A stretch of 64,000 nt of DNA, taken from a virus. Both the position numbers and the translations under genes were made by a program. The stretch covers positions 27,435 through 91,434 of the IMG/VR virus record IMGVR_UViG_3300046028_005224; one strand, 5' to 3'. The notes under the pieces were generated by a model, which was not told the origin of the DNA, made no database searches, and was given only the letters and a program-made list of their open reading frames with translations. This document shows, piece by piece, positions 1 to 64,000 of the stretch; position 1 is the stretch's first letter; each line of letters starts with the position of its first letter.

Positions 1-404
1 GGGTTATAAGTAAACTGATAATCTCCCGCAGCAAGTCCCGTGAATGTTACACCCTGCCAGGTATAACTATCCATTCCATATAATCTGGCAGGATCCCCAT
101 AAGGAATAAGATTAGTTCCATCAGACTGGAAATAGTTTGTACCAGAAATTAGTCCGTCTGGTGTTGTATTTTGGAGAAGTGTCCAGTTGACGGTTGTTGG
201 TGTAAATGCAGTTCCATTGACACCCTGTAAAGTCATAGAACCTTCTGTAAAGGTAGTTCCAGCGTGCCAAGAACCATACCAGAATGTTACTGTTCCGCCG
301 CTAGCACCAACATAACCGATAGAGTTGGTGTGAGATAATGCTGCTGTTGGCACTCCAAGAAGAAGCGCAGACGCTGCAGCAAGCGTCCTCGTAGCGTAAG
401 ACAT
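1..404 (-). CDS. Secreted protein of unknown function, partial (cut by left window edge)
   Basis: An open frame starts at ATG 404 and runs off the left edge without a stop, giving about 134 residues. The N-terminus looks like a type I signal peptide: a short basic start (MSYATR), a hydrophobic Ala/Leu stretch, and a likely cleavage site after an ALS motif near residue 24. The mature part is rich in Gly, Thr, Tyr and Trp, as in beta-rich secreted or fibre-like proteins. I do not recognise the family. A GATAAATA late box lies about 140 bases upstream and no sigma-70 promoter is obvious, so late expression is inferred. A signal peptide on a late phage protein is unusual, because virion proteins are normally assembled in the cytoplasm. 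Confidence 0.75.
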   Translation of the reverse strand, partial: MSYATRTLAAASALLLGVPTAALSHTNSIGYVGASGGTVTFWYGSWHAGTTFTEGSMTLQGVNGTAFTPTTVNWTLLQNTTPDGLISGTNYFQSDGTNLIPYGDPARLYGMDSYTWQGVTFTGLAAGDYQFTYN

Positions 405-544
405 ATAAAAGTCCTCTATGACTTAGTGTGTACTAAACGAAACAGACCGAAGTGTGTTTAAAAGTAAAGTATTCACCAAGTCCTAGAGGACTCGGACTAT
501 GTAGATTCAGATCAGAAGATCAAGAATCAGTAATGATTGTATTT

Positions 545-552
545 TATTTATC
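545..552 (-). promoter_or_regulatory. Late promoter box GATAAATA
   Basis: GATAAATA on the minus strand fits the T4-type late consensus NATAAATA. It overlaps the 3' end of the lysozyme gene and faces the secreted-protein gene starting at 404, leaving a leader of about 135 bases. The 404-547 gap also contains a small inverted repeat (AGTCCTCTAGGACT type) but no clear terminator. Confidence 0.5.
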
Positions 553-1213
553 CCTTCTTCCAGGCTTCACCTTCTGCCTTTCTTCTACGTGCCAAACCTG
601 CTTCTACATTTGAACCAGGATTGCGATAGAGGAATAGAGCATCGGGAACTAAGTCCCACTCTTTATTCTTCAGGCGTTTAGTAATAGTATTAAAGTTAGC
701 GCCACCGTAGAAACCAGCACCGAGATTATAAGCAAAGCTGAGAAGAGCCCCTCTTTTTCCATCTGACATTTCACTCCAATGTGGGATTTTGCGTAATGCT
801 GGAAGAAATTCCTTCTTGCATTGTTCAATCAAAAGTTCATCTGCTTCCTGTTGTGTAAGTGTATCGCCAAGTTTGAATGCTGAGCCATCCTTTTTGCGAG
901 TTGAACCCCAACCAATAGTAATTGGGAGACCTCCAGAAAGAGGATCAGGATATGCTTTTAGATGACATCCTTCAAACTCTTTAATTAACTTAATGCCCAT
1001 TTGTGGAACATCATCACCACCTGTTACTGGAGCTGCGGCAGCAGGGGCTGGCGCAGCACTAGTCTTTTTTCCTCTGTAGATCTCCGCCCAATCAACGTTG
1101 TCCTCAAGGAACTTGACTGGAAGATTATCTTCTAACCACTGAACTGCTTTGACATGGTTAGGATTCTTCTCCTCATAAAATTTGAAGAAGTTGTGAAGGT
1201 CGATTCTTGCCAT
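548..1213 (-). CDS. GH24 (T4-type) lysozyme with N-terminal DLHNFFKFY module
   Basis: A 221-residue peptidoglycan muramidase, started at the ATG giving MARIDLHNFF. Residues 1-47 form a small module (DLHNFFKFY...NHVKAVQWLEDNLP) that is also found at the start of the neighbouring C39 peptidase. An Ala/Pro-rich linker follows at about 51-65. The GH24 domain has the catalytic-glutamate region KEFEG (E81), a YPDP motif and TIGWG near 98-103. It lies 14 bases behind the peptidase gene and shares its late promoter at 1925-1932. It could act in host lysis or in cell-wall penetration as a virion enzyme. The shared N-terminal module suggests both enzymes dock to the same partner (inference). Confidence 0.88.
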   Translation of the reverse strand: MARIDLHNFFKFYEEKNPNHVKAVQWLEDNLPVKFLEDNVDWAEIYRGKKTSAAPAPAAAAPVTGGDDVPQMGIKLIKEFEGCHLKAYPDPLSGGLPITIGWGSTRKKDGSAFKLGDTLTQQEADELLIEQCKKEFLPALRKIPHWSEMSDGKRGALLSFAYNLGAGFYGGANFNTITKRLKNKEWDLVPDALFLYRNPGSNVEAGLARRRKAEGEAWKKG

Positions 1214-1227
1214 TGTTTGTTCTCCTA

Positions 1228-1899
1228 TCAATCGAAAATTCTGCCCCAACCATCGTTGCCACCTGGGCACCAGCGATGCTTAAGAACTGCTTTGGTGTAA
1301 ACGGTCTTTTTACCGTTAGTTACAGGACCAGTATAGTTATCATTTAGAGAACCATATGGATCGTTGACGTAGTATCCTTTACCGTCTGGTGTCTTACCGA
1401 TTACAACACACATGTGCCCACCAGTAGGTGCAGAAAGAGAACCCCTATGTAGGATACCAATAACAACAGGTTTCCCAGCATCGAGACTTTTATCAACGTC
1501 AGCAAAAGAAAGATTGTAACTAAAGTGTGACTTAACTCCATAACCTGCAAGTACCTTCGTTTGTACCGCATGGTCTGTAGTATCGCCAATCGCAAATACT
1601 TTCTTAACGTATTCGTCATCGCCTTTGATGCTACCTGGCTTGAGGAAAGCGAGGCACATAGCACACGATGAACTGTTACAAGTTCTATGTGCATCTCTAT
1701 AGTTGTCTACTTGGTTGAAGTATGGAACTGCTAGAACTGCTGGGGTTGGTGGCTTAGTTCTAAAAATTCCAATCCACTCGGTTTCTGCGTCATCCATGAA
1801 GTTAGCAGGTAGGTTGTCTTCCAACCATTGAACTGCTGCTACATGATTTGCATTACCATCATCATAAAATTTGAAAAAGTTATGAAGGTCTAGGGTCAT
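1228..1899 (-). CDS. C39-like (papain-fold) cysteine peptidase with DLHNFFKFY module
   Basis: This 223-residue protein has the same N-terminal module as the adjacent lysozyme (residues 3-35, DLHNFFKFY...HVAAVQWLEDNLP). A C39_2-type peptidase domain follows, with an FNQ motif (Q63), the likely nucleophile C79 in NSSSCAM, the catalytic His in GGHMCVVIG (H162) and an Asn/Asp pair in VNDPYG (179-180). The family cleaves peptides or amide bonds. Beside a muramidase, a peptidoglycan cross-link or stem peptide is a reasonable target, but this is inferred. A TATAAATA box 26 bases upstream marks it as late. Confidence 0.8.
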   Translation of the reverse strand: MTLDLHNFFKFYDDGNANHVAAVQWLEDNLPANFMDDAETEWIGIFRTKPPTPAVLAVPYFNQVDNYRDAHRTCNSSSCAMCLAFLKPGSIKGDDEYVKKVFAIGDTTDHAVQTKVLAGYGVKSHFSYNLSFADVDKSLDAGKPVVIGILHRGSLSAPTGGHMCVVIGKTPDGKGYYVNDPYGSLNDNYTGPVTNGKKTVYTKAVLKHRWCPGGNDGWGRIFD

Positions 1900-1924
1900 T
1901 TTTATTCTTACAACGACACCCAGG

Positions 1925-1932
1925 TATTTATA
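1925..1932 (-). promoter_or_regulatory. Late promoter box TATAAATA
   Basis: An exact T4 late consensus on the minus strand, 26 bases before the C39 peptidase start. It probably drives the peptidase-lysozyme pair through the gp55/gp45 late transcription machinery. Confidence 0.75.
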
Positions 1933-1935
1933 AAA

Positions 1936-2562
1936 TTAATGGATAGTCAAGTTTATTCTAGAATATCTTAAATCAGAAGTAGTGCTATGATTAGTTTTTC
2001 CCTCTGGCAGACTATTAAAACTCATACTCCAACGTTTATCGGTATGATTATTTTTTGTCCCATGGTGCAACCAGCTTGGAAAAACTAATAACAATCCTCG
2101 TTTGGGAGTATGGCACATGTGATATACATCTAACTCATTTTGAACCATTAATTGACTCAATCTCTTATCCACTGGATCTTTAAAGCATATATCACCACCA
2201 TCACCAAAATAAAAAACACCACTTAAAAATGAATTTGGATGATAATGTGTAGGATGATATCCATCCTTTAATGTTTTATTAACCCACATTTGAGTGAGTG
2301 AAAATTTTTCAGTATCAAAACCGTAAGCGGTTCTTATTTCTTCCAAACATAATTCAAAATATTCAACAATTCTTTTGTTCTCTACAGTTTTATGCAGCTG
2401 TTCATTTAAAGTCTGTTGAATGACTCCATCATCATTCATCATTTCTTTTTCTATATTTTTTTCTACTTGATTTACAATGTCTTCTGCGTCAGAAATTCCT
2501 GATTCAAAAATATTAAACACAAAAACAGGTGTTGGAAAAACAGTATGAAGTTGATGATGCAT
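1936..2562 (-). CDS. 2OG-Fe(II) oxygenase family protein
   Basis: A 208-residue protein of the putative 2OG-Fe(II) oxygenase type common in cyanophages. It begins with the family's typical F-P-T-P-V strand (TVFPTPVFVF). The metal and cosubstrate core is visible as HPTHYHPNSFLSGVFYF (HxH/HxD region), VFPSWLHHGT (distal His) and DKRWSMSFN (Arg for 2-oxoglutarate). The family hydroxylates proteins or small molecules; the substrate is unknown. It stands alone between the hli operon and the late peptidase/lysozyme pair. Confidence 0.82.
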   Translation of the reverse strand: MHHQLHTVFPTPVFVFNIFESGISDAEDIVNQVEKNIEKEMMNDDGVIQQTLNEQLHKTVENKRIVEYFELCLEEIRTAYGFDTEKFSLTQMWVNKTLKDGYHPTHYHPNSFLSGVFYFGDGGDICFKDPVDKRLSQLMVQNELDVYHMCHTPKRGLLLVFPSWLHHGTKNNHTDKRWSMSFNSLPEGKTNHSTTSDLRYSRINLTIH

Positions 2563-2588
2563 AACGATTAATAATACTATGGTATATA

Positions 2589-2753
2589 TTATCTTCCATA
2601 TTCTTCTATTTTATCTAAAACTTTATTAAGGTATTGATGTGCTAACCATTTAGGATCATGTCCCAATTTATTCATCCACTCACTATCTAAATCTCTTTTA
2701 AGTTTAAGAACCTCACATCGTATAATATCTTTAGTCAATTCTCCGCTTGGCAT
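2589..2753 (-). CDS. Small conserved-looking protein, 54 aa
   Basis: The start is taken at ATG 2753 (MPSGELTKDI); an upstream extension would read through the hli terminator. The product is charged and mostly helical (KLKRDLDSEWMNKLGHDPKWLAHQ) with no membrane segment. I do not recognise a family. It lies just behind the hli terminator. Confidence 0.6.
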   Translation of the reverse strand: MPSGELTKDIIRCEVLKLKRDLDSEWMNKLGHDPKWLAHQYLNKVLDKIEEYGR

Positions 2754-2760
2754 AATACTA

Positions 2761-2795
2761 AAAAAAAAACTCTGCCCTGTATTTAGGGCAGAGTT
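2761..2795 (-). terminator. Rho-independent terminator of the hli operon
   Basis: On the minus strand a stem AACTCTGCCCT / AGGGCAGAGTT with a short loop is followed by about nine T residues. It ends the hli operon just before the small gene at 2753. Confidence 0.9.
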
Positions 2796-2815
2796 AAAGA
2801 ACATTAAGTCTTACA

Positions 2816-2935
2816 TCAAAAGATGCCAGGAATGATTTGTCCAGTAGTAAGATAAGCACCAACACCAGCAACAAAACCAATCATTGCCAGACGTGCATTG
2901 AGGATCTCTGCCTCAGGAGTGAATCCGAATTTCAT
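2816..2935 (-). CDS. hli: High-light-inducible protein, short form (39 aa)
   Basis: A 39-residue single-helix chlorophyll-binding protein. The helix carries the Hli core EAEILNARLAMIGFVAG followed by YLTTGQ, with the Glu, Asn and Arg residues used for chlorophyll binding and helix pairing. It starts at ATG 2935 behind a good ribosome site (AAGGAG). Hli proteins protect photosystem II and chlorophyll assembly under light stress, and cyanophages carry them to keep photosynthesis running during infection. It is the last gene of a three-gene operon. Confidence 0.9.
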   Translation of the reverse strand: MKFGFTPEAEILNARLAMIGFVAGVGAYLTTGQIIPGIF

Positions 2936-2946
2936 AAGTTTTCTCC

Positions 2947-3033
2947 TTAGTAAGTTTCAGCAAGTTGCTCTACAGCATAGCATAGAGTAACAAAAAAAGC
3001 AATAGAGGTTGCAGTAAAAACAACTTCAGTCAT
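2947..3033 (-). CDS. Very small single-span membrane protein between two hli genes (28 aa)
   Basis: An ORF of 28 residues (MTEVVFTATSIAFFVTLCYA plus eight more) whose ATG overlaps the stop of the upstream hli gene as TGATG, a sign of translational coupling. Residues 4-20 form one hydrophobic helix, and the C-terminus is acidic. Its size and topology recall small photosystem or cytochrome subunits, but I cannot match it to a named one. Its place between two hli genes suggests a role in thylakoid membranes (inference). Confidence 0.6.
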   Translation of the reverse strand: MTEVVFTATSIAFFVTLCYAVEQLAETY

Positions 3034-3227
3034 CAGAAGATGCCGAAGAAGAGCTTGCCAGTGCCGAGATAAGAAATGAGACCAGCAACAATACCGACCA
3101 TAGCCCAGCGTCCATTATACTTCTCCTTTACTTGGTTGGGAGTGTCCATGCCATAGTTTTCATAGTACATGGTAGGCTCTTTGGCAAACATGTTTTGTTG
3201 ACCACGATCATTAGTTGTTACCGTCAT
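3033..3227 (-). CDS. hli: High-light-inducible protein (64 aa)
   Basis: A 64-residue Hli/Scp protein. The C-terminal half has the chlorophyll-binding helix KEKYNGRWAMVGIVAG followed by GTGKLFFGIF. The N-terminal part is hydrophilic. The first gene of the hli operon, it follows a perfect sigma-70 promoter at 3255-3283 with a leader of about 20 bases, so early expression is likely. No clear ribosome site precedes ATG 3227, and an internal Met at residue 13 is an alternative start. Confidence 0.92.
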   Translation of the reverse strand: MTVTTNDRGQQNMFAKEPTMYYENYGMDTPNQVKEKYNGRWAMVGIVAGLISYLGTGKLFFGIF

Positions 3228-3254
3228 TTAAGATTTGTAAAGAACTGTTACACA

Positions 3255-3283
3255 ATTATATAGCAAAAATAAAGGGCTGTCAA
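3255..3283 (-). promoter_or_regulatory. Sigma-70 promoter of the hli operon, -35 in a terminator loop
   Basis: Minus strand TTGACA (3278-3283), 17-base spacer, TATAAT (3255-3260): a perfect consensus. The -35 hexamer lies in the loop of the terminator hairpin of the glycan cluster, and the terminator's T-rich tract forms the spacer. Confidence 0.85.
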
Positions 3284-3288
3284 GCCCC
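3264..3288 (-). terminator. Terminator of the glycan gene cluster
   Basis: On the minus strand GGGCT-TGAC-AGCCC followed by TTTATTTTT. It lies downstream of the GT25 gene and overlaps the hli promoter. Confidence 0.75.
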
Positions 3289-3325
3289 CTTGTTATGAAA
3301 TACTGACTTTAATAAGTATAAATGC

Positions 3326-4084
3326 TTACAGATTATTGAATTCAAAGTCGAAGAATTGATGAATTTCCATTTTATTAGATTCATTTTGCCACCAAGAAAT
3401 AAGTCCGTCACGACTTCCTTTATGGAAAACATCAACATGTTCAGGATGAATCGTAGATCCAAGATCTAGTTTATACAGAAATACTGGGATAGCATAAGTT
3501 TTTCCTGCGTTGTAGATTAGATCGTCAGCAACAGCTCTAGGTCTAACGCCATTGTCAAGCTTATACTTTTCTCCACGAACATGCAGTGCCATAAGCTTTT
3601 CAGCATAGCGTCGATTGATCATGTATGCTGCTGTAGAAAAATCATCCACAAGTCTTGGATGAAGATTACCAAGAAGTTTACGAGGATTAATAACTGCAAG
3701 CTGCACCACATCCCAATCATAAGGAATGTAAGAATAAAACTCCTTCCAAGTGAAGGGCCAATACTTTACAGTCTCCAGATCCAAATCATCTTCACAGAAA
3801 ATAGCATGGTCGGTATCAGAAGTTTCCAACCAATGCTTCATTCCTTTAAGGTGAGAAGTGACGCAACCCACTTCGCCAGACGAAATCTCTGGATATCTCC
3901 CAATGAGTATATGGCTAAGATCATCATCCCGACCATCGTAAGCAGAAATTCTTTCATAATTTGTGACTTGCCAGTAAGCAAATTGGTCTTCAATGTTTTT
4001 TCTTCTTTCTGGTTGCCCATCTAGATTCAGATAATAGATTGGACATATACCATTTAATTTATAAGCAGATTTATTTGTATCCAT
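3326..4084 (-). CDS. GT25-family glycosyltransferase
   Basis: A 252-residue GT25 (LPS glycosyltransferase) enzyme, last gene of the glycan cluster. The N-terminal strand YYLNLDGQPERR is the family signature. It is followed by GEVGCVTSHLKG and a metal-binding acidic motif CEDDLDL near 120. Bacterial members transfer galactose or glucose to LPS core or similar acceptors. The start overlaps the end of the upstream GT4 gene by 14 bases, so the two are probably translated together. Confidence 0.85.
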   Translation of the reverse strand: MDTNKSAYKLNGICPIYYLNLDGQPERRKNIEDQFAYWQVTNYERISAYDGRDDDLSHILIGRYPEISSGEVGCVTSHLKGMKHWLETSDTDHAIFCEDDLDLETVKYWPFTWKEFYSYIPYDWDVVQLAVINPRKLLGNLHPRLVDDFSTAAYMINRRYAEKLMALHVRGEKYKLDNGVRPRAVADDLIYNAGKTYAIPVFLYKLDLGSTIHPEHVDVFHKGSRDGLISWWQNESNKMEIHQFFDFEFNNL

Positions 4085-5021
4085 TGATAATTTCAGTCAC
4101 ACTAGGAATGTAATGTTTTTTAATGACCTTGATCCAATCAAAGTTCTTTGAGTATTCTAGTATATCTTTGCGATGTTGTAAAGAGTACTCACGGTTTTCT
4201 ATGATCTTTTGCTCAACATATTCTACATCTGTCACTTTGTCTTCTGGAATTACAGTGATGAATTCCTTAGTTGTATCTAAATTAGCTTTACCCCATTCAC
4301 AAACAACTACTCCAAGTCCTGCAGTCAAAGCTTCCATACAAACCAGTGGATGTGCTTCGCCATCAGACAGTAATACAAGATTACCATATTGAGTTAAATC
4401 TCGATGTAAGGTTTCCTTGTCCCACTCACCTAAGTAATTTTTGTTTGGATTAAATCTAGAGTCTGCAATATTGCCAGCAAACCAAAGACTATCAATAGAT
4501 TGAAAAAGATGCTGACGCTTACGATAATCAACCTTAGCAAGGTAAATGCTGCGATCTGCAAACTCTGGAGTATCAGTGTAATTAAACGCTTCCGAATTGA
4601 CACCATTTGGAGTTACAAATAATTGCTCTGGCGGAATGCCTAACATTACTTGATAAATTTTGGCAATGCCATCAGACAAACAAAAAATGTTTGGCTTGAC
4701 TTCACCAAATGCATTGAAAATATTTACATATCCATTGAACATTTGTGGACGTTCTAGATATCCAAAGTGGCTTGTAATTGCTTTTGGATATTGAATATAA
4801 GGATAAATTGGAATAAATTCATCATAATGTACATGTACAAAATCTGGACGAAAGCCATTGATTTCATCAATGATCTGTCGAGCATCTTTTGTGTTTACAA
4901 TTTGTACTTCATGTCCAAGTCTTTCTAATGCATTTTTTGTATCCCATATTAGGATTTCAACTGCCCCCCAACCTGTTGGTGGAATGGGCATAATCCCTGG
5001 GCCTACGAGAGTGATTTTCAT
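4071..5021 (-). CDS. GT4-like glycosyltransferase (GT-B fold)
   Basis: A 316-residue glycosyltransferase. The N-terminus has the GT4 start KITLVGPGIMPIPPTGWGAVE, cut here to its key part PPTGWGG-like PPTGWGAVE, which closes over the acceptor site. A nucleotide-binding half follows with TPNGVNSEAF near 138 and the C-terminal LLLSDGEAHPLVCMEALTAG motif containing the E-x7-E-type pair. Members use NDP-sugars to extend cell-surface glycans. It is shorter than the usual 350-400 residues. Confidence 0.82.
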   Translation of the reverse strand: MKITLVGPGIMPIPPTGWGAVEILIWDTKNALERLGHEVQIVNTKDARQIIDEINGFRPDFVHVHYDEFIPIYPYIQYPKAITSHFGYLERPQMFNGYVNIFNAFGEVKPNIFCLSDGIAKIYQVMLGIPPEQLFVTPNGVNSEAFNYTDTPEFADRSIYLAKVDYRKRQHLFQSIDSLWFAGNIADSRFNPNKNYLGEWDKETLHRDLTQYGNLVLLSDGEAHPLVCMEALTAGLGVVVCEWGKANLDTTKEFITVIPEDKVTDVEYVEQKIIENREYSLQHRKDILEYSKNFDWIKVIKKHYIPSVTEIINGYK

Positions 5022-5025
5022 AAGT

Positions 5026-5781
5026 TTACCAAGTTGGGCCTTTACAATCTACCCCACGAACAAGACGTAGTGGTAGGAGAATTCTAACTAAATCGTTTTG
5101 ACTGTAGTATCGGTTATAGCACGAATACTTAAATGCTTCGGCAACGGGAGCCCAACATTCATCTAAGTTAACCAATCCATCCATTGTATGAGTATAAGCA
5201 TTTAAAAATTTCTTATATCTTCTTCCAAATATAAATCCCAAATCAGGAAAATGTGGAGAATGTGATGAAAGATAAAACTTATTATTATGTAATTCGTACA
5301 GATCTGGATAATCCCAAATATTTATGTCAGTGCGAATAGTGATAATGAAGTCATATGTATAATCTAATTTTGTTAGAAGCTTCCCTACCTGCTCTATAGA
5401 ATATAACTGGGATAGTTGATTGTGAAAGTTTTTGTTATGAAATCTTTCCGAATCAAACTTCTGTTCAATTTGAGAAAACATTTTTTCATTCTCAAATTGT
5501 TTTGGTTTTTCAGTAATTAAATGATGGGGTTTCCATTTCTCAATAAATCGGTTCAAATCATAGCGATCCTTGGGACATTTTTCCATCTGAAGCCATGTGG
5601 AAAATTCCCAATCGGATGATACATGAGATCGATCCCATTGCTGAGCATCATCTTCATCCCACCAAAGGTGGGCATAGATGTCGGTATCATATCGATCAAA
5701 AATAAATTTTTTATGTGACTCATAGCAATAAGGATTTGCTGTGAATCTTGGCTGCCCGTAATACAAACATGCTACTTTCAT
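5026..5781 (-). CDS. GQPR-type putative glycosyltransferase, copy 1
   Basis: A 251-residue protein of a family recognised here by its start VACLYYGQPRF, the central SQLYSIEQVGKLL segment and an RTDINIWD motif near 160 that could serve as the metal site. Two further members lie at 6842-7579 and 8961-9617, so this is an in-cluster paralogue family. Related proteins in phages and bacteria occur in surface-polysaccharide loci; glycosyl transfer is inferred from context. Its start overlaps the preceding GDPD-like gene by four bases. Confidence 0.68.
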   Translation of the reverse strand: MKVACLYYGQPRFTANPYCYESHKKFIFDRYDTDIYAHLWWDEDDAQQWDRSHVSSDWEFSTWLQMEKCPKDRYDLNRFIEKWKPHHLITEKPKQFENEKMFSQIEQKFDSERFHNKNFHNQLSQLYSIEQVGKLLTKLDYTYDFIITIRTDINIWDYPDLYELHNNKFYLSSHSPHFPDLGFIFGRRYKKFLNAYTHTMDGLVNLDECWAPVAEAFKYSCYNRYYSQNDLVRILLPLRLVRGVDCKGPTW

Positions 5782-6236
5782 TTGAGTTTCTCAACGTAAT
5801 CACTACAGATACCGTAACAATTTAAAGCCTTTAGATCTCCAATATCATTTACAACCCATTCTGGCATTACAACTACTGACATTGGTGTAACAGATTTTCC
5901 AGGATAAGTCCAAATATAATTTTTACTTGTCAAAGTATGGTCATCATTTTGATGCCAAAAGAAATTGAATCCTCCTGTACCATAAGTAAATTGATATAAT
6001 GCTTGTATATTCTTACAATGAATCCAAAGATTATCTCTTCGTCCACCTAACCAATACCAATTAACTTCATAGGTAGGTTCATCATGACCTAATAATATTT
6101 TTTCAGTTTTTGTATTATACCATGCATCAATTTCTACATCATATCCTTGAGAAATAGCTTCATCAATGTAATCTGGACTATTTTCTCTTTCGGAAATAAT
6201 TCCAGATACATTACCTCGATGTGCAATAAGTTTCAT
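5778..6236 (-). CDS. Short GDPD-like (glycerophosphodiester phosphodiesterase) domain protein
   Basis: A 152-residue protein with the start of a GDPD TIM barrel: IAHRGN at 4-9, ENSPDYIDEAISQGYDVEIDAW near 23-44 (partly quoted) and LLGHDEPTY, holding the usual catalytic His and metal-binding Glu/Asp residues. GDPD enzymes hydrolyse glycerophosphodiesters. At 152 residues it is much shorter than the usual 240-300. Here it may trim a glycerophosphate substituent or act on a phosphorylated sugar intermediate (inference). Confidence 0.7.
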   Translation of the reverse strand: MKLIAHRGNVSGIISERENSPDYIDEAISQGYDVEIDAWYNTKTEKILLGHDEPTYEVNWYWLGGRRDNLWIHCKNIQALYQFTYGTGGFNFFWHQNDDHTLTSKNYIWTYPGKSVTPMSVVVMPEWVVNDIGDLKALNCYGICSDYVEKLK

Positions 6237-6840
6237 TTTCTTTAAATGTTGTTCGCGTTAATTGATCAAAACTAGAAACTTCATAAACAAAAGCTCCACT
6301 TGCATAAGCTGCTTGCTTTCCAACTTCACTATCTTCAAATATTAAAGTATTTTCTGGAAGAACATTAAAATATTTCATAGCACTAAAATATATTTCTGGA
6401 TCTGGTTTAGGAGTAACAGATTGAGCACTAAGAATTAAATCTACATATTCTTCAACTTTTAATTTAGAAACTACTTTATCTAAAAAACTATACCTAGCAT
6501 TAGATGCTAGGGCAATTTTAAGATTATTTTCCTTTAAATTTTTAAACAGTGGTCTTATTTCATTATTAACCACAATGTTTTTTTCAAATAATTCACATGC
6601 ATATTCATCTTTAAGATCCCAGATAAAATCAATAGCATCTTTGTTAATTTTCCCTTGCTCAGCTAGAAGATTTAATTTTTGTCTGGTAGGAATTGTCCCA
6701 AAATTTTCATCCTCTTCTCTAGTATAAAGATACCCATAATCTTTTAGAGCAAGCATAGTTGCAGGATAGTGGAGGAGTCTACTGTTAACTAAGACTCCAT
6801 CTACGTCAAATACACAAAGTTTGATTTTATCAAAATTCAT
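6211..6840 (-). CDS. HAD-superfamily phosphatase
   Basis: A 209-residue HAD hydrolase. Motif I is CVFDVDGVLVNS with nucleophile Asp and acid/base Asp. Motif II is ALASNA near 113. Motif III/IV is KPDPEIYFSAMKYF followed by IFEDSEVG. It resembles beta-phosphoglucomutase or phosphoglycolate phosphatase types, and also the HAD half of the fusion gene at 7579-8964. A sugar phosphate substrate is likely given the cluster. It overlaps the GDPD-like gene by 26 bases. Confidence 0.82.
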   Translation of the reverse strand: MNFDKIKLCVFDVDGVLVNSRLLHYPATMLALKDYGYLYTREEDENFGTIPTRQKLNLLAEQGKINKDAIDFIWDLKDEYACELFEKNIVVNNEIRPLFKNLKENNLKIALASNARYSFLDKVVSKLKVEEYVDLILSAQSVTPKPDPEIYFSAMKYFNVLPENTLIFEDSEVGKQAAYASGAFVYEVSSFDQLTRTTFKENETYCTSR

Positions 6841-6841
6841 T

Positions 6842-7579
6842 CTAACCTCTTACGGCATGTGCATTCATTGGGCAAGGTGCTAAATCACTATGACTATATC
6901 GTCTAAGGAAAGAACCCATTTTAAATGCTTCTGGAGAAGGTTCCCAAATACCTTCATAGACATGATCAACATCATCAAATGCATTCTTTGCCCAACCCAA
7001 ATACTTTGTTCCAAAGAATTGAATCGTATCTGGAAATCTTGGATGATGACCAGGAAGATAGAACTTGCTTGGATCACATTCTTCAAGATTTGGGAAGTTT
7101 TCTAAGATTGTATCATATCTCGCAAGAATAATCCACTCGTAAGATTGATTTGTTTCTGGTGCTCTACGATAAGCATCAAAGATTTCAGCCACTCTTTTAA
7201 TGGAGTATAGCTGAGACATAATGTTACTGTAGTTATGATGATTCCAATGTCCTTCTGGATGACGATCTGTGTATCTTGCATCTACCCACTCAAGTGCATT
7301 TGGTGGAAGTTCAAATCTTACAGGCTCATCGTGCATTAAAATTAGAGGACTGTATTTTTCACAAATTAATTCTAATGCATTCTCTGGGATTGGACATTGT
7401 TTAATTTTAGACCAAGTGGAATATTCATACTCCTTTGCCCAATCTTTTTTTTCTTCCCACCATGTATGACCAAAAACATCTACGTCATAACGTGATAAGA
7501 TACTTTCTTTATACACTCGTTCAATTTCTGGATTGTCAATAAAACGAGGTTGCCCAAAAAATAACAGAGCTACTTTCAT
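6842..7579 (-). CDS. GQPR-type putative glycosyltransferase, copy 2
   Basis: A 245-residue paralogue of the protein at 5026-5781. Shared landmarks are the start VALLFFGQPRFID, the DVFGHTWW segment, SQLYSIKRVAEIF and an ARYDT motif near 156, followed by FYLPGHHPRFPD. It overlaps the HAD-nucleotidyltransferase fusion by one base. Substrate unknown; sugar transfer is inferred from neighbours. Confidence 0.68.
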   Translation of the reverse strand: MKVALLFFGQPRFIDNPEIERVYKESILSRYDVDVFGHTWWEEKKDWAKEYEYSTWSKIKQCPIPENALELICEKYSPLILMHDEPVRFELPPNALEWVDARYTDRHPEGHWNHHNYSNIMSQLYSIKRVAEIFDAYRRAPETNQSYEWIILARYDTILENFPNLEECDPSKFYLPGHHPRFPDTIQFFGTKYLGWAKNAFDDVDHVYEGIWEPSPEAFKMGSFLRRYSHSDLAPCPMNAHAVRG

Positions 7580-8964
7580 CAGACTTCTCCTTTATAGTTC
7601 TCCAGGAAGTAATCAAGATCTTCGGGAGTCCCAAGACCCCACATATCTTCTTTTCCAATCTCTTTAATACGAATCTTTTTGCCATCTTCAATAGCTTCAT
7701 TGTAGACTGGACAAACATAGAACTCGTTATTAACACGAATATTCTTTTCGATCATTTGTTCAGCATACTTTACATAATCTGAACCATGCTTCCAATAATA
7801 AATTCCTGCAGTTGCGTGTTCAGAAATGGGTTTCTTTTCAGCAACTTCACAAACATAACCGTCATCCCCAAGCTTAGCAAAAGACCACTTGGGATGTGTG
7901 GCAGGGAAAGTAACAATTCCACCATCGGCATTGTCGTTATTAAACGCATACAAAGTTTCATTGGAATCCCAAAGAATAAGTTGATCAGAGTTGGTCATGA
8001 TCAGAGGTTCTTCAGTATTGATAAACTCTTTTGCCAATAGGGTTGTACATGCAGCACCTTCAGTAACACCGTCAACTTGAACGATGTTGCAATTAGGAGT
8101 GAGAAGATTAAGCAGATATTGAAGATTGTACTTTTCGTAATGACTCTTCTGTACAACATAAGTATACTTTGCTTCAACATTTAAAGCTTCAACCACAACT
8201 TGAATCATGGGTTTACCACGAACTTCAATCAAAGGTTTGGGAAAGGTGTAACCAGCATTAGCAAAACGGCTTCCAGCGCCAGCCATAGGAACAAGAACAT
8301 TCATTTTTTCAGATCTCCATGCAATTTTTTTCTTAGTTGTATCATTTAAAAGAGATTTAATCTTATCAACCTTTTGTTGATTAAAATCTTTACGGTCATC
8401 TACAGGCACGAGATGACATTTACTATCGATAGCACCTTGTCTTCCAATATGACTATCTTCTACAATCACGGTATCTTTAGGTAAAGCACCTAATCTTATC
8501 ATACACTTCCAATACATTTCTGGAAATGGTTTGTTGCGATAAACATCTTCATTACTGATGTAGATGTCTACAAACTCCAATACTCCTAATCTTAATAAAA
8601 TGATTTTAACAGTATTCCTAATAGAATTTGATGCAACCGCAATGTTGTATCCTTCATCCTTAAGTTGTTGAAAATAATTCATCAACTCATAATCTTTGCG
8701 TACTTGCTCGTCAAAGATTGTAAAAGTTTCTTCCTGCTTATCACGCCAAATTTGTTCGTAATATTCTGTGGGAAGACCTTTGTTTTTTGTCAACAATTCC
8801 AATTTAGGTCTAGTAGGGAGACCATCGTAAATGCTAACATGCTCTTGACGAGTGATAACATATTGTTCACCAACTTTAGCAAGAGCTTTGTTCAAAGCAT
8901 CAAAGTGATAATCCTTACTATCAATAAGGACACCATCTAAATCAAAGATTACAAGTTTAGTCAT
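7579..8964 (-). CDS. Bifunctional HAD phosphatase / sugar nucleotidyltransferase fusion
   Basis: A 461-residue two-domain protein. Residues 1 to about 220 are a HAD phosphatase (VIFDLDGVLIDS, VASNS, VEDSHIG). After MNVLVPMAGAGSRF near 220 comes an NTP-transferase domain with the glycine-rich nucleotide loop, FPKPLIEVRGKPMI and a MTNSDQ metal motif. This pairing would dephosphorylate and activate sugar phosphates in two steps of one nucleotide-sugar route. The exact sugar cannot be read from the sequence. It lies in the centre of the glycan cluster and overlaps both neighbours by 1-4 bases. Confidence 0.85.
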   Translation of the reverse strand: MTKLVIFDLDGVLIDSKDYHFDALNKALAKVGEQYVITRQEHVSIYDGLPTRPKLELLTKNKGLPTEYYEQIWRDKQEETFTIFDEQVRKDYELMNYFQQLKDEGYNIAVASNSIRNTVKIILLRLGVLEFVDIYISNEDVYRNKPFPEMYWKCMIRLGALPKDTVIVEDSHIGRQGAIDSKCHLVPVDDRKDFNQQKVDKIKSLLNDTTKKKIAWRSEKMNVLVPMAGAGSRFANAGYTFPKPLIEVRGKPMIQVVVEALNVEAKYTYVVQKSHYEKYNLQYLLNLLTPNCNIVQVDGVTEGAACTTLLAKEFINTEEPLIMTNSDQLILWDSNETLYAFNNDNADGGIVTFPATHPKWSFAKLGDDGYVCEVAEKKPISEHATAGIYYWKHGSDYVKYAEQMIEKNIRVNNEFYVCPVYNEAIEDGKKIRIKEIGKEDMWGLGTPEDLDYFLENYKGEV

Positions 8965-9617
8965 CTAACATCTCTATAGAGTTTAGGATAAAATGGATGT
9001 TTATGAACGATTAAATTATTTCGTTTAACATTCCATCCAAGAATACATTCAGGATTCACAATTACACCTTCAGTACAAATATCTTCAAAGTCTGGATACA
9101 TTCTACAATAAGCCATCATGGTATCATAATCGCCAAAAGCAAATGTATCTCCTAAAGCATAATCTGTATGGCTCTTAATATCTGTAATATGAAGTCCTTT
9201 TGGATCATAATCAGATAACTTACCCAATGGTTCTACGAACCAATTGTCTGTGCGGGTTCTAATAACACAATCAAACTTTTCAATTTCCGCATCCTGAACA
9301 TATTTATCCATCAATAAAGATGCTTTATATAAACTATATGCCTGAGAAGCAATGTTGTTTAGCGGATGATAATATCTTGGATCTGATTCAATTGTTGGAT
9401 GAGAGAACGTTTTGGCTTCTTCAAAATCTACATCATGAGGATCAACCTCGTCAATAATAAAATCTTTAGTTTTATAATCACAGTTCCAGAAATGTGCAAA
9501 AATAGCAATTTCAGTTGCTGCACAAAAACTAAAAAGATATTGCTGATGGTTGGGCCAACACTCAATAAAATCTCTCGGTTGACCAGAATAAAGAATGGCA
9601 ACAGATTTATTAGACAT
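8961..9617 (-). CDS. GQPR-type putative glycosyltransferase, copy 3
   Basis: Start taken at ATG 9617 (MSNKSVAILYSGQPRDF), giving 218 residues; it overlaps the end of the GT6 gene by eight bases. It shares the GQPR start, an ASQAYSLYKASLL helix and an RTRTDNWF motif with the two paralogues, but is more divergent and shorter. Probably a GT-A-like transferase in the same pathway (inference). Confidence 0.65.
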   Translation of the reverse strand: MSNKSVAILYSGQPRDFIECWPNHQQYLFSFCAATEIAIFAHFWNCDYKTKDFIIDEVDPHDVDFEEAKTFSHPTIESDPRYYHPLNNIASQAYSLYKASLLMDKYVQDAEIEKFDCVIRTRTDNWFVEPLGKLSDYDPKGLHITDIKSHTDYALGDTFAFGDYDTMMAYCRMYPDFEDICTEGVIVNPECILGWNVKRNNLIVHKHPFYPKLYRDVR

Positions 9618-10326
9618 GGAATTGACTATTATCTTTAGATAAGTGTAGCATTTTTGGTTCAAATTCGCAATAGTTTGCAAACACTTCTGGGAATGCATAT
9701 TGCGGATGTAAGGTATTTACTTTATCTTTATTCTGAGAGAAAAATTTATTTAAGTGGCTTTCATCATGCCATTGTGCAATTATATTATTATCCAAATCTT
9801 TATTAACTTGATCTGCAAGATATGAAATTAAAGAACTAACTTCTTCACCCTTTCCTCCCCACAAACATCCTTGATAATAAACAGAAATATCATCACCCTC
9901 TTCAACACATGCGCGGGAAAGATTTGTTACGTCAAATGCTCCAGGAGGTTGATTATGAGGAGGCATGTCAAGAAAATGACAAGGATGATGTACACCGAAG
10001 TAAGGCTTACTATCATCAAAAAATTCTTCAGCAGTAATCTTAGTTACTGGAATGAGGTCTGCGTCAAGAAAAACATACCAATCACTTTCTTTGATTACAT
10101 CTCTAGCTTTTTGAAGAATTTCAAATCTCTTTAAAGTGATAAAGGGCCAATCAAGATGTTCTTGTTTATATGCTTTAACATCCTCTGGAAAATCTCCTTC
10201 ACCATCAGTAAAAACTAAAAAGGTTTTTTCTGCTTCAGGTAAAAAATTATCGCTAACTTGCTCATACCATTTAGGAAGAAAATTAAGATAACGACCAGTG
10301 CCAATAAAACTAATTGCAACTTTCAT
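9610..10326 (-). CDS. GT6-family glycosyltransferase (ABO-type alpha-1,3-Gal/GalNAc transferase family)
   Basis: A 238-residue GT6 enzyme, started at ATG 10326, which overlaps the GT11 stop (TGATG). The family marks are a donor-metal motif FLDADLIPV (D88-D90 region), YYQGCLWGG and WHDESHLNKFF, the last being the catalytic Glu region of ABO-type transferases. GT6 enzymes transfer Gal or GalNAc in alpha-1,3 linkage, often to fucosylated galactose. A GT6 gene is known from cyanophage P-SSM2. Its position directly behind an alpha-1,2-fucosyltransferase makes sequential action likely. Confidence 0.87.
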   Translation of the reverse strand: MKVAISFIGTGRYLNFLPKWYEQVSDNFLPEAEKTFLVFTDGEGDFPEDVKAYKQEHLDWPFITLKRFEILQKARDVIKESDWYVFLDADLIPVTKITAEEFFDDSKPYFGVHHPCHFLDMPPHNQPPGAFDVTNLSRACVEEGDDISVYYQGCLWGGKGEEVSSLISYLADQVNKDLDNNIIAQWHDESHLNKFFSQNKDKVNTLHPQYAFPEVFANYCEFEPKMLHLSKDNSQFHV

Positions 10327-11114
10327 CAAACCAGCTCCCATGCTTTAGGAATTAAATCTTTAGTATCTAGGTGAGAATTATTTGAACCTTCAAACCAACC
10401 TTTTGGTGCTACGACATGTTCACTATTTGATAACCATGCACCCCACCAACTAAAAGAACTATTTGCAATGATGTGTCCTTTACACAAAGTCATAAGACAC
10501 ATATCCAAATATTGATTTGTATTTTCTGAAATCATAAAACGATTATCATTAAACATTTCTTGTTCAAAACACCATTTAGGATCATCAGAAAAAACAAGCA
10601 CTTGGCGATTAGGGAAAGCCTCCAATGCCTTTTTATAATATTCTAGGGAAAGTGCGGTATGATTTGTATTGGTTACATAATCAGTTCTTCGTACATGGAG
10701 GCTAACTGGATTATTAAATGATGTCATTGCTTCCATTGCTGGTCCTAGAATGTCATCATTGAACACAAAGTCACCCTTTATTTCTTCTTTAATAAAAGTA
10801 AAATATTTTTCGCTTTGAAAGAACCCTTGTAATGTTACCCAGTCAGGACACTCATTAAAAAGCTTTTCATTAAAATGAAAAGTCTCTTCAAGAATTGTAG
10901 GTCTTCCTTCATCAATATATTGAACGTTTAAGTAATTTGTATTTTTAAGTTTAAACGGGATAAACAATTGATGATCATACCATTCATCTTTTTGATAAGA
11001 TGGGGGAATGCAAAATTGATATCCTCGGTTTCTAGCTATTCCCTTTACTGCGGCAAACTGAAACATCTGATTTCCAAGTCTGCCTAATTTGCCCAGGGCA
11101 TTAAATCCAATCAT
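10326..11114 (-). CDS. GT11 alpha-1,2-fucosyltransferase-like protein
   Basis: A 262-residue GT11 protein. The N-terminal GRLGNQMFQFA (11-21), the GDP-fucose-binding HVRRTDYV near 140 and the C-terminal ANSSFSWWGAWL are the family signatures. These enzymes put fucose in alpha-1,2 linkage on galactose. It is the first gene of the glycan operon, 23 bases behind a sigma-70 promoter, and is coupled to the GT6 gene. No GDP-fucose synthesis genes are in the window, so the donor would come from the host or from genes elsewhere. Confidence 0.88.
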   Translation of the reverse strand: MIGFNALGKLGRLGNQMFQFAAVKGIARNRGYQFCIPPSYQKDEWYDHQLFIPFKLKNTNYLNVQYIDEGRPTILEETFHFNEKLFNECPDWVTLQGFFQSEKYFTFIKEEIKGDFVFNDDILGPAMEAMTSFNNPVSLHVRRTDYVTNTNHTALSLEYYKKALEAFPNRQVLVFSDDPKWCFEQEMFNDNRFMISENTNQYLDMCLMTLCKGHIIANSSFSWWGAWLSNSEHVVAPKGWFEGSNNSHLDTKDLIPKAWELV

Positions 11115-11136
11115 GATTAGTAGTTAATTATCGTAT

Positions 11137-11165
11137 ATTATACAAAAAAATAAGTTTAAAGTCAA
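11137..11165 (-). promoter_or_regulatory. Sigma-70 promoter of the glycan cluster
   Basis: Minus strand TTGACT (11160-11165), 17 bases, TATAAT (11137-11142), just before the GT11 gene. No other promoter of this strength is seen inside the cluster, so it probably drives all nine genes to the terminator at 3264-3288. Confidence 0.8.
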
Positions 11166-12196
11166 GTTTCTTTTTGGATAGATTTAATTTCTATCATTGA
11201 ACTTCTATCCATTTTATCTACATTTTCTGGATCATTAAAAGATTTTATAGCTAAAGTAAATCTATCCGCCTGTGCAAATGGTGTTAATGGTAATACTTTA
11301 TGTTCTATTTGAGAATCGAAAACGACAATTCTACCAGGAATAAAATCTACAACTTTATGTACTGTGGAATTTTCTTCATATATTTTTAACTCACCTCCCC
11401 AAGTTTCATCCCAATACTTATTACAAAAAATAATAATAGTTAGACATCCAGAAAATGCTGCGTCTATATGTCTGTTTACATAAGATATTTGTGGATAATG
11501 ATTAATATAAAAATCATACAGATATAAAGTTTGATTAAGATTATTTACAATTTTTTGTACAGAGGGTAACACACCTGAGTCTTCAAGTTCTCTGGCAGAT
11601 AAGTGGCAAGTAAATCTAAGATCTCTTGATGGAAACAATGGATCACTAGTGTGTTCAAACTTATACTTAGATTGTATACAATATCGATGTAAGTGATTTA
11701 ACTCCGCCCTAGTAAGTTTATCATCAAAAACAAATAATTGATCTTTATAAAAATTAGTGCTCATGTTAATATTATAATGTAAATATAATCTTTTTTTAAT
11801 TTCTTTAAAGTATTCAAATTCTTTATCATTTAATTCAATAATCTGATCTAATAAATTTGCATACTCTATAATATATAACTCTTTTTGTAAATCAATATCA
11901 AATTTATGTTCTAAGATTTGATCAATACGTTTTTCTAAATTTGAATAAAAATATACAAGTTCTTCGGCACGAGTTCCTATTATTTTTTTTACATCTTCAC
12001 GATCAATATTTAAATCAAATTTAAAATAATCAGTTCCATAGATTGCATGATACAATCCAGCATCAATTAAATATTGTTCATTGGGAAAATGCTGTTGTAT
12101 TATTTTAGAAGTATTATATAAATGTTCGTAAAAAGTTTTATTTCCATGCTGAACATTTATAGTCTTATCTAATATAAATTTAAGTTTGTTATTCAT
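11162..12196 (-). CDS. HD-like (DUF6817-type) domain fused to a 2OG-Fe(II) oxygenase
   Basis: A 344-residue two-domain protein. Residues about 10-140 resemble the HD-like DUF6817 family: HGNKTFYEHLYNTS with H17 and H25, then DAGLYHAIYGTDYF with H50. After MSTNFYKDQL near 145 comes a 2OG-Fe(II) oxygenase domain with NRHIDAAFSG (HxD), DETWGGELKIYEE, VVFDSQIEHKV (distal His) and RFTLAIK (Arg). The fusion joins a possible metal hydrolase with a hydroxylase; substrate unknown. It lies between a structured RNA candidate and the glycan cluster. Confidence 0.75.
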   Translation of the reverse strand: MNNKLKFILDKTINVQHGNKTFYEHLYNTSKIIQQHFPNEQYLIDAGLYHAIYGTDYFKFDLNIDREDVKKIIGTRAEELVYFYSNLEKRIDQILEHKFDIDLQKELYIIEYANLLDQIIELNDKEFEYFKEIKKRLYLHYNINMSTNFYKDQLFVFDDKLTRAELNHLHRYCIQSKYKFEHTSDPLFPSRDLRFTCHLSARELEDSGVLPSVQKIVNNLNQTLYLYDFYINHYPQISYVNRHIDAAFSGCLTIIIFCNKYWDETWGGELKIYEENSTVHKVVDFIPGRIVVFDSQIEHKVLPLTPFAQADRFTLAIKSFNDPENVDKMDRSSMIEIKSIQKET

Positions 12197-12210
12197 TTAG
12201 CATTGAAAGT

Positions 12211-12237
12211 AAAAAAGGTGGGTATGCAACCCACCTC
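12211..12237 (-). terminator. Rho-independent terminator of the structured RNA
   Basis: Minus strand AGGTGGGT-TGCAT-ACCCACCT followed by six T residues. It ends 15 bases before the fusion gene's start codon, so it terminates the upstream unit or acts as an attenuator. Confidence 0.88.
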
Positions 12238-12405
12238 ATGTAACTCAGGCTCGCCACTTGCCCTTTGTCTGGAGGCAAGAAACCAGGCGGGGTTACCCCA
12301 TCCGCACCACCAGTTTTTTAAGGAAACTGGAAACCTCAGGGGTCATTTGACCATCCCGACCAGGGTTGTTAACGTGTCTCCATCACGGGCATATTGGGGA
12401 TGACT
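12211..12405 (-). ncRNA. Candidate structured RNA with five hairpins and terminal terminator
   Basis: About 195 bases without a convincing gene, clearly richer in G+C than the neighbours. On the minus strand the order is: CATCCC/GGGATG pairing around a CGTG/CACG hairpin (12373-12387), GGTCA-AA-TGACC (12341-12352), CCAGTTT/AAACTGG (12310-12330), GGGGTAACCCC (12289-12299), CTTGCC/GGCAAG (12257-12279), then an intrinsic terminator. It could be a stand-alone RNA from the upstream operon's 3' end, or a leader/attenuator for the fusion gene at 12196. No named RNA family could be assigned by eye. Confidence 0.6.
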
Positions 12406-12420
12406 CCACCAGGATAAGTT

Positions 12421-12702
12421 TTAAGTCGTTCCAGGACTATTACTTTCTTTATCCCATTTCATTATGGGGCAAAAAGTCTCTGAGAATTTAACTTTATTAG
12501 AAATGTAGCAACCGCAGATTTTACAACGATCATCTTCGGCAACATAAAATTCACATTGTTTACAAATTTCAGTTCTATTTTTTTGCGTATTATCACTAGC
12601 AAAAACTGATTTGTTTTCAAAAGCACCAACTACAACATCTTTAGCCGAAGATAAAACATTTTTTAGTTGCTTTATTGCAGGAGGATATTGTGTGTTTTCC
12701 AT
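12421..12702 (-). CDS. Small zinc-binding protein, 93 aa
   Basis: A 93-residue protein with a four-Cys zinc-ribbon-like core: CKQCEFYV, then CKICGCYI and a final Cys in FCPIMKW. The N-terminal half is helical and charged. Such ribbons bind nucleic acids or proteins, but I do not recognise a named family. It follows the 72-residue gene by five bases and shares its early promoter at 12950-12978. Confidence 0.75.
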   Translation of the reverse strand: MENTQYPPAIKQLKNVLSSAKDVVVGAFENKSVFASDNTQKNRTEICKQCEFYVAEDDRCKICGCYISNKVKFSETFCPIMKWDKESNSPGTT

Positions 12703-12707
12703 TGTTT

Positions 12708-12926
12708 TTAAATTTCTACTTCTACATGCTTAAGATCATTATAGATATACTCCATCAAAATTTCATAGTCATCAAGTGGGTCTCCTGAAAAAATTACTCC
12801 TTCGTTTTCATAAAAACGACGAACTTTTTTATAAAGTTTCGGATTCTTTACATCAAGAAGAATTTCTCCATGTGCTGCAGCACGAAGAGTACTAACGTCT
12901 TTCTTAAATTTAGCAGTGAGTGACAT
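12708..12926 (-). CDS. Small hypothetical protein, 72 aa
   Basis: A 72-residue soluble protein with a basic N-terminus (MSLTAKFKKDVSTLRAAAHG) and an acidic C-terminus. Family not recognised. It is the first gene behind a perfect sigma-70 promoter, pointing to early expression and possibly a host-takeover role (inference). Confidence 0.7.
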   Translation of the reverse strand: MSLTAKFKKDVSTLRAAAHGEILLDVKNPKLYKKVRRFYENEGVIFSGDPLDDYEILMEYIYNDLKHVEVEI

Positions 12927-12949
12927 TGTTTTGAATGAACTACGAACAA

Positions 12950-12978
12950 ATTATAAAATGAATTTGAGAGATTGTCAA
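12950..12978 (-). promoter_or_regulatory. Sigma-70 promoter, perfect consensus
   Basis: Minus strand TTGACA (12973-12978), 17 bases, TATAAT (12950-12955), 24 bases before the gene at 12926. A short GGGCTTAAGCCC palindrome lies just upstream, between the promoter and tRNA-Met. Confidence 0.85.
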
Positions 12979-12993
12979 GAGGGCTTAAGCCCA

Positions 12994-13067
12994 TGCTGGT
13001 TGTGGGGAACGATCCCACCTGTGTCCGATTATGAGTCGGGTGCTTTCACCAGATAGCTAAACCAGCA
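12994..13067 (-). tRNA. tRNA-Met (CAT)
   Basis: A complete cloverleaf: acceptor TGCTGGT/ACCAGCA, anticodon stem CCGA/TCGG around loop CTCATAA, T loop GATCGTTCC-type. The CAT anticodon means elongator Met, or Ile if C34 is modified to lysidine. No CCA is encoded. Confidence 0.9.
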
Positions 13068-13072
13068 GCAGG

Positions 13073-13144
13073 TAGGACTGCAGGGAGTTGAACCCCGTTC
13101 ACTCCGTTATAAGCAGAGGGCTTTAACCGATAAGCAACAGTCCC
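13073..13144 (-). tRNA. tRNA-Ile (TAT)
   Basis: Acceptor GGGACTG/CAGTCCT with a terminal G-T pair, anticodon stem CTCTG/CGGAG around CTTATAA, T arm CGGGG-TTCAACT-CCCTG. Anticodon TAT reads the rare Ile codon ATA, which suits an A+T-rich phage in a host with more G+C. Confidence 0.82.
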
Positions 13145-13153
13145 ATTATAAAA

Positions 13154-13321
13154 TTAATCAGTAAACCCGCTACATATTCGCACCATATCCTCATACTCAT
13201 CTATTGGCATAAGAACACAATCTCCGTTGACACTTTTAATTAAAAAAGTTTCTCCTTCGCCAACGCGATCAAGGTAATCTTCAAAATACTGTTGCAATTC
13301 ATCAACTGTAATTTCAGTCAT
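13154..13321 (-). CDS. Solitary Phd/YefM-like antitoxin-type protein
   Basis: A 55-residue protein resembling Phd/YefM antitoxins: MTEITVDELQQYFEDYLDRV, then EGETFLIKSVNGDCVLMPIDEY, the typical N-terminal dimer and DNA-binding fold followed by the start of a toxin-binding tail. The start is taken at ATG 13321 because the family begins there and a TATAAATA late box sits directly before the alternative ATG 13342. No toxin gene is next to it. It may counter host toxins or act as a small repressor (inference). Confidence 0.68.
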   Translation of the reverse strand: MTEITVDELQQYFEDYLDRVGEGETFLIKSVNGDCVLMPIDEYEDMVRICSGFTD

Positions 13322-13344
13322 TTGTCGTATCAATTTTTTCATTT

Positions 13345-13352
13345 TATTTATA
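13345..13352 (-). promoter_or_regulatory. Late promoter box TATAAATA
   Basis: An exact late consensus three bases before ATG 13342 and 24 bases before ATG 13321. It fits expression of the shorter antitoxin-like protein. The site lies in the A+T-rich gap behind tRNA-Pro, so chance occurrence is possible. Confidence 0.45.
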
Positions 13353-13360
13353 AAATGATA

Positions 13361-13434
13361 TCGGGGTGATAGGATTTGAACCTACGGCCCCTCGCTCCCA
13401 AAGCGAGTGCTCTACCAAACTGAGCTACACCCCG
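13361..13434 (-). tRNA. tRNA-Pro (TGG)
   Basis: Acceptor CGGGGTG/CACCCCG, anticodon stem CTCGC/GCGAG around loop TTTGGGA, T loop TTCAAAT. The 5' end directly abuts the stop codon of the micro-gene at 13435. Confidence 0.93.
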
Positions 13435-13548
13435 TTATTTTGTTTTATGCACTACCATTATACCCATAATTGGTAAGATTGTCAACCCCATTCCACAAAG
13501 TCCCAACCAAATCTGACTTGCTGCTAATGCCTCTACAAGATGAAACAT
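13435..13548 (-). CDS. Micro membrane protein, 37 aa
   Basis: An ORF of 37 residues (MFHLVEALAASQIWLGLCGM and onward) with a hydrophobic middle of about 22 residues and a basic end HKTK. It begins inside the preceding stop (TAATG) and has a very strong ribosome site, GGAGGGG, within the upstream gene. A perfect sigma-70 promoter for tRNA-Pro and what follows lies inside its 3' part. Confidence 0.6.
   Translation of the reverse strand: MFHLVEALAASQIWLGLCGMGLTILPIMGIMVVHKTK
13457..13485 (-). promoter_or_regulatory. Sigma-70 promoter, perfect consensus
   Basis: Minus strand TTGACA (13480-13485), 17 bases, TATAAT (13457-13462). Transcription would begin just before tRNA-Pro, so the promoter probably serves the tRNA-Pro, antitoxin-like gene, tRNA-Ile and tRNA-Met group. 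Confidence 0.85.
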
Positions 13549-13742
13549 TAGTATCCCCTCCAAGTCTTGAACTCATAATAGAAGTATTGATCCATATCAC
13601 CACTCAACGGTGCGTTAACATCCTTATGAGCCCATTCCATACAAAACTCTTTTATTTTTATATCACTCATTGCACCTCTTCCCCACATTCTCACAAATGC
13701 AGAAGCAGCAAAGTGATATCTTTGTTTAATGTTGGATTCCAT
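13548..13742 (-). CDS. Small hypothetical protein, 64 aa
   Basis: A 64-residue soluble protein with many aromatic residues (RYHFAASAFVRMWGRG, YFYYEFKTWRGY). Family not recognised. It is part of a run of tightly packed micro-genes between 13.4 and 14.3 kb, starting four bases behind the preceding stop. Confidence 0.65.
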   Translation of the reverse strand: MESNIKQRYHFAASAFVRMWGRGAMSDIKIKEFCMEWAHKDVNAPLSGDMDQYFYYEFKTWRGY

Positions 13743-13746
13743 TTAA

Positions 13747-13926
13747 TTACTTGTCTTTTAATAGTTCTTCTACTCGTTTACGCATGTTGGTACTATCTTG
13801 ATTGAGATAGTCTCTCAAAGAATAACCACGATGACCTCGTAGGATACATGTTCCTTGATAGAACATCGTGGAAGCAAAAACTAATAACAGTATACAACCA
13901 ATTAGTTCAATGTGATTTTGAGCCAT
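13747..13926 (-). CDS. Small membrane protein, 59 aa
   Basis: An ORF of 59 residues, MAQNHIELIGCILLLVFAST and onward, with one N-terminal membrane helix (8-25) and a charged C-terminal half ending in RKRVEELLKDK. It overlaps the end of the upstream membrane-protein gene by 25 bases. Family not recognised. Confidence 0.6.
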   Translation of the reverse strand: MAQNHIELIGCILLLVFASTMFYQGTCILRGHRGYSLRDYLNQDSTNMRKRVEELLKDK

Positions 13927-14105
13927 GGCAGTAAAGGTGGAATGATACCTATGAGTCTGAGGAGACCTTCAGCAAATAAAGCAAGAACGAACCAACCGAC
14001 ACACATAGAAATAATTGCAGCATTACGGTTGTGCTTACGAATTGCATCATCGATCATCTCCTGTACTTCTGAACGACTGATAAGTTCATCCTGTTCTTGA
14101 ATCAT
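13902..14105 (-). CDS. Small membrane protein, 67 aa
   Basis: A 67-residue protein with a charged N-terminal half (ISRSEVQEMIDDAIRKHNRN) and a hydrophobic C-terminal segment of about 30 residues with two possible helices split by a Pro pair. Its ATG overlaps the upstream stop. It and the neighbouring 59-residue gene are both small membrane proteins, so they may work together (inference). Confidence 0.68.
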   Translation of the reverse strand: MIQEQDELISRSEVQEMIDDAIRKHNRNAAIISMCVGWFVLALFAEGLLRLIGIIPPLLPWLKITLN

Positions 14106-14251
14106 TTTTCATCTCCAAGAAATTTTGCCAGTGGATCTTTTCGGGTTTTGACAATTTCACAAGCTCGATAATAGAACATATTGTCCATATTACCAGACTC
14201 TTCAAAAGTGGCTTTTATTTTAAGCCAATTCTCATAAGTATGCTGATCCAT
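14102..14251 (-). CDS. Small hypothetical protein, 49 aa
   Basis: An ORF of 49 residues (MDQHTYENWLKIKATFEESG and onward, ending KFLGDEK) whose stop overlaps the next start as ATGA. Soluble, helical, no known family. It is the first gene behind the promoter at 14275-14302. Confidence 0.62.
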   Translation of the reverse strand: MDQHTYENWLKIKATFEESGNMDNMFYYRACEIVKTRKDPLAKFLGDEK

Positions 14252-14274
14252 AAACGGATTTCATAACATAATAT

Positions 14275-14302
14275 ATAATAGTTCAGACACAAAAAAAGTC
14301 AA
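14275..14302 (-). promoter_or_regulatory. Sigma-70 promoter overlapping a terminator
   Basis: Minus strand TTGACT (14297-14302), 16 bases, TATTAT (14275-14280). The -35 box is formed by the 3' arm of the tRNA-Ser terminator. It faces the run of five micro-genes down to 13435. Confidence 0.65.
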
Positions 14303-14325
14303 GAAAGGTTAGACTTTCAAGACTT
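14291..14325 (-). terminator. Terminator behind tRNA-Ser
   Basis: Minus strand stem AAGTCTTGAAAG / CTTTCTTGACTT with an internal TT bulge on both sides, followed by seven T residues. It overlaps the following promoter. Confidence 0.7.
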
Positions 14326-14346
14326 AGATTAAGAAAATATTAAAAG

Positions 14347-14432
14347 CGGTGAGGGTGGGATTTGAACCCACGGAGGCTATTAACCTCGGCGGTTTTCAAG
14401 ACCGCTGCCATAAACCACTCGACCACCTCACC
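14347..14432 (-). tRNA. tRNA-Ser (TGA)
   Basis: An 86-base class II tRNA with the long variable arm of Ser (CCGAGGTTAATAGCCTCC region). Acceptor GGTGAGG/CCTCACC, anticodon loop CTTGAAA. Its first base is the last base of the upstream gene's stop codon region. Confidence 0.93.
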
Positions 14433-14683
14433 TAGCGGATTTCAAAGTCCAATTTACGAACTTTACGTTGCCTTCTTGCTTCTTGATAAACAAGATCTTC
14501 GGCAGAAAAAATTGTCTTTTTACTAGATTCTTTTACTGAATTTAACATGACAATTTGTGTTAAATCAACTGCTGAGATTTTATCCCCACGTACAGTTGTC
14601 ATATTTGAACAACCACAACATCTAGTTTGTGTTGGATGGCTTTCTAATTCTTTATTACAAGTTTTGCATCTAATTTTTAACAT
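14432..14683 (-). CDS. Zinc-ribbon protein, 83 aa
   Basis: Started at ATG 14683 (MLKIRCKTCNKELESH). Two Cys pairs, CKTC and CCGC, 17 residues apart, form a zinc ribbon in the N-terminal third. The C-terminus is strongly basic (EARRQRKVRKLDFEIR). This suggests binding to nucleic acid or RNA polymerase. The family is not recognised. It sits behind its own promoter within an inverted repeat. Confidence 0.78.
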   Translation of the reverse strand: MLKIRCKTCNKELESHPTQTRCCGCSNMTTVRGDKISAVDLTQIVMLNSVKESSKKTIFSAEDLVYQEARRQRKVRKLDFEIR

Positions 14684-14719
14684 GTCACATATTATACTCA
14701 ATAAAGTATATATGTGACA
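14683..14719 (-). promoter_or_regulatory. Promoter built into a 37-bp inverted repeat
   Basis: Arms TGTCACATAT...ATACT and AGTAT...ATATGTGACA mirror each other. Within the repeat are a minus-strand -35 box TTGTCA (tgacaa at 14715-14720) and -10 box TATAAT (14691-14696), 18 bases apart. The ATG of the zinc-ribbon gene lies at the inner edge. The symmetry may be an operator for a dimeric regulator or a hairpin in the 5' region. Confidence 0.6.
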
Positions 14720-14721
14720 AA

Positions 14722-14793
14722 TGGGAAATGTCGGATTTGAACCAACGACCGTCTGCGTGTAAAGCAGCTGCGCTACCACTGCGCCAATCTCCC
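14722..14793 (-). tRNA. tRNA-Val (TAC)
   Basis: Acceptor GGGAGAT/ATTTCCC with one G-T pair, D arm GGCGCAGTGGTAGCGC, anticodon loop TTTACAC, T loop TTCAAAT. Its 3' end lies two bases from the -35 box of the next promoter. Confidence 0.9.
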
Positions 14794-14880
14794 AGGAGTG
14801 TTACGGCATTTTGGTTTATCTTTCCAACGCAAGTAACACAACTTGGTCTCTTTCTAGGCTATCTGCCTAACGAGTACCAA
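14794..14880 (-). other. Spacer between tRNA-Val and tRNA-Asn with hairpins
   Basis: 87 bases without a gene. On the minus strand it can form AGGC-AGATA-GCCT and a longer stem GTGTTAC / GTAACAC enclosing GTTGG / CCAAA. No T tract follows, so it is not a normal terminator. It may aid tRNA processing or be a remnant of a lost tRNA. Confidence 0.5.
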
Positions 14881-14952
14881 CTGCCCAGGCTGGGATCGAA
14901 CCAGCGACCAGTCGATTAACAGTCGAATGCTCTACCGCTGAGCTACTGGGCA
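14881..14952 (-). tRNA. tRNA-Asn (GTT)
   Basis: Acceptor TGCCCAG/CTGGGCA, discriminator G, D arm GCTCAGCGGTAGAGC, anticodon loop CTGTTAA, T loop TTCGATC. Confidence 0.93.
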
Positions 14953-14958
14953 ACAATA

Positions 14959-15129
14959 TTAAGGTTGTTTAGTTTCCATCATGTATTCTACTGTATTTGC
15001 AATGTCATTCATTGCATCACGAAGAAAAGGTTGTTGTCCAGATTCTTGACGAACAACTGGGCGGTGGTCATCTGTGAGTGACCATCTCCATTGTTTCATG
15101 TGAGAGCAATACCACAGATTAATTTTCAT
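14959..15129 (-). CDS. Small hypothetical protein, 56 aa
   Basis: Started at ATG 15129 (MKINLWYCSHMKQWRWSLTD), which overlaps the end of the preceding gene by 11 bases. Rich in Trp and His near the start, acidic and helical toward the end. Family not recognised. Confidence 0.65.
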   Translation of the reverse strand: MKINLWYCSHMKQWRWSLTDDHRPVVRQESGQQPFLRDAMNDIANTVEYMMETKQP

Positions 15130-15277
15130 GTTTGAAATATTCCAGTTCGATCCAATTAAGAAGTGTTTGGAAGGAATTGATTGCTGCTTGATTACAGTTG
15201 TCATCTTTCAATTTTTGAACATAATACTCCAATGCTTCAATCGCCATTTGGCGGTCTGTTTGCGAAATAAGTGACAT
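15119..15277 (-). CDS. Small hypothetical protein, 52 aa
   Basis: Started at ATG 15277 because of a clear ribosome site GGAGG six bases before it. MSLISQTDRQMAIEALEYYV and the rest form a mainly helical soluble protein. It follows tRNA-Leu in the same probable transcript. Confidence 0.68.
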   Translation of the reverse strand: MSLISQTDRQMAIEALEYYVQKLKDDNCNQAAINSFQTLLNWIELEYFKHEN

Positions 15278-15293
15278 GTGAACCTCCAGTAGG

Positions 15294-15374
15294 TGCCCGA
15301 AAGAGGACTTGAACCTCCACTCCTTACGGAACATGATCCTAAGTCATGCGTGGCTACCATTACACCATTCGGGC
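15294..15374 (-). tRNA. tRNA-Leu (TAG)
   Basis: An 81-base class II tRNA: acceptor GCCCGAA/TTCGGGC, anticodon stem CATGA/TCATG around CTTAGGA, long variable arm, T loop TTCAAGT. It stands directly behind the T tract of the porin terminator. Confidence 0.93.
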
Positions 15375-15418
15375 AAAAACCCCTATAGGGTATATAGCTA
15401 TTATACACCATATAGGGG
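15375..15418 (-). terminator. Porin terminator enclosing a promoter -10 box
   Basis: Minus strand CCCCTATA ... TATAGGGG with a 27-base loop, followed by TTTTT. The loop contains the TATAAT of the promoter at 15400-15429. Confidence 0.6.
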
Positions 15419-15429
15419 AAGGCTGTCAA
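15400..15429 (-). promoter_or_regulatory. Sigma-70 promoter for tRNA-Leu and following genes
   Basis: Minus strand TTGACA (15424-15429), 18 bases, TATAAT (15400-15405): both hexamers are exact. The -35 box begins four bases behind the porin stop codon. Confidence 0.85.
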
Positions 15430-15432
15430 CTA

Positions 15433-16935
15433 TCAGAAACGGAAGGTTGTCTGAATCACACCACCATAATTATCCGAAGCTTGCTTCAGACCTTGGTTGT
15501 TGGACACATAGAACACAGCAGGAGTTACGCTGATATTATCGCTAACTTTGTAACGATAGAATGCTTCCCACATAATCGCTTTCTGATCTGCTTTGAGTGA
15601 AGAAGCATTACCAGGAGCACCAATGGCGAAACCAGCAGCATTACCCTTAGAAAATACATCGCTCCACTGAGTACCAACAAACCAAGTTTGGGAGTCGGTA
15701 GCACCATTAGGAGTTGGACGGTTGTTAGAAACACTCACAGTGTTCCAACCATAAGCACCACTCACAGAAGGAATGATACCAGACTTCTTGGGTTGCCAGT
15801 ATGCGTTGAAAGCATAACCATTGGAGGTTTGGTTAGCAGCAAGAGCACCAGAACCACCACCGATAGCGTTGAAGTTACGAACACGAGTTCCTTCAGTACC
15901 GTAGCGGTAACCGAAAGCAACACCATACTGAGGAGCACGGTAACCAACCTGTGCCAGAGTGTTCAGAGAACCATCTTCATCAAACTGACCTTTGGTAGAA
16001 TCGTTTCCGTTCTGGGCAACATAGTTGATACCAGCAACAAAACCAGGCTTACCTTTCTTGGTAGGTTGAACCCACTGAGCACCGAAACCAGAACCAGTTG
16101 CCTTGTTGTAGACACCAGGAGCACCAGCAACAGAGAAGAAGTCCAGAATGTCTGAACGATAGGCAGTAGGAACCCAAGCCATCTCAGTGTTACGAACCTG
16201 AGCACCAGCAGTCAGAGTCATACCTTTGGTAAGACCAGGGAAGCTATAATACAGACGATCAAGAGTTACAGTGTTTGCATAAGTTTCTGCCTTGTCCAGT
16301 TTGAACAGAGACGAGGAAGAACCAAAGGGTTGACTGGAGAAATTACCAGAACGCAGACGGGTCTTCAACAGATCCTTACCAGTGAAGGAAGTATCAAAGC
16401 TCAGACGAACATCGTAGTTGAAAGCAGTGTTACCGACATTGCTGCTGTTAGCAAGACGAGCACCATCTACACCACCCAGAACGAAGGTTGCTTCACCTTT
16501 GAGTTTGGTTGTAGTGGAGAATTGAGTTGCTTGGAGAGTCCCAACTTGTTTCTCCAGTTTAGCAACACGACCTCGAATAACTTGCAGTTCGTTAGAGAAC
16601 TCATTAGCAAGACGCTGGAGTTCATCGGTAACTTCGGTTACACGATCAAGGCAAGCATTCAGAAGTGCTGCTGCCTCAAAGCGGGTCATTGCCTTTCCAC
16701 CAAGGAAAGTTCCATTCTCGTAACCAGCAACGCAACCATAACGCTCTACGAGGTTGCTGAGTGCCTGATATGCCCAATCTGTAGGTTGAACATCAGACAA
16801 TTTAGTAATACTTGAAACCTGCTCAGCGGAAGTATATTGGTTGACTGCTGCCATATTAAGATCTGCGGCATTCGCAGCAACAGGAGCAACCATTCCCAGA
16901 GCAACAGGTGCAAGCATAAGTTGTTTGAGTTTCAT
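15433..16935 (-). CDS. Cyanobacterial-type SLH/OprB outer-membrane porin
   Basis: A complete 500-residue outer-membrane protein of the cyanobacterial iron-uptake/carbohydrate porin type. A signal peptide ends at AANA-AD (23/24). An SLH domain follows at 46-99 (LSDVQPTDWAYQAL, YGCVAGYENGTFLGG, TRFEAAALL), then a coiled coil (101-135) and a long beta-barrel of aromatic, Gly-rich strands ending in TTFRF, the terminal Phe used for barrel assembly. No frameshift or stop interrupts it. Codon use looks richer in G+C than in the neighbours, which suggests transfer from a picocyanobacterial host. It lies among tRNAs, with its own strong early promoter. It could replace host porins for nutrient uptake or change the cell surface to exclude other phages; neither is shown. 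Confidence 0.92.
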   Translation of the reverse strand: MKLKQLMLAPVALGMVAPVAANAADLNMAAVNQYTSAEQVSSITKLSDVQPTDWAYQALSNLVERYGCVAGYENGTFLGGKAMTRFEAAALLNACLDRVTEVTDELQRLANEFSNELQVIRGRVAKLEKQVGTLQATQFSTTTKLKGEATFVLGGVDGARLANSSNVGNTAFNYDVRLSFDTSFTGKDLLKTRLRSGNFSSQPFGSSSSLFKLDKAETYANTVTLDRLYYSFPGLTKGMTLTAGAQVRNTEMAWVPTAYRSDILDFFSVAGAPGVYNKATGSGFGAQWVQPTKKGKPGFVAGINYVAQNGNDSTKGQFDEDGSLNTLAQVGYRAPQYGVAFGYRYGTEGTRVRNFNAIGGGSGALAANQTSNGYAFNAYWQPKKSGIIPSVSGAYGWNTVSVSNNRPTPNGATDSQTWFVGTQWSDVFSKGNAAGFAIGAPGNASSLKADQKAIMWEAFYRYKVSDNISVTPAVFYVSNNQGLKQASDNYGGVIQTTFRF

Positions 16936-17004
16936 AAAAGTTTGTATTGTTATTAAACGACAATAGTGTTTAGAAGTCTTAAAAAAATCTTAAGACACAA
17001 GGAT

Positions 17005-17033
17005 ATACTAAGATATTTTCGTGTGTATGTCAA
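17005..17033 (-). promoter_or_regulatory. Sigma-70 promoter of the porin gene
   Basis: Minus strand TTGACA (17028-17033), 17 bases, TAGTAT (17005-17010), about 70 bases before the porin start. The leader contains a TCTTAAGA...TTTTTTTAAGA inverted repeat. Confidence 0.8.
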
Positions 17034-17050
17034 CTAAGATTTGGTTAAGA

Positions 17051-17121
17051 AGCGGACAACGGGGATCGAACCCGTGACTGGAGCTTGGAAGGCTCAGATG
17101 TTACCTCTACACCATGTCCGC
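17051..17121 (-). tRNA. tRNA-Gly (TCC)
   Basis: Acceptor GCGGACA/TGTCCGC, anticodon loop CTTCCAA, T loop TTCGATC. Reads GGA/GGG. Confidence 0.93.
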
Positions 17122-17125
17122 AAGG

Positions 17126-17198
<73 letters not shown>

Positions 17199-17206
17199 AT
17201 GAGAAT

Positions 17207-17235
17207 ATTATATCAGATTTTGGGGCAATCGTCAA
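17207..17235 (-). promoter_or_regulatory. Sigma-70 promoter of the tRNA-Arg/tRNA-Gly pair
   Basis: Minus strand TTGACG (17230-17235), 17 bases, TATAAT (17207-17212). It overlaps the last codons of the lipoprotein gene and starts transcription just before tRNA-Arg. Confidence 0.8.
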
Positions 17236-17626
17236 CCCATGGGGCACAGATCCTCATGGGTGGGGCGAGTGACTTACACTCGTTAGTATAGCACACTTTT
17301 TCATCGTTTGCTTCTTCAACATAACGAGGTCGGTACTTCCTGTTTGCTTCTTCTATTATTCTATCATACTCTGGGGTTACTTTGTCAATAGCATCCCCAA
17401 CTGCTTTCTGTGATCTACAAGTTATGATCTCATCAATCTTCAGTTTTACATCCTCTAATACTTCGATATTTAGTGGTCGTGTGACTTGATCTACCACACA
17501 CCAAATTTTTTCTTCTGGCATAGCAACGCAACTAGCTAGTCCAGATACAACAAAAGCAAGAACTCCAGACACAATCATCATGTCTTTTGTACTTACTTTC
17601 TTCTTACCTATTTGAAAATTAAACAT
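17213..17626 (-). CDS. Predicted lipoprotein, possible outer-membrane spanin-like lysis protein
   Basis: A 137-residue protein with a short basic N-terminus, a hydrophobic segment at 16-32 and a lipobox LASC (C33). After cleavage the mature part would be a lipid-anchored periplasmic protein, charged and helical, with four more Cys residues near the C-terminus (CYTNEC, CAPWVDDC). It follows the endolysin gene, the usual place of spanins, and has its own late promoter. Sequence similarity to known spanins is not evident, so that role is inferred. Confidence 0.65.
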   Translation of the reverse strand: MFNFQIGKKKVSTKDMMIVSGVLAFVVSGLASCVAMPEEKIWCVVDQVTRPLNIEVLEDVKLKIDEIITCRSQKAVGDAIDKVTPEYDRIIEEANRKYRPRYVEEANDEKVCYTNECKSLAPPMRICAPWVDDCPKI

Positions 17627-17632
17627 GGTAAG

Positions 17633-17653
17633 GGGGTGTGATCAGCACCCCCT
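17633..17653 (-). other. GC-rich hairpin in the lipoprotein leader
   Basis: GGGGGTG-CTGATCA-CACCCCC on the minus strand, between the late box and the ATG at 17626. No T tract follows; it may stabilise the mRNA or limit access to the start region. Confidence 0.6.
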
Positions 17654-17660
17654 ATTTATT
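17653..17660 (-). promoter_or_regulatory. Late promoter box AATAAATA
   Basis: A minus-strand match to NATAAATA in the gap between endolysin and lipoprotein genes. Confidence 0.6.
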
Positions 17661-17668
17661 CTATTTTG

Positions 17669-18298
17669 TCAAACTTCTACCTTGATCAGCTTGGAAGCAT
17701 ATTCATATGCATAAGATGTACGAGCACCATGATGCCCCCATCCGATCCAACTATACGCATAGTCCATGTAACGGTCAATAGATTTCCCAGGAGTCTTCAT
17801 ACGCTCCTCAATCTTTTGCCATTGGACTTCATTTGTTAGATAACGAAGTTGCGTGTGAAGTGTTGATGGTGAACCACCATACTTCTTAGCGAAATCACCC
17901 AATCCATAATATCGATTGGCAGATGTCCATTGAATCAGTCCGTAACCGCGTCCACAGTTACCCCAACTGGTTCTGCTACCACCTTCACAAATGTTAGGAA
18001 CAAAAGTTGATTCCTGACGAATATTACCCATGATGGTAGCAAGGGCGTTTCTGTCTTTAATTCCAATGTTCTGGAAGTATTCCAGAGCTACATTTTCATT
18101 TTCATTACACCCTTTACAAATTAGCCTTTTCTCTTTAGGTTTTTCGGGAGCAACCTCTTTGGTCGCTGTCAGTGTTTCAAACTCCTTAATAATAGAAAAC
18201 GGCGGAGGAGCCGTCAAAGGAGGAAACAGGGGCAGTGTTGCCACGTTGGTTGTAACCGTTGCCAAAAAAGGCAGGGCTACAGTAAAGAATTGTTGCAC
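17669..18298 (-). CDS. Endolysin of the phage tail lysozyme (Phage_lysozyme2) type with N-terminal membrane signal
   Basis: A 209-residue cell-wall hydrolase starting at GTG 18298. An uncleaved or cleaved hydrophobic N-terminus (4-20) and a Pro/Lys-rich linker with a CKGC pair (about 30-65) lead into the catalytic domain: IMGNIRQESTFVP with catalytic E96, GYGLIQWTSANRY, and C-terminal YSWIGWGHHG. The membrane signal suggests export through the host Sec system, as in SAR endolysins, so holin need may be low (inference). A late box lies about 100 bases upstream. Confidence 0.82.
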   Translation of the reverse strand: MQQFFTVALPFLATVTTNVATLPLFPPLTAPPPFSIIKEFETLTATKEVAPEKPKEKRLICKGCNENENVALEYFQNIGIKDRNALATIMGNIRQESTFVPNICEGGSRTSWGNCGRGYGLIQWTSANRYYGLGDFAKKYGGSPSTLHTQLRYLTNEVQWQKIEERMKTPGKSIDRYMDYAYSWIGWGHHGARTSYAYEYASKLIKVEV

Positions 18299-18400
18299 TA
18301 GGTTAAATTGAACTCTACATCCGTATAGGAAAAGCGCACTTCCCCTTTCTCAAGGGGCAGATCCCACGGCTCTAATTGTCACATAGAAATGATGTTGGTC

Positions 18401-18408
18401 TATTTATT
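18401..18408 (-). promoter_or_regulatory. Late promoter box AATAAATA
   Basis: A minus-strand NATAAATA match overlapping the stop of the gene at 18404. The 100-base leader before the endolysin GTG contains a CCCCTT-GAGA-AAGGGG hairpin. Confidence 0.55.
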
Positions 18409-18598
18409 GTTCTAAAAGACACATAATATAGTAGTCTCCATAATCTTCTTGAAACCAAACATCAAATTCCCTAGACAAAGCCTCAGCTTCTTTGATCTTC
18501 CCACTATCGTAAAGTTCAAAGATTTGATCGATAGCATGTTGAATGCTACCCTTTACAACCTTTTTGAGGTTTATCTCTTGTGAGTTTGTAAGGGACAT
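18404..18598 (-). CDS. Small hypothetical protein, 64 aa
   Basis: A 64-residue helical protein (MSLTNSQEINLKKVVKGSIQ start, acidic C-terminus WFQEDYGDYY). Family not recognised. It has its own early promoter at 18620-18648. Confidence 0.65.
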   Translation of the reverse strand: MSLTNSQEINLKKVVKGSIQHAIDQIFELYDSGKIKEAEALSREFDVWFQEDYGDYYIMCLLEQ

Positions 18599-18619
18599 TG
18601 TTTCTATGTGAACCTACCT

Positions 18620-18648
18620 ACTATATCATATAGGCTCAGTTGTGTCAA
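18620..18648 (-). promoter_or_regulatory. Sigma-70 promoter
   Basis: Minus strand TTGACA (18643-18648), 17 bases, TATAGT (18620-18625). It lies in the last codons of the nuclease gene and faces the gene at 18598. Confidence 0.78.
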
Positions 18649-18979
18649 TCCTTCCAATTAATTTAATAAACGTTTCGGCATCAATGACTACCAAAGGTTT
18701 CTTGTGATTCTTTTTCATGACCACGATTGGTTCATATGTACCAGCATTTACTTTTGCCTGTTCGTATGCTTCCCAAACATTAAGCTTTTCTACATTCTTA
18801 CATTCAATGCTGAATGGAAATTTTTGCCTAGCAGCTCTAGCCATGATAAGATCTTCTCCACCAGCACCCATTGATCTAGATTCAATATCTTCTGGGTGAA
18901 TGTTTAGTTGTTCAATTAATTGATCCCTAACCCACTTCTGTAGATTCCTACCCTTTGCTTTACACGATTGTGGTTTCAT
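18626..18979 (-). CDS. PD-(D/E)XK-type nuclease, small
   Basis: A 117-residue protein with a compact restriction-like core: SRSMGAGGEDLIM with the metal-binding Asp, then FPFSIECKNVEKLNVW with the E-x-K pair, and VVMKKNHKKPLVVIDAE. An N-terminal KAKGRNLQKWVRDQL helix binds DNA in related proteins. Similar small nucleases occur in cyanophages, where host DNA breakdown or recombination is supposed. It stands between the riboswitch operon and the lysis genes. Confidence 0.72.
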   Translation of the reverse strand: MKPQSCKAKGRNLQKWVRDQLIEQLNIHPEDIESRSMGAGGEDLIMARAARQKFPFSIECKNVEKLNVWEAYEQAKVNAGTYEPIVVMKKNHKKPLVVIDAETFIKLIGRIDTTEPI

Positions 18980-19007
18980 TCATAATCTTATAAGATAATG
19001 TATATAT

Positions 19008-19031
19008 TAAAAAGGGAGGTGTTACCCTCCC
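19008..19031 (-). terminator. Terminator of the glutamine-riboswitch operon
   Basis: Minus strand GGGAGGG-TAACA-CCTCCC followed by TTTTTAA. It lies seven bases behind the stop of the 27-residue ORF and closes the operon. Confidence 0.88.
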
Positions 19032-19037
19032 AATCTA

Positions 19038-19121
19038 TCATTTCATCGCCATTACAAGCTGTGCTGTATGTAAGCGATTTTGTTTTTGAATTTGTTTACG
19101 GATTACATTCAACCAGTTCAT
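19038..19121 (-). CDS. Micro-peptide, 27 aa, third gene of riboswitch operon
   Basis: MNWLNVIRKQIQKQNRLHTA plus seven residues: a basic amphipathic helix. Its ATG overlaps the stop of the DUF4278 gene as ATGA, so translation is probably coupled. No known family; coding status rests on overlap and operon position. Confidence 0.5.
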   Translation of the reverse strand: MNWLNVIRKQIQKQNRLHTAQLVMAMK

Positions 19122-19276
19122 TTTGCTACCTCCGAGTTTTTGCAAGGACGATAAGCAACACCGCGATAGGTGTTTGTTGGATGTGCTGGTGCATGTGTTT
19201 CTGAATACCAGTGCTGATATTCTTGCTTGGCGGTGTCAGTATTATACTGACAACCACGATAGGTTGCTTGTGACAT
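19118..19276 (-). CDS. DUF4278-like small protein, 52 aa
   Basis: A 52-residue protein with two copies of the DUF4278 motif: TYRGCQY at 5-11 and TYRGVAYRP near 36-44. DUF4278 is a small cyanobacterial family of unknown function, also seen in cyanophages. A strong ribosome site AAGGAG stands eight bases before ATG 19276. It is the second gene of the riboswitch operon. Confidence 0.75.
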   Translation of the reverse strand: MSQATYRGCQYNTDTAKQEYQHWYSETHAPAHPTNTYRGVAYRPCKNSEVAK

Positions 19277-19315
19277 TAGGTGTCTCCTTAGTTTTTTAGG
19301 TTAAAGAGCGTTCCT

Positions 19316-19468
19316 TCAGTCGGCTTTTGCGTCTATGGGGCAATTCTTTGGGGTAATTTGTTTGATTTCCCAAATAATATCATTCTTCACATGATTAGGA
19401 ATGCTGTGTTTAAGAACTCTTCCTGTCATTAATTGTGATTGTAAGCAAGTGAGAATGACTGCTTCCAT
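19316..19468 (-). CDS. Riboswitch downstream peptide, 50 aa
   Basis: A 50-residue ORF (MEAVILTCLQSQLMTGRVLK, then HSIPNHVKNDIIWEI and onward, ending PIDAKAD) that starts 13 bases behind the riboswitch-like RNA. Short ORFs in this position define the 'downstream-peptide' glutamine riboswitch class of cyanobacteria and cyanophages. The N-terminal half is hydrophobic enough for a helix; the rest is polar. Function unknown; glutamine-dependent control of host nitrogen metabolism is an inference. Confidence 0.75.
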   Translation of the reverse strand: MEAVILTCLQSQLMTGRVLKHSIPNHVKNDIIWEIKQITPKNCPIDAKAD

Positions 19469-19470
19469 AG

Positions 19471-19532
19471 ATGAACGATCCGTTCCGAGTCGGCTTACTT
19501 CCGTTCGCTATTCGGAAATAGCGAATGAACGT
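19471..19532 (-). promoter_or_regulatory. Glutamine riboswitch-like RNA (downstream-peptide/glnA type)
   Basis: On the minus strand CGTTCA (P1 5' arm), a perfect hairpin TTCGCTATT-TCCG-AATAGCGAA, the conserved-looking CGGAAGTAAG segment, CCGACTCGG and GGAACG (P1 3' arm) follow in the order of the glnA/downstream-peptide glutamine riboswitch. The known consensus has GTTCA, GGAAGTAG and GGAACG at the same places. A second CGTTC, just before the ATG, can pair with the same GAACG arm instead of P1. The RNA begins at the expected start of transcription. Confidence 0.8.
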
Positions 19533-19538
19533 AAGGTC

Positions 19539-19567
19539 AGTATAGACCTTGTAAGTTATATAGTCAA
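19539..19567 (-). promoter_or_regulatory. Sigma-70 promoter of the riboswitch operon
   Basis: Minus strand TTGACT (19562-19567), 17 bases, TATACT (19539-19544). The predicted start near 19532 coincides with the first base of the riboswitch P1 stem. Confidence 0.85.
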
Positions 19568-19595
19568 GTAATTTTGTAATTTTTGATACAATTAT

Positions 19596-20120
19596 TTACT
19601 TTAGATAATTTAAATTTAATGTTATTCTTGCTTTTTTTGATGGCATTGAACTTGAGTGGAGGGTTTTTCCATCAAAAAGAACAGTTCTTCCTTTTTTAGG
19701 AGTTACTCGTTCTATAATATTTTTATTATCATCAAAGAAAAACGTATCTCCATCACATTCATTAATATAATATAAAACTACATTATGTGGCTCTGCCATA
19801 TCAACGTGAGGATTGTTATGAAGTTTTGAGTTAGCCAATGGCAGATATAATCCAAATCTTGCACGTACTACATTTTCATGTTTTAAATTAAATGCATTAC
19901 TTATCATCAAGATTGGAATTTTAAAAAATATCCCAACATTACTAAACTGATCAAAGTTATCTATACCAAGATGACCGAATGCTGGGTTACCTTTCATTGC
20001 AGGAAATGCAGTGTCATTTAGAAAACTCCAAGGAAAGTTTTCTTCAAAACACGATTCCTCTAGATAGTCTTGAATATAAGACGGGAATACATCATCAATA
20101 ATTTTTACAAGGTCTGTCAT
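19596..20120 (-). CDS. 2OG-Fe(II) oxygenase family protein
   Basis: A 174-residue 2OG-Fe(II) oxygenase-like protein: NPHVDMAEPHNVVLYYI (HxD), GDTFFFDD, RTVLFDGKTLHSSSMP (distal His) and ARITLNLNY (Arg). It starts three bases behind the nrdB stop. Its function is unknown; protein hydroxylation is one possibility. Confidence 0.82.
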   Translation of the reverse strand: MTDLVKIIDDVFPSYIQDYLEESCFEENFPWSFLNDTAFPAMKGNPAFGHLGIDNFDQFSNVGIFFKIPILMISNAFNLKHENVVRARFGLYLPLANSKLHNNPHVDMAEPHNVVLYYINECDGDTFFFDDNKNIIERVTPKKGRTVLFDGKTLHSSSMPSKKARITLNLNYLK

Positions 20121-20123
20121 AGA

Positions 20124-21254
20124 TTAGAGTTTAAATCCTGCAAACGTATCTTTTTTAACATCTTGCTTGATGCCCCCAACCACATAAGATTCGACTTCTG
20201 TTTCTTGGGGAGCGACTTGTAGACCTTTGGATGAGATCCAGTGTTCTGTCCAGGGTAGCGGATTATTTTTGGCAGAGATATCATAAATGGGTTTAATGCC
20301 AATGGCTTTCATACGACGATTTGCAATCCACTCAACATAGTTGTTAAGAAGCTTGTCATTCAATCCTATCATAGATCCGTCTTTAAAAAGGTATTCTGCC
20401 CAACTTTTTTCCTGATTGACACAGTTTTCAAAAGCAGCAGCTACCCAAGCTTCTTCTTCTCTAGCAATTTGTTGCATTTCTGGATCATCTCCCTCACCCC
20501 ATTTATTGAGGATGTTTTGAGTAATGACAAGGTGTTGATTTTCGTCTCTGGCGATGAGAGAGATAATTTTAGCGGATCCTTCCATAAGCTTGAGTTCACC
20601 AAACGCAAAGCTGCAAGCGAACGAGACATAGAAGCGGATGCCTTCAAGAATATTGACATTAGCAACGGCTCGATAAAGTTTTCTCTTCAATTCTAGACGA
20701 GACTCTTTTGCATAAGGAACACCTTCTTGGGCAAAAACCCAATCATTAGAAGTTCCATACTGCTGTGCAGAGTTGATAAAATCGTTATAAGCTTCTGTAA
20801 CAGAAGAAGCTCTCTCTAGAATAGTTTCATTATTTAGAATATTGTCAAACACAATTGAAGGATCTGAGTAAACATTCTTAATAATATAAGTATAGGAACG
20901 ACTATGAATCATCTCCATAAATTCCCATGCTTTCATACATGCTTCAAGTTCAGGGAGAGAACAGTATGGAGCAAATGCCATACCAGGCCCACGACCTTGA
21001 ACAGAGTCAAGCATAATCTGATACTTTAAGTTAGAAGTAAAGATGTGCTTCTGTTCAGGGCGAAGAGTTTGATAATCTGAACGATCTTTCTGCAATGAAA
21101 TTTCTTCAGGTCTCCAAAAATATCCAAGCTGTTGTTGAGTCAGTTTCTCAAACACTGGATACTTATAAGAATCATAACGTTGAATACCTAAAGGTTGACC
21201 AAAAAACATATATTGTTTTTTAACATCAACGTCATTAGTATTAAAAACAGTCAT
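20124..21254 (-). CDS. nrdB: Ribonucleotide reductase class Ia, small subunit
   Basis: A 376-residue R2 subunit that houses the di-iron/tyrosyl radical cofactor. ATG 21254 (MTVFNTNDVDV) is chosen because T4 NrdB starts with the same TVFNT motif and AAGG precedes it; a GTG at 21314 would add 20 residues. The iron ligands appear in QKDRSDY, in LEACMKAWEFMEMIHSRSY (E, E, H plus the radical Tyr), in EGIRFYVSF and in ARDENQHL. The C-terminal DTFAGFKL tail docks to NrdA. It supplies dNTPs for phage replication. Confidence 0.95.
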   Translation of the reverse strand: MTVFNTNDVDVKKQYMFFGQPLGIQRYDSYKYPVFEKLTQQQLGYFWRPEEISLQKDRSDYQTLRPEQKHIFTSNLKYQIMLDSVQGRGPGMAFAPYCSLPELEACMKAWEFMEMIHSRSYTYIIKNVYSDPSIVFDNILNNETILERASSVTEAYNDFINSAQQYGTSNDWVFAQEGVPYAKESRLELKRKLYRAVANVNILEGIRFYVSFACSFAFGELKLMEGSAKIISLIARDENQHLVITQNILNKWGEGDDPEMQQIAREEEAWVAAAFENCVNQEKSWAEYLFKDGSMIGLNDKLLNNYVEWIANRRMKAIGIKPIYDISAKNNPLPWTEHWISSKGLQVAPQETEVESYVVGGIKQDVKKDTFAGFKL

Positions 21255-21294
21255 GCCTTCTGGTTTAGTCACGTACTTTGGGGATTCTTGGAAA

Positions 21295-23589
21295 TTAAAT
21301 TTTGCAGCTTTCACAATCGTCTTCTCCTGAATTTAAGAGTTCTTGTACTAAAGAATCGAGAGATGGTTTATCTTCTTTGATTTCATCAGTCTTATGATCA
21401 TAAGTATTTTGATAATAAGATGTTTTCCACCCGTACTTATAAGTATTTAATAAGTCCTGTGCCATCACTGAGACTGGTACTTCATTGTCGGGATAGTTCT
21501 CTGGATTGTACGACCAGTTTCCACTGATGGCTTGGTCGAAGAACTTCTGCATAACAGCAACAACATTAATATAACCAGAGTTATTAGGCATGTCCCATAG
21601 TAACGTATAATTATTTTTAAGAGTTTGATATTGTGGGACGATTTGTTTAAGAGGACCTTTCTTTGATTTTTTAACGGACAGATAGCCTCTAGGAGGTTCG
21701 ATTCCGTTTGTAGCGTTTGACACCACGGAACTGCTCTCTGATGGCATTTGAGCGGACAAGGTTGAGTGCCGTAAACCCGAGTCCATAATATCTCGGCGTA
21801 GTGTTTCCCAGTCATGTTGATACTCCACTGAGGAAATTTCGTCTACATCTTTCTTGTATGTATCAATTGGAAGAATGCCATGAGAATACTTTGTACGTTC
21901 AAAATACTGACAAGCTCCTTTTTCTTTAGCCAATTGATTTGATGCTTTCAGCAAATAATACTGGAAGGATTCAGAAAGTCCATGTACAGCATCCCAAGCT
22001 TCTTGTGAATCATACTTAAAGCCAAGTTTAGCTAAGTAATGAGCAAGACCAATATATCCTACTCCAAGAGATCTACGTGCTTTTGTAGACAGTTCTGCAG
22101 CTGCTACAGGATACTTTTGATAGTCAATAATCTCATCAAGACCACGAACAGAAAGATCACAAAGCTCCTCCAGTTCTTCATCAGACTTAACTTTACCTAC
22201 GTTAATAGCAGAAAGAATGCAAAGAGCAATCTCTCCAGCACCATCAATATGATGAATAGGATCTGTTGGTAAAGTAATCTCCTGGCAGAGATTGGACATA
22301 TTTACTTTATCAACAAATGATGAATGTGAATTACAATGATCAATGTTCATTATATAGACACGACCTGTCTCAGCACGTTCTTTGAGGAGATTAAGAATGA
22401 GTTCTTGTGCTTTAACAGTTTTTTTTGAAATGGACGAATCTTTTTCATATTGAACGTATAGATCATCAAATGCGTCTGTTCCGAAAGAATCATATAATCC
22501 AGGTACATCATGTGGGGAGAATAATGTGATCTCACCGTCTTGAATAAATCTCTCATAGAACAACTTACTAATCTGAATTGAATAGTCAAGTTTACGGACA
22601 CGATTATCTTCCGTACCCTTGTTGTTTTTAAGAACAATAATGTCTTCTATTTCTTGGTGCCAAATGGGGAAGTGGACTGTGGCTGATCCGCCGCGAATGC
22701 CGTTTTGAGTACAGCATCTGACAGTGCTCTCAAACTTTTTGAGAAATGGTACAACCCCCGTGTGTTGAACTTCTCCGCCTCTGATTTTAGAATTGATGCC
22801 ACGGATTCTACCTGCGTTGATACCAATTCCTGCTCTTTGAGCAACATAGCGACCAATTGCCATATCAGAGCTGAAGATGCTATCAAGGGTGTCATCAACG
22901 TCAACAAGAACGCAACTTGCAAATTGGCGAAGTGGGGTTCTAACACCTGCCATGATTGGCGTAGGAATGTTGATTTTGTGTTTGGAGATTGCGTCATAAT
23001 ATCTCTTAACGTAGGACAATCTTGTTTCTTTAGGATATTCTGCAAAGATCGTCATAGCAATAAGCATATACATGAACTGAGGAGTTTCAAAAACTTTCCC
23101 AGTGCTACGATCTTGAACAAGATATTTATCTACTACTTGACGAAGACCAGCATAAGTAAATAGGAAATCACGATCATGATCAATGTAACGATCAAGTTCA
23201 TGGAACTCTGCCATGTTATACTTTTTGATTAAATCAGAATCATAGATTCCACCATCAACTCCAACAAAAACTTGCTTAGAAAGATTCGGAAGATCTTTCA
23301 TCTTTCCATAAATGGATTTACGAATAGAAAACAATAACAATCTAGCTGCAACAAATTGATAATTTGGATTATCCAAATCAATAAGATCGCTAGCAGAACG
23401 AATCAAGATCTCTTGAATCTCTGCAGTGGTAATACCATCATAAAATTGAATGCCCGATTGCATCTCTACTTGAGATGCAGAGACACCTGCAAGACCCTTA
23501 CAAGCCTCTTCAACCATGATGTGAAGCTTTTCTAGGTTCAATGGCTCTAGAGCGCCATTTCTTTTGACTACTTTGGTTCCGTTACTCAT
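21295..23589 (-). CDS. nrdA: Ribonucleotide reductase class Ia, large subunit
   Basis: A 764-residue catalytic subunit. ATG 23589 overlaps the primase stop (ATGA) and has GGAAGAAAG as ribosome site. An N-terminal ATP-cone-like region (VKRNGALEPLN) is followed by the barrel with FASCVLVDVDDT (substrate Cys), the NLCQEI loop with the thiyl-radical-type Cys near SNLCQE, and the C-terminal ESCKI with redox Cys residues. It forms an operon with primase upstream and nrdB downstream and reduces NDPs to dNDPs. Confidence 0.95.
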   Translation of the reverse strand: MSNGTKVVKRNGALEPLNLEKLHIMVEEACKGLAGVSASQVEMQSGIQFYDGITTAEIQEILIRSASDLIDLDNPNYQFVAARLLLFSIRKSIYGKMKDLPNLSKQVFVGVDGGIYDSDLIKKYNMAEFHELDRYIDHDRDFLFTYAGLRQVVDKYLVQDRSTGKVFETPQFMYMLIAMTIFAEYPKETRLSYVKRYYDAISKHKINIPTPIMAGVRTPLRQFASCVLVDVDDTLDSIFSSDMAIGRYVAQRAGIGINAGRIRGINSKIRGGEVQHTGVVPFLKKFESTVRCCTQNGIRGGSATVHFPIWHQEIEDIIVLKNNKGTEDNRVRKLDYSIQISKLFYERFIQDGEITLFSPHDVPGLYDSFGTDAFDDLYVQYEKDSSISKKTVKAQELILNLLKERAETGRVYIMNIDHCNSHSSFVDKVNMSNLCQEITLPTDPIHHIDGAGEIALCILSAINVGKVKSDEELEELCDLSVRGLDEIIDYQKYPVAAAELSTKARRSLGVGYIGLAHYLAKLGFKYDSQEAWDAVHGLSESFQYYLLKASNQLAKEKGACQYFERTKYSHGILPIDTYKKDVDEISSVEYQHDWETLRRDIMDSGLRHSTLSAQMPSESSSVVSNATNGIEPPRGYLSVKKSKKGPLKQIVPQYQTLKNNYTLLWDMPNNSGYINVVAVMQKFFDQAISGNWSYNPENYPDNEVPVSVMAQDLLNTYKYGWKTSYYQNTYDHKTDEIKEDKPSLDSLVQELLNSGEDDCESCKI

Positions 23590-24563
23590 ACTTTCTTCCA
23601 TTGGTACAATTTGATTTTGGCTTCCAAACCCCCAAAAATGTTGCATTGAATTACATGATCGACATTTCTATTTGCTAAAAACATATCGTTTATATCTTTC
23701 TCACAAATTTCTTCGGGCCATATAACTACCTTCTCTCCAGAATTAATCATCTTTTCATAGCGTTTAACTATTTCAAGATTTCGTGGTTCATTGTCAAAGA
23801 TAAAAACTCTGTTTGGATAAATGTCTTTATCTAAAGAAACATCAGCGCCACACATAGCTAATGAATTATCAATAAACATAGAATCAAAAGGACCTTCTGT
23901 AATAAAGATTCTTTTATCATGATTAATTCGATCTAATCCGTATAGTTTTGGATATCTTTTATCCAGGATCGTAGTAAGATAACGAAGTTTTGAATTCGGA
24001 TCCAACGATCTTGCTTGATATCCAAATAGTTTTTTTTGTTTTGATAATAGTGGAATGATGATTCTTGATTCTCTATTAATATTAGGTATGCCAGCCCAAT
24101 CATTAAAGTCCTCTGCGAAGTATAATTGAGAAAAAAAATCCTCTGGAATCTTGCGATTAGAAAGGTACTCTCTAGCTGGATGTGATGTATTTAGTTTTGA
24201 TATTGTTGGTAGATCAAAAAGTGGTTTAGTGAAGTTAGGTTTTTCAAACTTAAACTCTGGCTCTGGAGCTACCATATTTTTCCCAGTCAGCCCATCTTTA
24301 TATCTTTCAAGCAAGTACTCTTTGTATAAACTTTCGTTTTGATCTTTTAAAAAGTAAGTAAAAGTTTTAGATACGCCGCAGTTGTGACATTTAAAGTTAT
24401 GATTGTTCTTAAACTTGTAAATAAATCCTCGTGCTTTATTTTTATTCTTGGTAGAATCTCCACAATAAGGACAACGAAAATTATAAAGACCGTCTTTCTT
24501 TCTGGAAAATTTACCTAGTTGCGTAGAAAGTAAGCCAATATATTTGGAATCAATAAAACTCAT
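23586..24563 (-). CDS. 61: DNA primase (gp61-like)
   Basis: A 325-residue T4-type primase. The N-terminus holds a CHC2-like zinc ribbon (CPYCGDS, 17 or more residues, CHNCGVS), followed by a Toprim domain with RIFITEGPFDSMFI (catalytic Glu) and VFIFDNEPRN. It makes RNA primers with the gp41 helicase. ATG overlaps the preceding stop as TAATG. A perfect sigma-70 promoter lies 30 bases upstream. Confidence 0.93.
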   Translation of the reverse strand: MSFIDSKYIGLLSTQLGKFSRKKDGLYNFRCPYCGDSTKNKNKARGFIYKFKNNHNFKCHNCGVSKTFTYFLKDQNESLYKEYLLERYKDGLTGKNMVAPEPEFKFEKPNFTKPLFDLPTISKLNTSHPAREYLSNRKIPEDFFSQLYFAEDFNDWAGIPNINRESRIIIPLLSKQKKLFGYQARSLDPNSKLRYLTTILDKRYPKLYGLDRINHDKRIFITEGPFDSMFIDNSLAMCGADVSLDKDIYPNRVFIFDNEPRNLEIVKRYEKMINSGEKVVIWPEEICEKDINDMFLANRNVDHVIQCNIFGGLEAKIKLYQWKKV

Positions 24564-24991
24564 TACCTAGGCGTAACTTGCTGACTTCCTCCATTATAGG
24601 GTATCCTTACCACATTGTCAACAAAAGGAGGTATGAGCCCTAAAAGAACCACTGTTACTGCAACAATTCCTCCAATTTGCCACCTGAACTTAGAAAGTCC
24701 TTCTACTTTTACTTCTACCTTTTCTATTCTTTCTCCCAACTCTCTACTAATTTCATCATGTTGTTCTTTTGAAGATCTTTTAATATCTTCAATCATTGAT
24801 ACAATTAAATTATCTGTTCTATTGCACTGTTCAATTTTTTCATTATGAACAGCAAGCATTTGACTGATATTTTGACTTGTCTCTCCTATTTTTTGAATCG
24901 CAGTATCAATACGCTCCATCATCTGCTCATATGCAGTAATACGTTCTTCAAGTATTGCTATTTTTGTTTCAGTGGATGATGGGGGAAACAT
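24563..24991 (-). CDS. Coiled-coil protein with C-terminal membrane helix, 142 aa
   Basis: Started at ATG 24991, next to the preceding stop. Residues about 8-100 form a long coiled coil (ILEERITAYEQMMERIDTAI, then further heptads). A single membrane helix IGGIVAVTVVLLGLIPPF follows near 110-128. The layout resembles small phage lysis-associated or membrane-anchoring proteins, but no family is recognised. Confidence 0.65.
   Translation of the reverse strand: MFPPSSTETKIAILEERITAYEQMMERIDTAIQKIGETSQNISQMLAVHNEKIEQCNRTDNLIVSMIEDIKRSSKEQHDEISRELGERIEKVEVKVEGLSKFRWQIGGIVAVTVVLLGLIPPFVDNVVRIPYNGGSQQVTPR
24593..24621 (-). promoter_or_regulatory. Sigma-70 promoter of the primase-nrdA-nrdB operon
   Basis: Minus strand TTGACA (24616-24621), 17 bases, TATAAT (24593-24598): exact consensus, located inside the 3' end of the coiled-coil gene. 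Confidence 0.85.
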
Positions 24992-24993
24992 TT

Positions 24994-25185
24994 TTATACA
25001 GGCGGTTTTCTTTTTTGCATCCATGGTGTACGTGATTTAGCACCCAAATATAGATACTTATTTCTTACTGGCGGTTGATCTCCAGCTTCAGGTGTTCCTG
25101 CTATTTTACCCGCACCCAAACTCATTGTGGGTGCTTCTTCATTTAACGATCTGATGATATTTATTATTCTATCGAGTTTGTTCAT
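24994..25185 (-). CDS. Small hypothetical protein, 63 aa
   Basis: Started at ATG 25185 (MNKLDRIINIIRSLNEEAPT), which overlaps the upstream stop as ATGA. An N-terminal helix is followed by a Gly/Pro-rich basic tail (PVRNKYLYLGAKSRTPWMQK). The order helix, EAPTM, then G-rich tail recalls cyanophage virion-associated small proteins, but this is not certain. Confidence 0.65.
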   Translation of the reverse strand: MNKLDRIINIIRSLNEEAPTMSLGAGKIAGTPEAGDQPPVRNKYLYLGAKSRTPWMQKRKPPV

Positions 25186-25553
25186 AGGTTTTGTAGTTGT
25201 TGTAAACATTCAAAATCTAATTCAATATCATGCAAAACTGATTTTGGATACTCAGGGAATCTTTGCAAGAACACCATGAATGTTTTTACAATACCCCATA
25301 AGTCTCTGTCAATTTTATAAAACAGTAATGGAGTTGCAGCTTCTCCAAAAATATTATAAAGTATCAAAAAATGATTGATGAGTAAATGAGTTTTCAATTC
25401 TCCACCATTTTTATATTTTCTAAGTAGTCTTTTGACATACTTAAATTTTTTCATGTCCTCAAGAAAATCCTCTTGAGTTACTGCTTGTGGGTTTTCATAA
25501 TGTTTAATTGCAAACATCATGTAATTATTTTCATTCAACTCATCAAACCTCAT
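25182..25553 (-). CDS. Hypothetical protein, 123 aa
   Basis: A 123-residue soluble helical protein (start MRFDELNENNYMMFAIKHYE). The pattern of short helices with HLLINHFLILYNIFGE is typical of a conserved cyanophage gene found next to structural genes; I cannot name the family. It begins two bases behind the virion protein at 25555. Confidence 0.72.
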   Translation of the reverse strand: MRFDELNENNYMMFAIKHYENPQAVTQEDFLEDMKKFKYVKRLLRKYKNGGELKTHLLINHFLILYNIFGEAATPLLFYKIDRDLWGIVKTFMVFLQRFPEYPKSVLHDIELDFECLQQLQNL

Positions 25554-25554
25554 A

Positions 25555-26340
25555 TCATGCTCTGATTCTTAATGTAGTTGTTCCGATACCTACTGAAGCT
25601 GAAGATCCATTTCCACCAACGTTCTTAATCACACCATCAAGAGTGGTACGAATGCCAACGTTATTTAAGTCAGTTCCTGTTCCAACAATTCCTCTAGTTG
25701 TATTGATTGATAAGAAACTACCAATTCCAGAAAGTGCTGTAGGGGCAGTAAATCTGAACACAACTCTATTGGTAATTTGACCATTAAAGTTTTGTTTGAT
25801 GCTACGCTCAGCACCATTAGCAGGTACACCAATAACATTAACAGGAATTGATCTTCCTACCGATGCTGCAGTCCCCACAATGTCACCAGCTGTAGCTGCC
25901 GTTGTAACACCAGCGGCATTGACTTGTCTAATGCCAATAGTAGCACCAGCAGAGACATATACTAATTCATTATAGACAACATGGACTTCTCCAACAGTTC
26001 CTGTACCAATTCCTGAAGTACCACCAGCACCAATACTAACAGGGCTAGCATTATTAGGATCTGCAAAGAACACTGCAGTTGGAGTTGCAACAGCTAATCC
26101 TTTAGTATTTGCTCCACCACCAGCAGTTGTCAAGCCTGCAATATGAACAAGAATTTCATCATAGAAAGATGAAGATAGTCCACCATGAGTCTTAGTACCA
26201 TAATTTCTATATACCCATCCCTGACCGTTTGCAAAACAGTTATGAGGTGTTCTATTTCTATCAGCTTCCGACAAATGCTTTGGTCTATTAAAAGAATTAG
26301 CAGAAGTTTCAGTCGTTGTTGAAATGCCCCAGAGAGCCAT
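25555..26340 (-). CDS. Virion structural protein, beta-rich
   Basis: A 261-residue protein rich in Gly, Thr, Val and Asn with many short beta strands and no charged stretches, starting MALWGISTTTETSANSFNRP. Cyanophage structural proteins commonly begin MALWG. A TATAAATA box lies 36 bases upstream. Its role in head, neck or tail cannot be settled from sequence alone. Confidence 0.75.
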   Translation of the reverse strand: MALWGISTTTETSANSFNRPKHLSEADRNRTPHNCFANGQGWVYRNYGTKTHGGLSSSFYDEILVHIAGLTTAGGGANTKGLAVATPTAVFFADPNNASPVSIGAGGTSGIGTGTVGEVHVVYNELVYVSAGATIGIRQVNAAGVTTAATAGDIVGTAASVGRSIPVNVIGVPANGAERSIKQNFNGQITNRVVFRFTAPTALSGIGSFLSINTTRGIVGTGTDLNNVGIRTTLDGVIKNVGGNGSSASVGIGTTTLRIRA

Positions 26341-26375
26341 ATGCTTTACCTATAACTTAAATTTTTATCTAAGAA

Positions 26376-26383
26376 TATTTATA
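26376..26383 (-). promoter_or_regulatory. Late promoter box TATAAATA
   Basis: An exact late consensus that continues directly from the T tract of the terminator at 26383-26412 and faces the virion protein gene at 26340. Confidence 0.8.
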
Positions 26384-26412
26384 AAAAAAAGAGATCTCTA
26401 GATCTGATCTCT
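26383..26412 (-). terminator. Terminator behind the small membrane protein gene
   Basis: Minus strand AGAGATC / GATCTCT stem with a 9-base loop followed by eight T residues, merging into the late promoter box. Confidence 0.8.
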
Positions 26413-26439
26413 TTAAATTATAATATTACGTTTTGTTTT

Positions 26440-26619
26440 TTATGGAGTTAAATCCTTTCCACCTCTTTTCTTCAGTTGCTCTTGAGCCTGAAGAAGTAAG
26501 AACGACAAAATACCGTTTGATTTAACTTTTGGATTAGCGCCAAGAAGTTCAGATACTGCAAGCAGTACGGTGGCAATAAGAGTTTGGTTTGCTAATGCCC
26601 AAGCAATTGCTGCAGACAT
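26440..26619 (-). CDS. Small late membrane protein, 59 aa (holin candidate)
   Basis: Started at ATG 26619, with GGAG seven bases upstream. MSAAIAWALANQTLIATVLL and SELLGANPKV form one or two N-terminal membrane helices, and the C-terminus is basic (LKKRGGKDLTP). The small size, hydrophobic N-terminus, charged tail and late promoter fit a holin, although similar proteins in cyanophages are simply unannotated. Not a confirmed assignment. Confidence 0.68.
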   Translation of the reverse strand: MSAAIAWALANQTLIATVLLAVSELLGANPKVKSNGILSFLLLQAQEQLKKRGGKDLTP

Positions 26620-26644
26620 AGTGACTCCATGCAAATTATGTAAT

Positions 26645-26652
26645 TATTTATG
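26645..26652 (-). promoter_or_regulatory. Late promoter box CATAAATA
   Basis: A NATAAATA match 26 bases before ATG 26619, overlapping the end of the preceding virion-type gene. Confidence 0.65.
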
Positions 26653-28252
26653 CTTTAATTGTCGAAGCTGGAGCAACGGGATCAGATAAACCTGGACTTG
26701 GTTTTACTTTTGGCAATCTGCCAGCTCCTTTACCTGCTTTTGGACCTGGAGCTGGGGGCTTTCCAGTTGTCGGCGGTGCTGGAGGAGCAGGAGTTGATGT
26801 CTGGGTCTGTGTTTGAGTTTGTGTTAATGGTAAAGCTAATGTTTTTGTTTTTGTTTGCGTTTTAACTTTTGGATCTGCTACAACAATTTGACCAGTTTTT
26901 ACATCCACTTTAACAAGTTCACCAGTTTTTGCATCTACTTTAGTAGCTGTTTGCTGCTTTGTTCCAGGTTTGGTAATTGCAGTGACTTCAGGTTTTGCTT
27001 TTGTAATTGCAGTTACTTGAGGTTTGTATTTTACTATTGCCCCTGGAGCTGTTTGACCAAGTTTCAGTTCTGCAGGCGCAGCTTTAGTTGCGGTTTTTAA
27101 AACAGTTTGTAAAATTTTTCTGCCAACATTCTCTGTAATGTTAATAAATTCAGCACCAAGTTCTTGTGCAAGAAGTTCTGCAGCTTCTTTTACTTCATGT
27201 GAACAATCACACTCGGACTCATCGGCATTCTTTTTCCTTTTTTTTTTATCCTCTCCATTTTCATAGGAGGCGTGGGCTTTTCCTTCTACGCTTTTCTGCG
27301 CTTTTGTTGCTTCAGCAATATCTGGACTTTCTGATCTCCAATCGGAGTATTCTTCTTTTCTAGTTTTCTTCTTTTTCTTAAAGGAACCAGAAACTTCTCC
27401 TTTCTCATAACCAACTCCATCACCATCATCATCCCACCAACGTGCTGTCTTTTTCTTTTTCTCTTCATTCACATTTGATGTCTTCGCATCTTTACCAGAA
27501 CCACCTTCAGTGGAACCAACAACAACTACAGTCTTATATCTCTTTCTATAATCTTGAAGTGCCGAAGCTGGAATCTTTTTCTGGAATACTGATCCATCTT
27601 CTTTGGTAACTCTTACAAGAATCTTGGCTTCTTCTTGCAATTCAAATTCTTCGTTTTTAGTTTTTTCTGCATCTCTACGTGCTTGAAGAACTGCAGCAAT
27701 GGCTGCTTTTCTTCTTTCATCACTTGATCTACCAGCTAACTGTGGAGATTTTGATGCTCTAAAATCTCTAATAGCAGTTCCAATATCTGTGCTTGCGGTA
27801 ATTTTTTCGTCTAATGAATCACCTTCTGGCTCATAAGACATCTTAAGATTAGGATCAACCTGTTTGATATCTTTTATTTTTTGTTGTTGAATTTGATTTA
27901 ATTTATCTCTTATGCCTTTAGCAGCTGGAATAAGTTGAGAACCAGCAGCTGCAGTTCCCGCCATTAAACCAAGGCGTATTAATTGTGCTGCACTCTCATC
28001 TACAAATTCTTCAGTAACACTTACACCCAAAGACCTAGCAAGTCTAGCCTTTCTCTCAGGAGACATTTTAGAACGCTTAAGGTATGCAATAACAGCATCC
28101 TTACCCATGTTCTTCATTTTATTACGAAGATCGTAAAGTGCTTGAGTTTCTTCTTGATCATCGCCTTTATGCTGACCATATTTTTCAGCAATATAGGTTT
28201 GATCAATTGCGTCTCTATGCGACTCAAATACTTGCTGCCAAGGATTAGACAT
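26648..28252 (-). CDS. Large low-complexity virion-type protein, 534 aa
   Basis: A 534-residue protein. The N-terminal 150 residues are helical (KYGQHKGDDQEETQALYDL, ARLARSLGVSV). The middle is dominated by Lys/Glu blocks with an RWWDDDGDGVGYEKGE segment. The last 180 residues are low complexity: repeats of AITKAKPEVTAI type, TQTQTQTQT, and Pro-rich APPAPPTTGKPPAPGP. Cyanophages have comparable virion-associated proteins near their structural genes. A GATAAATA box 33 bases upstream supports late expression. Possibly an internal head protein; function unknown. Confidence 0.68.
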   Translation of the reverse strand: MSNPWQQVFESHRDAIDQTYIAEKYGQHKGDDQEETQALYDLRNKMKNMGKDAVIAYLKRSKMSPERKARLARSLGVSVTEEFVDESAAQLIRLGLMAGTAAAGSQLIPAAKGIRDKLNQIQQQKIKDIKQVDPNLKMSYEPEGDSLDEKITASTDIGTAIRDFRASKSPQLAGRSSDERRKAAIAAVLQARRDAEKTKNEEFELQEEAKILVRVTKEDGSVFQKKIPASALQDYRKRYKTVVVVGSTEGGSGKDAKTSNVNEEKKKKTARWWDDDGDGVGYEKGEVSGSFKKKKKTRKEEYSDWRSESPDIAEATKAQKSVEGKAHASYENGEDKKKRKKNADESECDCSHEVKEAAELLAQELGAEFINITENVGRKILQTVLKTATKAAPAELKLGQTAPGAIVKYKPQVTAITKAKPEVTAITKPGTKQQTATKVDAKTGELVKVDVKTGQIVVADPKVKTQTKTKTLALPLTQTQTQTQTSTPAPPAPPTTGKPPAPGPKAGKGAGRLPKVKPSPGLSDPVAPASTIKA

Positions 28253-28284
28253 ATTCCTACGTTGGATTTTTACCTATTTTTATT

Positions 28285-28292
28285 TATTTATC
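28285..28292 (-). promoter_or_regulatory. Late promoter box GATAAATA
   Basis: A NATAAATA match 33 bases before the gene at 28252. It lies in the 74-base divergent gap shared with the plus-strand oxygenase gene, whose own promoter is not clear. Confidence 0.6.
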
Positions 28293-28326
28293 AAAATTCT
28301 ATATACAATATACTGATTTTATTTAC

Positions 28327-29019
28327 ATGCACTTTGACACTGTTAAAATTTTCCCCACTACAATTTATATTGGGGAGTTGCCCAATCATGAAGAAAACAA
28401 AAAATATTTTTACAATTTGTACCCAAAATATGATTATGAAGAAACTGAATACATTACAACTGTTAGCGAAGAATGTGGTAATCCTTTATTACATTTAGAA
28501 GCAGACTTAGAACCATTATTTAAAAATATTTCATTACATATAAAAAATTATATTCAAGATACTTTACTCTTAAAAGATGTATTTGATATTACAATAACTA
28601 AAACTTGGTTGTCAAGAACTAGAAATCCAGAATATCATATTCCAGCACATACACACTCAAGTAGTCATATATCATTTGTATACTATATTAATATTCCCAA
28701 AAATTCTCATAAACTTAAATTTTTAAATATACATGAACCAAATAGTTTGTTCTCTGATATTTTCCATGGAGCTAGAAACAAAGATAGTGCATTTGTAAAT
28801 TCATACAATGAGCACAATGCTCAATCTTTTTCATTAACTCCTGAAGAAGGTACTATAATAATTTTTCCAAGTAAGCTTCCACACGGCACAGAAGCTATTG
28901 ATAAAAATTTTAATGGGGAGAGATTAGCTATAGTTGGTGATTGTATTTTAATTTTAAAAGAAGATCAATTAAAATATTCAATGGGTTATATCCATGAAAA
29001 ACATTGGAAAAAATTTTAA
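28327..29019 (+). CDS. 2OG-Fe(II) oxygenase family protein, only plus-strand gene
   Basis: A 230-residue 2OG-Fe(II) oxygenase-like protein: FPTTIYIGEL at the N-terminus, HIPAHTHSSSHISFVYYI (HxH-type metal region), TIIIFPSKLPHGTEAI (distal His) and ERLAIVGD (Arg). It is the only gene in the window on the plus strand and is very rich in A+T. It converges with the minus-strand gene at 29016, overlapping by four bases. This suggests insertion as a single mobile gene (moron). Confidence 0.8.
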   Translation: MHFDTVKIFPTTIYIGELPNHEENKKYFYNLYPKYDYEETEYITTVSEECGNPLLHLEADLEPLFKNISLHIKNYIQDTLLLKDVFDITITKTWLSRTRNPEYHIPAHTHSSSHISFVYYINIPKNSHKLKFLNIHEPNSLFSDIFHGARNKDSAFVNSYNEHNAQSFSLTPEEGTIIIFPSKLPHGTEAIDKNFNGERLAIVGDCILILKEDQLKYSMGYIHEKHWKKF

Positions 29020-29252
29020 ACCTCTTTACTATCAGTAATCCATGGTTTAAAAAGTTCACCATCATCAGTCAAACAAATTAAATAATTTGTTCCTCTTCGC
29101 ATTACAGTACCAATTCTTCCTGTTGACATTTGTTCAATCAAAGAACCTTCTTTAAAAATTTCCCCAGCAATATAATGCTCCCGAATATCTTCTGTAGCGA
29201 TTTCGGGAAGTATATTTTTTACTTCGGTTACAAATTGCAAAAATGTTTTCAT
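29016..29252 (-). CDS. Small protein with a virion-targeting-like N-terminus, 78 aa
   Basis: A 78-residue protein starting MKTFLQFVTEVKNILPEIAT. The MKxFxxFxxE start resembles the N-termini of cyanophage proteins thought to be packaged into the prohead and trimmed by gp21. A compact beta-rich part follows (GRIGTVMRRGTNYLICLTDD). Family not recognised; it overlaps the convergent oxygenase gene. Confidence 0.65.
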   Translation of the reverse strand: MKTFLQFVTEVKNILPEIATEDIREHYIAGEIFKEGSLIEQMSTGRIGTVMRRGTNYLICLTDDGELFKPWITDSKEV

Positions 29253-29253
29253 T

Positions 29254-29493
29254 TTATTTGTGTAATTGTTTGATGATTTTTTTGCTGTTTATTTTAATAT
29301 AATCTAATCCAGCTTTTTTTAATTTGATATATTTATTTTTTTCACGTTTATTTTTTGCAATTAAGTCATCCATAAAAAAAGAAAAATAGAGATACAAATC
29401 AATCATTGCATCCCTATCATTTCTAATTACTTTTTTTTCTGACTTGTATGCATCTAAAAATTCATCTAGAATAGGAGTCAGAACTGTAAGCAT
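29254..29493 (-). CDS. Small hypothetical protein, 79 aa
   Basis: A 79-residue very basic helical protein (KNKREKNKYIKLKKAGLDYI near the middle) with a DLYLYFSFFMDDL hydrophobic helix. One base separates it from the next gene. Family not recognised. Confidence 0.6.
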   Translation of the reverse strand: MLTVLTPILDEFLDAYKSEKKVIRNDRDAMIDLYLYFSFFMDDLIAKNKREKNKYIKLKKAGLDYIKINSKKIIKQLHK

Positions 29494-29518
29494 TTTAACA
29501 CATTATTTCTTTTATTTA

Positions 29519-29698
29519 TTATTCTTCCAATGCAGATCCAATTGCATCATCAAGATCTGTAATTACATCTCTCATTTCAAAAATGCGAGGAGGAACACTA
29601 TTTACATCATATGTGTATCCTTTTTGAGCTTCAAACAAAACTTGACGAACAGCAGCAGCTGCATGAACGTTCATTGTAATAGTTACTTCTTTTTTCAC
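29519..29698 (-). CDS. Small hypothetical protein, 59 aa, GTG start
   Basis: Starts at GTG 29698, overlapping the mazG stop (GTGA), so translation is coupled; an internal ATG lies eight codons later. Sequence (M)KKEVTITMNVHAAAAVRQVL followed by FEAQKG, ending in acidic DLDDAIGSALEE. A mixed helix/strand soluble protein, co-transcribed with mazG. Family not recognised. Confidence 0.68.
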   Translation of the reverse strand: MKKEVTITMNVHAAAAVRQVLFEAQKGYTYDVNSVPPRIFEMRDVITDLDDAIGSALEE

Positions 29699-30105
29699 AG
29701 ATCATCCTCCGCACGATTTTCAGAATAGTAAGGATCAAAAGATCCACCAGGATAACGCTTCTCAAGTTTAGTCACATTGCGAGCAATAACTTCATCAATA
29801 GAAATTTCTAAAGCCATACATGCTTGAGCAACATACCACATAAGATCACCAAGTTCAATAATCAAATGTTCTTTGTTGTCAAGATTCCAAGGCTTTCCTT
29901 GGAAAATCATTTTCTTAATAATCTCAAGAAACTCACCACCCTCAGCATTAATACCAACACCAGCAGTAAGCAGTCGTTCAATATTTGCTCCCTTTCCATC
30001 AAGCTCAACGATGCGATCAGAGAATGAAACAAAATCTCTAGATGCATCAGATGTTACAGCATCTACAAATTTTTGATATCGGCTAAAATTAATCTGTCGT
30101 TCCAT
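29695..30105 (-). CDS. mazG: MazG-type nucleotide pyrophosphohydrolase
   Basis: A 136-residue all-alpha NTP pyrophosphatase. The metal site is visible as GEFLEIIKKMIF (E-x-x-E type) and HLIIELGDLMWYVAQA (E-x-x-D). MazG hydrolyses NTPs or (p)ppGpp-like alarmones; cyanophage MazG has been studied as a host-physiology gene and prefers dNTPs such as dGTP and dCTP in tests. It stands behind a perfect early promoter. Confidence 0.9.
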   Translation of the reverse strand: MERQINFSRYQKFVDAVTSDASRDFVSFSDRIVELDGKGANIERLLTAGVGINAEGGEFLEIIKKMIFQGKPWNLDNKEHLIIELGDLMWYVAQACMALEISIDEVIARNVTKLEKRYPGGSFDPYYSENRAEDDL

Positions 30106-30126
30106 AAAATTTTAGTAAGTAATAGT

Positions 30127-30155
30127 ATTATAGAATAAAAAAATTAAAATGTCAA
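30127..30155 (-). promoter_or_regulatory. Sigma-70 promoter of mazG
   Basis: Minus strand TTGACA (30150-30155), 17 bases, TATAAT (30127-30132): exact consensus. The -35 box overlaps the last codons of the upstream gene. Confidence 0.85.
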
Positions 30156-30923
30156 ATTAAAAACATCTTTCAATCTAAATTTTTTCCAAAGTTCTTCATC
30201 AGTAGATGGTGTAAAATTTGGATAAATTTGCAGAAACGCTGCTAGGCTAATTCTATCATAAGTTTCAAACCAGTTTGTTTCAATATAAGGACTATGTAAT
30301 GTAGTTGTTGGATAAGCCACTAATGTGTTATATTCCATTGGTATTACTTTTTCCATCTCAAAATTGTTATCACCCGTAAATTGTTTCCATGGCATAGAAT
30401 TATTACTGTTGAAAGAATTCATGATGTGATACAATTCATTAATTTGCCCTAAAGACATATCAAACAAATTCATTTTATTTTTAAATGACCAAAAGCTTGT
30501 ACCTCCTAACATATTTTCAGTTAAACAAACATTGACAGCTATATGTGTTTGAACTGATAATGGAAAAATAGAACAGTCTACATGTGGCAATTGATAAGAA
30601 CAATTCATTTTACCATTAAAACAATTTACATACAAATCATAACATTGAACATCATTGCTTTGAAAAATATTAGCAAATTGTTTTGATATAAAAGATCCAA
30701 ATTTAGGACAATGTGAACTGGGGAATCCTGCAGTTTTTCCTGGTCTCCAAGTTGGTTGTGAATCAAAGTATGGAAAAGAACGTATAAGATTTTTTAATTT
30801 ATCTGGATATTTTAAAAAATCTCTAATGACCAAAACATTTTCTGTTCCTGCAGTAAATATCTCGTACTGTTTATTATTAACTTCTGTAGAATCTTTCCAA
30901 AGATCATCTATAGTTGTAATCAT
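30144..30923 (-). CDS. Putative 2OG-Fe(II) oxygenase (DUF6445-like)
   Basis: A 259-residue protein resembling DUF6445, a putative 2OG-Fe(II) dioxygenase family. Core elements are QLPHVDCSIFP (HxD), HIAVNVCLTE with GGTSFWSFKN, TLVAYPTTTLHSPYIE (distal His) and DRISLAAFLQ (Arg). N-terminal FLKYPDKLKNLIRSFPYFDS is typical. It lies three bases behind the gp41 gene. Substrate unknown. Confidence 0.75.
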   Translation of the reverse strand: MITTIDDLWKDSTEVNNKQYEIFTAGTENVLVIRDFLKYPDKLKNLIRSFPYFDSQPTWRPGKTAGFPSSHCPKFGSFISKQFANIFQSNDVQCYDLYVNCFNGKMNCSYQLPHVDCSIFPLSVQTHIAVNVCLTENMLGGTSFWSFKNKMNLFDMSLGQINELYHIMNSFNSNNSMPWKQFTGDNNFEMEKVIPMEYNTLVAYPTTTLHSPYIETNWFETYDRISLAAFLQIYPNFTPSTDEELWKKFRLKDVFNLTF

Positions 30924-30925
30924 AA

Positions 30926-32296
30926 TTAAAATTTAAATCCTTCAAATGCTTTAGATTTTGGTTTAGATTCAATCTCAACTTCTTCTTGTCCACTATCAAG
31001 TATATCTTTTTGAGCAGATTGTTCAATATCATAGAGACGCATTTTTGATCTATCAACTCCAATCAAAAATTTACGGTTTGCAGTTGGATCATTATAGCGA
31101 TTCTTTAACTGTTTTACCAATATCTGCCCACGCTGCTCCAACTCTTCTGTGCTAATAAGGGCAAACATAAAATCAGCAGTAGCAGGAAGACCAAAGGACT
31201 CACTAGTATCAGTGAGTTCAATATTAGAGCTATTAAAACCTGAACGAGTAGTTTGGGTAGCCGTGACAATAGGTACATTATGCTCAACAGCAAGACCACG
31301 AAGCTCTTCAGCAATAGCTTTAACATAAGTATAACTATTAACTATGCTACCCTTATATCTAGATGAGGCACAAATGTTTAAGTAGTCTACAAAAATGATG
31401 TCTGGTTTGAAGCTTTTTTTCATGGACAATTCATTCAGCAAAGTTTTGAAATGTCCCACATGTGCAGATGCAGTTGGATACTCTTTGATGATCAATGTGC
31501 CAATACTTCTATTAACCAAACTTTGAATCTTCGTTTCAAACATTCGTTTAGGAAGTTCGGCAATAGATTTAATATCTACGTCTAAGAGATTTGCGTCAAT
31601 TCGTTCAGCAATTTTCTCTTCTGCCATTTCAAGCGTAACGTACAAAACGTTCCGTCCTTGGAGCAACACGGAGCTAGCCAAGTGGCACATGAATAAAGAT
31701 TTCCCGACACCTGTACCAGCAAGTACGACATTGAGAGTCTTGCTAGGTAAACCATCTTTGGTAATTTTGTTAAAGTATTCAAGATCAAAGGGGATTTTTT
31801 CTTCAGTTTTGTGATAGAAATCATATCGTTCTTCAAAGTTTTTTACATAGTCGTGACCAATATTATGGTCAAAAGATACTCCAAGTGCCTCACTCAAGAT
31901 GTGAGGAATAGCATCTTTATTCTTTTTACCAGTGTCATCATCAACAATATGAACTGACTCCATAAGAGCCAGATAAATTGCTCGATCTTTACACCACTTT
32001 TCAGTAGAGTTTAAAAGCCAATCAAAGTCTGCTTCATCATCAGTAAGATTGCTGATGATATCATTACATTGTTTAAGTTGATCTTCTGAAAGATCTCTAC
32101 GATTAGATACCTCAATCGAAAGAACTTCTTTAGTTGCTAGCTTATCATACTTTGCTATGAACTCATAAATTTCTTCAAAGATAATACGCTCAGCATACTC
32201 TCCAAAATATTCTTGACGAATAAAGGGAATTACCTTTCTACAATAATCTTCATTAAAAATTAAACTCCTTAAAATTGTGATTTCAATTCTGTCCAT
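30926..32296 (-). CDS. 41: Replicative DNA helicase (gp41-like)
   Basis: A 456-residue DnaB-family helicase that unwinds the fork with gp61 primase. The N-terminal helical domain (1-150) is followed by a RecA core with Walker A LAGTGVGKS (193-200), VTLEMAEEKIAERID, Walker B IIFVDYLNICAS and RSKMRLYDIE. The C-terminal FEGFKF tail is typical of phage single-strand-protein partners. It starts one base behind the oxygenase gene. Confidence 0.95.
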   Translation of the reverse strand: MDRIEITILRSLIFNEDYCRKVIPFIRQEYFGEYAERIIFEEIYEFIAKYDKLATKEVLSIEVSNRRDLSEDQLKQCNDIISNLTDDEADFDWLLNSTEKWCKDRAIYLALMESVHIVDDDTGKKNKDAIPHILSEALGVSFDHNIGHDYVKNFEERYDFYHKTEEKIPFDLEYFNKITKDGLPSKTLNVVLAGTGVGKSLFMCHLASSVLLQGRNVLYVTLEMAEEKIAERIDANLLDVDIKSIAELPKRMFETKIQSLVNRSIGTLIIKEYPTASAHVGHFKTLLNELSMKKSFKPDIIFVDYLNICASSRYKGSIVNSYTYVKAIAEELRGLAVEHNVPIVTATQTTRSGFNSSNIELTDTSESFGLPATADFMFALISTEELEQRGQILVKQLKNRYNDPTANRKFLIGVDRSKMRLYDIEQSAQKDILDSGQEEVEIESKPKSKAFEGFKF

Positions 32297-32297
32297 G

Positions 32298-32858
32298 TCA
32301 AATGTAATGAAGGTATGTGCTCAAAAGATACTTATCGTTACTAATTGGAGGATTACCTTTATGGGGGAACATCCAAAGAGGCGGGAAGATCACCAGTTTA
32401 CCAGCTTCAGGCTTAATTGTCAAATCGGTAAACACAGTTTCACCACCCTCATCTACCGTATTCAAATACCAAAAGAATGAAAGATATCGTCTAGATGTCA
32501 TATAATCTTGAACATCTACATGTGTATTAAACATGTCATTGCCATCATTCTTATATTTTTTAATTCTAAATTGCTCAAACCCATGTTGATGTTCTTTAGG
32601 AAAACAACGTCTTTCAACTAAATGGTAGTATTGTTTTAAATATCTACCCATATGAACCAAAGTTTGCCTTTGCAGTTCAACGGCTTCTGCGTTATGTGTT
32701 AATTCTGTAAGATTAAGTTGTGTAAAGGTTGGCTTTTTGTAATTATCAACTCTTTCTTGATTCTCAGGATTTGTTTCAAAAAAATTAATTAACGCATTGC
32801 ACAGATCCAAAGGCAATGCATTTTCATGGACTTGGATTAAATCAATTAGAGTTACCAT
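32298..32858 (-). CDS. 2OG-Fe(II) oxygenase (prolyl-4-hydroxylase-like)
   Basis: Started at ATG 32858 (MVTLIDLIQVHENALPLDLC), 186 residues. The P4H core is clear: DMFNTHVDVQDY (HxD), YLNTVDEGGETVFTDL, GKLVIFPPLWMFPHKG (distal His) and KYLLSTYLHYI. This arrangement is typical of prolyl hydroxylase-like proteins. The gene overlaps the uvsX end by 17 bases and sits between two core replication genes. Confidence 0.87.
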   Translation of the reverse strand: MVTLIDLIQVHENALPLDLCNALINFFETNPENQERVDNYKKPTFTQLNLTELTHNAEAVELQRQTLVHMGRYLKQYYHLVERRCFPKEHQHGFEQFRIKKYKNDGNDMFNTHVDVQDYMTSRRYLSFFWYLNTVDEGGETVFTDLTIKPEAGKLVIFPPLWMFPHKGNPPISNDKYLLSTYLHYI

Positions 32859-33849
32859 AAGAAAACTCCTTCTGAGCGATTTCATCAAGTGCTTGCATTA
32901 CTTCTGGCGTAAAATATTTTTCAGGTTCTGCAAGAATTTGTTTTGCATAAATTTTCTTACCATCCATCTCATAACGCCCCGCAACATTCTTCCAGAGTCC
33001 GCCGAGTTCCCCGAGTTCCAGAAGACCATAATAGCGATCAAGACCACGCTCATCATAAAATAAACGGACTTCAACTTCTTGATTCTCCTTACTCAAACGC
33101 GACTTTTGAGTTTTAGCACGAATAATATTTCCAACAACTTCTTTCCCATCCTTTTCCTTTGACTTTGAAAGATAAATGATAGTTGATGATGCATATTGCA
33201 ATCCAGAACCACCTGACATTTGTTTTCCACCATACAAACTCATCGATTCGTATGTATGATTCGTCACTATCATAGGGATACTTGCCTGCCCCAACTTCAA
33301 AGTCAACATACGAAATGCACCTTTTATAAGCTGTGATTTAGTCATATCACGAACTTGTTTATCATTCAGTGCATCGGTAATTTCTTTCTCAGTTGAAAGC
33401 ATACCCAAAGAGTCTAACACAAACATACAGGGTTTGCGTTCTGTTTCAGGTTTTTTTAAGTACATGTCAACCGCTTTTAGTGCTTTAGTGCGAAATTCTT
33501 CTACGGTGACAACATTAACCACGACAAGACGAGATGTGTCGATGTCGCGTGACTCCAAGAGTGATTTGGTAATAGCGGATTCAGTATCAAAGTAGAGACA
33601 ATAACCATCGGAGTTATTATCAAGAAAATTCTTAACCACAGCGAGAGAAAAGAAAGTCTTTCCAGTACTAGACTCTCCAGCAATAGCAGTAATCTTATTC
33701 CCAGATACACCACCAAATATGCTACCTGAAACCAGTGCATTAAAAATGTACGAACCTGTGTCAACATAAGTCTCCGTCTCGTCAATATCAGAAGCAAGCT
33801 TGGTGTACTCGCCACCAACTTCTTTTACAATTTCTTTAAGAAAGTCCAT
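32842..33849 (-). CDS. uvsX: RecA-like recombinase UvsX
   Basis: A 335-residue strand-exchange protein. Walker A GESSTGKT (58-65), catalytic Glu in YFDTESAI, Walker B FVLDSLGML, and TNHTYESM with an LGQASIP segment are the RecA-core marks. It pairs homologous DNA for recombination-dependent replication with UvsY and UvsW. It is slightly shorter than T4 UvsX (391). Confidence 0.95.
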   Translation of the reverse strand: MDFLKEIVKEVGGEYTKLASDIDETETYVDTGSYIFNALVSGSIFGGVSGNKITAIAGESSTGKTFFSLAVVKNFLDNNSDGYCLYFDTESAITKSLLESRDIDTSRLVVVNVVTVEEFRTKALKAVDMYLKKPETERKPCMFVLDSLGMLSTEKEITDALNDKQVRDMTKSQLIKGAFRMLTLKLGQASIPMIVTNHTYESMSLYGGKQMSGGSGLQYASSTIIYLSKSKEKDGKEVVGNIIRAKTQKSRLSKENQEVEVRLFYDERGLDRYYGLLELGELGGLWKNVAGRYEMDGKKIYAKQILAEPEKYFTPEVMQALDEIAQKEFSYGNSN

Positions 33850-33855
33850 AATAGT

Positions 33856-36348
33856 TTAAGCAAAAAAGTCTTCTAGTGAACCGCGTTGTTCTGTTTTCCA
33901 ACCAATACAATCTAATACAGATTTTAGTGGATCAAGGAATGATTTGTCAAATTGTAGAGAATAATCAATATAGCTTTCAGCAATGATTTCTTTTGGAAAC
34001 TGCTGAATAAATGAGATTACATTTTCTCGGATTGGGTTTTGTTTTTTAAGGTAACAGTATTTAATTTTTTCACCATTGTTAATTATAGCATACTTGTTCG
34101 TTAATTTTTTATCTCGGATGTAATGATTAAAAAGCAAAGATCCTCTAACATGAATTGGAGTTGATTTCTTGTAAATGGTTGACGTGGATTTCCATTTTTC
34201 AACATCACTTGCGGTTTTTGGAAATGCAATTTGATCTACAGGTAGAGTCGGAAATTCTTTTTTAAATGTTTCAATAAACTTGACTACCTCGTCTTCAGTA
34301 GATGTCATGATAAGTTTAAAAGCTTCTTTAATTTTAGCTCTACACGCCGCTGGAGTAGATGATTTAATAGCCTCCAGACCCATAATTTTTAATTTAGGAG
34401 CTTCATATCTAACTCCTTCACTGTCCCATACGTTGAGCATATATCGTTTTTTGGCTGTCCAAATACCACGATTAGCAATGTTCTCACGCTTCATGAACAT
34501 CTTTTGTTCGTAAGCATTTACATATTGAGATAGCTCTTGATACGATTGATCAATAAATGGTTCAAACTTTTCCTTACAAATTTTATCCAAGAAGTTAACA
34601 ATCTTAGTATCATCTGTTTCATTTGGGAATAACTTTGATACCAAGTTCCCAAGATTCAAATAGATTGAATCAGTATCAACAGCAATCACATAATCTTTAT
34701 TTTCACTTTTTAAAATTTTATTCAAATAACCATTCATTTTATTTTCAATCCAACGGATTGAAACTTGTCCAGACAGTGTAATTGCTTCTGCATTTGCAAG
34801 TTTATAGTAACGAAAATATTCATTACCAATAGCACCATAAGCAGAGTTCAACTGGATTTTTCTTGCCATCTGAATGTTATTGCAGCGGGCAATTTCTTTA
34901 ATCAAATTTTTATCTTTAGTTTTTTCGTATTGTTGTTTTGCCTCAAGCATTTTTTTCTTATAGATTACTCGATCTTGATAAATCTTATCCATAAGTTTTG
35001 GTAGAAATCCTCGTTTTGTTGTATCAAAGAATGCTCCGTTTGCACAAACAGTTTGTCCTTTAAGATCAGACAAATCCAACTCTTTGTTCAAAATTTTATC
35101 AACACTAATACTTGGATGTTTATGATCTTGCAGTGTTTCTGGTGAAATGTTATATTGCATAATCAAGTGTGGATATAGACTGTTTAAGTCAAAACTTACC
35201 ACCCAATCATATCTACCAGGAATCGGTTCTTTAACATAAGCTCCTGCATACTGAGCATCTTTTTTACCATCCACTTTTGGTGGAATAACAATATCTTGTT
35301 TTTTCAAGTAGTTATAAATGATGCTATCCCACATTTTTACTTGAGAAAAAACATCGGTGTAATTAACCTTAGCATCATATGCCATGGTAATTGCCAATTC
35401 AATTAACTTCATCTTGTCTTCCAAACGGTCAACAAGTTCTACGTCAACGATGTTGTACTCTACAAATTTCTGCCAATCTTGAGTATAAAAATCTTTGAAG
35501 GTTTCAAACTCAGAGTGATCAAGTTTTTTTTGTCCAAGCTCAACAAAAGCAATATGATCCAGTCGATAAGATTCTTGGTTTGAATAAGTAAACTTCTTAT
35601 ACAAATCCAAATAATCTAATACTGTAATACCCCCAACATCATAAACAATATTTGATCTTCCATTAAGAGTGACTTCATTACGAGTCAAAAGTTTCCATGG
35701 AGAGATACGACGAGCATCACGTTCTCCAAACAGTCGATCAATACGTCCACACAAATATGGAATATCGTACAAAGAACAGTTCCACCCTGTTATAACTTCA
35801 GGATAATTATTTTCCCAAAAGTACAAAAATTTAATAAGCAAATCTTGTTCATCTTTACATTGAATGTAAGTCACATTATCTTGCTTATTGATGAATGTCT
35901 TTACACCCCATGTGGTAATTTTTTTGGACGCATAATCTTGCATCGAAATTGTGAGAAGTTCTTCGGCACAATCTCTAACATTCGGAAATCCGTTTTCTGA
36001 GGCTACCTCAATATCAATTGTTGATATTTTAATTTTACTAATATCAAACTTAATTTCATCTTCAGGATAGTTATCAGAAATATATTGATAGATGAATCTA
36101 TTATTGCCGTAGATGTCAAAATTTTCAACATCTTCATATTGACGATAAAACTCTCTACAATCCTTCACCAATCCAGGTTGAATTGGTTCTACATACTTAC
36201 CGTCGAGAGTGGTGTACTTTGTTGGCTTTTGAGATAAGACAAAGAGTGTTGGAGAATATTTTTCTCTGAACTGAAAGTGATCGCCATTATTATAACCGCG
36301 AACGAGAAACTCATTTCCAATCAACTGAACATTAGTATAAAATCTCAT
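33856..36348 (-). CDS. 43: DNA polymerase, family B (gp43-like)
   Basis: An 830-residue replicative polymerase with proofreading. Exonuclease motifs: STIDIEVASENG (Exo I), EVITGWNCSLYDIPYL (Exo II), YNIVDVELVDRLE (Exo III). Polymerase motifs: FDLNSLYPHLIMQYN (A), KIQLNSAYGAIGNEYF (B) and VDTDSIYLNLG (C). The C-terminal GSLEDFFA is a PIP-like tail for the gp45 clamp. Shorter than T4 gp43 (898). Confidence 0.96.
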   Translation of the reverse strand: MRFYTNVQLIGNEFLVRGYNNGDHFQFREKYSPTLFVLSQKPTKYTTLDGKYVEPIQPGLVKDCREFYRQYEDVENFDIYGNNRFIYQYISDNYPEDEIKFDISKIKISTIDIEVASENGFPNVRDCAEELLTISMQDYASKKITTWGVKTFINKQDNVTYIQCKDEQDLLIKFLYFWENNYPEVITGWNCSLYDIPYLCGRIDRLFGERDARRISPWKLLTRNEVTLNGRSNIVYDVGGITVLDYLDLYKKFTYSNQESYRLDHIAFVELGQKKLDHSEFETFKDFYTQDWQKFVEYNIVDVELVDRLEDKMKLIELAITMAYDAKVNYTDVFSQVKMWDSIIYNYLKKQDIVIPPKVDGKKDAQYAGAYVKEPIPGRYDWVVSFDLNSLYPHLIMQYNISPETLQDHKHPSISVDKILNKELDLSDLKGQTVCANGAFFDTTKRGFLPKLMDKIYQDRVIYKKKMLEAKQQYEKTKDKNLIKEIARCNNIQMARKIQLNSAYGAIGNEYFRYYKLANAEAITLSGQVSIRWIENKMNGYLNKILKSENKDYVIAVDTDSIYLNLGNLVSKLFPNETDDTKIVNFLDKICKEKFEPFIDQSYQELSQYVNAYEQKMFMKRENIANRGIWTAKKRYMLNVWDSEGVRYEAPKLKIMGLEAIKSSTPAACRAKIKEAFKLIMTSTEDEVVKFIETFKKEFPTLPVDQIAFPKTASDVEKWKSTSTIYKKSTPIHVRGSLLFNHYIRDKKLTNKYAIINNGEKIKYCYLKKQNPIRENVISFIQQFPKEIIAESYIDYSLQFDKSFLDPLKSVLDCIGWKTEQRGSLEDFFA

Positions 36349-36653
36349 CCAGCAGTGATCCCATCATACTTACTCAGTATGTTATCAGAGGGATCGTAAA
36401 TTGTCAAGAACTTATCCGAAGACATTAAAATTTCTGATTGACCACAATGTTTTGGAAAGGTTTCCAAATAACCAGTTTCAGTAATTGTGAATGGATTTAC
36501 CAACTTACAGTTAGGCATTCCATACTCAGCAACAATTTCTTCTATCTCAGAAATTACATACAGACCATTCTCAAATAAAATGCATTTAACGACACGCTCT
36601 GATTTCTCTTCTTGAAGTTGTTCATCCATGTCAATTGTTTCATAATCATCCAT
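36345..36653 (-). CDS. Hypothetical protein, 102 aa, Sm-like character
   Basis: A 102-residue acidic N-terminus (MDDYETIDMDEQLQEEKSER) followed by a strand-rich core: VVKCILFENGLYVISEIEEI, KLVNPFTITE, and KFLTIYDPSDN. The order of strands and the LVNPFTI element resemble the 130-residue protein at 50462-50854, and together they recall an Sm-like barrel (inference). It overlaps the polymerase start by four bases. Confidence 0.65.
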   Translation of the reverse strand: MDDYETIDMDEQLQEEKSERVVKCILFENGLYVISEIEEIVAEYGMPNCKLVNPFTITETGYLETFPKHCGQSEILMSSDKFLTIYDPSDNILSKYDGITAG

Positions 36654-36662
36654 AAAAATCTC

Positions 36663-37376
36663 CTATAATGAAAGTTCTTTTACTTGCTTAGATGTTATAT
36701 AGTCTGAAAACTTAGTCAGATATCCATTGTTTCTTAATTCTTTAAACACAAGATTTTCAATTGAAAACTCACCACCTTTTCTAATAGCAGCTTGCCTCAT
36801 CATTCTAAGTTTTTCTTTCAGTCTTTTCATCTCCATTATATCATTAGATTTGCCAGAAATAAACAAATCAATTTTATCCATCAAATCATGAGTTTTCTTT
36901 TTTAAAAGTTTAGTATCTACCCCAGGGTTTTCATACTTTGGTTGGGCTAACCACTTATTATATTTTACAGAATAAACACCTTGATTTGATGGTCGTTCAG
37001 TTCCTTCTTCTTCAGCATAAAGTTCAACATCATGTCCATAAATTTTAATGTCATGTGTCAAAGCCCAAAGTTGTTTTTTATCTCTTAAATAATCATCAAT
37101 AAGATCTGGACAGTCTGGTAGTTTGTTTTTATCAACAACCAAATGTAGATCTATATCAGAATACTCGGTATAATTATAATTTGCATTTCCACCAACAACA
37201 ATCATATCTTTGATTGCACTAGTTGGTATATTTGCAAACTCTGCCCATGCTTGCCCTATTCGGACAAGTTTCATTTTAACTTCAGGTTTTAATTTAGTAT
37301 TATTCCAGATCTTCTGATTAAGTTGATCGTGATATTTAAAAGTTATTTTTTGCTCAAGAAACAACTCTAAGTTCAT
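36663..37376 (-). CDS. Predicted nucleotidyltransferase
   Basis: A 237-residue protein with a minimal nucleotidyltransferase core: VVGGNANYNYTEYSDIDLHLV (GG/GS helix and D-x-D), then HDVELYAEE supplying a third acidic residue. The helical C-terminal half is basic. Such enzymes transfer NMP groups to proteins, RNA or antibiotics; the substrate here is unknown. The N-terminus MNLELFLEQK resembles prohead-targeted cyanophage proteins, and a CATAAATA late box lies ten bases before the ATG. Confidence 0.75.
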   Translation of the reverse strand: MNLELFLEQKITFKYHDQLNQKIWNNTKLKPEVKMKLVRIGQAWAEFANIPTSAIKDMIVVGGNANYNYTEYSDIDLHLVVDKNKLPDCPDLIDDYLRDKKQLWALTHDIKIYGHDVELYAEEEGTERPSNQGVYSVKYNKWLAQPKYENPGVDTKLLKKKTHDLMDKIDLFISGKSNDIMEMKRLKEKLRMMRQAAIRKGGEFSIENLVFKELRNNGYLTKFSDYITSKQVKELSL

Positions 37377-37397
37377 TTTTATTTTTATTTATGGAAA

Positions 37398-37431
37398 GGG
37401 GGGAATGGATGATTCTGACCATCCTTCCCCC
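37398..37431 (-). terminator. Strong hairpin behind hsp20
   Basis: Minus strand GGGGGAAGGATG / CATCCATTCCCCCC stem with a short loop. Only a weak T tract (CTTTCC) follows, so termination efficiency is uncertain. Confidence 0.6.
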
Positions 37432-37456
37432 AAGCGCCGACGATATTCAAATATAT

Positions 37457-37891
37457 TTAGAGATAATCTTTGCGAGCATGATGTTCTGGTATAATTTTTC
37501 TCAATTCAACAACCAATAGTCCGTCTTCAAATTTAACTTCTTTCACTTCGGTATCATCTGCCAACGTCCACGCTCTTTTGAAAGATCGTTGAGCCAATCC
37601 CTTATGGATGTAGTTGGAATCGGATTCTTTATCCTCCTTTTGTCCTTCGATAAAAAGTTTTCCATACTCGGTAAACACACGGATTTCTTCCTTTTTAAAT
37701 CCTGCAAGTGCGAGTTCTAAACGAGACTCAGTATTACTTAGTTGAACAAGATTGTATGGAGGGTAATTTGATGTAGTTTCATGAACTTTAAACAGTCTAT
37801 CAAAATATTCGTCCATTCCAATACTATTGCGAGTAATTCTATCCAACAGGGTAGGAAGATCCGCAGTAGTATACCTTGTGAGATTAGTCAT
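37457..37891 (-). CDS. hsp20: Small heat-shock protein, Hsp20 family
   Basis: Started at ATG 37891 with ribosome site AAGGAGC; 144 residues. After an N-terminal arm (LTRYTTADLPTLLDRIT, FDRLFKVHE) comes the alpha-crystallin domain: YPPYNLVQLS, RLELALAGFKKEEI, LFIEGQKE, YIHKGLAQRSFKRAW and ADDTEVKEVKFEDGLLVVEL. Cyanophages commonly carry hsp20; it may keep proteins folded under stress or help photosystem stability or virion assembly. Confidence 0.93.
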   Translation of the reverse strand: MTNLTRYTTADLPTLLDRITRNSIGMDEYFDRLFKVHETTSNYPPYNLVQLSNTESRLELALAGFKKEEIRVFTEYGKLFIEGQKEDKESDSNYIHKGLAQRSFKRAWTLADDTEVKEVKFEDGLLVVELRKIIPEHHARKDYL

Positions 37892-37965
37892 TATGGTAGC
37901 TCCTTTAAAAGCGAGTTTGTGTTTTATGGATCCTTTCGGCATCCAATACTATTTAACCATAATAG

Positions 37966-38002
37966 CAAAAAAAGAGGTGCGGTGTAAACCGTACCTCTTT
38001 TA
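37966..38002 (-). terminator. Terminator behind the oxygenase gene
   Basis: Minus strand AAGAGGTACGGT-TTAC-ACCGCACCTCTT followed by seven T residues. An additional AGACC/GGTCT hairpin precedes it. Confidence 0.88.
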
Positions 38003-38049
38003 GGGTGTTCCGACTTTCGTAGAGACCGCACGAAAGGTCTCATATTTAT

Positions 38050-38667
38050 TTATACTATTGTTTGTTCAGGATGTGTATAAAAATTTCCTCTAGGAAATAC
38101 ATTAAAAGATATAGAATATCTGTCTTCTTCTAATTGATAAGTTGGAACTGAATGAAATACATTAGATGGAAATAACAATAAACACCCAGAATTTTCTTGC
38201 ACAACATTAACTTTTTCTGCAAATGCAGTTCCATAATGTTTATAGTCAAACGCAAAAAATGGAAAAGGTCCTTGAATTTCTCTAGAAAATACTGTGACAT
38301 TATTTGGTGTCACACTAACAACTCCACTCATTACCGAAGTTAAATGTTTGTGAAAATTGTGAAATTGACCTGTCTTAGTTTTTGTTGCCCAAGAACTACT
38401 AATTTCAAATTTACAATCTTGTTCTTTTAATATAAATTTTTTAGCATAAGTATCAATGTGATTTTGTACAAATAATTTTAAATCTGAAAAAACTTCTAGA
38501 TTTAAAATTTGATTGTCTTTAGTCACGTAATTATGTTCTGCCTCAACATAATCTGCTTCCTTTAAAAAATTTAATTGTTCATTATTAAATTTAAATGTTT
38601 CTTCTTCACCATCTACAAAATAAAGTGGTGTTGAAAAAATTGGTATTACATGTTCTTTGTAAGTCAT
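38050..38667 (-). CDS. 2OG-Fe(II) oxygenase family protein
   Basis: A 205-residue putative 2OG-Fe(II) oxygenase: IPIFSTPLYFV start, GQFHNFHKHLTSVMSGVVSV (HxxxH/HxH region), GCLLLFPSNVFHSVPTY (distal His) and RYSISFNVFPRG (Arg). It follows regA with a four-base overlap and ends the replication gene run at a strong terminator. Confidence 0.82.
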   Translation of the reverse strand: MTYKEHVIPIFSTPLYFVDGEEETFKFNNEQLNFLKEADYVEAEHNYVTKDNQILNLEVFSDLKLFVQNHIDTYAKKFILKEQDCKFEISSSWATKTKTGQFHNFHKHLTSVMSGVVSVTPNNVTVFSREIQGPFPFFAFDYKHYGTAFAEKVNVVQENSGCLLLFPSNVFHSVPTYQLEEDRYSISFNVFPRGNFYTHPEQTIV

Positions 38668-39095
38668 TCTTCAACTTTTCTTTTTTTACCAATATTGTAC
38701 TTAGTTTCTAAAGTCCACTCATCCTTTTCTTTATAAGAAAGAACTTTAATTTGATTAAGTGGAGCAATATCCGTAATTTTATCCACATTTACAATCGTAA
38801 TTAAACCCCAATCAGCAAGCAATTGAGCAATACGATTGCGACGTTGAACATCGTTAACTGTAAGATTGGCATGTTTACCGTCCAATGCAAACAATTCTTT
38901 AAAATGTACAATAAAATATTTACCTTGCTTATGAAGAATATGACAAGACTGGTATAGAGTCTTTTCTTTTCTACTAGCTACGCCAATACGAGTAAGCGTC
39001 TCACGAACCTTTAGAAAATCATCAGGCTCATTAAGAATTACCTCGACCATCTGGTCTGGTGTCCAATTTACTTCAGGTTCAGTTACAACACTCAT
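38664..39095 (-). CDS. regA: Translational repressor RegA
   Basis: A 143-residue RegA protein, with LNEPDDFLKVRETLTRIGVA, FIVHFKELFALDGK and NDVQRRNRIAQLLADWGLI as clear family segments. It binds the start region of early phage mRNAs and stops their translation. Order gp45-gp44-gp62-regA is that of T4. T4 RegA has 122 residues; the extra part is mainly a basic C-terminus (IGKKRKVEE). Confidence 0.93.
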   Translation of the reverse strand: MSVVTEPEVNWTPDQMVEVILNEPDDFLKVRETLTRIGVASRKEKTLYQSCHILHKQGKYFIVHFKELFALDGKHANLTVNDVQRRNRIAQLLADWGLITIVNVDKITDIAPLNQIKVLSYKEKDEWTLETKYNIGKKRKVEE

Positions 39096-39478
39096 TTTGA
39101 TCCCCCAACATCAAGTTTTGATTTAATAAAGTCGATTTGTTCTTTTGTAAGAAGGTTCAAAGCCTGTTGTGCCTTTTCATTACTATAGCCATAGTAAGAT
39201 TTGACGCATTCAAGATCTTTGATTTTATCCTTTCGGAGCCAAGGAGAATATCTTTTCCTTTTCCTCACAATATTTATATAAAAGTCATATTGAAGCTTTT
39301 TATCTAAGCCATGATTCATATTCATGGCATTAGCAAACATTACACAATCAATATGACCAGCCATACATTTGTTTATAATGAATGGAGGATAATCTTTTTT
39401 TAAAGAAGGATCTTCATCGATAAGATTATTTTTTGTCTGATTAATAGAATTTAACCAATCTTTTAATTCTGTCTTCAT
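39092..39478 (-). CDS. 62: Clamp loader small subunit (gp62-like)
   Basis: A 128-residue helical protein between gp44 and regA. It is identified by position and by LKDWLNSINQTKNNL at the start; T4 gp62 is longer (187). It joins four gp44 subunits to load the gp45 clamp. Both ends overlap neighbours by four bases, so the stoichiometry may be set by coupled translation. Confidence 0.9.
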   Translation of the reverse strand: MKTELKDWLNSINQTKNNLIDEDPSLKKDYPPFIINKCMAGHIDCVMFANAMNMNHGLDKKLQYDFYINIVRKRKRYSPWLRKDKIKDLECVKSYYGYSNEKAQQALNLLTKEQIDFIKSKLDVGGSK

Positions 39479-40419
39479 TTAAAATTACACTCTACCATTA
39501 ACTCAGTCAATGCGGCTAATAAGTTAATTTCTTGATCAGCCACGAACGCACATTGGTATTGATACTTAGCAATAACAAGCACGGCAGCAGGGATAGAGGC
39601 GGGCACAAGGCAGTTATAACAGGAGTCATAAATCCCGCGAAGTAGATTAGAAGGATCGTTGTCCAGGTTGGAGACCACCCACTTTCTAACTTCAGTAAAG
39701 TTTTTATCTTTGAGATATTGAATAAGTTCATCAGTATTTGTTTCAGAAAATGATACTAAAATTCCAGAATCAATTTCTCCACCAACAGAGTAACGTTGAC
39801 ATTCATTAAGAACACGTCTCCAATCAGGGTAATGTTTCTTAATTAGTTTGGCAAGGACTTTAGGATCGTATCGTACACTTTCTTCATCCAAGATGTTCTG
39901 TAAACGCTTGAAGAAGGATCCTGCCAACTGGGCTTTTTCTTGTCCTCGGATTCCAAACTCCACAACGGCGCAACGGGAATGGAGGGGTTCAATGATTTTG
40001 TTTTTATAGTTACAGGTAAAGATGAAGCGGCAATTGTTAGCAAATTCCTCAATAGAAGCCCGTAAGAGGAGTTGTACATCTGCGGTTGTATTGTCTGCCT
40101 CATCAATAATGATGACTTTGTGTTTAGCAGTTGACGAAAGCGAAAGGGTCGAAGCGAAGTTTTTCGCATTGTTTCGGACAGTATCGAGGAATCTACCTTC
40201 GTCGGATCCGTTAATGACATAATAGTCTACTCCCAATTCATGACACAATGCCTTTGCCACTGTGGTTTTGCCAACGCCAGCAGAACCAGCAAGAAGCAAG
40301 TTTGGTATTTCGCCCTTATTTAGAAAGTCTTTAAAAGTTTTTTTAATATTCTCTGGGAGAATACATTCTTCAATAGTTTTAGGTCGATACTTTTCGACCC
40401 AAAGGAAATCATTATGCAT
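39475..40419 (-). CDS. 44: Clamp loader ATPase subunit (gp44-like)
   Basis: A 314-residue AAA+ ATPase. Starts FLWVEKYRPKTIEECI; Walker A AGSAGVGKTT (44-53), Walker B VIIIDEADN, and the SRC sensor in PLHSRCAVVEF. It loads the gp45 clamp onto primed DNA. Confidence 0.96.
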   Translation of the reverse strand: MHNDFLWVEKYRPKTIEECILPENIKKTFKDFLNKGEIPNLLLAGSAGVGKTTVAKALCHELGVDYYVINGSDEGRFLDTVRNNAKNFASTLSLSSTAKHKVIIIDEADNTTADVQLLLRASIEEFANNCRFIFTCNYKNKIIEPLHSRCAVVEFGIRGQEKAQLAGSFFKRLQNILDEESVRYDPKVLAKLIKKHYPDWRRVLNECQRYSVGGEIDSGILVSFSETNTDELIQYLKDKNFTEVRKWVVSNLDNDPSNLLRGIYDSCYNCLVPASIPAAVLVIAKYQYQCAFVADQEINLLAALTELMVECNFK

Positions 40420-40427
40420 AATTAATT

Positions 40428-40538
40428 TTAATCAAATTTTTTCAAATAAGAACTTGGAATAACCTCCCACCATTCTTTCCCATCAAAAATATACAACTTG
40501 TGTGTATTTTTGTCCAGGAAAAAGTCACCTTCAAACAT
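40428..40538 (-). CDS. Micro-protein behind gp45, 36 aa
   Basis: Started at ATG 40538, one base behind the gp45 stop. MFEGDFFLDKNTHKLYIFDG and KEWWEVIPSSYLKKFD look like a small beta-hairpin domain of the 'what is shown / what is entered' tail-fibre type, but as a separate protein its role is unknown. Position between gp45 and gp44 favours a real gene. Confidence 0.6.
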   Translation of the reverse strand: MFEGDFFLDKNTHKLYIFDGKEWWEVIPSSYLKKFD

Positions 40539-40539
40539 T

Positions 40540-41223
40540 TTAACCAAAGGTGGAATCAGGCTCAAGTGCAATGTAGTATACCACATCCATGGCAGTATTG
40601 ACAAATCGTGCCATCTTAGGAGCAGACACAACTACCTCATATTTGCCAGGAAGAATTTTCATGTTCTCAACCTTAAAGTTAAATACAAAGGTCGATTCAG
40701 TTTCACCAACGTTAATTGAAAATTCATTAGAAGTAGAATTTTCTTTGTCTCTAACAAGAAGACTTACAGTGCTCCCATCTCCAATAGCAGAGATATCTTC
40801 AAGACCGTACACAGAGGCGGCTTTAATTAGTTTATCGAGTTGATCAGAAGAAAGATTGAAGCATACATCTTCACTAGGAAGAGCAATGGATTTTTCAGGA
40901 GGACTTACAATAACAGAAGGATCTGCAAAATAATACTTGGTAGTATTGCCACCACCTTTAATGAGAAGATGACTATCACTATTGAACACGAGTTCTGGGT
41001 CTGGGTGAAGAGTGATGCCACTCAGAAATTGATTAAGATCATAAATACCAAAATCTTTAGGAATCTCTTCACTAATCACAGCTTCTGCAAAAATATTTTT
41101 CATTACAGAAATTGTACGAATCTTGTTACCACTTTTAAACAGAAGAGACTGATTGATGCTGGCAAAGTTCTTTAGAAGTGAAGCTGTTTTGTCGGAAATT
41201 TTCATGGGTTCTCTAAGTTTCAT
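40540..41223 (-). CDS. 45: Sliding clamp (gp45-like)
   Basis: Started at ATG 41223 (MKLREPMKISDKTASLLKNF), 227 residues, same length as T4 gp45 (228). IRTISVMKNIFAEA, FGIYDLNQFLSGI and the second-domain GKYEVVVSAPKMARF are clear family segments. A trimer forms the processivity clamp for gp43 and also activates late transcription with gp55. An upstream in-frame TTG is unlikely to be used. Confidence 0.95.
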   Translation of the reverse strand: MKLREPMKISDKTASLLKNFASINQSLLFKSGNKIRTISVMKNIFAEAVISEEIPKDFGIYDLNQFLSGITLHPDPELVFNSDSHLLIKGGGNTTKYYFADPSVIVSPPEKSIALPSEDVCFNLSSDQLDKLIKAASVYGLEDISAIGDGSTVSLLVRDKENSTSNEFSINVGETESTFVFNFKVENMKILPGKYEVVVSAPKMARFVNTAMDVVYYIALEPDSTFG

Positions 41224-41225
41224 AA

Positions 41226-41624
41226 TCAACGGAATTCAGTCAAGCCATTATCTTTGCGAGAATAATGTCCATCAAAGTGGAGTAGAAGCATAGCATAGTG
41301 AATCACTTTGAGCAAATCACGCTTATTGCGTCCATCTTTATCACCATAGCGGCTACCATACTTCAAAATGTTTGCCTGACAAAAATGTTGTGCCAGGTCT
41401 TTTGCTGCCATCAAGTCAATTGTTTGAATGTCCTTGTAAGCATCATTGTGTCCACAATAGTGACTGTTATAAGTCCCAGTCACATAATCCTCAATATCTT
41501 TGAGGATTTTGTCTTCATTATATTTCCAAAGATTGTTTTTGGTTTCAGTCATAATAATTTTCTCAAGATTTAGTGTTCCATCTCCACCATCGGAGAGAGT
41601 GAATTGAAAAGGATATTCGTCCAT
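41226..41624 (-). CDS. DUF3310-like protein
   Basis: Start uncertain: ATG 41624 (MDEYPFQFTLSDGGDGTLNL) or ATG 41552 (MTETKNNLWKYNED), giving 132 or 108 residues. The C-terminal part fits DUF3310: YNSHYCG, IDLMAAKDLAQHFCQANILKYGSRYGDK (quoted in part) and KRDLLKVIHYAMLLL. The family, found in many phages, has unknown function, with links proposed to nucleotide metabolism. It sits between cobS and gp45. Confidence 0.72.
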   Translation of the reverse strand: MDEYPFQFTLSDGGDGTLNLEKIIMTETKNNLWKYNEDKILKDIEDYVTGTYNSHYCGHNDAYKDIQTIDLMAAKDLAQHFCQANILKYGSRYGDKDGRNKRDLLKVIHYAMLLLHFDGHYSRKDNGLTEFR

Positions 41625-41664
41625 AATAAAAATAGAGAGGCATAATTTACCTCCCCCAATTATA

Positions 41665-42777
41665 TCAGAATACTTCCACCGAGTCAACTTGTTCGGTAGG
41701 CATTTGGAAATCGGCATCTACCTTATCGTACAGTTCCAGGAAGGACTGTTTAGTGGACTCATCAAAGCGATTCACGCACACTTCAATAGCTTTGCCACGA
41801 TTACCAAAGATGCTGTAGGCACGAATGATGTGAACCAAACGACGGGTGCTGATGATTTCTTCAACGCCACCATCGTAAAAAGTTTTACGGATGTTGTCAG
41901 CCCAATCCACCAACAGTTTGCAGAAGTCACGGTCTTCCACACCAAGATCCAAAGCAATGCCTTCCAGAATTTTCTGTTCAATCTTGGGAGCAGGATATTC
42001 CTGTTCAAAAGTTACAGGGAAACGCTCAAGGAATGCTTCGTTGAGAACATTAGTGCCAATAAAACGACCATCATCAGAACCCTTACCTTTGGTGTTGGCA
42101 GTGGCAATCACATTAAAACCAGCAGCAGGTTTCACGAAACGACCAATCTTCTTAAGGAAAACACCCTTTCCTTCTAGCACGGATTGGAGGCAGAGAATTT
42201 TGTTTGAGGCAAGGTCAATCTCGTCGAGGAGCAGGATCGCTCCACGCTCCAATGCTTCGATGACGGGGCCATTATGCCATACAGTAGCACCATCCAGAAG
42301 GCGAAACCCACCAATAAGATCGTCTTCATCAGTCTCAATAGTAATGTTTACACGAATCAGTTCTCGACCAAGTTGAGCACATGCTTGCTCCACCGAGAAC
42401 GTTTTACCGTTACCCGAAAGACCCGTAATGAACGCAGGGTAAAAGATACGGGACTGAATAATTTTTTTAATATCGTTAAAGTTACCAAACTTGACGAAGG
42501 TATCATCTTTGTCAGGGATAAGATTTTGTTCTACAGCAGGCAGAGCAGCAGGTGCTTGATATGCCTGTTCCATTTTGCCGATAACGCTAGGGGTCACTTC
42601 CAGATTCCAACGACCACGTTCGGTCTTGTACTGCTCCAAACGACGAGTTACGGTTGGATACGAAAGATTTTCCATGGCACAATAAGCCTTCACATCTGCA
42701 GCAGTAATCTCCGTACCATACAGAGACTTAAGTTTTTCAATCATCTGTGAGTCAGTCATAATAAGTTTGCGAGGCAT
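41665..42777 (-). CDS. cobS: CobS-like AAA+ ATPase (MoxR group)
   Basis: A 370-residue protein. An N-terminal helical part (1-85) precedes the AAA+ core: Walker A GLSGNGKT (119-126), DLIGGFRLLDG, Walker B AILLLDEIDLA, NVIATANTKG and GTNVLNEAFLERF (sensor and arginine finger). CobS is the ATPase of aerobic cobaltochelatase and a core cyanophage gene. A matching VWA protein lies three genes upstream; no CobN-type subunit is present, so the phage protein may serve another remodelling task (inference). Confidence 0.92.
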   Translation of the reverse strand: MPRKLIMTDSQMIEKLKSLYGTEITAADVKAYCAMENLSYPTVTRRLEQYKTERGRWNLEVTPSVIGKMEQAYQAPAALPAVEQNLIPDKDDTFVKFGNFNDIKKIIQSRIFYPAFITGLSGNGKTFSVEQACAQLGRELIRVNITIETDEDDLIGGFRLLDGATVWHNGPVIEALERGAILLLDEIDLASNKILCLQSVLEGKGVFLKKIGRFVKPAAGFNVIATANTKGKGSDDGRFIGTNVLNEAFLERFPVTFEQEYPAPKIEQKILEGIALDLGVEDRDFCKLLVDWADNIRKTFYDGGVEEIISTRRLVHIIRAYSIFGNRGKAIEVCVNRFDESTKQSFLELYDKVDADFQMPTEQVDSVEVF

Positions 42778-42802
42778 TTAAAGTGTTGTGGTCAACGGAA
42801 TG

Positions 42803-42831
42803 AATATAGTCGAAAAAAAGGGGGCTGTAAA
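42803..42831 (-). promoter_or_regulatory. Promoter of cobS inside a terminator
   Basis: Minus strand TTTACA (42826-42831), 17 bases, TATATT (42803-42808). The -35 box forms the loop of the preceding terminator and the T tract lies in the spacer, as at the hli promoter. Confidence 0.68.
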
Positions 42832-42837
42832 GCCCCC
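42813..42837 (-). terminator. Terminator behind the virion-like protein gene
   Basis: Minus strand GGGGGCT-TTAC-AGCCCCC followed by seven T residues. Confidence 0.92.
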
Positions 42838-42862
42838 AGTAGACAGTCTTAAAAGTGTCCAC

Positions 42863-44131
42863 TCAACGCATAGATGGGTTTCTTTCAGCAGCACTCATTG
42901 ATCCATGATCTCTAGGATCATCATCATCTTCTCTGTCTCTCATTTGCTTTTGTCTTTGCTTTTTCATTTTTAAATTTTTCTGAGTCTCCAAATCAGCATC
43001 AGATTTCAATTGTGCTCTTGCAGTTGAAGAACTACCTTTCCCCTTTGCTTGCAATTTGTAAAATAATTTAGTCACAGCAGCCTCATCTAAACAAGCCATC
43101 ATATTTAAAGCTTCTGCATTGGTATTCACAAAACCTTCAGAAACTAAGTACTCTAGAATAGCATCAAAATAATCAGCACGATCCTCCTTCATTTTTGTGG
43201 TGTACTTTTTACCTTGAAATTCAAACTCAGACTTACCAGCCTTTCTAGCACCTGCAAAAGCAGTGTCAAATGCTTGGGCAACGGTTCCAACTTTTTTAGG
43301 TCCAACAATCTTAGGGCCAACTGCTAGACGATTTCTAATTTTACCATCCGAATCCATTGTGTTGTACTTGTTGATGCTGGATTCGGGCTTTGACTTTTTT
43401 TCAGCATCCTTAACAGCAGGAGCAGCAGCACTAGCAGCTACACCAGCAGCTGCGGCTCCAGCCATAGCTCTTCTAGCTACATTTAAAGCATCAGCTCCGC
43501 CAGTCATTCTAGATGCTTTTGGTTTTACGCCAGAGCCAGGAGCAGCCTGAGCAGCAAGTCTTTGGGTTCTAGCATCACCACCAGGGCCTGTAGCTCTGAA
43601 CGGCATTCCAGCGTCTGTAGGAGTGCGTCTAGGAGCTGTTGGTGTAGAGGCTACTGGGGATCTTCCTGCAGGCAATGCGGGTCTAGAAATAGCAGTATCA
43701 ATTTTCTTTTTGAACTGCATTGTTGCATATTTACCAGGAAGTTCAGTGGTAGCTGCTGGTCTTGCAGATCTTGCACTTCTAATTGATGATGAAGCTGCAG
43801 CTCCTCTTACAATAGATTCTGGTTTTCTGCCAAGTGCCGTTCCAGCGGCAAGACCAGCTTTTGATCTACCTGCAGAACTTAAAGCATTAATGACACCTCT
43901 AACTGCCATCGAACCTACACCTTCAGTTAGATATTCTGAAATATCTACATCAAGTGCTTCTGATAATTCAAATAAGAAATCTTGAACAAGATTTGTTGAG
44001 AGTAGATCTTCAGCAAAAGTTTTTGCCTCTTCAAGATCTTCAATGCAATATTGAAGTAACAAACTGGTTAAATCTTCGGAAAGATTATACTCAGTATTAT
44101 ATACTTCGTTATAAGCTTCTAGTAAGTTCAT
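42863..44131 (-). CDS. Virion-type protein with low-complexity middle, 422 aa
   Basis: A 422-residue protein: an acidic helical start (MNLLEAYNEVYNTEYNLSED), an Ala/Arg/Pro-rich unstructured middle (80-260, with stretches such as AMAGAAAAGVAASAAAPA), a compact part (EFEFQGKKYTTKMKEDRADY, EYLVSEGFVNTNAEALNM) and a basic, then acidic tail. Cyanophage virion-associated proteins share this EYLVSEGF segment type. An exact late promoter precedes it and a strong terminator follows, so it is a separate late unit between VWA and cobS. Confidence 0.7.
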   Translation of the reverse strand: MNLLEAYNEVYNTEYNLSEDLTSLLLQYCIEDLEEAKTFAEDLLSTNLVQDFLFELSEALDVDISEYLTEGVGSMAVRGVINALSSAGRSKAGLAAGTALGRKPESIVRGAAASSSIRSARSARPAATTELPGKYATMQFKKKIDTAISRPALPAGRSPVASTPTAPRRTPTDAGMPFRATGPGGDARTQRLAAQAAPGSGVKPKASRMTGGADALNVARRAMAGAAAAGVAASAAAPAVKDAEKKSKPESSINKYNTMDSDGKIRNRLAVGPKIVGPKKVGTVAQAFDTAFAGARKAGKSEFEFQGKKYTTKMKEDRADYFDAILEYLVSEGFVNTNAEALNMMACLDEAAVTKLFYKLQAKGKGSSSTARAQLKSDADLETQKNLKMKKQRQKQMRDREDDDDPRDHGSMSAAERNPSMR

Positions 44132-44153
44132 CCCGCTATAAAACGCTTTTTTT

Positions 44154-44161
44154 TATTTATA
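44154..44161 (-). promoter_or_regulatory. Late promoter box TATAAATA
   Basis: An exact late consensus 23 bases before ATG 44131, directly continuing the T tract of the preceding terminator. Confidence 0.8.
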
Positions 44162-44185
44162 AAAAAAGAGGGGGACTAGCCCCTC
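44161..44185 (-). terminator. Terminator behind the VWA protein gene
   Basis: Minus strand GAGGGG-CTAGT-CCCCCTC followed by seven T residues that merge with the late promoter box. Confidence 0.85.
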
Positions 44186-46346
44186 AAGCAATAAGTTGAA
44201 CAAACTCGTTAAGAACTTTCTTATTCAGTTTTTTAGAACTCATATATTTTTTGAAAGCATTGCGAATTTCAACTTTCGATGCATTGTCACTAACTTTAAA
44301 TTCAACATCATTAGATAGAGAATTAGAAGAAATTCCAAAATAAACGTGGTAACCTTTAGTACGAATAGAGAAGGTTTTTTGCTTTTTCCAATCTGCTTGA
44401 AGTTTATCAAATTCAGATTGGTTGTGGCGGTGATAGCGTCGCATGAATGATTGCGCTTCACCAGAAGCAAGAAGACGCATACCGATAAAACTCACATCTG
44501 GATAATGATTGCGAAGATAGCGAATAAGCATATCCGTAAACTGAGTGTAAGTATCAAGTTCTTCATCTCCAGCATAAACATTACCAGTTTTACGATCACG
44601 AAGGAAACACTTGTTGGGATGGAATTGACGAATCCCCATATAGGGTTCTTCTTTGCGAGTAACAGAAACACAGTAGTTCAAAGGACAAGCTTCTCCATCA
44701 GTGAGAATAAGTGTGTGAACTTTTTGAACTTTATTTTGTTTTTGAAACTCAGGAATAATTTGATTAAGAGCAATCAAAGATTCGTTTAAAGGAGTTCCAG
44801 AAAGACACAAACGACTAGGAACAGCATAAGTATTATTCCAATAACGATTACCAAGCTGTCGAACAACACGAAAGATAGCAAGCATTTGAGTATCCAGTTC
44901 CAAATTTTTAGTCTTGCTAGTAAACAAATTCATCAAGGCAAAATCTGGTTGAATAAAAAGATTACCTTCTTTCTTTTCATGATGTGGTTTGGGAACTACA
45001 GGACGAGAAAACTCATCATAAGTTACACAACGCCATTCGTTTGTGAAGGCATAAACCTCAAAAGGAATAGAAACTTTTTTACAGAACCAAATCAAATTGT
45101 AAAGTTGCTTGATTGTATCTTCAAGAACTTTGTCCATCGAACCAGACCAATCGAGAATAAAGATCAGTCCATGACTTTTGCCATCAGCAAGCGTAGTAAC
45201 TTTTTTGAAAAGATCTTCATTAAATTTGTAGGTGTGAAGCTTGGTACAATCAAGAACACCAGTGCGAGCAGTAGAAGCACGAGCATAAGAATCTGCTGCC
45301 TTGCGACACTCAAACTCTTTGACCAGATAGTTAACTTCTTTCTGTGCAGACTTTTTAAATTCTACATAATCCCGATCAACAAACTTAAATGCGTCTTGGA
45401 ATTTAGTATATCCGTTTTCAATAAATTGTTCTTCTTGCTTTTTCCAATGTTTCTGAAGTACATCATGAACATCTTGATTTGGTGCAATGATAGTTTTAAG
45501 ATCAAGAGTAGGAAGTTCGGTATAAACATTTTCATCTGCCCAAGTGCTGTTGTTGGTGAGTTCTTCAATAGCCTCACGAAGACGTTGATCAGTTTTGATT
45601 TCTGGTGCATTATGCTCACCACCAACGTCACTGGCTTGAGTTTCTTTTACTTTATCAGAAGATTCTGAATCTTTGATTTCGCTTTTGTTTTCAGACTCAC
45701 CCTTTTCTTCGGATTCAACAAGTTCAATCTGCTGCTGCTGATCACCAGCTTCTTCACCCTTCTCAGTCAAAGAAATAGAAGTTTCAATATCCTCTTCATT
45801 TTCCATTTGGAAAAGCTTGTACATTTCTTCTGCTGCAACAAGAACATCAGCAAAAGTTTCACAGGTCTCAATAAGATTAAGCAAGTTTTTTTCACGTTCG
45901 ATAAAATTTACATCAATAAAATTACCCACTTTGAAGTGAAGGTTTACACGGTCAGGCAAACTATAAGTATTATGATCTTCTTCCCCAATACCAAAAAAAT
46001 CCTCAGACTGAAGTTCTTTGTAACCATTAAACATAGTCTTAGAAAGACCACCATAACGGCGCTTCATCAGTTTCTCGATGCGAGCATCTTCCACAATGTT
46101 CACATACGAAGGAGGAATCTTGGCAACCTTTGTCCAATCTTCATCTGGAGTGTACAAAGCGTGTCCAACCTCATGCGCCACCAGCATGTCGTATACGGCG
46201 TTAGAAGCCCGTTCCCAGAGCGGTAAGGTCAAAACACGAGTATGGACGTTAAAACACGCTGTAGAGACCTTCTTGTGCTCTACAATGAGGTCTTCAGTAG
46301 CGAGCAGACGAGCAAGCTGACCTTTGATTTCGTAGTTGACAGCCAT
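44184..46346 (-). CDS. VWA-domain protein with N-terminal HEXXH motif (CobT-like)
   Basis: A 720-residue protein. Near the N-terminus VAHEVGHALYTPDEDW holds a zinc-peptidase-type HEXXH (H58-H62). An acidic, low-complexity region (about 190-260) follows, as in CobT. The C-terminal half is a VWA domain with the MIDAS motif FILDWSGSMDK and ILTDGEACP. VWA proteins work with MoxR/CobS-type AAA+ ATPases, and cobS is close by. The HEXXH motif could give protease activity or simply bind metal. Known as an unnamed core-like gene in T4-like cyanophages. Confidence 0.85.
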   Translation of the reverse strand: MAVNYEIKGQLARLLATEDLIVEHKKVSTACFNVHTRVLTLPLWERASNAVYDMLVAHEVGHALYTPDEDWTKVAKIPPSYVNIVEDARIEKLMKRRYGGLSKTMFNGYKELQSEDFFGIGEEDHNTYSLPDRVNLHFKVGNFIDVNFIEREKNLLNLIETCETFADVLVAAEEMYKLFQMENEEDIETSISLTEKGEEAGDQQQQIELVESEEKGESENKSEIKDSESSDKVKETQASDVGGEHNAPEIKTDQRLREAIEELTNNSTWADENVYTELPTLDLKTIIAPNQDVHDVLQKHWKKQEEQFIENGYTKFQDAFKFVDRDYVEFKKSAQKEVNYLVKEFECRKAADSYARASTARTGVLDCTKLHTYKFNEDLFKKVTTLADGKSHGLIFILDWSGSMDKVLEDTIKQLYNLIWFCKKVSIPFEVYAFTNEWRCVTYDEFSRPVVPKPHHEKKEGNLFIQPDFALMNLFTSKTKNLELDTQMLAIFRVVRQLGNRYWNNTYAVPSRLCLSGTPLNESLIALNQIIPEFQKQNKVQKVHTLILTDGEACPLNYCVSVTRKEEPYMGIRQFHPNKCFLRDRKTGNVYAGDEELDTYTQFTDMLIRYLRNHYPDVSFIGMRLLASGEAQSFMRRYHRHNQSEFDKLQADWKKQKTFSIRTKGYHVYFGISSNSLSNDVEFKVSDNASKVEIRNAFKKYMSSKKLNKKVLNEFVQLIA

Positions 46347-46531
46347 GGAGATTTGTTTGAACTAAACCTATAATACGAAAAAGACCCACCTTTCGGTGAG
46401 CCCTTGTGACAGTTTTTCAACCGTCCTATTAAGTTTTTAGCTCGCGCCTTTGCTTGACGCATAGCTTGAGGTTTGAGATGGCGCTTCTGCTCCTTGCGAG
46501 AGTGATGTTGCCAGTTTGGAGTGTTAGTCAT
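46280..46531 (-). CDS. Small basic protein, doubtful 3' end, 83 aa
   Basis: Starts at ATG 46531, overlapping the previous stop, with MTNTPNWQHHSRKEQKRHLK and a strongly basic helical N-terminal half (MRQAKARAKNLIGRLK). The second half crosses a terminator hairpin (46378-46403) and 67 bases of the VWA gene, so translation of the last 40 codons is uncertain. Could be a real short DNA- or RNA-binding protein. Confidence 0.42.
   Translation of the reverse strand: MTNTPNWQHHSRKEQKRHLKPQAMRQAKARAKNLIGRLKNCHKGSPKGGSFSYYRFSSNKSPWLSTTKSKVSLLVCSLLKTSL
46378..46403 (-). terminator. Terminator before the VWA gene
   Basis: Minus strand GGGCTCACC-GAAA-GGTGGGTC followed by TTTTT. It closes the gp46-side unit and overlaps the small basic ORF. 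Confidence 0.78.
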
Positions 46532-46844
46532 GTTGTCTCCAGTCTTCTGGTTTGTCTTGAGTAAACCATTCCACTATATCATCAACACTACCAAATCCAG
46601 AGATTCCTTTAGATTCGTGTCCAATCTCACCAATATCAAGTTGGTTCAAAAAATCATCCATATCTCCCTCCCGCATCTCTGGATTTGATGCCTTTCTACG
46701 TGCTTGTCTAAGAATCGTTGCTGCACTTCTATTTGATTTTGCTAACTTCTCTGCCCAGATCATGTCTTCTAAACTTACCTCTTCGTCTTCAACGATTTTA
46801 TTACAAATTGCTTCTAAACGAAGTCTGTATTGTGTAGACAGCAT
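46524..46844 (-). CDS. Hypothetical protein, 106 aa
   Basis: A 106-residue protein: an N-terminal helical half (RLRLEAICNKIVEDEEVSLE, MIWAEKLAKSNRSAATILRQ) and an acidic tail (MREGDMDDFLNQLDIGEIGH). Typical of a cyanophage gene found next to gp46. Family not recognised. Confidence 0.72.
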   Translation of the reverse strand: MLSTQYRLRLEAICNKIVEDEEVSLEDMIWAEKLAKSNRSAATILRQARRKASNPEMREGDMDDFLNQLDIGEIGHESKGISGFGSVDDIVEWFTQDKPEDWRQHD

Positions 46845-46869
46845 ATAGGAATACTATAATTTAAATTAT

Positions 46870-48579
46870 TTAGACTAGGCGGCTAAAGCCTTTTACTTTA
46901 TCAAATTTTATTACGTTCGTAAATTTATCATGCAATTCTGCTTTGTGAGAAATAACAAAAATATTAGCATCTTTAATAACGTAACGAATAATTTTCAAGA
47001 ACTCATCAGTACCAAATCCATCAAGAGAACTATCAAACACTTCATCCATAATTAATAGATTAGTGTTAACCGAGTTTTTAAGTCTGGCTACTTCTCTCCA
47101 AGTGAAAAGAAGAGCCAGATCTATTCTCATTTTTTCTCCTTCACTGAAAGAGGAATACGAAAAGTTTTCGTGAATTGGTGATTTAATTTTTTCATTGAAT
47201 TCTTCATCAAGACTAAAATTAATGTAGAAGTCAAGCATCTGCAGATACTTATTAACCTGTTGATTAATTAGTGGCAGATAATGTTTAATGATCTTAGTCT
47301 TTACCCCACCGTCTTTAAGAAGAAGATAAATGAAGTCGTAGTAACTTAAGGAGTCTTTTTGTTTGGAAAGATTATTTTGAATCTCACCCAAAGATCTCTG
47401 ATATGATTCTAACTTGTCATGTTCAATATTTTGATTTTCAAGTTGTTCGGTAGTCTTTTGAATTTCAGATTGTAATTCTCGAACTTGTTGTTGGTATCCA
47501 GAGATTTTAGTATTGTTGTGAGAAATTTCATGCGTTAAAGATGTTACCTCTTTAGAAAGGGCAATAAATAAACGCTCTCTTTCCTCTTCCTCTTTAATTG
47601 CTTTCTCCAGGTCTTCATAGCCTGTTCGCAACTCCTTCGCTTTATTTTGAGCGTTTGCAATTCTATCTAGGCGAAATCTTTCATCAATATCTTGAGTACA
47701 AGTTGGGCAAACCGTATTCTCTGTAAAAAACTTGTGCTCGTTTGTAATGATTGATACTTTTTGAGAAAGTTTCCCCTTTAAGTTTCCAAGCTTACGAAGC
47801 TTCTCTGTAGGATTAGAAAAGTTTTCCAGGTCTTGTGTTATAGAATTTAATTTTTCTTGAGTAATTTTATTATCAGCAACTGTAACTTCTTCCTGACTAA
47901 GAACATCGTTGATCTTGATCATCTTATCATCAATATCTTTTTGACCAAGTTCTTGAAGTTGTGTGATAAAAGATTGTTGCATGGAAATTTTTTCTTCCAT
48001 GGAATCTTCTTTAAGTTCTAAAATTTTAATTTGATCTTTAGTTGTTTTTAACTTAGTCTTAATAACATCATTCATCGATGAAAATATTTTGATGTCAAGA
48101 AGATCTTCAATAACTTCTCTACGCCCTGCAGCAGGAAGTTGCATAAAGGGTACAAAACTACTAGAACCCAGGACAACGATTTGAGTAAAGGACTTGTAGT
48201 TTAGTTTTAAAATATTCTGTTCTAAATGTTTCTGATCGTCTTTAGAGTCTGCATTCTGAGGAAGCTTTTCAGTGTTTTTATAAATTTCAAATACCGTTGG
48301 CTTCATGCCTCTAACAACTTTATATTCATTGTTAGCGATATTAAATTCAATCTCTACTAAGCAATCCTTATCATTTTGAGAATTGATTAGCTGCGGTTTA
48401 TTAATCTTTCGGAATGGTTTATTAAAAAGACCAAATGTTAAAGCATCAAGAACCGTAGATTTACCAGCACCATTTGTACCAATAATCAACGTGTTTTCAA
48501 ATTCATTTAACTTAATCTCAGTCCAATGATTGCCTGTGCTGAGAAAGTTTTTCCATTTAATCGTCTTGAATGTAATCAT
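46870..48579 (-). CDS. 46: Recombination endonuclease subunit (gp46-like, Rad50/SbcC family)
   Basis: A 569-residue SMC-type ATPase. Walker A IGTNGAGKSTVLDAL at the N-terminus, a long coiled coil with the zinc hook CPTCTQD near 285, and the C-terminal signature SFSEGEKMRIDLALLF with Walker B LLIMDEVFDSSLDG. With gp47 it resects DNA ends for recombination and host DNA breakdown. Confidence 0.95.
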   Translation of the reverse strand: MITFKTIKWKNFLSTGNHWTEIKLNEFENTLIIGTNGAGKSTVLDALTFGLFNKPFRKINKPQLINSQNDKDCLVEIEFNIANNEYKVVRGMKPTVFEIYKNTEKLPQNADSKDDQKHLEQNILKLNYKSFTQIVVLGSSSFVPFMQLPAAGRREVIEDLLDIKIFSSMNDVIKTKLKTTKDQIKILELKEDSMEEKISMQQSFITQLQELGQKDIDDKMIKINDVLSQEEVTVADNKITQEKLNSITQDLENFSNPTEKLRKLGNLKGKLSQKVSIITNEHKFFTENTVCPTCTQDIDERFRLDRIANAQNKAKELRTGYEDLEKAIKEEEERERLFIALSKEVTSLTHEISHNNTKISGYQQQVRELQSEIQKTTEQLENQNIEHDKLESYQRSLGEIQNNLSKQKDSLSYYDFIYLLLKDGGVKTKIIKHYLPLINQQVNKYLQMLDFYINFSLDEEFNEKIKSPIHENFSYSSFSEGEKMRIDLALLFTWREVARLKNSVNTNLLIMDEVFDSSLDGFGTDEFLKIIRYVIKDANIFVISHKAELHDKFTNVIKFDKVKGFSRLV

Positions 48580-48835
48580 GATAATCAGGGGGAATCAATA
48601 AATCGTCAGAGTCAATAATCAAATAAGTGTAATTGTTTGCTTCGCAAATTTTTATAGTCTTCTTCTCTTCTACTTCGATGACTTCCAACTCTGGATAATC
48701 ATTTGCTTCTAAAAGACCAACATATCTTTCGGCATCATCTTCATCAGAAAATAAATAAAGAACTTTTTGCCCGAATTCATTTTCCACTGCATAGAGACCT
48801 TCACTAACATTGTCTTTTAAAGCTATGACATACAT
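48557..48835 (-). CDS. Hypothetical protein between gp47 and gp46, 92 aa
   Basis: A 92-residue acidic beta-strand-rich protein (MYVIALKDNVSEGLYAVENE start). It overlaps gp47 by one base and gp46 by 23 bases, so it belongs to the recombination operon. T4 has small genes at the same place. Family not recognised. Confidence 0.72.
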   Translation of the reverse strand: MYVIALKDNVSEGLYAVENEFGQKVLYLFSDEDDAERYVGLLEANDYPELEVIEVEEKKTIKICEANNYTYLIIDSDDLLIPPDYHDYIQDD

Positions 48836-49875
48836 TATCCTACCTCACATGCTTCTCTATAAATTTCCTCTATGTGGTGCATTATTGTTTTTTTGTTTAG
48901 AGAGATATCAGAATCCTCAACATATTTGTTTAGAATTGAAATAGTATCTTCAATTTGAGTAAGGTCTACATCATCAACATCGTTGACTGAAAAATTTTCA
49001 ATTACTTTAACTTCGTGACAATCAGACGCAAGCAACTTATCAAGAAAATGATTGTATTTGGCTTGATTTGTTTTCTTGTCAACAATTAACTTAACATATT
49101 TATTTGCACATTCTCTGAAGTCATACAGCTGATGATTTGTATCGCTGTAATTAATCTTCTTGAAAAGTTCAAATGGATTATTGATTGTAGTTAACTTTAA
49201 AGTTTCAGTATCAAAGATGTGAAATCCTCGATTGTCATCACAATCATTCCAATACATTTGATAGGGATTTCCCAGGTAAAAGATTTTTCCGTTATTAGAT
49301 CTTGTATGATAGTGCCCAGAAAAAACTCTTTTAAATTTAGAGAAGATTTGAGGATCTAGCCCAGTGTCTTGAACCATTCCACGATACATGGAAAACCCAC
49401 TTAACTCTAAATGTCCCATCGCTACTTTTGCTTTGGTACTCTCAATCATTCTCATTGTGAGACTTTCATTTTCTTCGTTAATCCAAGGAATAAAAAGAAT
49501 TTGAAGATCACCAACTACAAGTTCAGTTGGTTCATGAATCTTAGTTACGTTATCATATTTGTTTAGAAGAATATCTGCTGTATTGAATTGATTGGTATTT
49601 TTATAATAAGCGGTATGATTACCAATGACAGTCCAGACATGAACTTTCATCTTTTCCAATCTATCGTAATAATTTTTCTTTGCCCAATCAAGGCTCCATA
49701 AATCAATTACTTTACGACTATCAAAAGTATCTCCAAGATCAAAAACCATAGAGATGTTTTCTTTTTCTAGTGTTGGAAAAAACACTTCATTGTAAAATTT
49801 TTGGAAGTAATCATGGTAAATTTTACTTCCTTTTTTAACGCCAAAATGCTGATCTGTAATAATAGCTACTTTCAT
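48835..49875 (-). CDS. 47: Recombination endonuclease subunit (gp47-like, Mre11/SbcD family)
   Basis: A 346-residue metallophosphoesterase with the expected motifs: ITDQHFGV, FDLGDTFDSR, IGNHTAYY, MGHLELSG and VFSGHYHTRS. Forms the nuclease complex with gp46. It overlaps the gp55 stop by one base. Confidence 0.95.
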   Translation of the reverse strand: MKVAIITDQHFGVKKGSKIYHDYFQKFYNEVFFPTLEKENISMVFDLGDTFDSRKVIDLWSLDWAKKNYYDRLEKMKVHVWTVIGNHTAYYKNTNQFNTADILLNKYDNVTKIHEPTELVVGDLQILFIPWINEENESLTMRMIESTKAKVAMGHLELSGFSMYRGMVQDTGLDPQIFSKFKRVFSGHYHTRSNNGKIFYLGNPYQMYWNDCDDNRGFHIFDTETLKLTTINNPFELFKKINYSDTNHQLYDFRECANKYVKLIVDKKTNQAKYNHFLDKLLASDCHEVKVIENFSVNDVDDVDLTQIEDTISILNKYVEDSDISLNKKTIMHHIEEIYREACEVG

Positions 49876-50357
49876 CAGTTATACGTCATTTTTTGATGGA
49901 CATTACTTTTAATAGTATTGTAATCAGAATCACTAGAGTCTAAAATATTTCCATCAGAAACAAACACTTCGTCAAATCCAGATTGCTCTAAAATTTTAGT
50001 TTTAATATCTAGCTGACGCTTTTCTTTTTCAATTCTACGAAGGAATGCATAGTAAATAATTTGAGTAAAGTATGCGAAGGGATTGCCACGATTGATATCA
50101 AAGTTATCAATATACTGAACACAGTTTTCTACACCATCACATATCATGTCTTCACGGAACATGTAGTTGACAAAATTTGGTTTGTATGATAGGTGTGTTG
50201 CAATCTTGAGGAAACACTCACCAATGTATCTTGGGATACGTGGTCTTGGGTCACCTCGATCCTTTGCCTTATTGACTGATGTTTTGAAGTCAGTCAGTGC
50301 CTCAAGGAACTGTTTGTTATTGACGTAGTGTTCTGCATTAGCCCTTCGTTTAGCCAT
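49875..50357 (-). CDS. 55: Late-transcription sigma factor (gp55-like)
   Basis: Started at ATG 50357 (MAKRRANAEHYVNNKQFLEA), 160 residues. The region GNPFAYFTQIIYYAFLRRIEKEKR resembles sigma-70 region 2 for -10 recognition. It directs host RNA polymerase to NATAAATA promoters with the gp45 clamp. T4 gp55 has 185 residues. It follows a promoter at 50380-50408. Confidence 0.92.
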   Translation of the reverse strand: MAKRRANAEHYVNNKQFLEALTDFKTSVNKAKDRGDPRPRIPRYIGECFLKIATHLSYKPNFVNYMFREDMICDGVENCVQYIDNFDINRGNPFAYFTQIIYYAFLRRIEKEKRQLDIKTKILEQSGFDEVFVSDGNILDSSDSDYNTIKSNVHQKMTYN

Positions 50358-50379
50358 AATTCGATCCGTTAGTGGTCTT

Positions 50380-50408
50380 ATTCTAACATAAAAAGGGGGA
50401 CTTGACAA
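50380..50408 (-). promoter_or_regulatory. Sigma-70-like promoter of gp55
   Basis: Minus strand TTGTCA (50403-50408), 17 bases, TAGAAT (50380-50385), 23 bases before ATG 50357. It overlaps the plus-strand promoter at 50402-50430 at the -35 boxes. Confidence 0.65.
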
Positions 50409-50430
50409 GACTCCCGAATATGGCTATAAT
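50402..50430 (+). promoter_or_regulatory. Plus-strand sigma-70 promoter, perfect consensus, antisense direction
   Basis: TTGACA (50402-50407), 17 bases, TATAAT (50425-50430) on the plus strand. No plus-strand gene follows. A transcript from about 50437 would run antisense to the gene at 50462-50854 and to uvsW. An ACCTT-TGCT-AAGGT hairpin lies at the expected start. Confidence 0.68.
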
Positions 50431-50461
50431 ACCTTTGCTAAGGTTGATAAAAATATCTTTA

Positions 50462-50854
50462 TTAATTATTAGAGGATTTATAGAGTTTCTCTAAGTCTTT
50501 TCTGTATTCCTCTAGTTTAGATATGTATCCCATCTTTCTAGTAGGTTTTATCTTACCAGAACCAAACTGTACTTCCTTTACATATTGATCATAGACAGAG
50601 ATTATCTTTTCATCTGTAACCTCACACATTGTAATAACATCATCCATATCAACAAAGTGCATTGTCTCTCCTGCATATTTAATCCAAGGTTCAACACGTA
50701 CAACTGTACCTAATGGAGTATCATGTTCTTTCATAACAATAGGATTATCAAGAATTAAAATGATACCAGTATCTTCATCTGATGCACATACGGAAGAAAT
50801 TACTTCCTCACCTGTTCTTAACTTTATAGATGCTAAGAAATCGTCTTCTATCAT
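50462..50854 (-). CDS. Hypothetical protein, 130 aa, Sm-like character
   Basis: A 130-residue protein: strand-rich core FLASIKLRTGEEVISSVCAS, GIILILDNPIVMKE, VVRVEPWIKYAG and DVITMCEVTDEKIISVYDQY (quoted in parts), then a basic helical tail. The strand order recalls Sm-like folds, as for the gene at 36345-36653. It overlaps the uvsW stop by four bases. Conserved-looking cyanophage gene without known function. Confidence 0.7.
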   Translation of the reverse strand: MIEDDFLASIKLRTGEEVISSVCASDEDTGIILILDNPIVMKEHDTPLGTVVRVEPWIKYAGETMHFVDMDDVITMCEVTDEKIISVYDQYVKEVQFGSGKIKPTRKMGYISKLEEYRKDLEKLYKSSNN

Positions 50855-52314
50855 TTTTTCATACTAACTGTAACAATTTCATAATTAAATGATTCTTCAT
50901 TATAAATTTTAATTCTTTCCATAAGATGATTAAGAGTATAGTTTCTTAGATTTTTTGTTGAAATGTCATCAGAGATATCATAAAGAACAGCTTTTTCTTT
51001 TTGATTTCCTTTTCTTAATACTCTACCAATACTTTGAAGATTTCTGATTCTTGATTTGGATGGTGAGGCAAAGATAACATTGTGAAGGTTTTTGATGTTG
51101 ATACCTGTACTGAATGTTCCGTAAGAAGCAATGATTATTGCATTGTTTTCAAGCTCTGTAATCTTTCTTACTTCCTCACGTTCCTCAGCATCAACACCAC
51201 CATAAACAAAAAATACTTTACGATCATTTGTTACGCTACTATTTATTATGTCATAAATGACCCGTCCATGAGTGTTGACCCTACTATAGAGAATCAAGGT
51301 ATTACCTTTTAAATCAAGGCTTAAATTTTTAATAAAATTATTTCTTTTAGAATGGGAAATCAAATATTGAATTTCATCTTCATAAGTGTTAAACTTTTGA
51401 GCCTCATGCTTAAGCAATAAAATTTTAATGTCAAGTTTTGATATATGTCCTTTATCAATTAACTCCTTTGTCTTGGTTACCTTGTATGAAGGTCCAAATA
51501 AACCTTCTAAAATCCACTTATGTGTTTGTGTTCCATCCAATGTTCCAGTAAAACCAAAACGATATTTACAATCTAAAAGTTTGGTCATGATGTCAACCAA
51601 AGATTTTGATTTAAACAAATGTGCTTCGTCACCAATAACAACATCAAAACCTGAATACCAATTTTTCTCCAACTTGTAGATAGATTGCCAAGTTGTAATT
51701 GTTATTGGCATTTCATTGCTTTTTTCTCTTCCTGAATAAATTTTATGACAATAATTTTCAACATCCCAACCATAGTCTTGGAAATCCTTGTACATTTGTT
51801 CAACGAGAGAAGTTGTTGGAACAACAATAAGAATTGACATTCCCTTTTCAGCATAATATCTGACAACGGAATAAATCATTAAAGATTTACCAGATGCTGT
51901 GGGTGAAATTAAAAGACCTCTGTTGTATCTTAGAGCCCTGTAGACTGCATCCAGTTGATAATCCCTGGGAGGATACTTTGAAATCTTTTTCATGTAATCC
52001 GTGACACCTTCACGAGATATCATGTCATTAATTTCAAATGGCACTCCATAAAATTTGCTATCACGAAACTCATAAGTATAATTTAATTTTTCACAAAATG
52101 CTATAACTTTATCTAATAGTCCAACATAAATTTCTCCTGTATGTGTGGAGAACAATCGTATTTTTCCATCCCAAAATCTTCTACGATATTGGGGCATGAA
52201 TTTTGCGTTAGGTACTTCAAAGGTAAATCTATCTGAAAGTTCTTGTAATACGTGTGGTTCTGATTGGATCTTTAGATAGACTTCATTCTTTTTAGAGATA
52301 ACTAAGTGACTCAT
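50851..52314 (-). CDS. uvsW: DNA/RNA helicase UvsW
   Basis: Started at ATG 52314, which overlaps the uvsY stop (TGATG); 487 residues. An N-terminal DNA-binding part (1-105) is followed by SF2 motifs: ISPTASGKSL (I), VIGDEAHLF (II, DEAH), FGFTGTL (III), LILYSRVNTHG (IV) and QSIGRVLRKG (VI). It unwinds R-loops and branched DNA and helps switch replication modes. Confidence 0.95.
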   Translation of the reverse strand: MSHLVISKKNEVYLKIQSEPHVLQELSDRFTFEVPNAKFMPQYRRRFWDGKIRLFSTHTGEIYVGLLDKVIAFCEKLNYTYEFRDSKFYGVPFEINDMISREGVTDYMKKISKYPPRDYQLDAVYRALRYNRGLLISPTASGKSLMIYSVVRYYAEKGMSILIVVPTTSLVEQMYKDFQDYGWDVENYCHKIYSGREKSNEMPITITTWQSIYKLEKNWYSGFDVVIGDEAHLFKSKSLVDIMTKLLDCKYRFGFTGTLDGTQTHKWILEGLFGPSYKVTKTKELIDKGHISKLDIKILLLKHEAQKFNTYEDEIQYLISHSKRNNFIKNLSLDLKGNTLILYSRVNTHGRVIYDIINSSVTNDRKVFFVYGGVDAEEREEVRKITELENNAIIIASYGTFSTGINIKNLHNVIFASPSKSRIRNLQSIGRVLRKGNQKEKAVLYDISDDISTKNLRNYTLNHLMERIKIYNEESFNYEIVTVSMKK

Positions 52315-52745
52315 CAACTATAACCAGCAGTAAATTTTTGAAATTCGATGGCATTCTTAATTTGATAGGTTCTATTAAGAATTACTTTAAGAATGTCTTC
52401 AATATAATTTATCATAGTTTCATAAAGCTCAGTTTTCAGTTTCATGTCAGTAAGTTTTTTATCTGCATCTAGATAACGAACCATACTTTCTTTATCACGA
52501 ACTTTAAAAGGAAAAGGTTCCACGGTATAAACTTCAGGATCTGCTTTGCCACTGTAATATTCATGTCGATCTTTTTTAACGACACTCATGTCATAGTAAT
52601 TTTTCTTACTTAGTAATTTTAAATTGTTATAAATTTTGAAATATTTTGCATGTAATTGTGGAATCTTTAAAGATTCTAAATGTAAATTATCAGGATCAAT
52701 AACAGAGTCGGTTTCCCACATATCCTGAATTTCATCAAGGGTCAT
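52314..52745 (-). CDS. uvsY: Recombination mediator UvsY
   Basis: A 143-residue UvsY protein: TLDEIQDMWETDSVIDPDNL start, LKLLSKKNYYDMSVVKKDRH, then a C-terminal helix with MINYIEDILKVILNRTYQIK. It loads UvsX onto single-stranded DNA. Length matches T4 UvsY (137). Confidence 0.95.
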   Translation of the reverse strand: MTLDEIQDMWETDSVIDPDNLHLESLKIPQLHAKYFKIYNNLKLLSKKNYYDMSVVKKDRHEYYSGKADPEVYTVEPFPFKVRDKESMVRYLDADKKLTDMKLKTELYETMINYIEDILKVILNRTYQIKNAIEFQKFTAGYS

Positions 52746-53296
52746 AAAATAGCTCCACCAATGGTTTTCATTTGAAAGATTGTGTATTTGAATGTGACAG
52801 TTGCACTAAAATAACTGTAGTCAGTGTTTGTAGCATCAAATTCTAATGTGGTTAAAGATACTGGAAATAGATCTTTAAACTTAACTTGAAACTTTGGTTG
52901 ATAGTTACTATTTAAAATTTGAAGTACACCATCAGAATACTGGTTGTACATATCTTTGCTGCTGTCCGCAGGGTAGTATCTATCTTCTAACCTTAATTCA
53001 TTAAACTGACTTACATTTTCTGGATATCCTAAGGCAACCATCCAGTCATAAATGGCTAGATAATTTTCCATGTTCTCATCAACAATAAAAGTCAAACTTA
53101 AATCGTCATACTCTAGTTTGTCACCAGGAACAGGAATATCTTTTAAGTATGTAGGTTGAACGGCTACTCCTAATGTAATGCCAGGGATATTTGCTTTATT
53201 GCTAAAGAAATCTACCTTGGGATATTTTGATAAAATAAACTTAAACCCAATAGGAGATAAGAAATTTCTATTGGCAATTTGATTTGGAAATGCCAT
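52742..53296 (-). CDS. 3: Tail completion/sheath stabiliser protein (gp3-like)
   Basis: A 184-residue protein between gp23 and uvsY, where T4-like cyanophages have gp3. IPGITLGVAVQPTYLKDIPV, LEYDDLSLTFIVDENMENYL and WMVALGYPENV resemble the tail-tube/terminator fold, so it could also be described as a gp19-related tube protein. Identification as gp3 rests mainly on position and size. A TCTAAATA variant of the late box precedes it. Confidence 0.68.
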   Translation of the reverse strand: MAFPNQIANRNFLSPIGFKFILSKYPKVDFFSNKANIPGITLGVAVQPTYLKDIPVPGDKLEYDDLSLTFIVDENMENYLAIYDWMVALGYPENVSQFNELRLEDRYYPADSSKDMYNQYSDGVLQILNSNYQPKFQVKFKDLFPVSLTTLEFDATNTDYSYFSATVTFKYTIFQMKTIGGAIL

Positions 53297-53324
53297 TATT
53301 AATCAGGACTTTTAAATATTTAGA

Positions 53325-53351
53325 TAAAAAAAGACCCCCTTGCGGGGGTCT
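53325..53351 (-). terminator. Terminator of the capsid gene
   Basis: Minus strand AGACCCCC-GCAA-GGGGGTCT followed by seven T residues, 20 bases behind the gp23 stop. Confidence 0.95.
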
Positions 53352-53370
53352 GAGTGAATCGGAGAGTGAC

Positions 53371-54771
53371 TCACATGAGGTTGGTAACCTGTACTCTTCT
53401 GTAGTAACGGTTGGCGTTAACACGAAGAGCGCCTGAGCCTTGGTTAGTACCCTCAGCGAATGGGTTTGCAACCATTCCATAACGGGTCTTGAAGCCAATC
53501 TTAGGCTGGAAGGTGTCCTGACCAACGGCACGAACCATTTGGAGAGGAACGTATGGGCAATAGAAGAGACCAGCATCATAAGGATTCTGACCCTTATAGC
53601 CGATAACGTAGTACTGCTGAGCAGAAACGTTAGCCGAATATGGATCGATATAAACCTTATACTTACCGTTGATAACACCAGCGAAGGTGTTACCAGTGTC
53701 ATCAACATTAAGACCTACGTTGAGGGCAGGGGTGTAATCAAGTACACCAGCCATGGTGAGAGCAGACGCAACATCAGCAGAGCAGATGATGGTGTTGCCC
53801 TTTCCTCTACGAGTTCTTTGAGCGATAGCGTTAGCATCACGCTCTAACTGGAAGAGAAGACCTTTGAACTTCTCAACTGACCAACGACCGTTGGAGTCAA
53901 CGTCGAGGTCGAAATAGCCTGCGGTAGCAGTGTTGGTCTGAGCACCAGCTTCAGCGATCTTGTAGATGGTTCTAACAACTTCTCTGTTGATTTCAGCGAG
54001 GATTTCAGTTGAGAGGATGTTAGCAAGCTCAGCTTCAGCATCAAGACCGTGGATAGCCTTGAGGTCTTGTGCAAGCTCTAAGCTGTACTCAGCCTTGAGT
54101 GCTCTTGACTTTGCAGCAACGGTGACTTTCTCGATCGAGAATGCCATTTCTGCGAAAGTGTTTGTTCCGCTATCACCGAGAGCTTCAGACTCTCCAGTAG
54201 CCATGCCACCACCGACGTTGTAATCGGTTGAACCAATACCAGCAACAACACCGATGTCATTGAGGATTGCAGGGTTGGAACCACGCTGAGTGGTTGTACC
54301 GATACCAGCATTAGCATCAGCGAAACCAGCACTAAGGGTCTGCTGCTTGTTCTGACCCGAGAATGCGGTATCAGCTTCGTTGAAGAATGCTTCGGTTCCA
54401 GACTGGTTAGCGTAACGGGTTCTCATCGCAAAGATAAGACCAGTTGGGCCAGTCATAGGCTGAACGCCACAGATATCATAAGCGATAAGCTGAGGCATTG
54501 AACGGCGAATGAGGCTGATTAAAACGGGGTCGAAACCAGCAACAGGACCAGTTGCAGCAGCAGTACCATAAGTACCACCACCAAAACCGCCAGTGCCTGC
54601 TGACATGGTTGGTGAAGCCTCTGTGAGCATACGTTCAGAGCGTAAGAATTGCTCTTGGTTTTCTAGCAAGATTGCGGTAACGCTCTTCTTGTATGAATCC
54701 TTGATGGAATCAAGACCTTCACAGTTTAGAAGAGGAGCCCACTTTTCTTGCAAATGTTGTGAGTTGTACAT
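53371..54771 (-). CDS. 23: Major capsid protein (gp23-like)
   Basis: A 466-residue HK97-fold capsid precursor, shorter than T4 gp23 (521). N-terminal LQEKWAPLLNCEGLDSIKDS is typical of the cleaved scaffold-side peptide. Later marks are IRRSMPQLIAYDICGVQPM, GPTGLIFAMRTRY, the Gly/Thr-rich insert (near 140-190), and NPFAEGTNQGSGALRVNANR close to the C-terminus. Cleaved by gp21. Codon use is G+C-richer than in the neighbours, as usual for highly expressed capsid genes. Confidence 0.97.
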   Translation of the reverse strand: MYNSQHLQEKWAPLLNCEGLDSIKDSYKKSVTAILLENQEQFLRSERMLTEASPTMSAGTGGFGGGTYGTAAATGPVAGFDPVLISLIRRSMPQLIAYDICGVQPMTGPTGLIFAMRTRYANQSGTEAFFNEADTAFSGQNKQQTLSAGFADANAGIGTTTQRGSNPAILNDIGVVAGIGSTDYNVGGGMATGESEALGDSGTNTFAEMAFSIEKVTVAAKSRALKAEYSLELAQDLKAIHGLDAEAELANILSTEILAEINREVVRTIYKIAEAGAQTNTATAGYFDLDVDSNGRWSVEKFKGLLFQLERDANAIAQRTRRGKGNTIICSADVASALTMAGVLDYTPALNVGLNVDDTGNTFAGVINGKYKVYIDPYSANVSAQQYYVIGYKGQNPYDAGLFYCPYVPLQMVRAVGQDTFQPKIGFKTRYGMVANPFAEGTNQGSGALRVNANRYYRRVQVTNLM

Positions 54772-54822
54772 TTGCGTGTTTTCTCCTGTCTTGGAAAAAG
54801 TGTTTACTTTATAATATTAAAA

Positions 54823-55911
54823 TCACTTAGAAAATTTTGAAATAGCCTGTAGATAGGCATTCATTGATTCGGAAACAACTTCCGAGTCACTGCCTAGCAT
54901 TTCATCTTCTCTTTCTGGAGTAACTGGATTTCTTGGGAAGTATGACTCCCTTAATGCTTCCAGTTTCTCACGATAGTCTTCTTCACTTACGAACTCAACA
55001 CTTTCAGCCAGACTTGCGAGCTTGCTCTTCTGGGTCTCAGCGAGACCTCTTGAGACATCATAGAGAATTCCATCTGATACGGATTCGCTAAGTCTTTGGT
55101 TTAACTGAATATTTCTTTCGATTTGCTCGTTGAGTCTTGATTCCATGTCATCAAGTTTTGCGACCATGCTCTCAAGCACATTGTATTTATCTTCAGGGAT
55201 TGATACATAATGTTCTTCAAAAAGACCCTTGAGGTTTGTCATGAATGACTCCGCAAGTTGAGCCTTGATGCCAGTCTCAACTTGAAGAGCATTCTCCTCA
55301 AGCCATTCACCAGCAACATACTCAAGGTATGAGTCTACTCTTTCGGTTAATTGTGCTTCAATAGCAGCAACATTTTCCTCAAGAGCAGCTTCATAACGCT
55401 TCTGAATAATTTCAGCAGCTTCATCTACTTTTGATCTTAGTGCAGCTTCAAAAACAAGAGCTGCTCTTTCCTTAAATTCTTCGGAGAGATCTTCGTCACC
55501 AAAAATGGCTTTCACATCCTCTTCAACGTTAAACTCAAGTTCTGCTTCTTCTTCAGCTTCTTCTTCTACAGTTTCTTCCGCAGCAACTTCTTCTTGCTCA
55601 AGAGCTTCTTCTTCAGAAACAACTTCTTGATCTTCTTCAACTTCAACTTCTTCAGCTCTAGCTGCTTTAGCATTAACTACATCTCTAACGGTTTTCACGT
55701 TTTGAGTAGCTAATTTAGAAGAATCGTCAGTTGAACGATAGTTGAAAGGGGTTGGGCCACCTAAGTCGGTGATTGATTGCCCAGGAACACCAGCAACAAA
55801 TTCTCCATTTGAGGGCATTGGTTCAGCAGGCTTAGCACCAGCATTAACCGCAGTCTTTGATTGCTTGGCTTGTGACGTTAATTCCATTTCTTGTAAATTA
55901 CCAGCAGACAT
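54823..55911 (-). CDS. 22: Prohead scaffold protein (gp22-like)
   Basis: A 362-residue acidic protein. The central part is a dense run of Glu (EEEALEQEEVAAEETVEEEA type, about 97-130), followed by long helices up to the C-terminus MNAYLQAISKFSK. It forms the inner scaffold on which gp23 assembles and is cut by gp21 during maturation. Position between gp21 and gp23 is decisive. Longer than T4 gp22 (269). Confidence 0.93.
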   Translation of the reverse strand: MSAGNLQEMELTSQAKQSKTAVNAGAKPAEPMPSNGEFVAGVPGQSITDLGGPTPFNYRSTDDSSKLATQNVKTVRDVVNAKAARAEEVEVEEDQEVVSEEEALEQEEVAAEETVEEEAEEEAELEFNVEEDVKAIFGDEDLSEEFKERAALVFEAALRSKVDEAAEIIQKRYEAALEENVAAIEAQLTERVDSYLEYVAGEWLEENALQVETGIKAQLAESFMTNLKGLFEEHYVSIPEDKYNVLESMVAKLDDMESRLNEQIERNIQLNQRLSESVSDGILYDVSRGLAETQKSKLASLAESVEFVSEEDYREKLEALRESYFPRNPVTPEREDEMLGSDSEVVSESMNAYLQAISKFSK

Positions 55912-55952
55912 TGTACTCTCCGAATAAAATTGATTATCTTTATTCTAATATT

Positions 55953-55960
55953 TATTTATA
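55953..55960 (-). promoter_or_regulatory. Late promoter box TATAAATA
   Basis: An exact late consensus 42 bases before the gp22 start, probably serving gp22 and gp23. Confidence 0.78.
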
Positions 55961-55962
55961 AA

Positions 55963-56607
55963 TTATAGATTTCTCAAGTACTCATTGAATACTTTGAGAA
56001 GACGCTCTTCGCGGATTTTTTTATCGATTGTTGGTGTTAATGAATTAATTTGCTGTAAAGTTTTTTCAGCTAAAACTCCATTATTCCAAATCCACTCCTT
56101 ACCTTCCATAATACCTTGAACAAATGCATCAGGTGCGGAAGGATCTGCTACAATATCAGCAGCAGTTGAAAGCATAAAATCATCACCAACATACTTGATA
56201 CCATTACGCTCAACAAGAGATCCAATACCTCTTGAAGAAACACCAAGCTTCACTCCTTCATCAAGAAGTGACTTAGCAATGTTACCCATTGGAGTGTCGA
56301 GGATTTTTGCTTTACCAATAAAATTATTTCCTTCTGCTTTTAGACTTGTGATCATGTGTGATGCACGATCTAAATTTACCGTTGGCCCATCGGGATGACC
56401 AAGTTCTCCAAGTGCTCTTCCTTCTTTAATATACTTTTGGGTATACTTTGCAACTTCTCTCTCAAGAATTGGGAAGGGATAGCAACGACCATTGCGGTTT
56501 GTAATTTCTGCTTGAAGAAAAGGCCCTGTAATATAAAGACTGGTTTTACCATTCTTTTCTTCGGTGAGAACTTGAATATTCTCGATTTGCTCTGTAATTA
56601 GTTTCAT
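55963..56607 (-). CDS. 21: Prohead maturation protease (gp21-like)
   Basis: A 214-residue serine protease of the herpesvirus-assemblin type. Segments include ITGPFLQAEITNRNGRCYPF, ELGHPDGPTVNLDRASHMIT (catalytic His) and LGVSSRGIGSL (catalytic Ser). It cuts gp22, gp23 and internal proteins. Length equals T4 gp21 (212). Confidence 0.94.
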   Translation of the reverse strand: MKLITEQIENIQVLTEEKNGKTSLYITGPFLQAEITNRNGRCYPFPILEREVAKYTQKYIKEGRALGELGHPDGPTVNLDRASHMITSLKAEGNNFIGKAKILDTPMGNIAKSLLDEGVKLGVSSRGIGSLVERNGIKYVGDDFMLSTAADIVADPSAPDAFVQGIMEGKEWIWNNGVLAEKTLQQINSLTPTIDKKIREERLLKVFNEYLRNL

Positions 56608-56611
56608 TGTT

Positions 56612-56878
56612 TTACTGGGTAAATCCTACTTTTGCAACTTGAACCGTACCACCTAAAACATGAATTAAATCACTAGCTGTTTTTTCAATAACTTCGGAAG
56701 TGTTGTTTAGCATTGTAATAGAACCAATTCCAGAATATGTAGAATTTCTTATTACAACTACAACAGAACCACCAGAAGCATTAACAACTCTAACGAGAGT
56801 TGCACTTCCAACAGTAGTGCTATTACCAATTCCTGTGGCTAAATTAGCCTCATTACCTTTTACCTTTAACCTATACAT
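56612..56878 (-). CDS. Small virion-region protein, 88 aa
   Basis: Started at ATG 56878 (MYRLKVKGNEANLATGIGNS), overlapping the previous gene by eight bases. Strand-rich with Val, Gly, Ser and Asn (GSVVVVIRNSTYSGIGSITM). It lies where T4 has gp68, but no similarity is visible; possibly a small decoration or structural protein. Confidence 0.68.
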   Translation of the reverse strand: MYRLKVKGNEANLATGIGNSTTVGSATLVRVVNASGGSVVVVIRNSTYSGIGSITMLNNTSEVIEKTASDLIHVLGGTVQVAKVGFTQ

Positions 56879-57047
56879 CTTGATCCTCGGTTTCCATAGT
56901 TGGGTCAAACATTTGAGCACCAATGACAGGCTTTAACTCATCAATCATTGAAACGCTTTTTTGATAAAGCAGTTGCTTGATTGCATCAGTAAGTTCCGCA
57001 GCTGGTGCGTCGGACATCACCATCCCAATAAAATCATTTGTTTCCAT
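56871..57047 (-). CDS. 67: Probable prohead core protein (gp67-like), 58 aa
   Basis: An acidic 58-residue protein (METNDFIGMVMSDAPAAELT, then KQLLYQKSVSMIDELKPVIG, ending METEDQDV) between portal and protease, the position of T4 gene 67. Small size, acidity and helical make-up agree with a core protein. An exact late promoter lies 25 bases upstream within the gp20 end. Confidence 0.68.
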   Translation of the reverse strand: METNDFIGMVMSDAPAAELTDAIKQLLYQKSVSMIDELKPVIGAQMFDPTMETEDQDV

Positions 57048-57071
57048 GAAATTACTTATAAAATCTTATAT

Positions 57072-57079
57072 TATTTATA
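57072..57079 (-). promoter_or_regulatory. Late promoter box TATAAATA
   Basis: An exact late consensus overlapping the gp20 stop region, 25 bases before the gp67-like gene. Confidence 0.75.
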
Positions 57080-58817
57080 GTTTGTTGGTTTTCTTAGTAT
57101 CTACTTTGTCCGCTTCTGGTGCTTTTACGTTTGCTGCTTTTTCACTAGGTTGCGGATCTTTAACAGGTTTCCCTAACCCAATCTCAAGATCTTTTGCATT
57201 TTGCTTTTGAGTTTTCTTAATAAGATCCTGACCTGTTTTTTGAACATAATCAGTTGGCATTCCAGTTTCAAGATCGGTTGGTTGAGTAGGTGGTGGAATA
57301 ATACCTGTGTTAAGTTCATCCGCAATTTGGAAATCAATTTCGATCATTTCCTCTTCGGTCTGGCGTAAGATCTTTCTTCTTACATACTCATTAGAATAAT
57401 ATTTTCCAACATAAGGCTCTACTTGCTGAAGAAGAGAAATTCTTTCATTCATTAATTCTGTTTCTTTTAGTTCAGCAAAATGATTGTCGTAAACATAATC
57501 ATATTGAATGTGATCACTCATCCATTCCCAATCTTGTGGAGTGATGATATTTTTAAGAACTAATTGAGTCTTTAGTAGATCATGGAATACATTGCTAAAT
57601 CTTTTACGCAATCTCCCTACAAATCTAGAGAACATGATTTCATCTCTAAGAATTTCAGAAGATCTTCCTAAATTAAATCCACCGTCTGCAGCAATTCTAG
57701 ATTCAGGAATACCTAAGGAACGATAAAGTTTCTTTTGGAAGTATTCAATATCTGCAAGTTCTCCAAGATTCTGTCCACCAGGAAGAGTGGTGATTTCAGT
57801 TCCACGACCACCTTCTCTACGAGGTAGCCAGAAATCTTCCATCATACTGGTAAACTTTTTATCATCACGAACTTCACCAGTTGATGCATCATAGACAAGT
57901 TTATTTCTATAACGCGACATTACATCACGAAGATATTGTTCCGCCTTGATTTTAGGAAGATTACCTACATCGATGTAGAAAATTCTACGCTCTGGAGCAC
58001 GAGACAATCTGTAAATAACCAGAGAATCTTCAATCATACGAAGTTGATTGAGAGACTTGATTGCTTTATGTAAGTATGATAAAACAGTCATCTTGTTACG
58101 ATCAACAAGACCCGAAGTAATATAAGTTACGGAATCTTTCGCTAACTTAACACCTTTACCATATCCACTAGCGCCAGTTGAATATCCTTGACTCTTAGGA
58201 GTATAAACAAAATACTCTTCTATATCGGGAAAGTCTAACTTTTCAACACCAATCTCTCTAGAAAGAGTGTTGACATTTTGAATGTCAACAATATTACGGT
58301 TATCTTTTTTCTTTAATTCTCTTACAAATTTAATTTTAAGTGAATCAATATATCTAATTTCTTGAATACCATTTTGAGGATTCTCAAGATCAATTACTTT
58401 ATGGTAAAATACACGACCATCAACGTACCAATTTCTAAAAATTTCATGAGCTTTTTTATCAAAGTCCATCAATTCTTTGATGTACTTGAACTCATCACGA
58501 ATGATATTTTTAATATTATCGTCTACATTCAAGTTTGATAATTCAATTTCTACAGGAGAATCATTTAAGTCTGATACAATAGCTTCGTTTACAACATCTT
58601 CAATAGCTTTGTCTGCTTCAGGATGCAAAGCCATTTCACGATATCTTTTAATCAAATCATACTCGGTTTTATATACACCTTCAATATCTACATATTGACC
58701 ATAAAAGCCTGAAGAAATGTAGTAGTCAACCCCGTCCTCATTATTAGGAGGAACGGGGGATACTTGCTTCTTAGGCTTTTTATAACCGTCATCAATTGAA
58801 AAACCAAACAGAGCCAT
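57075..58817 (-). CDS. 20: Portal protein (gp20-like)
   Basis: A 580-residue portal subunit (T4: 524). Marks include DYYISSGFYGQYVDIEG, YREMALHPEADKAIEDVVNE, RNWYVDGRVFYHKVID and IRYIDSLKIKFVRELKKKDN. The extra C-terminal part is Lys/Pro/Gln-rich. Twelve copies form the DNA entry channel that binds gp17. Confidence 0.96.
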   Translation of the reverse strand: MALFGFSIDDGYKKPKKQVSPVPPNNEDGVDYYISSGFYGQYVDIEGVYKTEYDLIKRYREMALHPEADKAIEDVVNEAIVSDLNDSPVEIELSNLNVDDNIKNIIRDEFKYIKELMDFDKKAHEIFRNWYVDGRVFYHKVIDLENPQNGIQEIRYIDSLKIKFVRELKKKDNRNIVDIQNVNTLSREIGVEKLDFPDIEEYFVYTPKSQGYSTGASGYGKGVKLAKDSVTYITSGLVDRNKMTVLSYLHKAIKSLNQLRMIEDSLVIYRLSRAPERRIFYIDVGNLPKIKAEQYLRDVMSRYRNKLVYDASTGEVRDDKKFTSMMEDFWLPRREGGRGTEITTLPGGQNLGELADIEYFQKKLYRSLGIPESRIAADGGFNLGRSSEILRDEIMFSRFVGRLRKRFSNVFHDLLKTQLVLKNIITPQDWEWMSDHIQYDYVYDNHFAELKETELMNERISLLQQVEPYVGKYYSNEYVRRKILRQTEEEMIEIDFQIADELNTGIIPPPTQPTDLETGMPTDYVQKTGQDLIKKTQKQNAKDLEIGLGKPVKDPQPSEKAANVKAPEADKVDTKKTNKL

Positions 58818-58840
58818 TACGTTTTGAAGTAACTTTTAAC

Positions 58841-58848
58841 TATTTATT
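58841..58848 (-). promoter_or_regulatory. Late promoter box AATAAATA
   Basis: A NATAAATA match 24 bases before the gp20 start, overlapping the gp19 stop. Confidence 0.68.
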
Positions 58849-59479
58849 ATCTTACTTCAACGCCGTTTGAACCATTATATGCTTCCCACCATTGAACTTG
58901 GAAGTCAACTTGGAATTCTTCAATCTGGCTGTTTGCATCATATGACAATGCAATAGCTGAAACTGAAGATGGGAAAATGCCATGGAAATTGTAGTATCTC
59001 AGAACGGGGATATTCTGAGCACTTGCAGTAGCAGCGGTTGTAGGTGCTCTACCTAACTGATAAACTTTACCATCAACTTGATAAGCTGAAGGATCAATTT
59101 GACCCGAGTTATCAGAAACTCTGTTGATGAAGTTCATCCAACGCTCAAAAGAATTTCTAAGAGCAAAGTCTGTGTCATTAATAACTGTTACTGACCATGG
59201 TTCAAAGGTTCTGTCTCCAGCAATTTGAAGAGTTCTACCTCTGAAAGGAACTGGGATTGGGGTAATCGTTGAAGCTGGTAATGAGGCAGCTTTTACAAGG
59301 AATCTAACCTTGTCGTTGATCTGGGACTCATTAACTCCATTAGGAAGAGCTGCTGCTGGAAAAGGAATTTCAACCTCAAATAGATTTGGGCGAACACCAC
59401 CACCTGCTAGTCTTCCCTTGAAGTTATCTAGAAATCTTCCGTCAGATCCTGAATTTGGGATTTGTTGAATCGAAGGCAT
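58847..59479 (-). CDS. 19: Tail tube protein (gp19-like)
   Basis: A 210-residue tube subunit (T4: 163). NLFEVEIPFPAAALPNG, VKAASLPASTITPIPVPFRG, AGDRTFEPWSVTVINDTDFA and SYDANSQIEEFQVDFQVQWW are characteristic strands of the tube fold. A TTTAAATA late-box variant (59507-59514) precedes it. Confidence 0.94.
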   Translation of the reverse strand: MPSIQQIPNSGSDGRFLDNFKGRLAGGGVRPNLFEVEIPFPAAALPNGVNESQINDKVRFLVKAASLPASTITPIPVPFRGRTLQIAGDRTFEPWSVTVINDTDFALRNSFERWMNFINRVSDNSGQIDPSAYQVDGKVYQLGRAPTTAATASAQNIPVLRYYNFHGIFPSSVSAIALSYDANSQIEEFQVDFQVQWWEAYNGSNGVEVR

Positions 59480-59514
59480 TGTTCTTTAACTCCGTTGTTG
59501 TACTATTATTTAAA

Positions 59515-61890
59515 TCAAACTCTTCCAACTACTTCTTCAAAGCTGATACCAGTTCTGGTAGCAACGAAGGTAAGTCCGATGTAATTAATGCTACGAGCAG
59601 GTTTTACAAAAATATCAGCTCTGAACTCATTAGCATCAATAATATCAGGAGTATTGTTTGTCTCATCACAAATCAGTCTATAATCAATGATTCCTCTCTT
59701 GGCAACTACATCACGGAGGTATGGCTCAACAATATTCACAAAGTTTGATCTTGTGATCTCATCGTTGAATTCAAAGAGTTGAGTTCTAGCAGCTCTTTCA
59801 ATTGCAGCCTCAATGGTTAGGAATAGCATTCTAACGTTGATTCTATCAAATGCAGATGCATATGATAGACCAGTTTTATCTCCAAAAAGGATAATACCAG
59901 ATCCAGGAGAGAAGATGACTGGATTGATTCTCTTGACATAGAGAAGATCTCTTTGTGCTTGAGTTGGGTTATATGCAAGCTTAACAGCGTTGTTAATAAC
60001 ACCTCTTCTAGAACCAGCAGGTGAGAACCAAGGATAGTCGGTAATTACCGTTCTACAAAGGCAACCTGCAACATCAGCGTTTAGAGGAATATATCTAAAC
60101 TTATTTGCAAATCTGTCGTACTGATACTTGTAACCACTATCAAAAATACCATAAGACGAAGAAGTGATTGCATCATAGAAGTTAATAATATTGTTAGTTT
60201 GAGTGCCAGAATCAGCTACATCAACAACTGCAGATCTGTGTGGAGAAATAACAGCAACACAGTCCTTTCTAAGTTCGGCAATGTTGATAAGTTGATTTGC
60301 CTTGGCTTGAGTGGTAAGCTTATCCGAGAAACCAGGACCCATGATTAGGTAGTTTACTGGATATTCCTTAACAGTCTCAAAGATTCTATATCCATTCATT
60401 AAATCACCAAGGGTGACTGAGTATCTTGGATCTGTATAAGCAGAGGAGATACCAGAAGTACCGTAGGTGTTACCGCCGAGGAGAGTATAGCTCTTAGCTC
60501 CAGCAGCATTGAATGTTACTCCTTGTGCCTTCTGACCCCAAGCACCACCAGTAGTGCCACCAAAACCAGTTGCAGAACCTGCAGAATCAGCACCAGCATA
60601 AATGTATCCTGAACTTAGTGCAATATAATCCTTGTAGTAGATGTTCTGGCTTGGGGAAAGCTGAGCATCAGATGCCTTAGATAAACCAATGTGCTTCTCA
60701 AGGATATTTCCAGCAATTCCAGTTACCGAACCACTATCATCAACAACGACAACATGAATTTCGTCGTTCTTGGCGCTTCTGCTATTAGCGTAGGTTGAAG
60801 TTCCTGGCTTAGGAGCAATCGAATTCCAGTAAACAGTTGAATTTACTAATCCAAGACTTTGCTGGTTGTACCAATCAAGAGCAGTGGCAGTACTTGTTCC
60901 AGTTGTACCAATTCCAATGAATCCATTAACGGTAGTTGCATTAAATGCATAAAGATCTGGAGTATAAGTTACTGCAGTTTCTACTTGAGTTGTGCTGTTA
61001 ACAACACTGGTAATTTTAACATCAATGTGAGTGTTGCCGATACCAGTAACAATGCCTTTTACAAAACCAGTAAATGCGGTTGTAGTTCCTACACCAGCAA
61101 CTGCAAATGTACCAATTTGCGTTACAGCAGCTCCAACTGTTACCGCTGAATATAATTGAGTAGTTGTGGTGGTTCTACTAAACGTTAAATCAGTAGTAGC
61201 AGCCCCTACTGCGGAAGAAGGAACTGAAAGATATACAGTACCAACACCGATTGCAAGAATTGTGGTCCCTGCACCGATATAAGTTCCTGAAACTGCATCA
61301 TTAACAAGTAATCCAGTGGTGTCAACACCAACGCTAACATCATATGCTTCGCTAAAGGTTCCTGCAGTTGTTGCAACACCAACAGTAATAGCAGTGGTTG
61401 CTGTAGAAATGCCAGTGTTTACACCGATAAGTCTTTGATCTGCAAAAGCATCAATAACACAAACTTTTAATCCGTTTGCCCAAACACCTGGATCTTTTGC
61501 TGCCCAGTGCCAGGTTGATGGTGAAGAGTAGTTTGTGGTATAATCTTCGTAGTTCTTGATCTTAACAGTTGTAGATCCAAGACCTACAGCTGTTGGTGCG
61601 TTTGCGTTGTTTAAGTTTGCTCCGTCAGCTCTGACTACACGCAATACGCCACCATAAGTTAAATAGTTTGATGCACTATACCAATATTCGTACTGATTAT
61701 CATTTTCGCTTGGCTTACCAAACTTATTAATTAAATCTTTTTCGCTCTCAACTAATGTGGCTTCCTCCACAGGACCTCTTTCAAAAGGTCCAACAAAAGC
61801 ACCAGTTAATTGACTTACGGAATCAATCCTTCCAACAGTTAGATCTACTTCTCTAACTTTAATTCCAGGTGAAACTAAACCTAAAGCCAT
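59515..61890 (-). CDS. 18: Tail sheath protein (gp18-like)
   Basis: A 791-residue contractile sheath protein (T4: 659). The N-terminus GLVSPGIKVREVDLT and the C-terminal RIDRINVRMLFLTIEAAIER-type region (read here as AFDRINVRMLFLTIEAAIER) are typical. A Thr/Val/Gly-rich insertion of about 200 residues at 150-350 probably forms an exposed outer domain. Confidence 0.96.
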   Translation of the reverse strand: MALGLVSPGIKVREVDLTVGRIDSVSQLTGAFVGPFERGPVEEATLVESEKDLINKFGKPSENDNQYEYWYSASNYLTYGGVLRVVRADGANLNNANAPTAVGLGSTTVKIKNYEDYTTNYSSPSTWHWAAKDPGVWANGLKVCVIDAFADQRLIGVNTGISTATTAITVGVATTAGTFSEAYDVSVGVDTTGLLVNDAVSGTYIGAGTTILAIGVGTVYLSVPSSAVGAATTDLTFSRTTTTTQLYSAVTVGAAVTQIGTFAVAGVGTTTAFTGFVKGIVTGIGNTHIDVKITSVVNSTTQVETAVTYTPDLYAFNATTVNGFIGIGTTGTSTATALDWYNQQSLGLVNSTVYWNSIAPKPGTSTYANSRSAKNDEIHVVVVDDSGSVTGIAGNILEKHIGLSKASDAQLSPSQNIYYKDYIALSSGYIYAGADSAGSATGFGGTTGGAWGQKAQGVTFNAAGAKSYTLLGGNTYGTSGISSAYTDPRYSVTLGDLMNGYRIFETVKEYPVNYLIMGPGFSDKLTTQAKANQLINIAELRKDCVAVISPHRSAVVDVADSGTQTNNIINFYDAITSSSYGIFDSGYKYQYDRFANKFRYIPLNADVAGCLCRTVITDYPWFSPAGSRRGVINNAVKLAYNPTQAQRDLLYVKRINPVIFSPGSGIILFGDKTGLSYASAFDRINVRMLFLTIEAAIERAARTQLFEFNDEITRSNFVNIVEPYLRDVVAKRGIIDYRLICDETNNTPDIIDANEFRADIFVKPARSINYIGLTFVATRTGISFEEVVGRV

Positions 61891-61928
61891 TTGGATTCCT
61901 CTAGTAGTTCTTCATTTGCTCTATGAAA

Positions 61929-61936
61929 TATTTATA
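61929..61936 (-). promoter_or_regulatory. Late promoter box TATAAATA
   Basis: An exact late consensus 39 bases before the gp18 start, in the short gap behind gp17. Confidence 0.78.
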
Positions 61937-61948
61937 AATTCCTTCTTC

Positions 61949-63646
61949 TTACCGATAGTCCCACATGTAAGACTTATCCCCATACTCGTCTACATGCCAT
62001 TTATCATCCCAAGCCTTTTGGTCTTTTTGACTAGCAAATAACCAACGATCTCCAGTTTCCTCTTCTACAAAACCTGTGAGGTCTTCCAAACCGTCCACAA
62101 TAAATCCAAATGGAGCCATATCTTGCTCAATTTGGTTTTTCTGTTCCTCATAAATTCTTTTACGAACATCATTGTCTGTCATCTCCTTGAAATAAGGTTG
62201 AACAACTAACCATGCAAATATAACCAAACACATTGCTAAGTCATCATTACATCCTTCTTCAGCTTCAAAAGATTGATTTCTTTGGATAAATGTGGTAAGC
62301 TCACTGATAACATCATAATCCGAAAAGATTAGTTTATCATCTTCAATTAATGTTTTTAAATTAGAGCATCCAACTTTTTTAACAGTCTTACTCATCTTCA
62401 ATCCCAACTGAGATTTTGTACCAGAAAATCCCTGACCCACAATCTGACCAGCTCTACCTCTCATAGCAACCATAAGAAGGTTATCATACTCAAGATCAAA
62501 TTGTAGGATTGAAGCAACCTGATCACCAACGTCGTTGGTTTCAATCAACACGTATGCTTTATTATATGCCACTGCTACCTGCTCAATAATGCTTGGAAAT
62601 AGCATTGGTTTGATTTCGTTATTTCGATATTTTGCTACAATCTTATATGGAAAAGTTGTTATATCAAAAACAACAAATGCAGAATAATCGTGCGATACCC
62701 CTCTAGCAACGTCCGCAGTTAAGATATAACTATTACCTTCTATAGCTTCTTGATATACGTCCAATCCCTTATTTGTTTTAATCGGATCTTCATATACCAA
62801 AGACTTTAACTTTGATGCTGATATTAATGTATCAACAGATCCTAAAAATTCGCACTCAAATTCTTGAGAGAACTGTTGTTTCGATGTGTTTGCAATAGTT
62901 TGCTCTTTCCATTCAGCATCACGACCAGGGACTTCTGACCAGTGAACTTCGGTCGTTACATACTGGTTTCTACCACGCTCAGCGTCATGCCAAAGACGGT
63001 AAAAATGATTCATACCCTTGGGGGTAGAAACAATAATTACTTTAGTTGATGTACCAGATGAAATTGTAGGATATACTGAACTAAAGAAGTCATCAGCAAT
63101 GTGATTTGGAATGAACGCAAATTCGTCCAAGAAGATAATGTTGAATGACATTCCTCGGACGGCAGAACTAGACGTAGATGCTGCCATGATTTTGGAGCCA
63201 TTTTCTAAAGTTAGGCTTCCTCGGTTCCATGCAATAATGCCTTGCTGCATCCACTTAGGAAGATTCTCATACGCTGTTTGCAATCTTTCTAATAACTCTC
63301 TTGCAGTTGATGCTTTGTTTGCTAAAATACCAATGTTAACATTGTCGTTAAAAACTGCATAATGTAACAAATAAGAAACCACAGTTGTAGACTTACCAGT
63401 CTGACGAGGCATCTTACAAATATTAAATCTATTATTATGGAAATTTCTAATTAACTTCTCTTGGAAAGCATACATATCAAAAGGTATTAAACCTTTATCA
63501 ACGTTTACAATTCTGACATAATTTTGTGCAAAATATACAGGATCTTGTTTACATTTAATAAACTCTTCAATTTGCTCAGCGGTAAACTCAATAGGTGTAT
63601 TAGCCTTTTTTAAATTAGGATTACCAAGATAAATGTTATCACTCAT
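61949..63646 (-). CDS. 17: Terminase large subunit (gp17-like)
   Basis: A 565-residue packaging motor. Walker A PRQTGKST (80-87), Walker B IIFLDEF (170-176), coupling motif VSTPKGMNHFY, and nuclease residues in LTADVARG, LIETNDVGD and CNDDLAM. It cuts and pumps DNA through gp20 into the prohead. T4 gp17 has 610 residues. Confidence 0.97.
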   Translation of the reverse strand: MSDNIYLGNPNLKKANTPIEFTAEQIEEFIKCKQDPVYFAQNYVRIVNVDKGLIPFDMYAFQEKLIRNFHNNRFNICKMPRQTGKSTTVVSYLLHYAVFNDNVNIGILANKASTARELLERLQTAYENLPKWMQQGIIAWNRGSLTLENGSKIMAASTSSSAVRGMSFNIIFLDEFAFIPNHIADDFFSSVYPTISSGTSTKVIIVSTPKGMNHFYRLWHDAERGRNQYVTTEVHWSEVPGRDAEWKEQTIANTSKQQFSQEFECEFLGSVDTLISASKLKSLVYEDPIKTNKGLDVYQEAIEGNSYILTADVARGVSHDYSAFVVFDITTFPYKIVAKYRNNEIKPMLFPSIIEQVAVAYNKAYVLIETNDVGDQVASILQFDLEYDNLLMVAMRGRAGQIVGQGFSGTKSQLGLKMSKTVKKVGCSNLKTLIEDDKLIFSDYDVISELTTFIQRNQSFEAEEGCNDDLAMCLVIFAWLVVQPYFKEMTDNDVRKRIYEEQKNQIEQDMAPFGFIVDGLEDLTGFVEEETGDRWLFASQKDQKAWDDKWHVDEYGDKSYMWDYR

Positions 63647-63651
63647 AAAAA

Positions 63652-64000
63652 TTACCTTTGTTCAATCCAGTTTAGAACCGCAAGTGCTTTTTTGTTAGTA
63701 TTGGGACTTGCACAAACAAGTGTATAAGTATCACTAATTGTTCCAATGCCACTTCTACCTAACTGAAGTGCTGCTCTAACATCAAGATCAACTAACGCAC
63801 CACTGCCATTAATTACAAAACCACTCAAAAGATCGTCTCCACCAGATACTGCAGTTTGAGTAATATTATACTGCATAAAAGAGTTTGGATCGGGATGATT
63901 TACCCAAGTTCCTCCAGTCAGTGTTGCATTTTGTAGAAGTTGCCAATAAACATTCGTATTATCATCAGTTGCTGCCTGTAATGATCTCAAGAGCACTCCT
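63652..64000 (-). CDS. Structural protein, partial (cut by right window edge)
   Basis: The frame is open to the right edge, so the 3' end of a longer gene is seen: at least 116 codons. The visible part is strand-rich (YWQLLQNATLTGGTWVNHPD, SGFVINGSGALVDLDVRAAL, ALAVLNWIEQR), like a fibre, fibritin or tail-associated protein. It ends five bases before gp17. A GTG at 63996 is unlikely to be the true start because no ribosome site can be judged so near the edge. Confidence 0.7.
   Translation of the reverse strand, partial: GVLLRSLQAATDDNTNVYWQLLQNATLTGGTWVNHPDPNSFMQYNITQTAVSGGDDLLSGFVINGSGALVDLDVRAALQLGRSGIGTISDTYTLVCASPNTNKKALAVLNWIEQR

What the first reader, a model, noticed from the sequence alone, without database searches (positions are those of the whole stretch)
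50380..50430. Perfect-consensus promoter pointing antisense to the uvsW region
A plus-strand TTGACA-17-TATAAT shares its -35 region with the opposite-facing gp55 promoter. No plus-strand gene follows, so it would make an RNA antisense to the 130-residue gene and uvsW, or compete with gp55 transcription. Because gp55 controls the late switch, such a divergent overlap could time late expression.
Basis: partly seen in the sequence, partly recalled or inferred. Interest (0 to 1): 0.62.

Follow-up and report, generated by a model that had tools for sequence, protein, structure and literature searches.

The report
Conserved antisense promoter beside gp55
Next to the gene that switches on the late genes, this virus of cyanobacteria has a strong promoter pointing the wrong way, and nearly every relative examined, including one that infects an unrelated bacterium, has kept it; that suggests an overlooked switch in how these abundant viruses time their genes.

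Summary
Window 50402-50430 (+) is a 12/12 sigma70 consensus (TTGACA-17-TATAAT). It shares its -35 with the opposite-facing gp55 promoter (TTGTCA-17-TAGAAT), and no plus-strand gene follows.

It is not chance. All 203 distinct cyanophage gp55 upstream regions scored have an antisense TTGACA (invariant), a 17-18 bp spacer and a TANNNT -10, against about 0.007 per 150 nt expected. S-PM2, P-HM2, S-RSM4 and the Pelagibacter phage HTVC008M have it too. A dyad whose arms co-vary is centred on the predicted start site. The same promoter-plus-dyad occurs elsewhere in many of these genomes before other genes (phrog_718, cpeT), with half-sites matched within each genome. I infer a promoter class with a phage-specified operator.

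The antisense promoter is -35-type; gp55's is extended -10-type (TGn 179/203 against 12/203). The two usually overlap. In HTVC008M and the L014/L501 type they do not, yet the antisense promoter persists beside the gene upstream of gp55.

Best model: a regulated antisense promoter holding down uvsW/Sm-like read-through and, in most lineages, gp55, until the late switch. Transcription and timing were not tested. I found no prior description; the Syn9 transcriptome paper was not available.

The parts
50402..50407 (+). -35 hexamer TTGACA of the antisense promoter
   Evidence: 12/12 consensus; TTGACA in 203/203 distinct cyanophage gp55 upstream regions
50425..50430 (+). -10 hexamer TATAAT of the antisense promoter, 17-bp spacer
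   Evidence: TANNNT at 17 bp (199) or 18 bp (4) in all 203 regions; logo T,A,N,A,A/C,T
50431..50444 (+). dyad ACCTT-TGCT-AAGGT over the predicted start site, operator-like
   Evidence: aligned consensus AACnnTGTnAGGGTT(C/G)A; arms co-vary (z 6.8 against re-assorted arms); half-sites matched across copies within a genome; HTVC008M has AGGCA-TG-TGCCT in the same place
50437..50437 (+). predicted antisense transcription start (G, 7 nt after the -10)
   Evidence: spacing inference; G in 93% of aligned sequences; not measured
50403..50408 (-). -35 (TTGTCA) of the gp55 promoter, palindromic with the antisense -35
   Evidence: geometry class -1
50380..50388 (-). extended -10 (TGT-TAGAAT) of the gp55 promoter
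   Evidence: TGn in 179/203 homologous sense promoters against 12/203 antisense
49875..50357 (-). gp55, late sigma factor (160 aa)
   Evidence: phrog_234 E=3.6e-64
50462..50854 (-). 130-residue Sm-like gene opposite the start of the antisense RNA
   Evidence: phrog_471 E=1e-30; Pfam Sm_like E=3e-4, below its cut-off
50851..52317 (-). uvsW helicase, also opposite the antisense RNA
   Evidence: Pfam UvsW_N, ResIII, Helicase_C

Best explanation
A genuine, conserved antisense promoter used by host RNA polymerase with its main sigma factor. It is one member of a small phage promoter class that carries an operator-like dyad over the start site. Proposed mechanism: while the dyad is unoccupied (early infection), polymerase fires strongly into the 3' end of the uvsY-uvsW-Sm-like unit. 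Antisense RNA and head-on polymerases then hold down read-through of that unit, and in most lineages the same polymerase sterically blocks the overlapping gp55 promoter. Later a phage protein that binds the dyad, or a phage change that disfavours -35-dependent promoters, silences it; the extended -10 gp55 promoter and the uvsW unit are released and late expression follows. Shown: sequence, conservation, usual overlap, dyad co-variation, membership of a class. Inferred: transcription, timing, the dyad-binding factor, repression.
For: Antisense TTGACA-17/18-TANNNT in 203/203 distinct regions, collected by protein homology and not by motif, against about 0.0068 per 150 nt background. Information sits in the hexamers, the start site and the first ~14 transcribed nt while most of the spacer drifts. 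Present in S-PM2, P-HM2, S-RSM4, MED4-213, S-CREM1, S-SKS1 and HTVC008M, P-SSM2, P-SSM4, S-RIM2, S-RIM12, ACG-2014a, Sf-CH5 and Syn9. Dyad arms co-vary. Genomes with several copies share half-sites although spacers differ (within against permuted P<=1.5e-4). Other copies drive sense genes: phrog_718 in 23/24 loci, cpeT. Promoter asymmetry: TGn in 179/203 sense against 12/203 antisense. The antisense start lies 7-51 nt from the stop codon of the gene upstream of gp55 in all but one of 203 regions (1 nt there).
Against: No transcript data. No dyad-binding protein identified: phrog_718 was not found in P-SSM2 or DSL-LC02/03 although they keep the element. No terminator-like signal bounds the antisense RNA (9/173, shuffled 10), so its extent is unknown. 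Overlap with the gp55 promoter is not universal (HTVC008M, L014/L501), so the gp55 limb is not the invariant part. The distance from antisense start to gp55 start falls into groups near 54, 64 and 72-80 bp without one helical phase, which does not favour a simple activator of gp55. The dyad is loose in some lineages (for example ACGAGTGTGCGAGTT). Phylogenetic relatedness is not removed in the co-variation and half-site tests.
Confidence: 0.5

Rival explanations
1. Promoter competition is the point: the antisense promoter exists to occupy DNA shared with the gp55 promoter, a mutually exclusive divergent pair, and its RNA is a by-product.
For: Overlap in all 203 regions measured, with the -35s crossing, coinciding or back to back. 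In the coincident class the antisense side always keeps TTGACA and gp55 accepts TTGTCA.
Against: Antisense promoter kept where there is no overlap: HTVC008M (-35s about 64 bp apart) and L014/L501 (gene inserted). A conserved start site and first ~14 transcribed nt are not needed for mere occupancy.
Confidence: 0.2
2. The antisense RNA protects or stabilises uvsW-Sm-like mRNA against host RNase E, as has been proposed for antisense RNAs of an unrelated cyanophage.
For: Antisense transcription is reported in Kyanoviridae and linked by some authors to mRNA protection (PMC10976474). The RNA would cover exactly this mRNA.
Against: Does not explain the operator-like dyad or the sense copies in front of phrog_718 and cpeT. 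No synonymous constraint in the overlapped coding region, though a simple duplex would need none.
Confidence: 0.12
3. A non-coding transcript that primes replication (R-loop origin), as at T4 origins, next to uvsY/uvsW.
For: Location beside uvsW/uvsY, and a strong promoter without a gene.
Against: No GC-skew turn at the locus in Syn9, S-RIM2, P-SSM4 or DSL-LC03. Other copies of the promoter drive ordinary genes.
Confidence: 0.06
4. A trans-acting small RNA or a small protein is made from it.
For: The first ~14 transcribed nt are conserved.
Against: No Rfam match near gathering level, no excess synonymous constraint downstream, no terminator and no consistent ORF; the conserved part straddles the start site.
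Confidence: 0.06
5. Fortuitous bidirectionality from the palindromic -35, without function.
For: CTTGACAAG gives TTGACA/TTGTCA by symmetry in the window.
Against: Both antisense hexamers are conserved when the sense -35 has moved away, in about two thirds of regions and in HTVC008M, and the antisense -10 is not part of any symmetry.
Confidence: 0.02

Closest known systems
Overlapping divergent promoter switch, B. subtilis plasmid pLS20 Pc/Pr (PMC4207663); lambda PR/PRM (from memory)
   Same: Divergent promoters of different type that overlap, with an operator nearby
   Different: There both promoters drive genes and the regulator is known; here one side makes only antisense RNA, the regulator is unknown, and overlap is lost in some relatives
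lambda p_aQ, antisense promoter that delays the late regulator Q (from memory)
   Same: An antisense promoter tied to the timing of the late-gene regulator
   Different: p_aQ lies inside Q and makes RNA antisense to Q; this one points away from gp55 into the genes before it, and no activator such as CII is known
CfrI antisense RNA of cyanophage S-PM2 at psbA (described in PMC2984593 and PMC5931967)
   Same: Antisense RNA in a T4-like cyanophage
   Different: Different locus (psbA and a homing endonuclease gene)
T4 early and middle promoters (MotA/AsiA switch)
   Same: The same problem: timing sigma70 promoters before gp55
   Different: Cyanomyoviruses lack motA and asiA (PMC2984593, PMC5780444); the -35 here is TTGACA, and the dyad lies at the start site

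Membership tests
sigma70-type promoter | TTGACA, about 17 bp, TATAAT-like hexamer | tested here: met
   12/12 in the window; conserved in 203/203
sigma70-type promoter | makes a transcript in vivo | not testable with these tools
Overlapping divergent promoter switch | two promoters too close for simultaneous occupancy | tested here: met
   all 203 regions measured, the window included; but not in HTVC008M or L014/L501
Overlapping divergent promoter switch | a regulator decides between the two | tested here: inconclusive
   operator-like dyad with co-variation between copies, no protein identified
lambda p_aQ-type antisense control of the late regulator | RNA antisense to the late-regulator mRNA | tested here: not met
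   transcription runs away from gp55
T4 middle promoter | MotA box in place of a -35 | tested here: not met
   perfect TTGACA in the -35 position
T4 late promoter | TATAAATA -10 without a -35 | tested here: not met
   TATAATAC with a perfect -35
T4 R-loop origin | replication start primed by the transcript | tested here: inconclusive
   no GC-skew turn; replication starts not mapped
Known structured RNA (Rfam) | match above gathering score | tested here: not met

The most novel reading that the evidence does not exclude
T4-like cyanophages and related pelagiphages, which lack MotA and AsiA, use a self-made regulon of -35-dependent early promoters, each with an operator over its start site. Its universal member is an antisense promoter at the boundary between the late block (capsid genes to uvsW) and the gp55-47-46 block. 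Silencing of this regulon is the early-to-late switch, with extended -10 promoters such as gp55's taking over.
Probability: 0.25. Interest if true: 0.85.

Novelty: new variant of a known kind. Interest (0 to 1): 0.64.

Why it matters
How T4-like cyanophages pass from early to middle to late expression without MotA/AsiA is an open question (PMC2984593, PMC5780444). This element is more constant than the gp55 promoter itself, sits exactly at the late-sigma gene, and defines a small promoter class with matched operator-like sites. It gives a concrete handle: a start site to look for in existing RNA data, a DNA probe for fishing out the regulator, and a single -10 to mutate.

Tried and rejected
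Considered and set aside: (1) chance consensus; conservation excludes it. (2) A hidden plus-strand gene: no consistent ORF, median longest 39 aa. (3) An Rfam RNA: none at gathering level. (4) Constraint on the antisense RNA body: relative synonymous entropy at the Sm-like 3' end (0.864 for the last 30 codons, 0.884 for the last 15) is about that of the rest (0.869). (5) A terminator shaping a small RNA: no excess. (6) A replication origin by GC skew: no turn. (7) The dyad as a hairpin in sense RNA: G-T pairs on the antisense strand, which would be C-A mismatches in sense RNA, outnumber the reverse 43 to 1 (not corrected for shared descent); the first arm lies before the predicted antisense start, so a DNA-level site is more likely. 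A free search for any 5-bp dyad was uninformative against shuffles; only the positioned and arm-re-assortment tests were. (8) phrog_718 as the regulator: not found in phages that keep the element. (9) A second HTVC008M copy of its dyad: none. (10) Literature: searches found no description; the Syn9 transcriptome paper (Doron 2016) is not held. A whole-record file of the window's genome was not available.

Full report
What is there. The window lies in a 91.4-kb IMG/VR viral record of a T4-like cyanophage; the nearest isolate is Synechococcus phage DSL-LC03. At 50402-50430 (+) is TTGACA-17-TATAAT, 12/12. On the other strand gp55 has TTGTCA-17-TAGAAT with a TG one base before the -10. The two share CTTGACAAG. 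Downstream on the plus strand there is no gene; the polymerase would run antisense through a 130-residue Sm-like gene and uvsW. It is the only perfect plus-strand consensus in the record; five others point the other way. The general promoter scan of the surrounding 20 kb does not exceed shuffles (63 against 65), so the score alone proves little.

Conservation. I collected gp55 loci by protein homology, without reference to the motif, added loci found through the Sm-like protein and isolates, and looked upstream. Of 208 distinct upstream regions, 203 have the antisense promoter: TTGACA in all 203, spacer 17 bp in 199 and 18 bp in 4, -10 of the form TANNNT. The other five are L014 (below) and four outside the marine cyanophage group: BUCT-ZZ01, Ochrobactrum OC, Stenotrophomonas Mendera and RB49. 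The first three show no Sm-like match, and the last three leave at most 40 bp between gp55 and the gene before it. The background rate of the same motif on the antisense strand of these loci is 0.0068 per 150 nt. The aligned sequences carry information in the -35, the -10, the start site (T-G, 7 nt after the -10) and about 14 nt beyond, while most of the spacer drifts. S-PM2, P-HM2, S-RSM4, MED4-213, S-CREM1 and S-SKS1 all have it. Pelagibacter phage HTVC008M (Kyanoviridae, alphaproteobacterial host) has antisense TTGACA-17-TATAAT in the same gene order, uvsW - hypothetical gene - element - gp55.

The dyad. The start site is the centre of an imperfect inverted repeat: AACnnTGTnAGGGTT in most, ACCTT-TGCT-AAGGT in the window, ATGAG-TGTG-CTCAT and ACGA-GTGTGG-TCGT in others, AGGCA-TG-TGCCT in HTVC008M. 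A free search for any 5-bp dyad is uninformative against shuffles, but the centre is at the same place in nearly all, and pairing of the true arms exceeds re-assorted arms (z 6.8, 0/1000). This control does not remove shared descent. The first arm precedes the predicted start, so a DNA-binding site is likelier than an RNA hairpin.

A promoter class. A scan with the dyad core found the same promoter-plus-dyad in front of other genes. In the complete genomes where the gp55 copy was detected, the element occurs one to three times: at gp55 (antisense), and in many also before phrog_718, a 67-71 aa protein of unknown function, and before cpeT. Upstream of phrog_718 it is present in 23 of 24 loci. 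Within a genome the half-sites match (for example AACCAT in S-RIM2, AACACT in Syn9, AAACC...GAGGTT in P-SSM4) although spacers differ; within-genome similarity exceeds permuted pairings (P <= 1.5e-4; 13 genomes, some closely related). I read this as an operator co-evolving with a phage protein not yet identified. phrog_718 is probably not it, since phages in which it was not found keep the element.

Relation to gp55. In all 203 regions the two promoters are close enough to exclude simultaneous occupancy; the sense -35 lies -10 (84), -1 (71) or mostly +7 to +15 relative to the antisense -35. The two differ in type: gp55's promoter has the extended -10 (TGn) in 179/203, the antisense one in 12/203, while the antisense one alone has an invariant -35. 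The share of TGn among strong sense promoters genome-wide is about 20-40%. A phage factor that weakens -35 recognition would therefore shift the balance from antisense to gp55; this is inference. But overlap is not essential to conservation: in HTVC008M the -35s are about 64 bp apart (counted from the sequence), and in L014/L501 a 181-aa ORF lies between, while the antisense promoter remains beside the Sm-like gene. Its invariant relation is to the gene end: the start lies 7-51 nt from that stop codon in all but one of 203 regions.

Mechanism. The element marks the boundary between the capsid-to-uvsW block and the gp55-47-46 block. In Syn9, S-RIM2 and P-SSM4 I saw no strong sigma70 promoter directly before uvsW, while gp55 has one. 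The favoured model is that this promoter fires early, suppressing uvsW/Sm-like read-through by antisense RNA and collision, and usually gp55 by occlusion, until its dyad is bound or -35-dependent initiation is disfavoured. Keeping UvsW off early would make sense because in T4 it removes R-loops that prime replication (established knowledge of T4, not tested here). The antisense RNA shows no excess synonymous constraint, terminator or ORF, consistent with the act of transcription or simple pairing mattering more than a folded product. Transcription, timing and repression are untested.

Known or not. Overlapping divergent promoters and antisense control of late regulators are known kinds (pLS20, PMC4207663; lambda, from memory), and an antisense RNA at psbA is known in S-PM2 (PMC2984593, PMC5931967). 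I found no description of this element in seven searches of the open library; the Syn9 transcriptome paper, which as far as I recall mapped start sites, is not held and may list it. I therefore call it a new variant of a known kind.

Noticed in passing
L436-L459, S-RIM2 KX349252:48312, Syn9 NC_008296:52741: The phrog_718 small-protein gene (67-71 aa, unknown function) carries the same TTGACA-17-TANNNT-dyad promoter in 23 of 24 loci; a candidate regulon member.
   Followed up: partly
S-RIM2 KX349252:13278, S-RIM12 KX349326:13780, G007:12546; L279:2686: The same promoter-plus-dyad stands before cpeT, or before a tRNA-like sequence followed by a cpeT-like ORF, in several cyanophages.
   Followed up: partly
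L319, L325, L341, L354; L346, L353: The same promoter-plus-dyad stands before a RusA-like resolvase-family ORF (phrog_244) and before a SegE-type GIY-YIG ORF.
   Followed up: partly
L332, L357: Further copies of the element point against long ORFs on the opposite strand, so antisense use may not be limited to gp55.
   Followed up: no
L014 2398-2950, L500, L501, L502: A 181-aa ORF, possibly an oxygenase (not checked by profile), is inserted between the antisense promoter and gp55; gp55 has its own promoter there.
   Followed up: partly
window 50462-50854: The 130-residue gene is named 'methylamine utilization' in most records but matches Sm_like weakly; an RNA-binding role seems likelier than the database name.
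   Followed up: no
window 13485, 15429, 17235 (minus strand): Perfect or near-perfect sigma70 promoters stand directly before tRNA-like sequences.
   Followed up: no
Syn9 NC_008296:58902 minus strand: A second perfect antisense consensus promoter (18-bp spacer) without the dyad.
   Followed up: no
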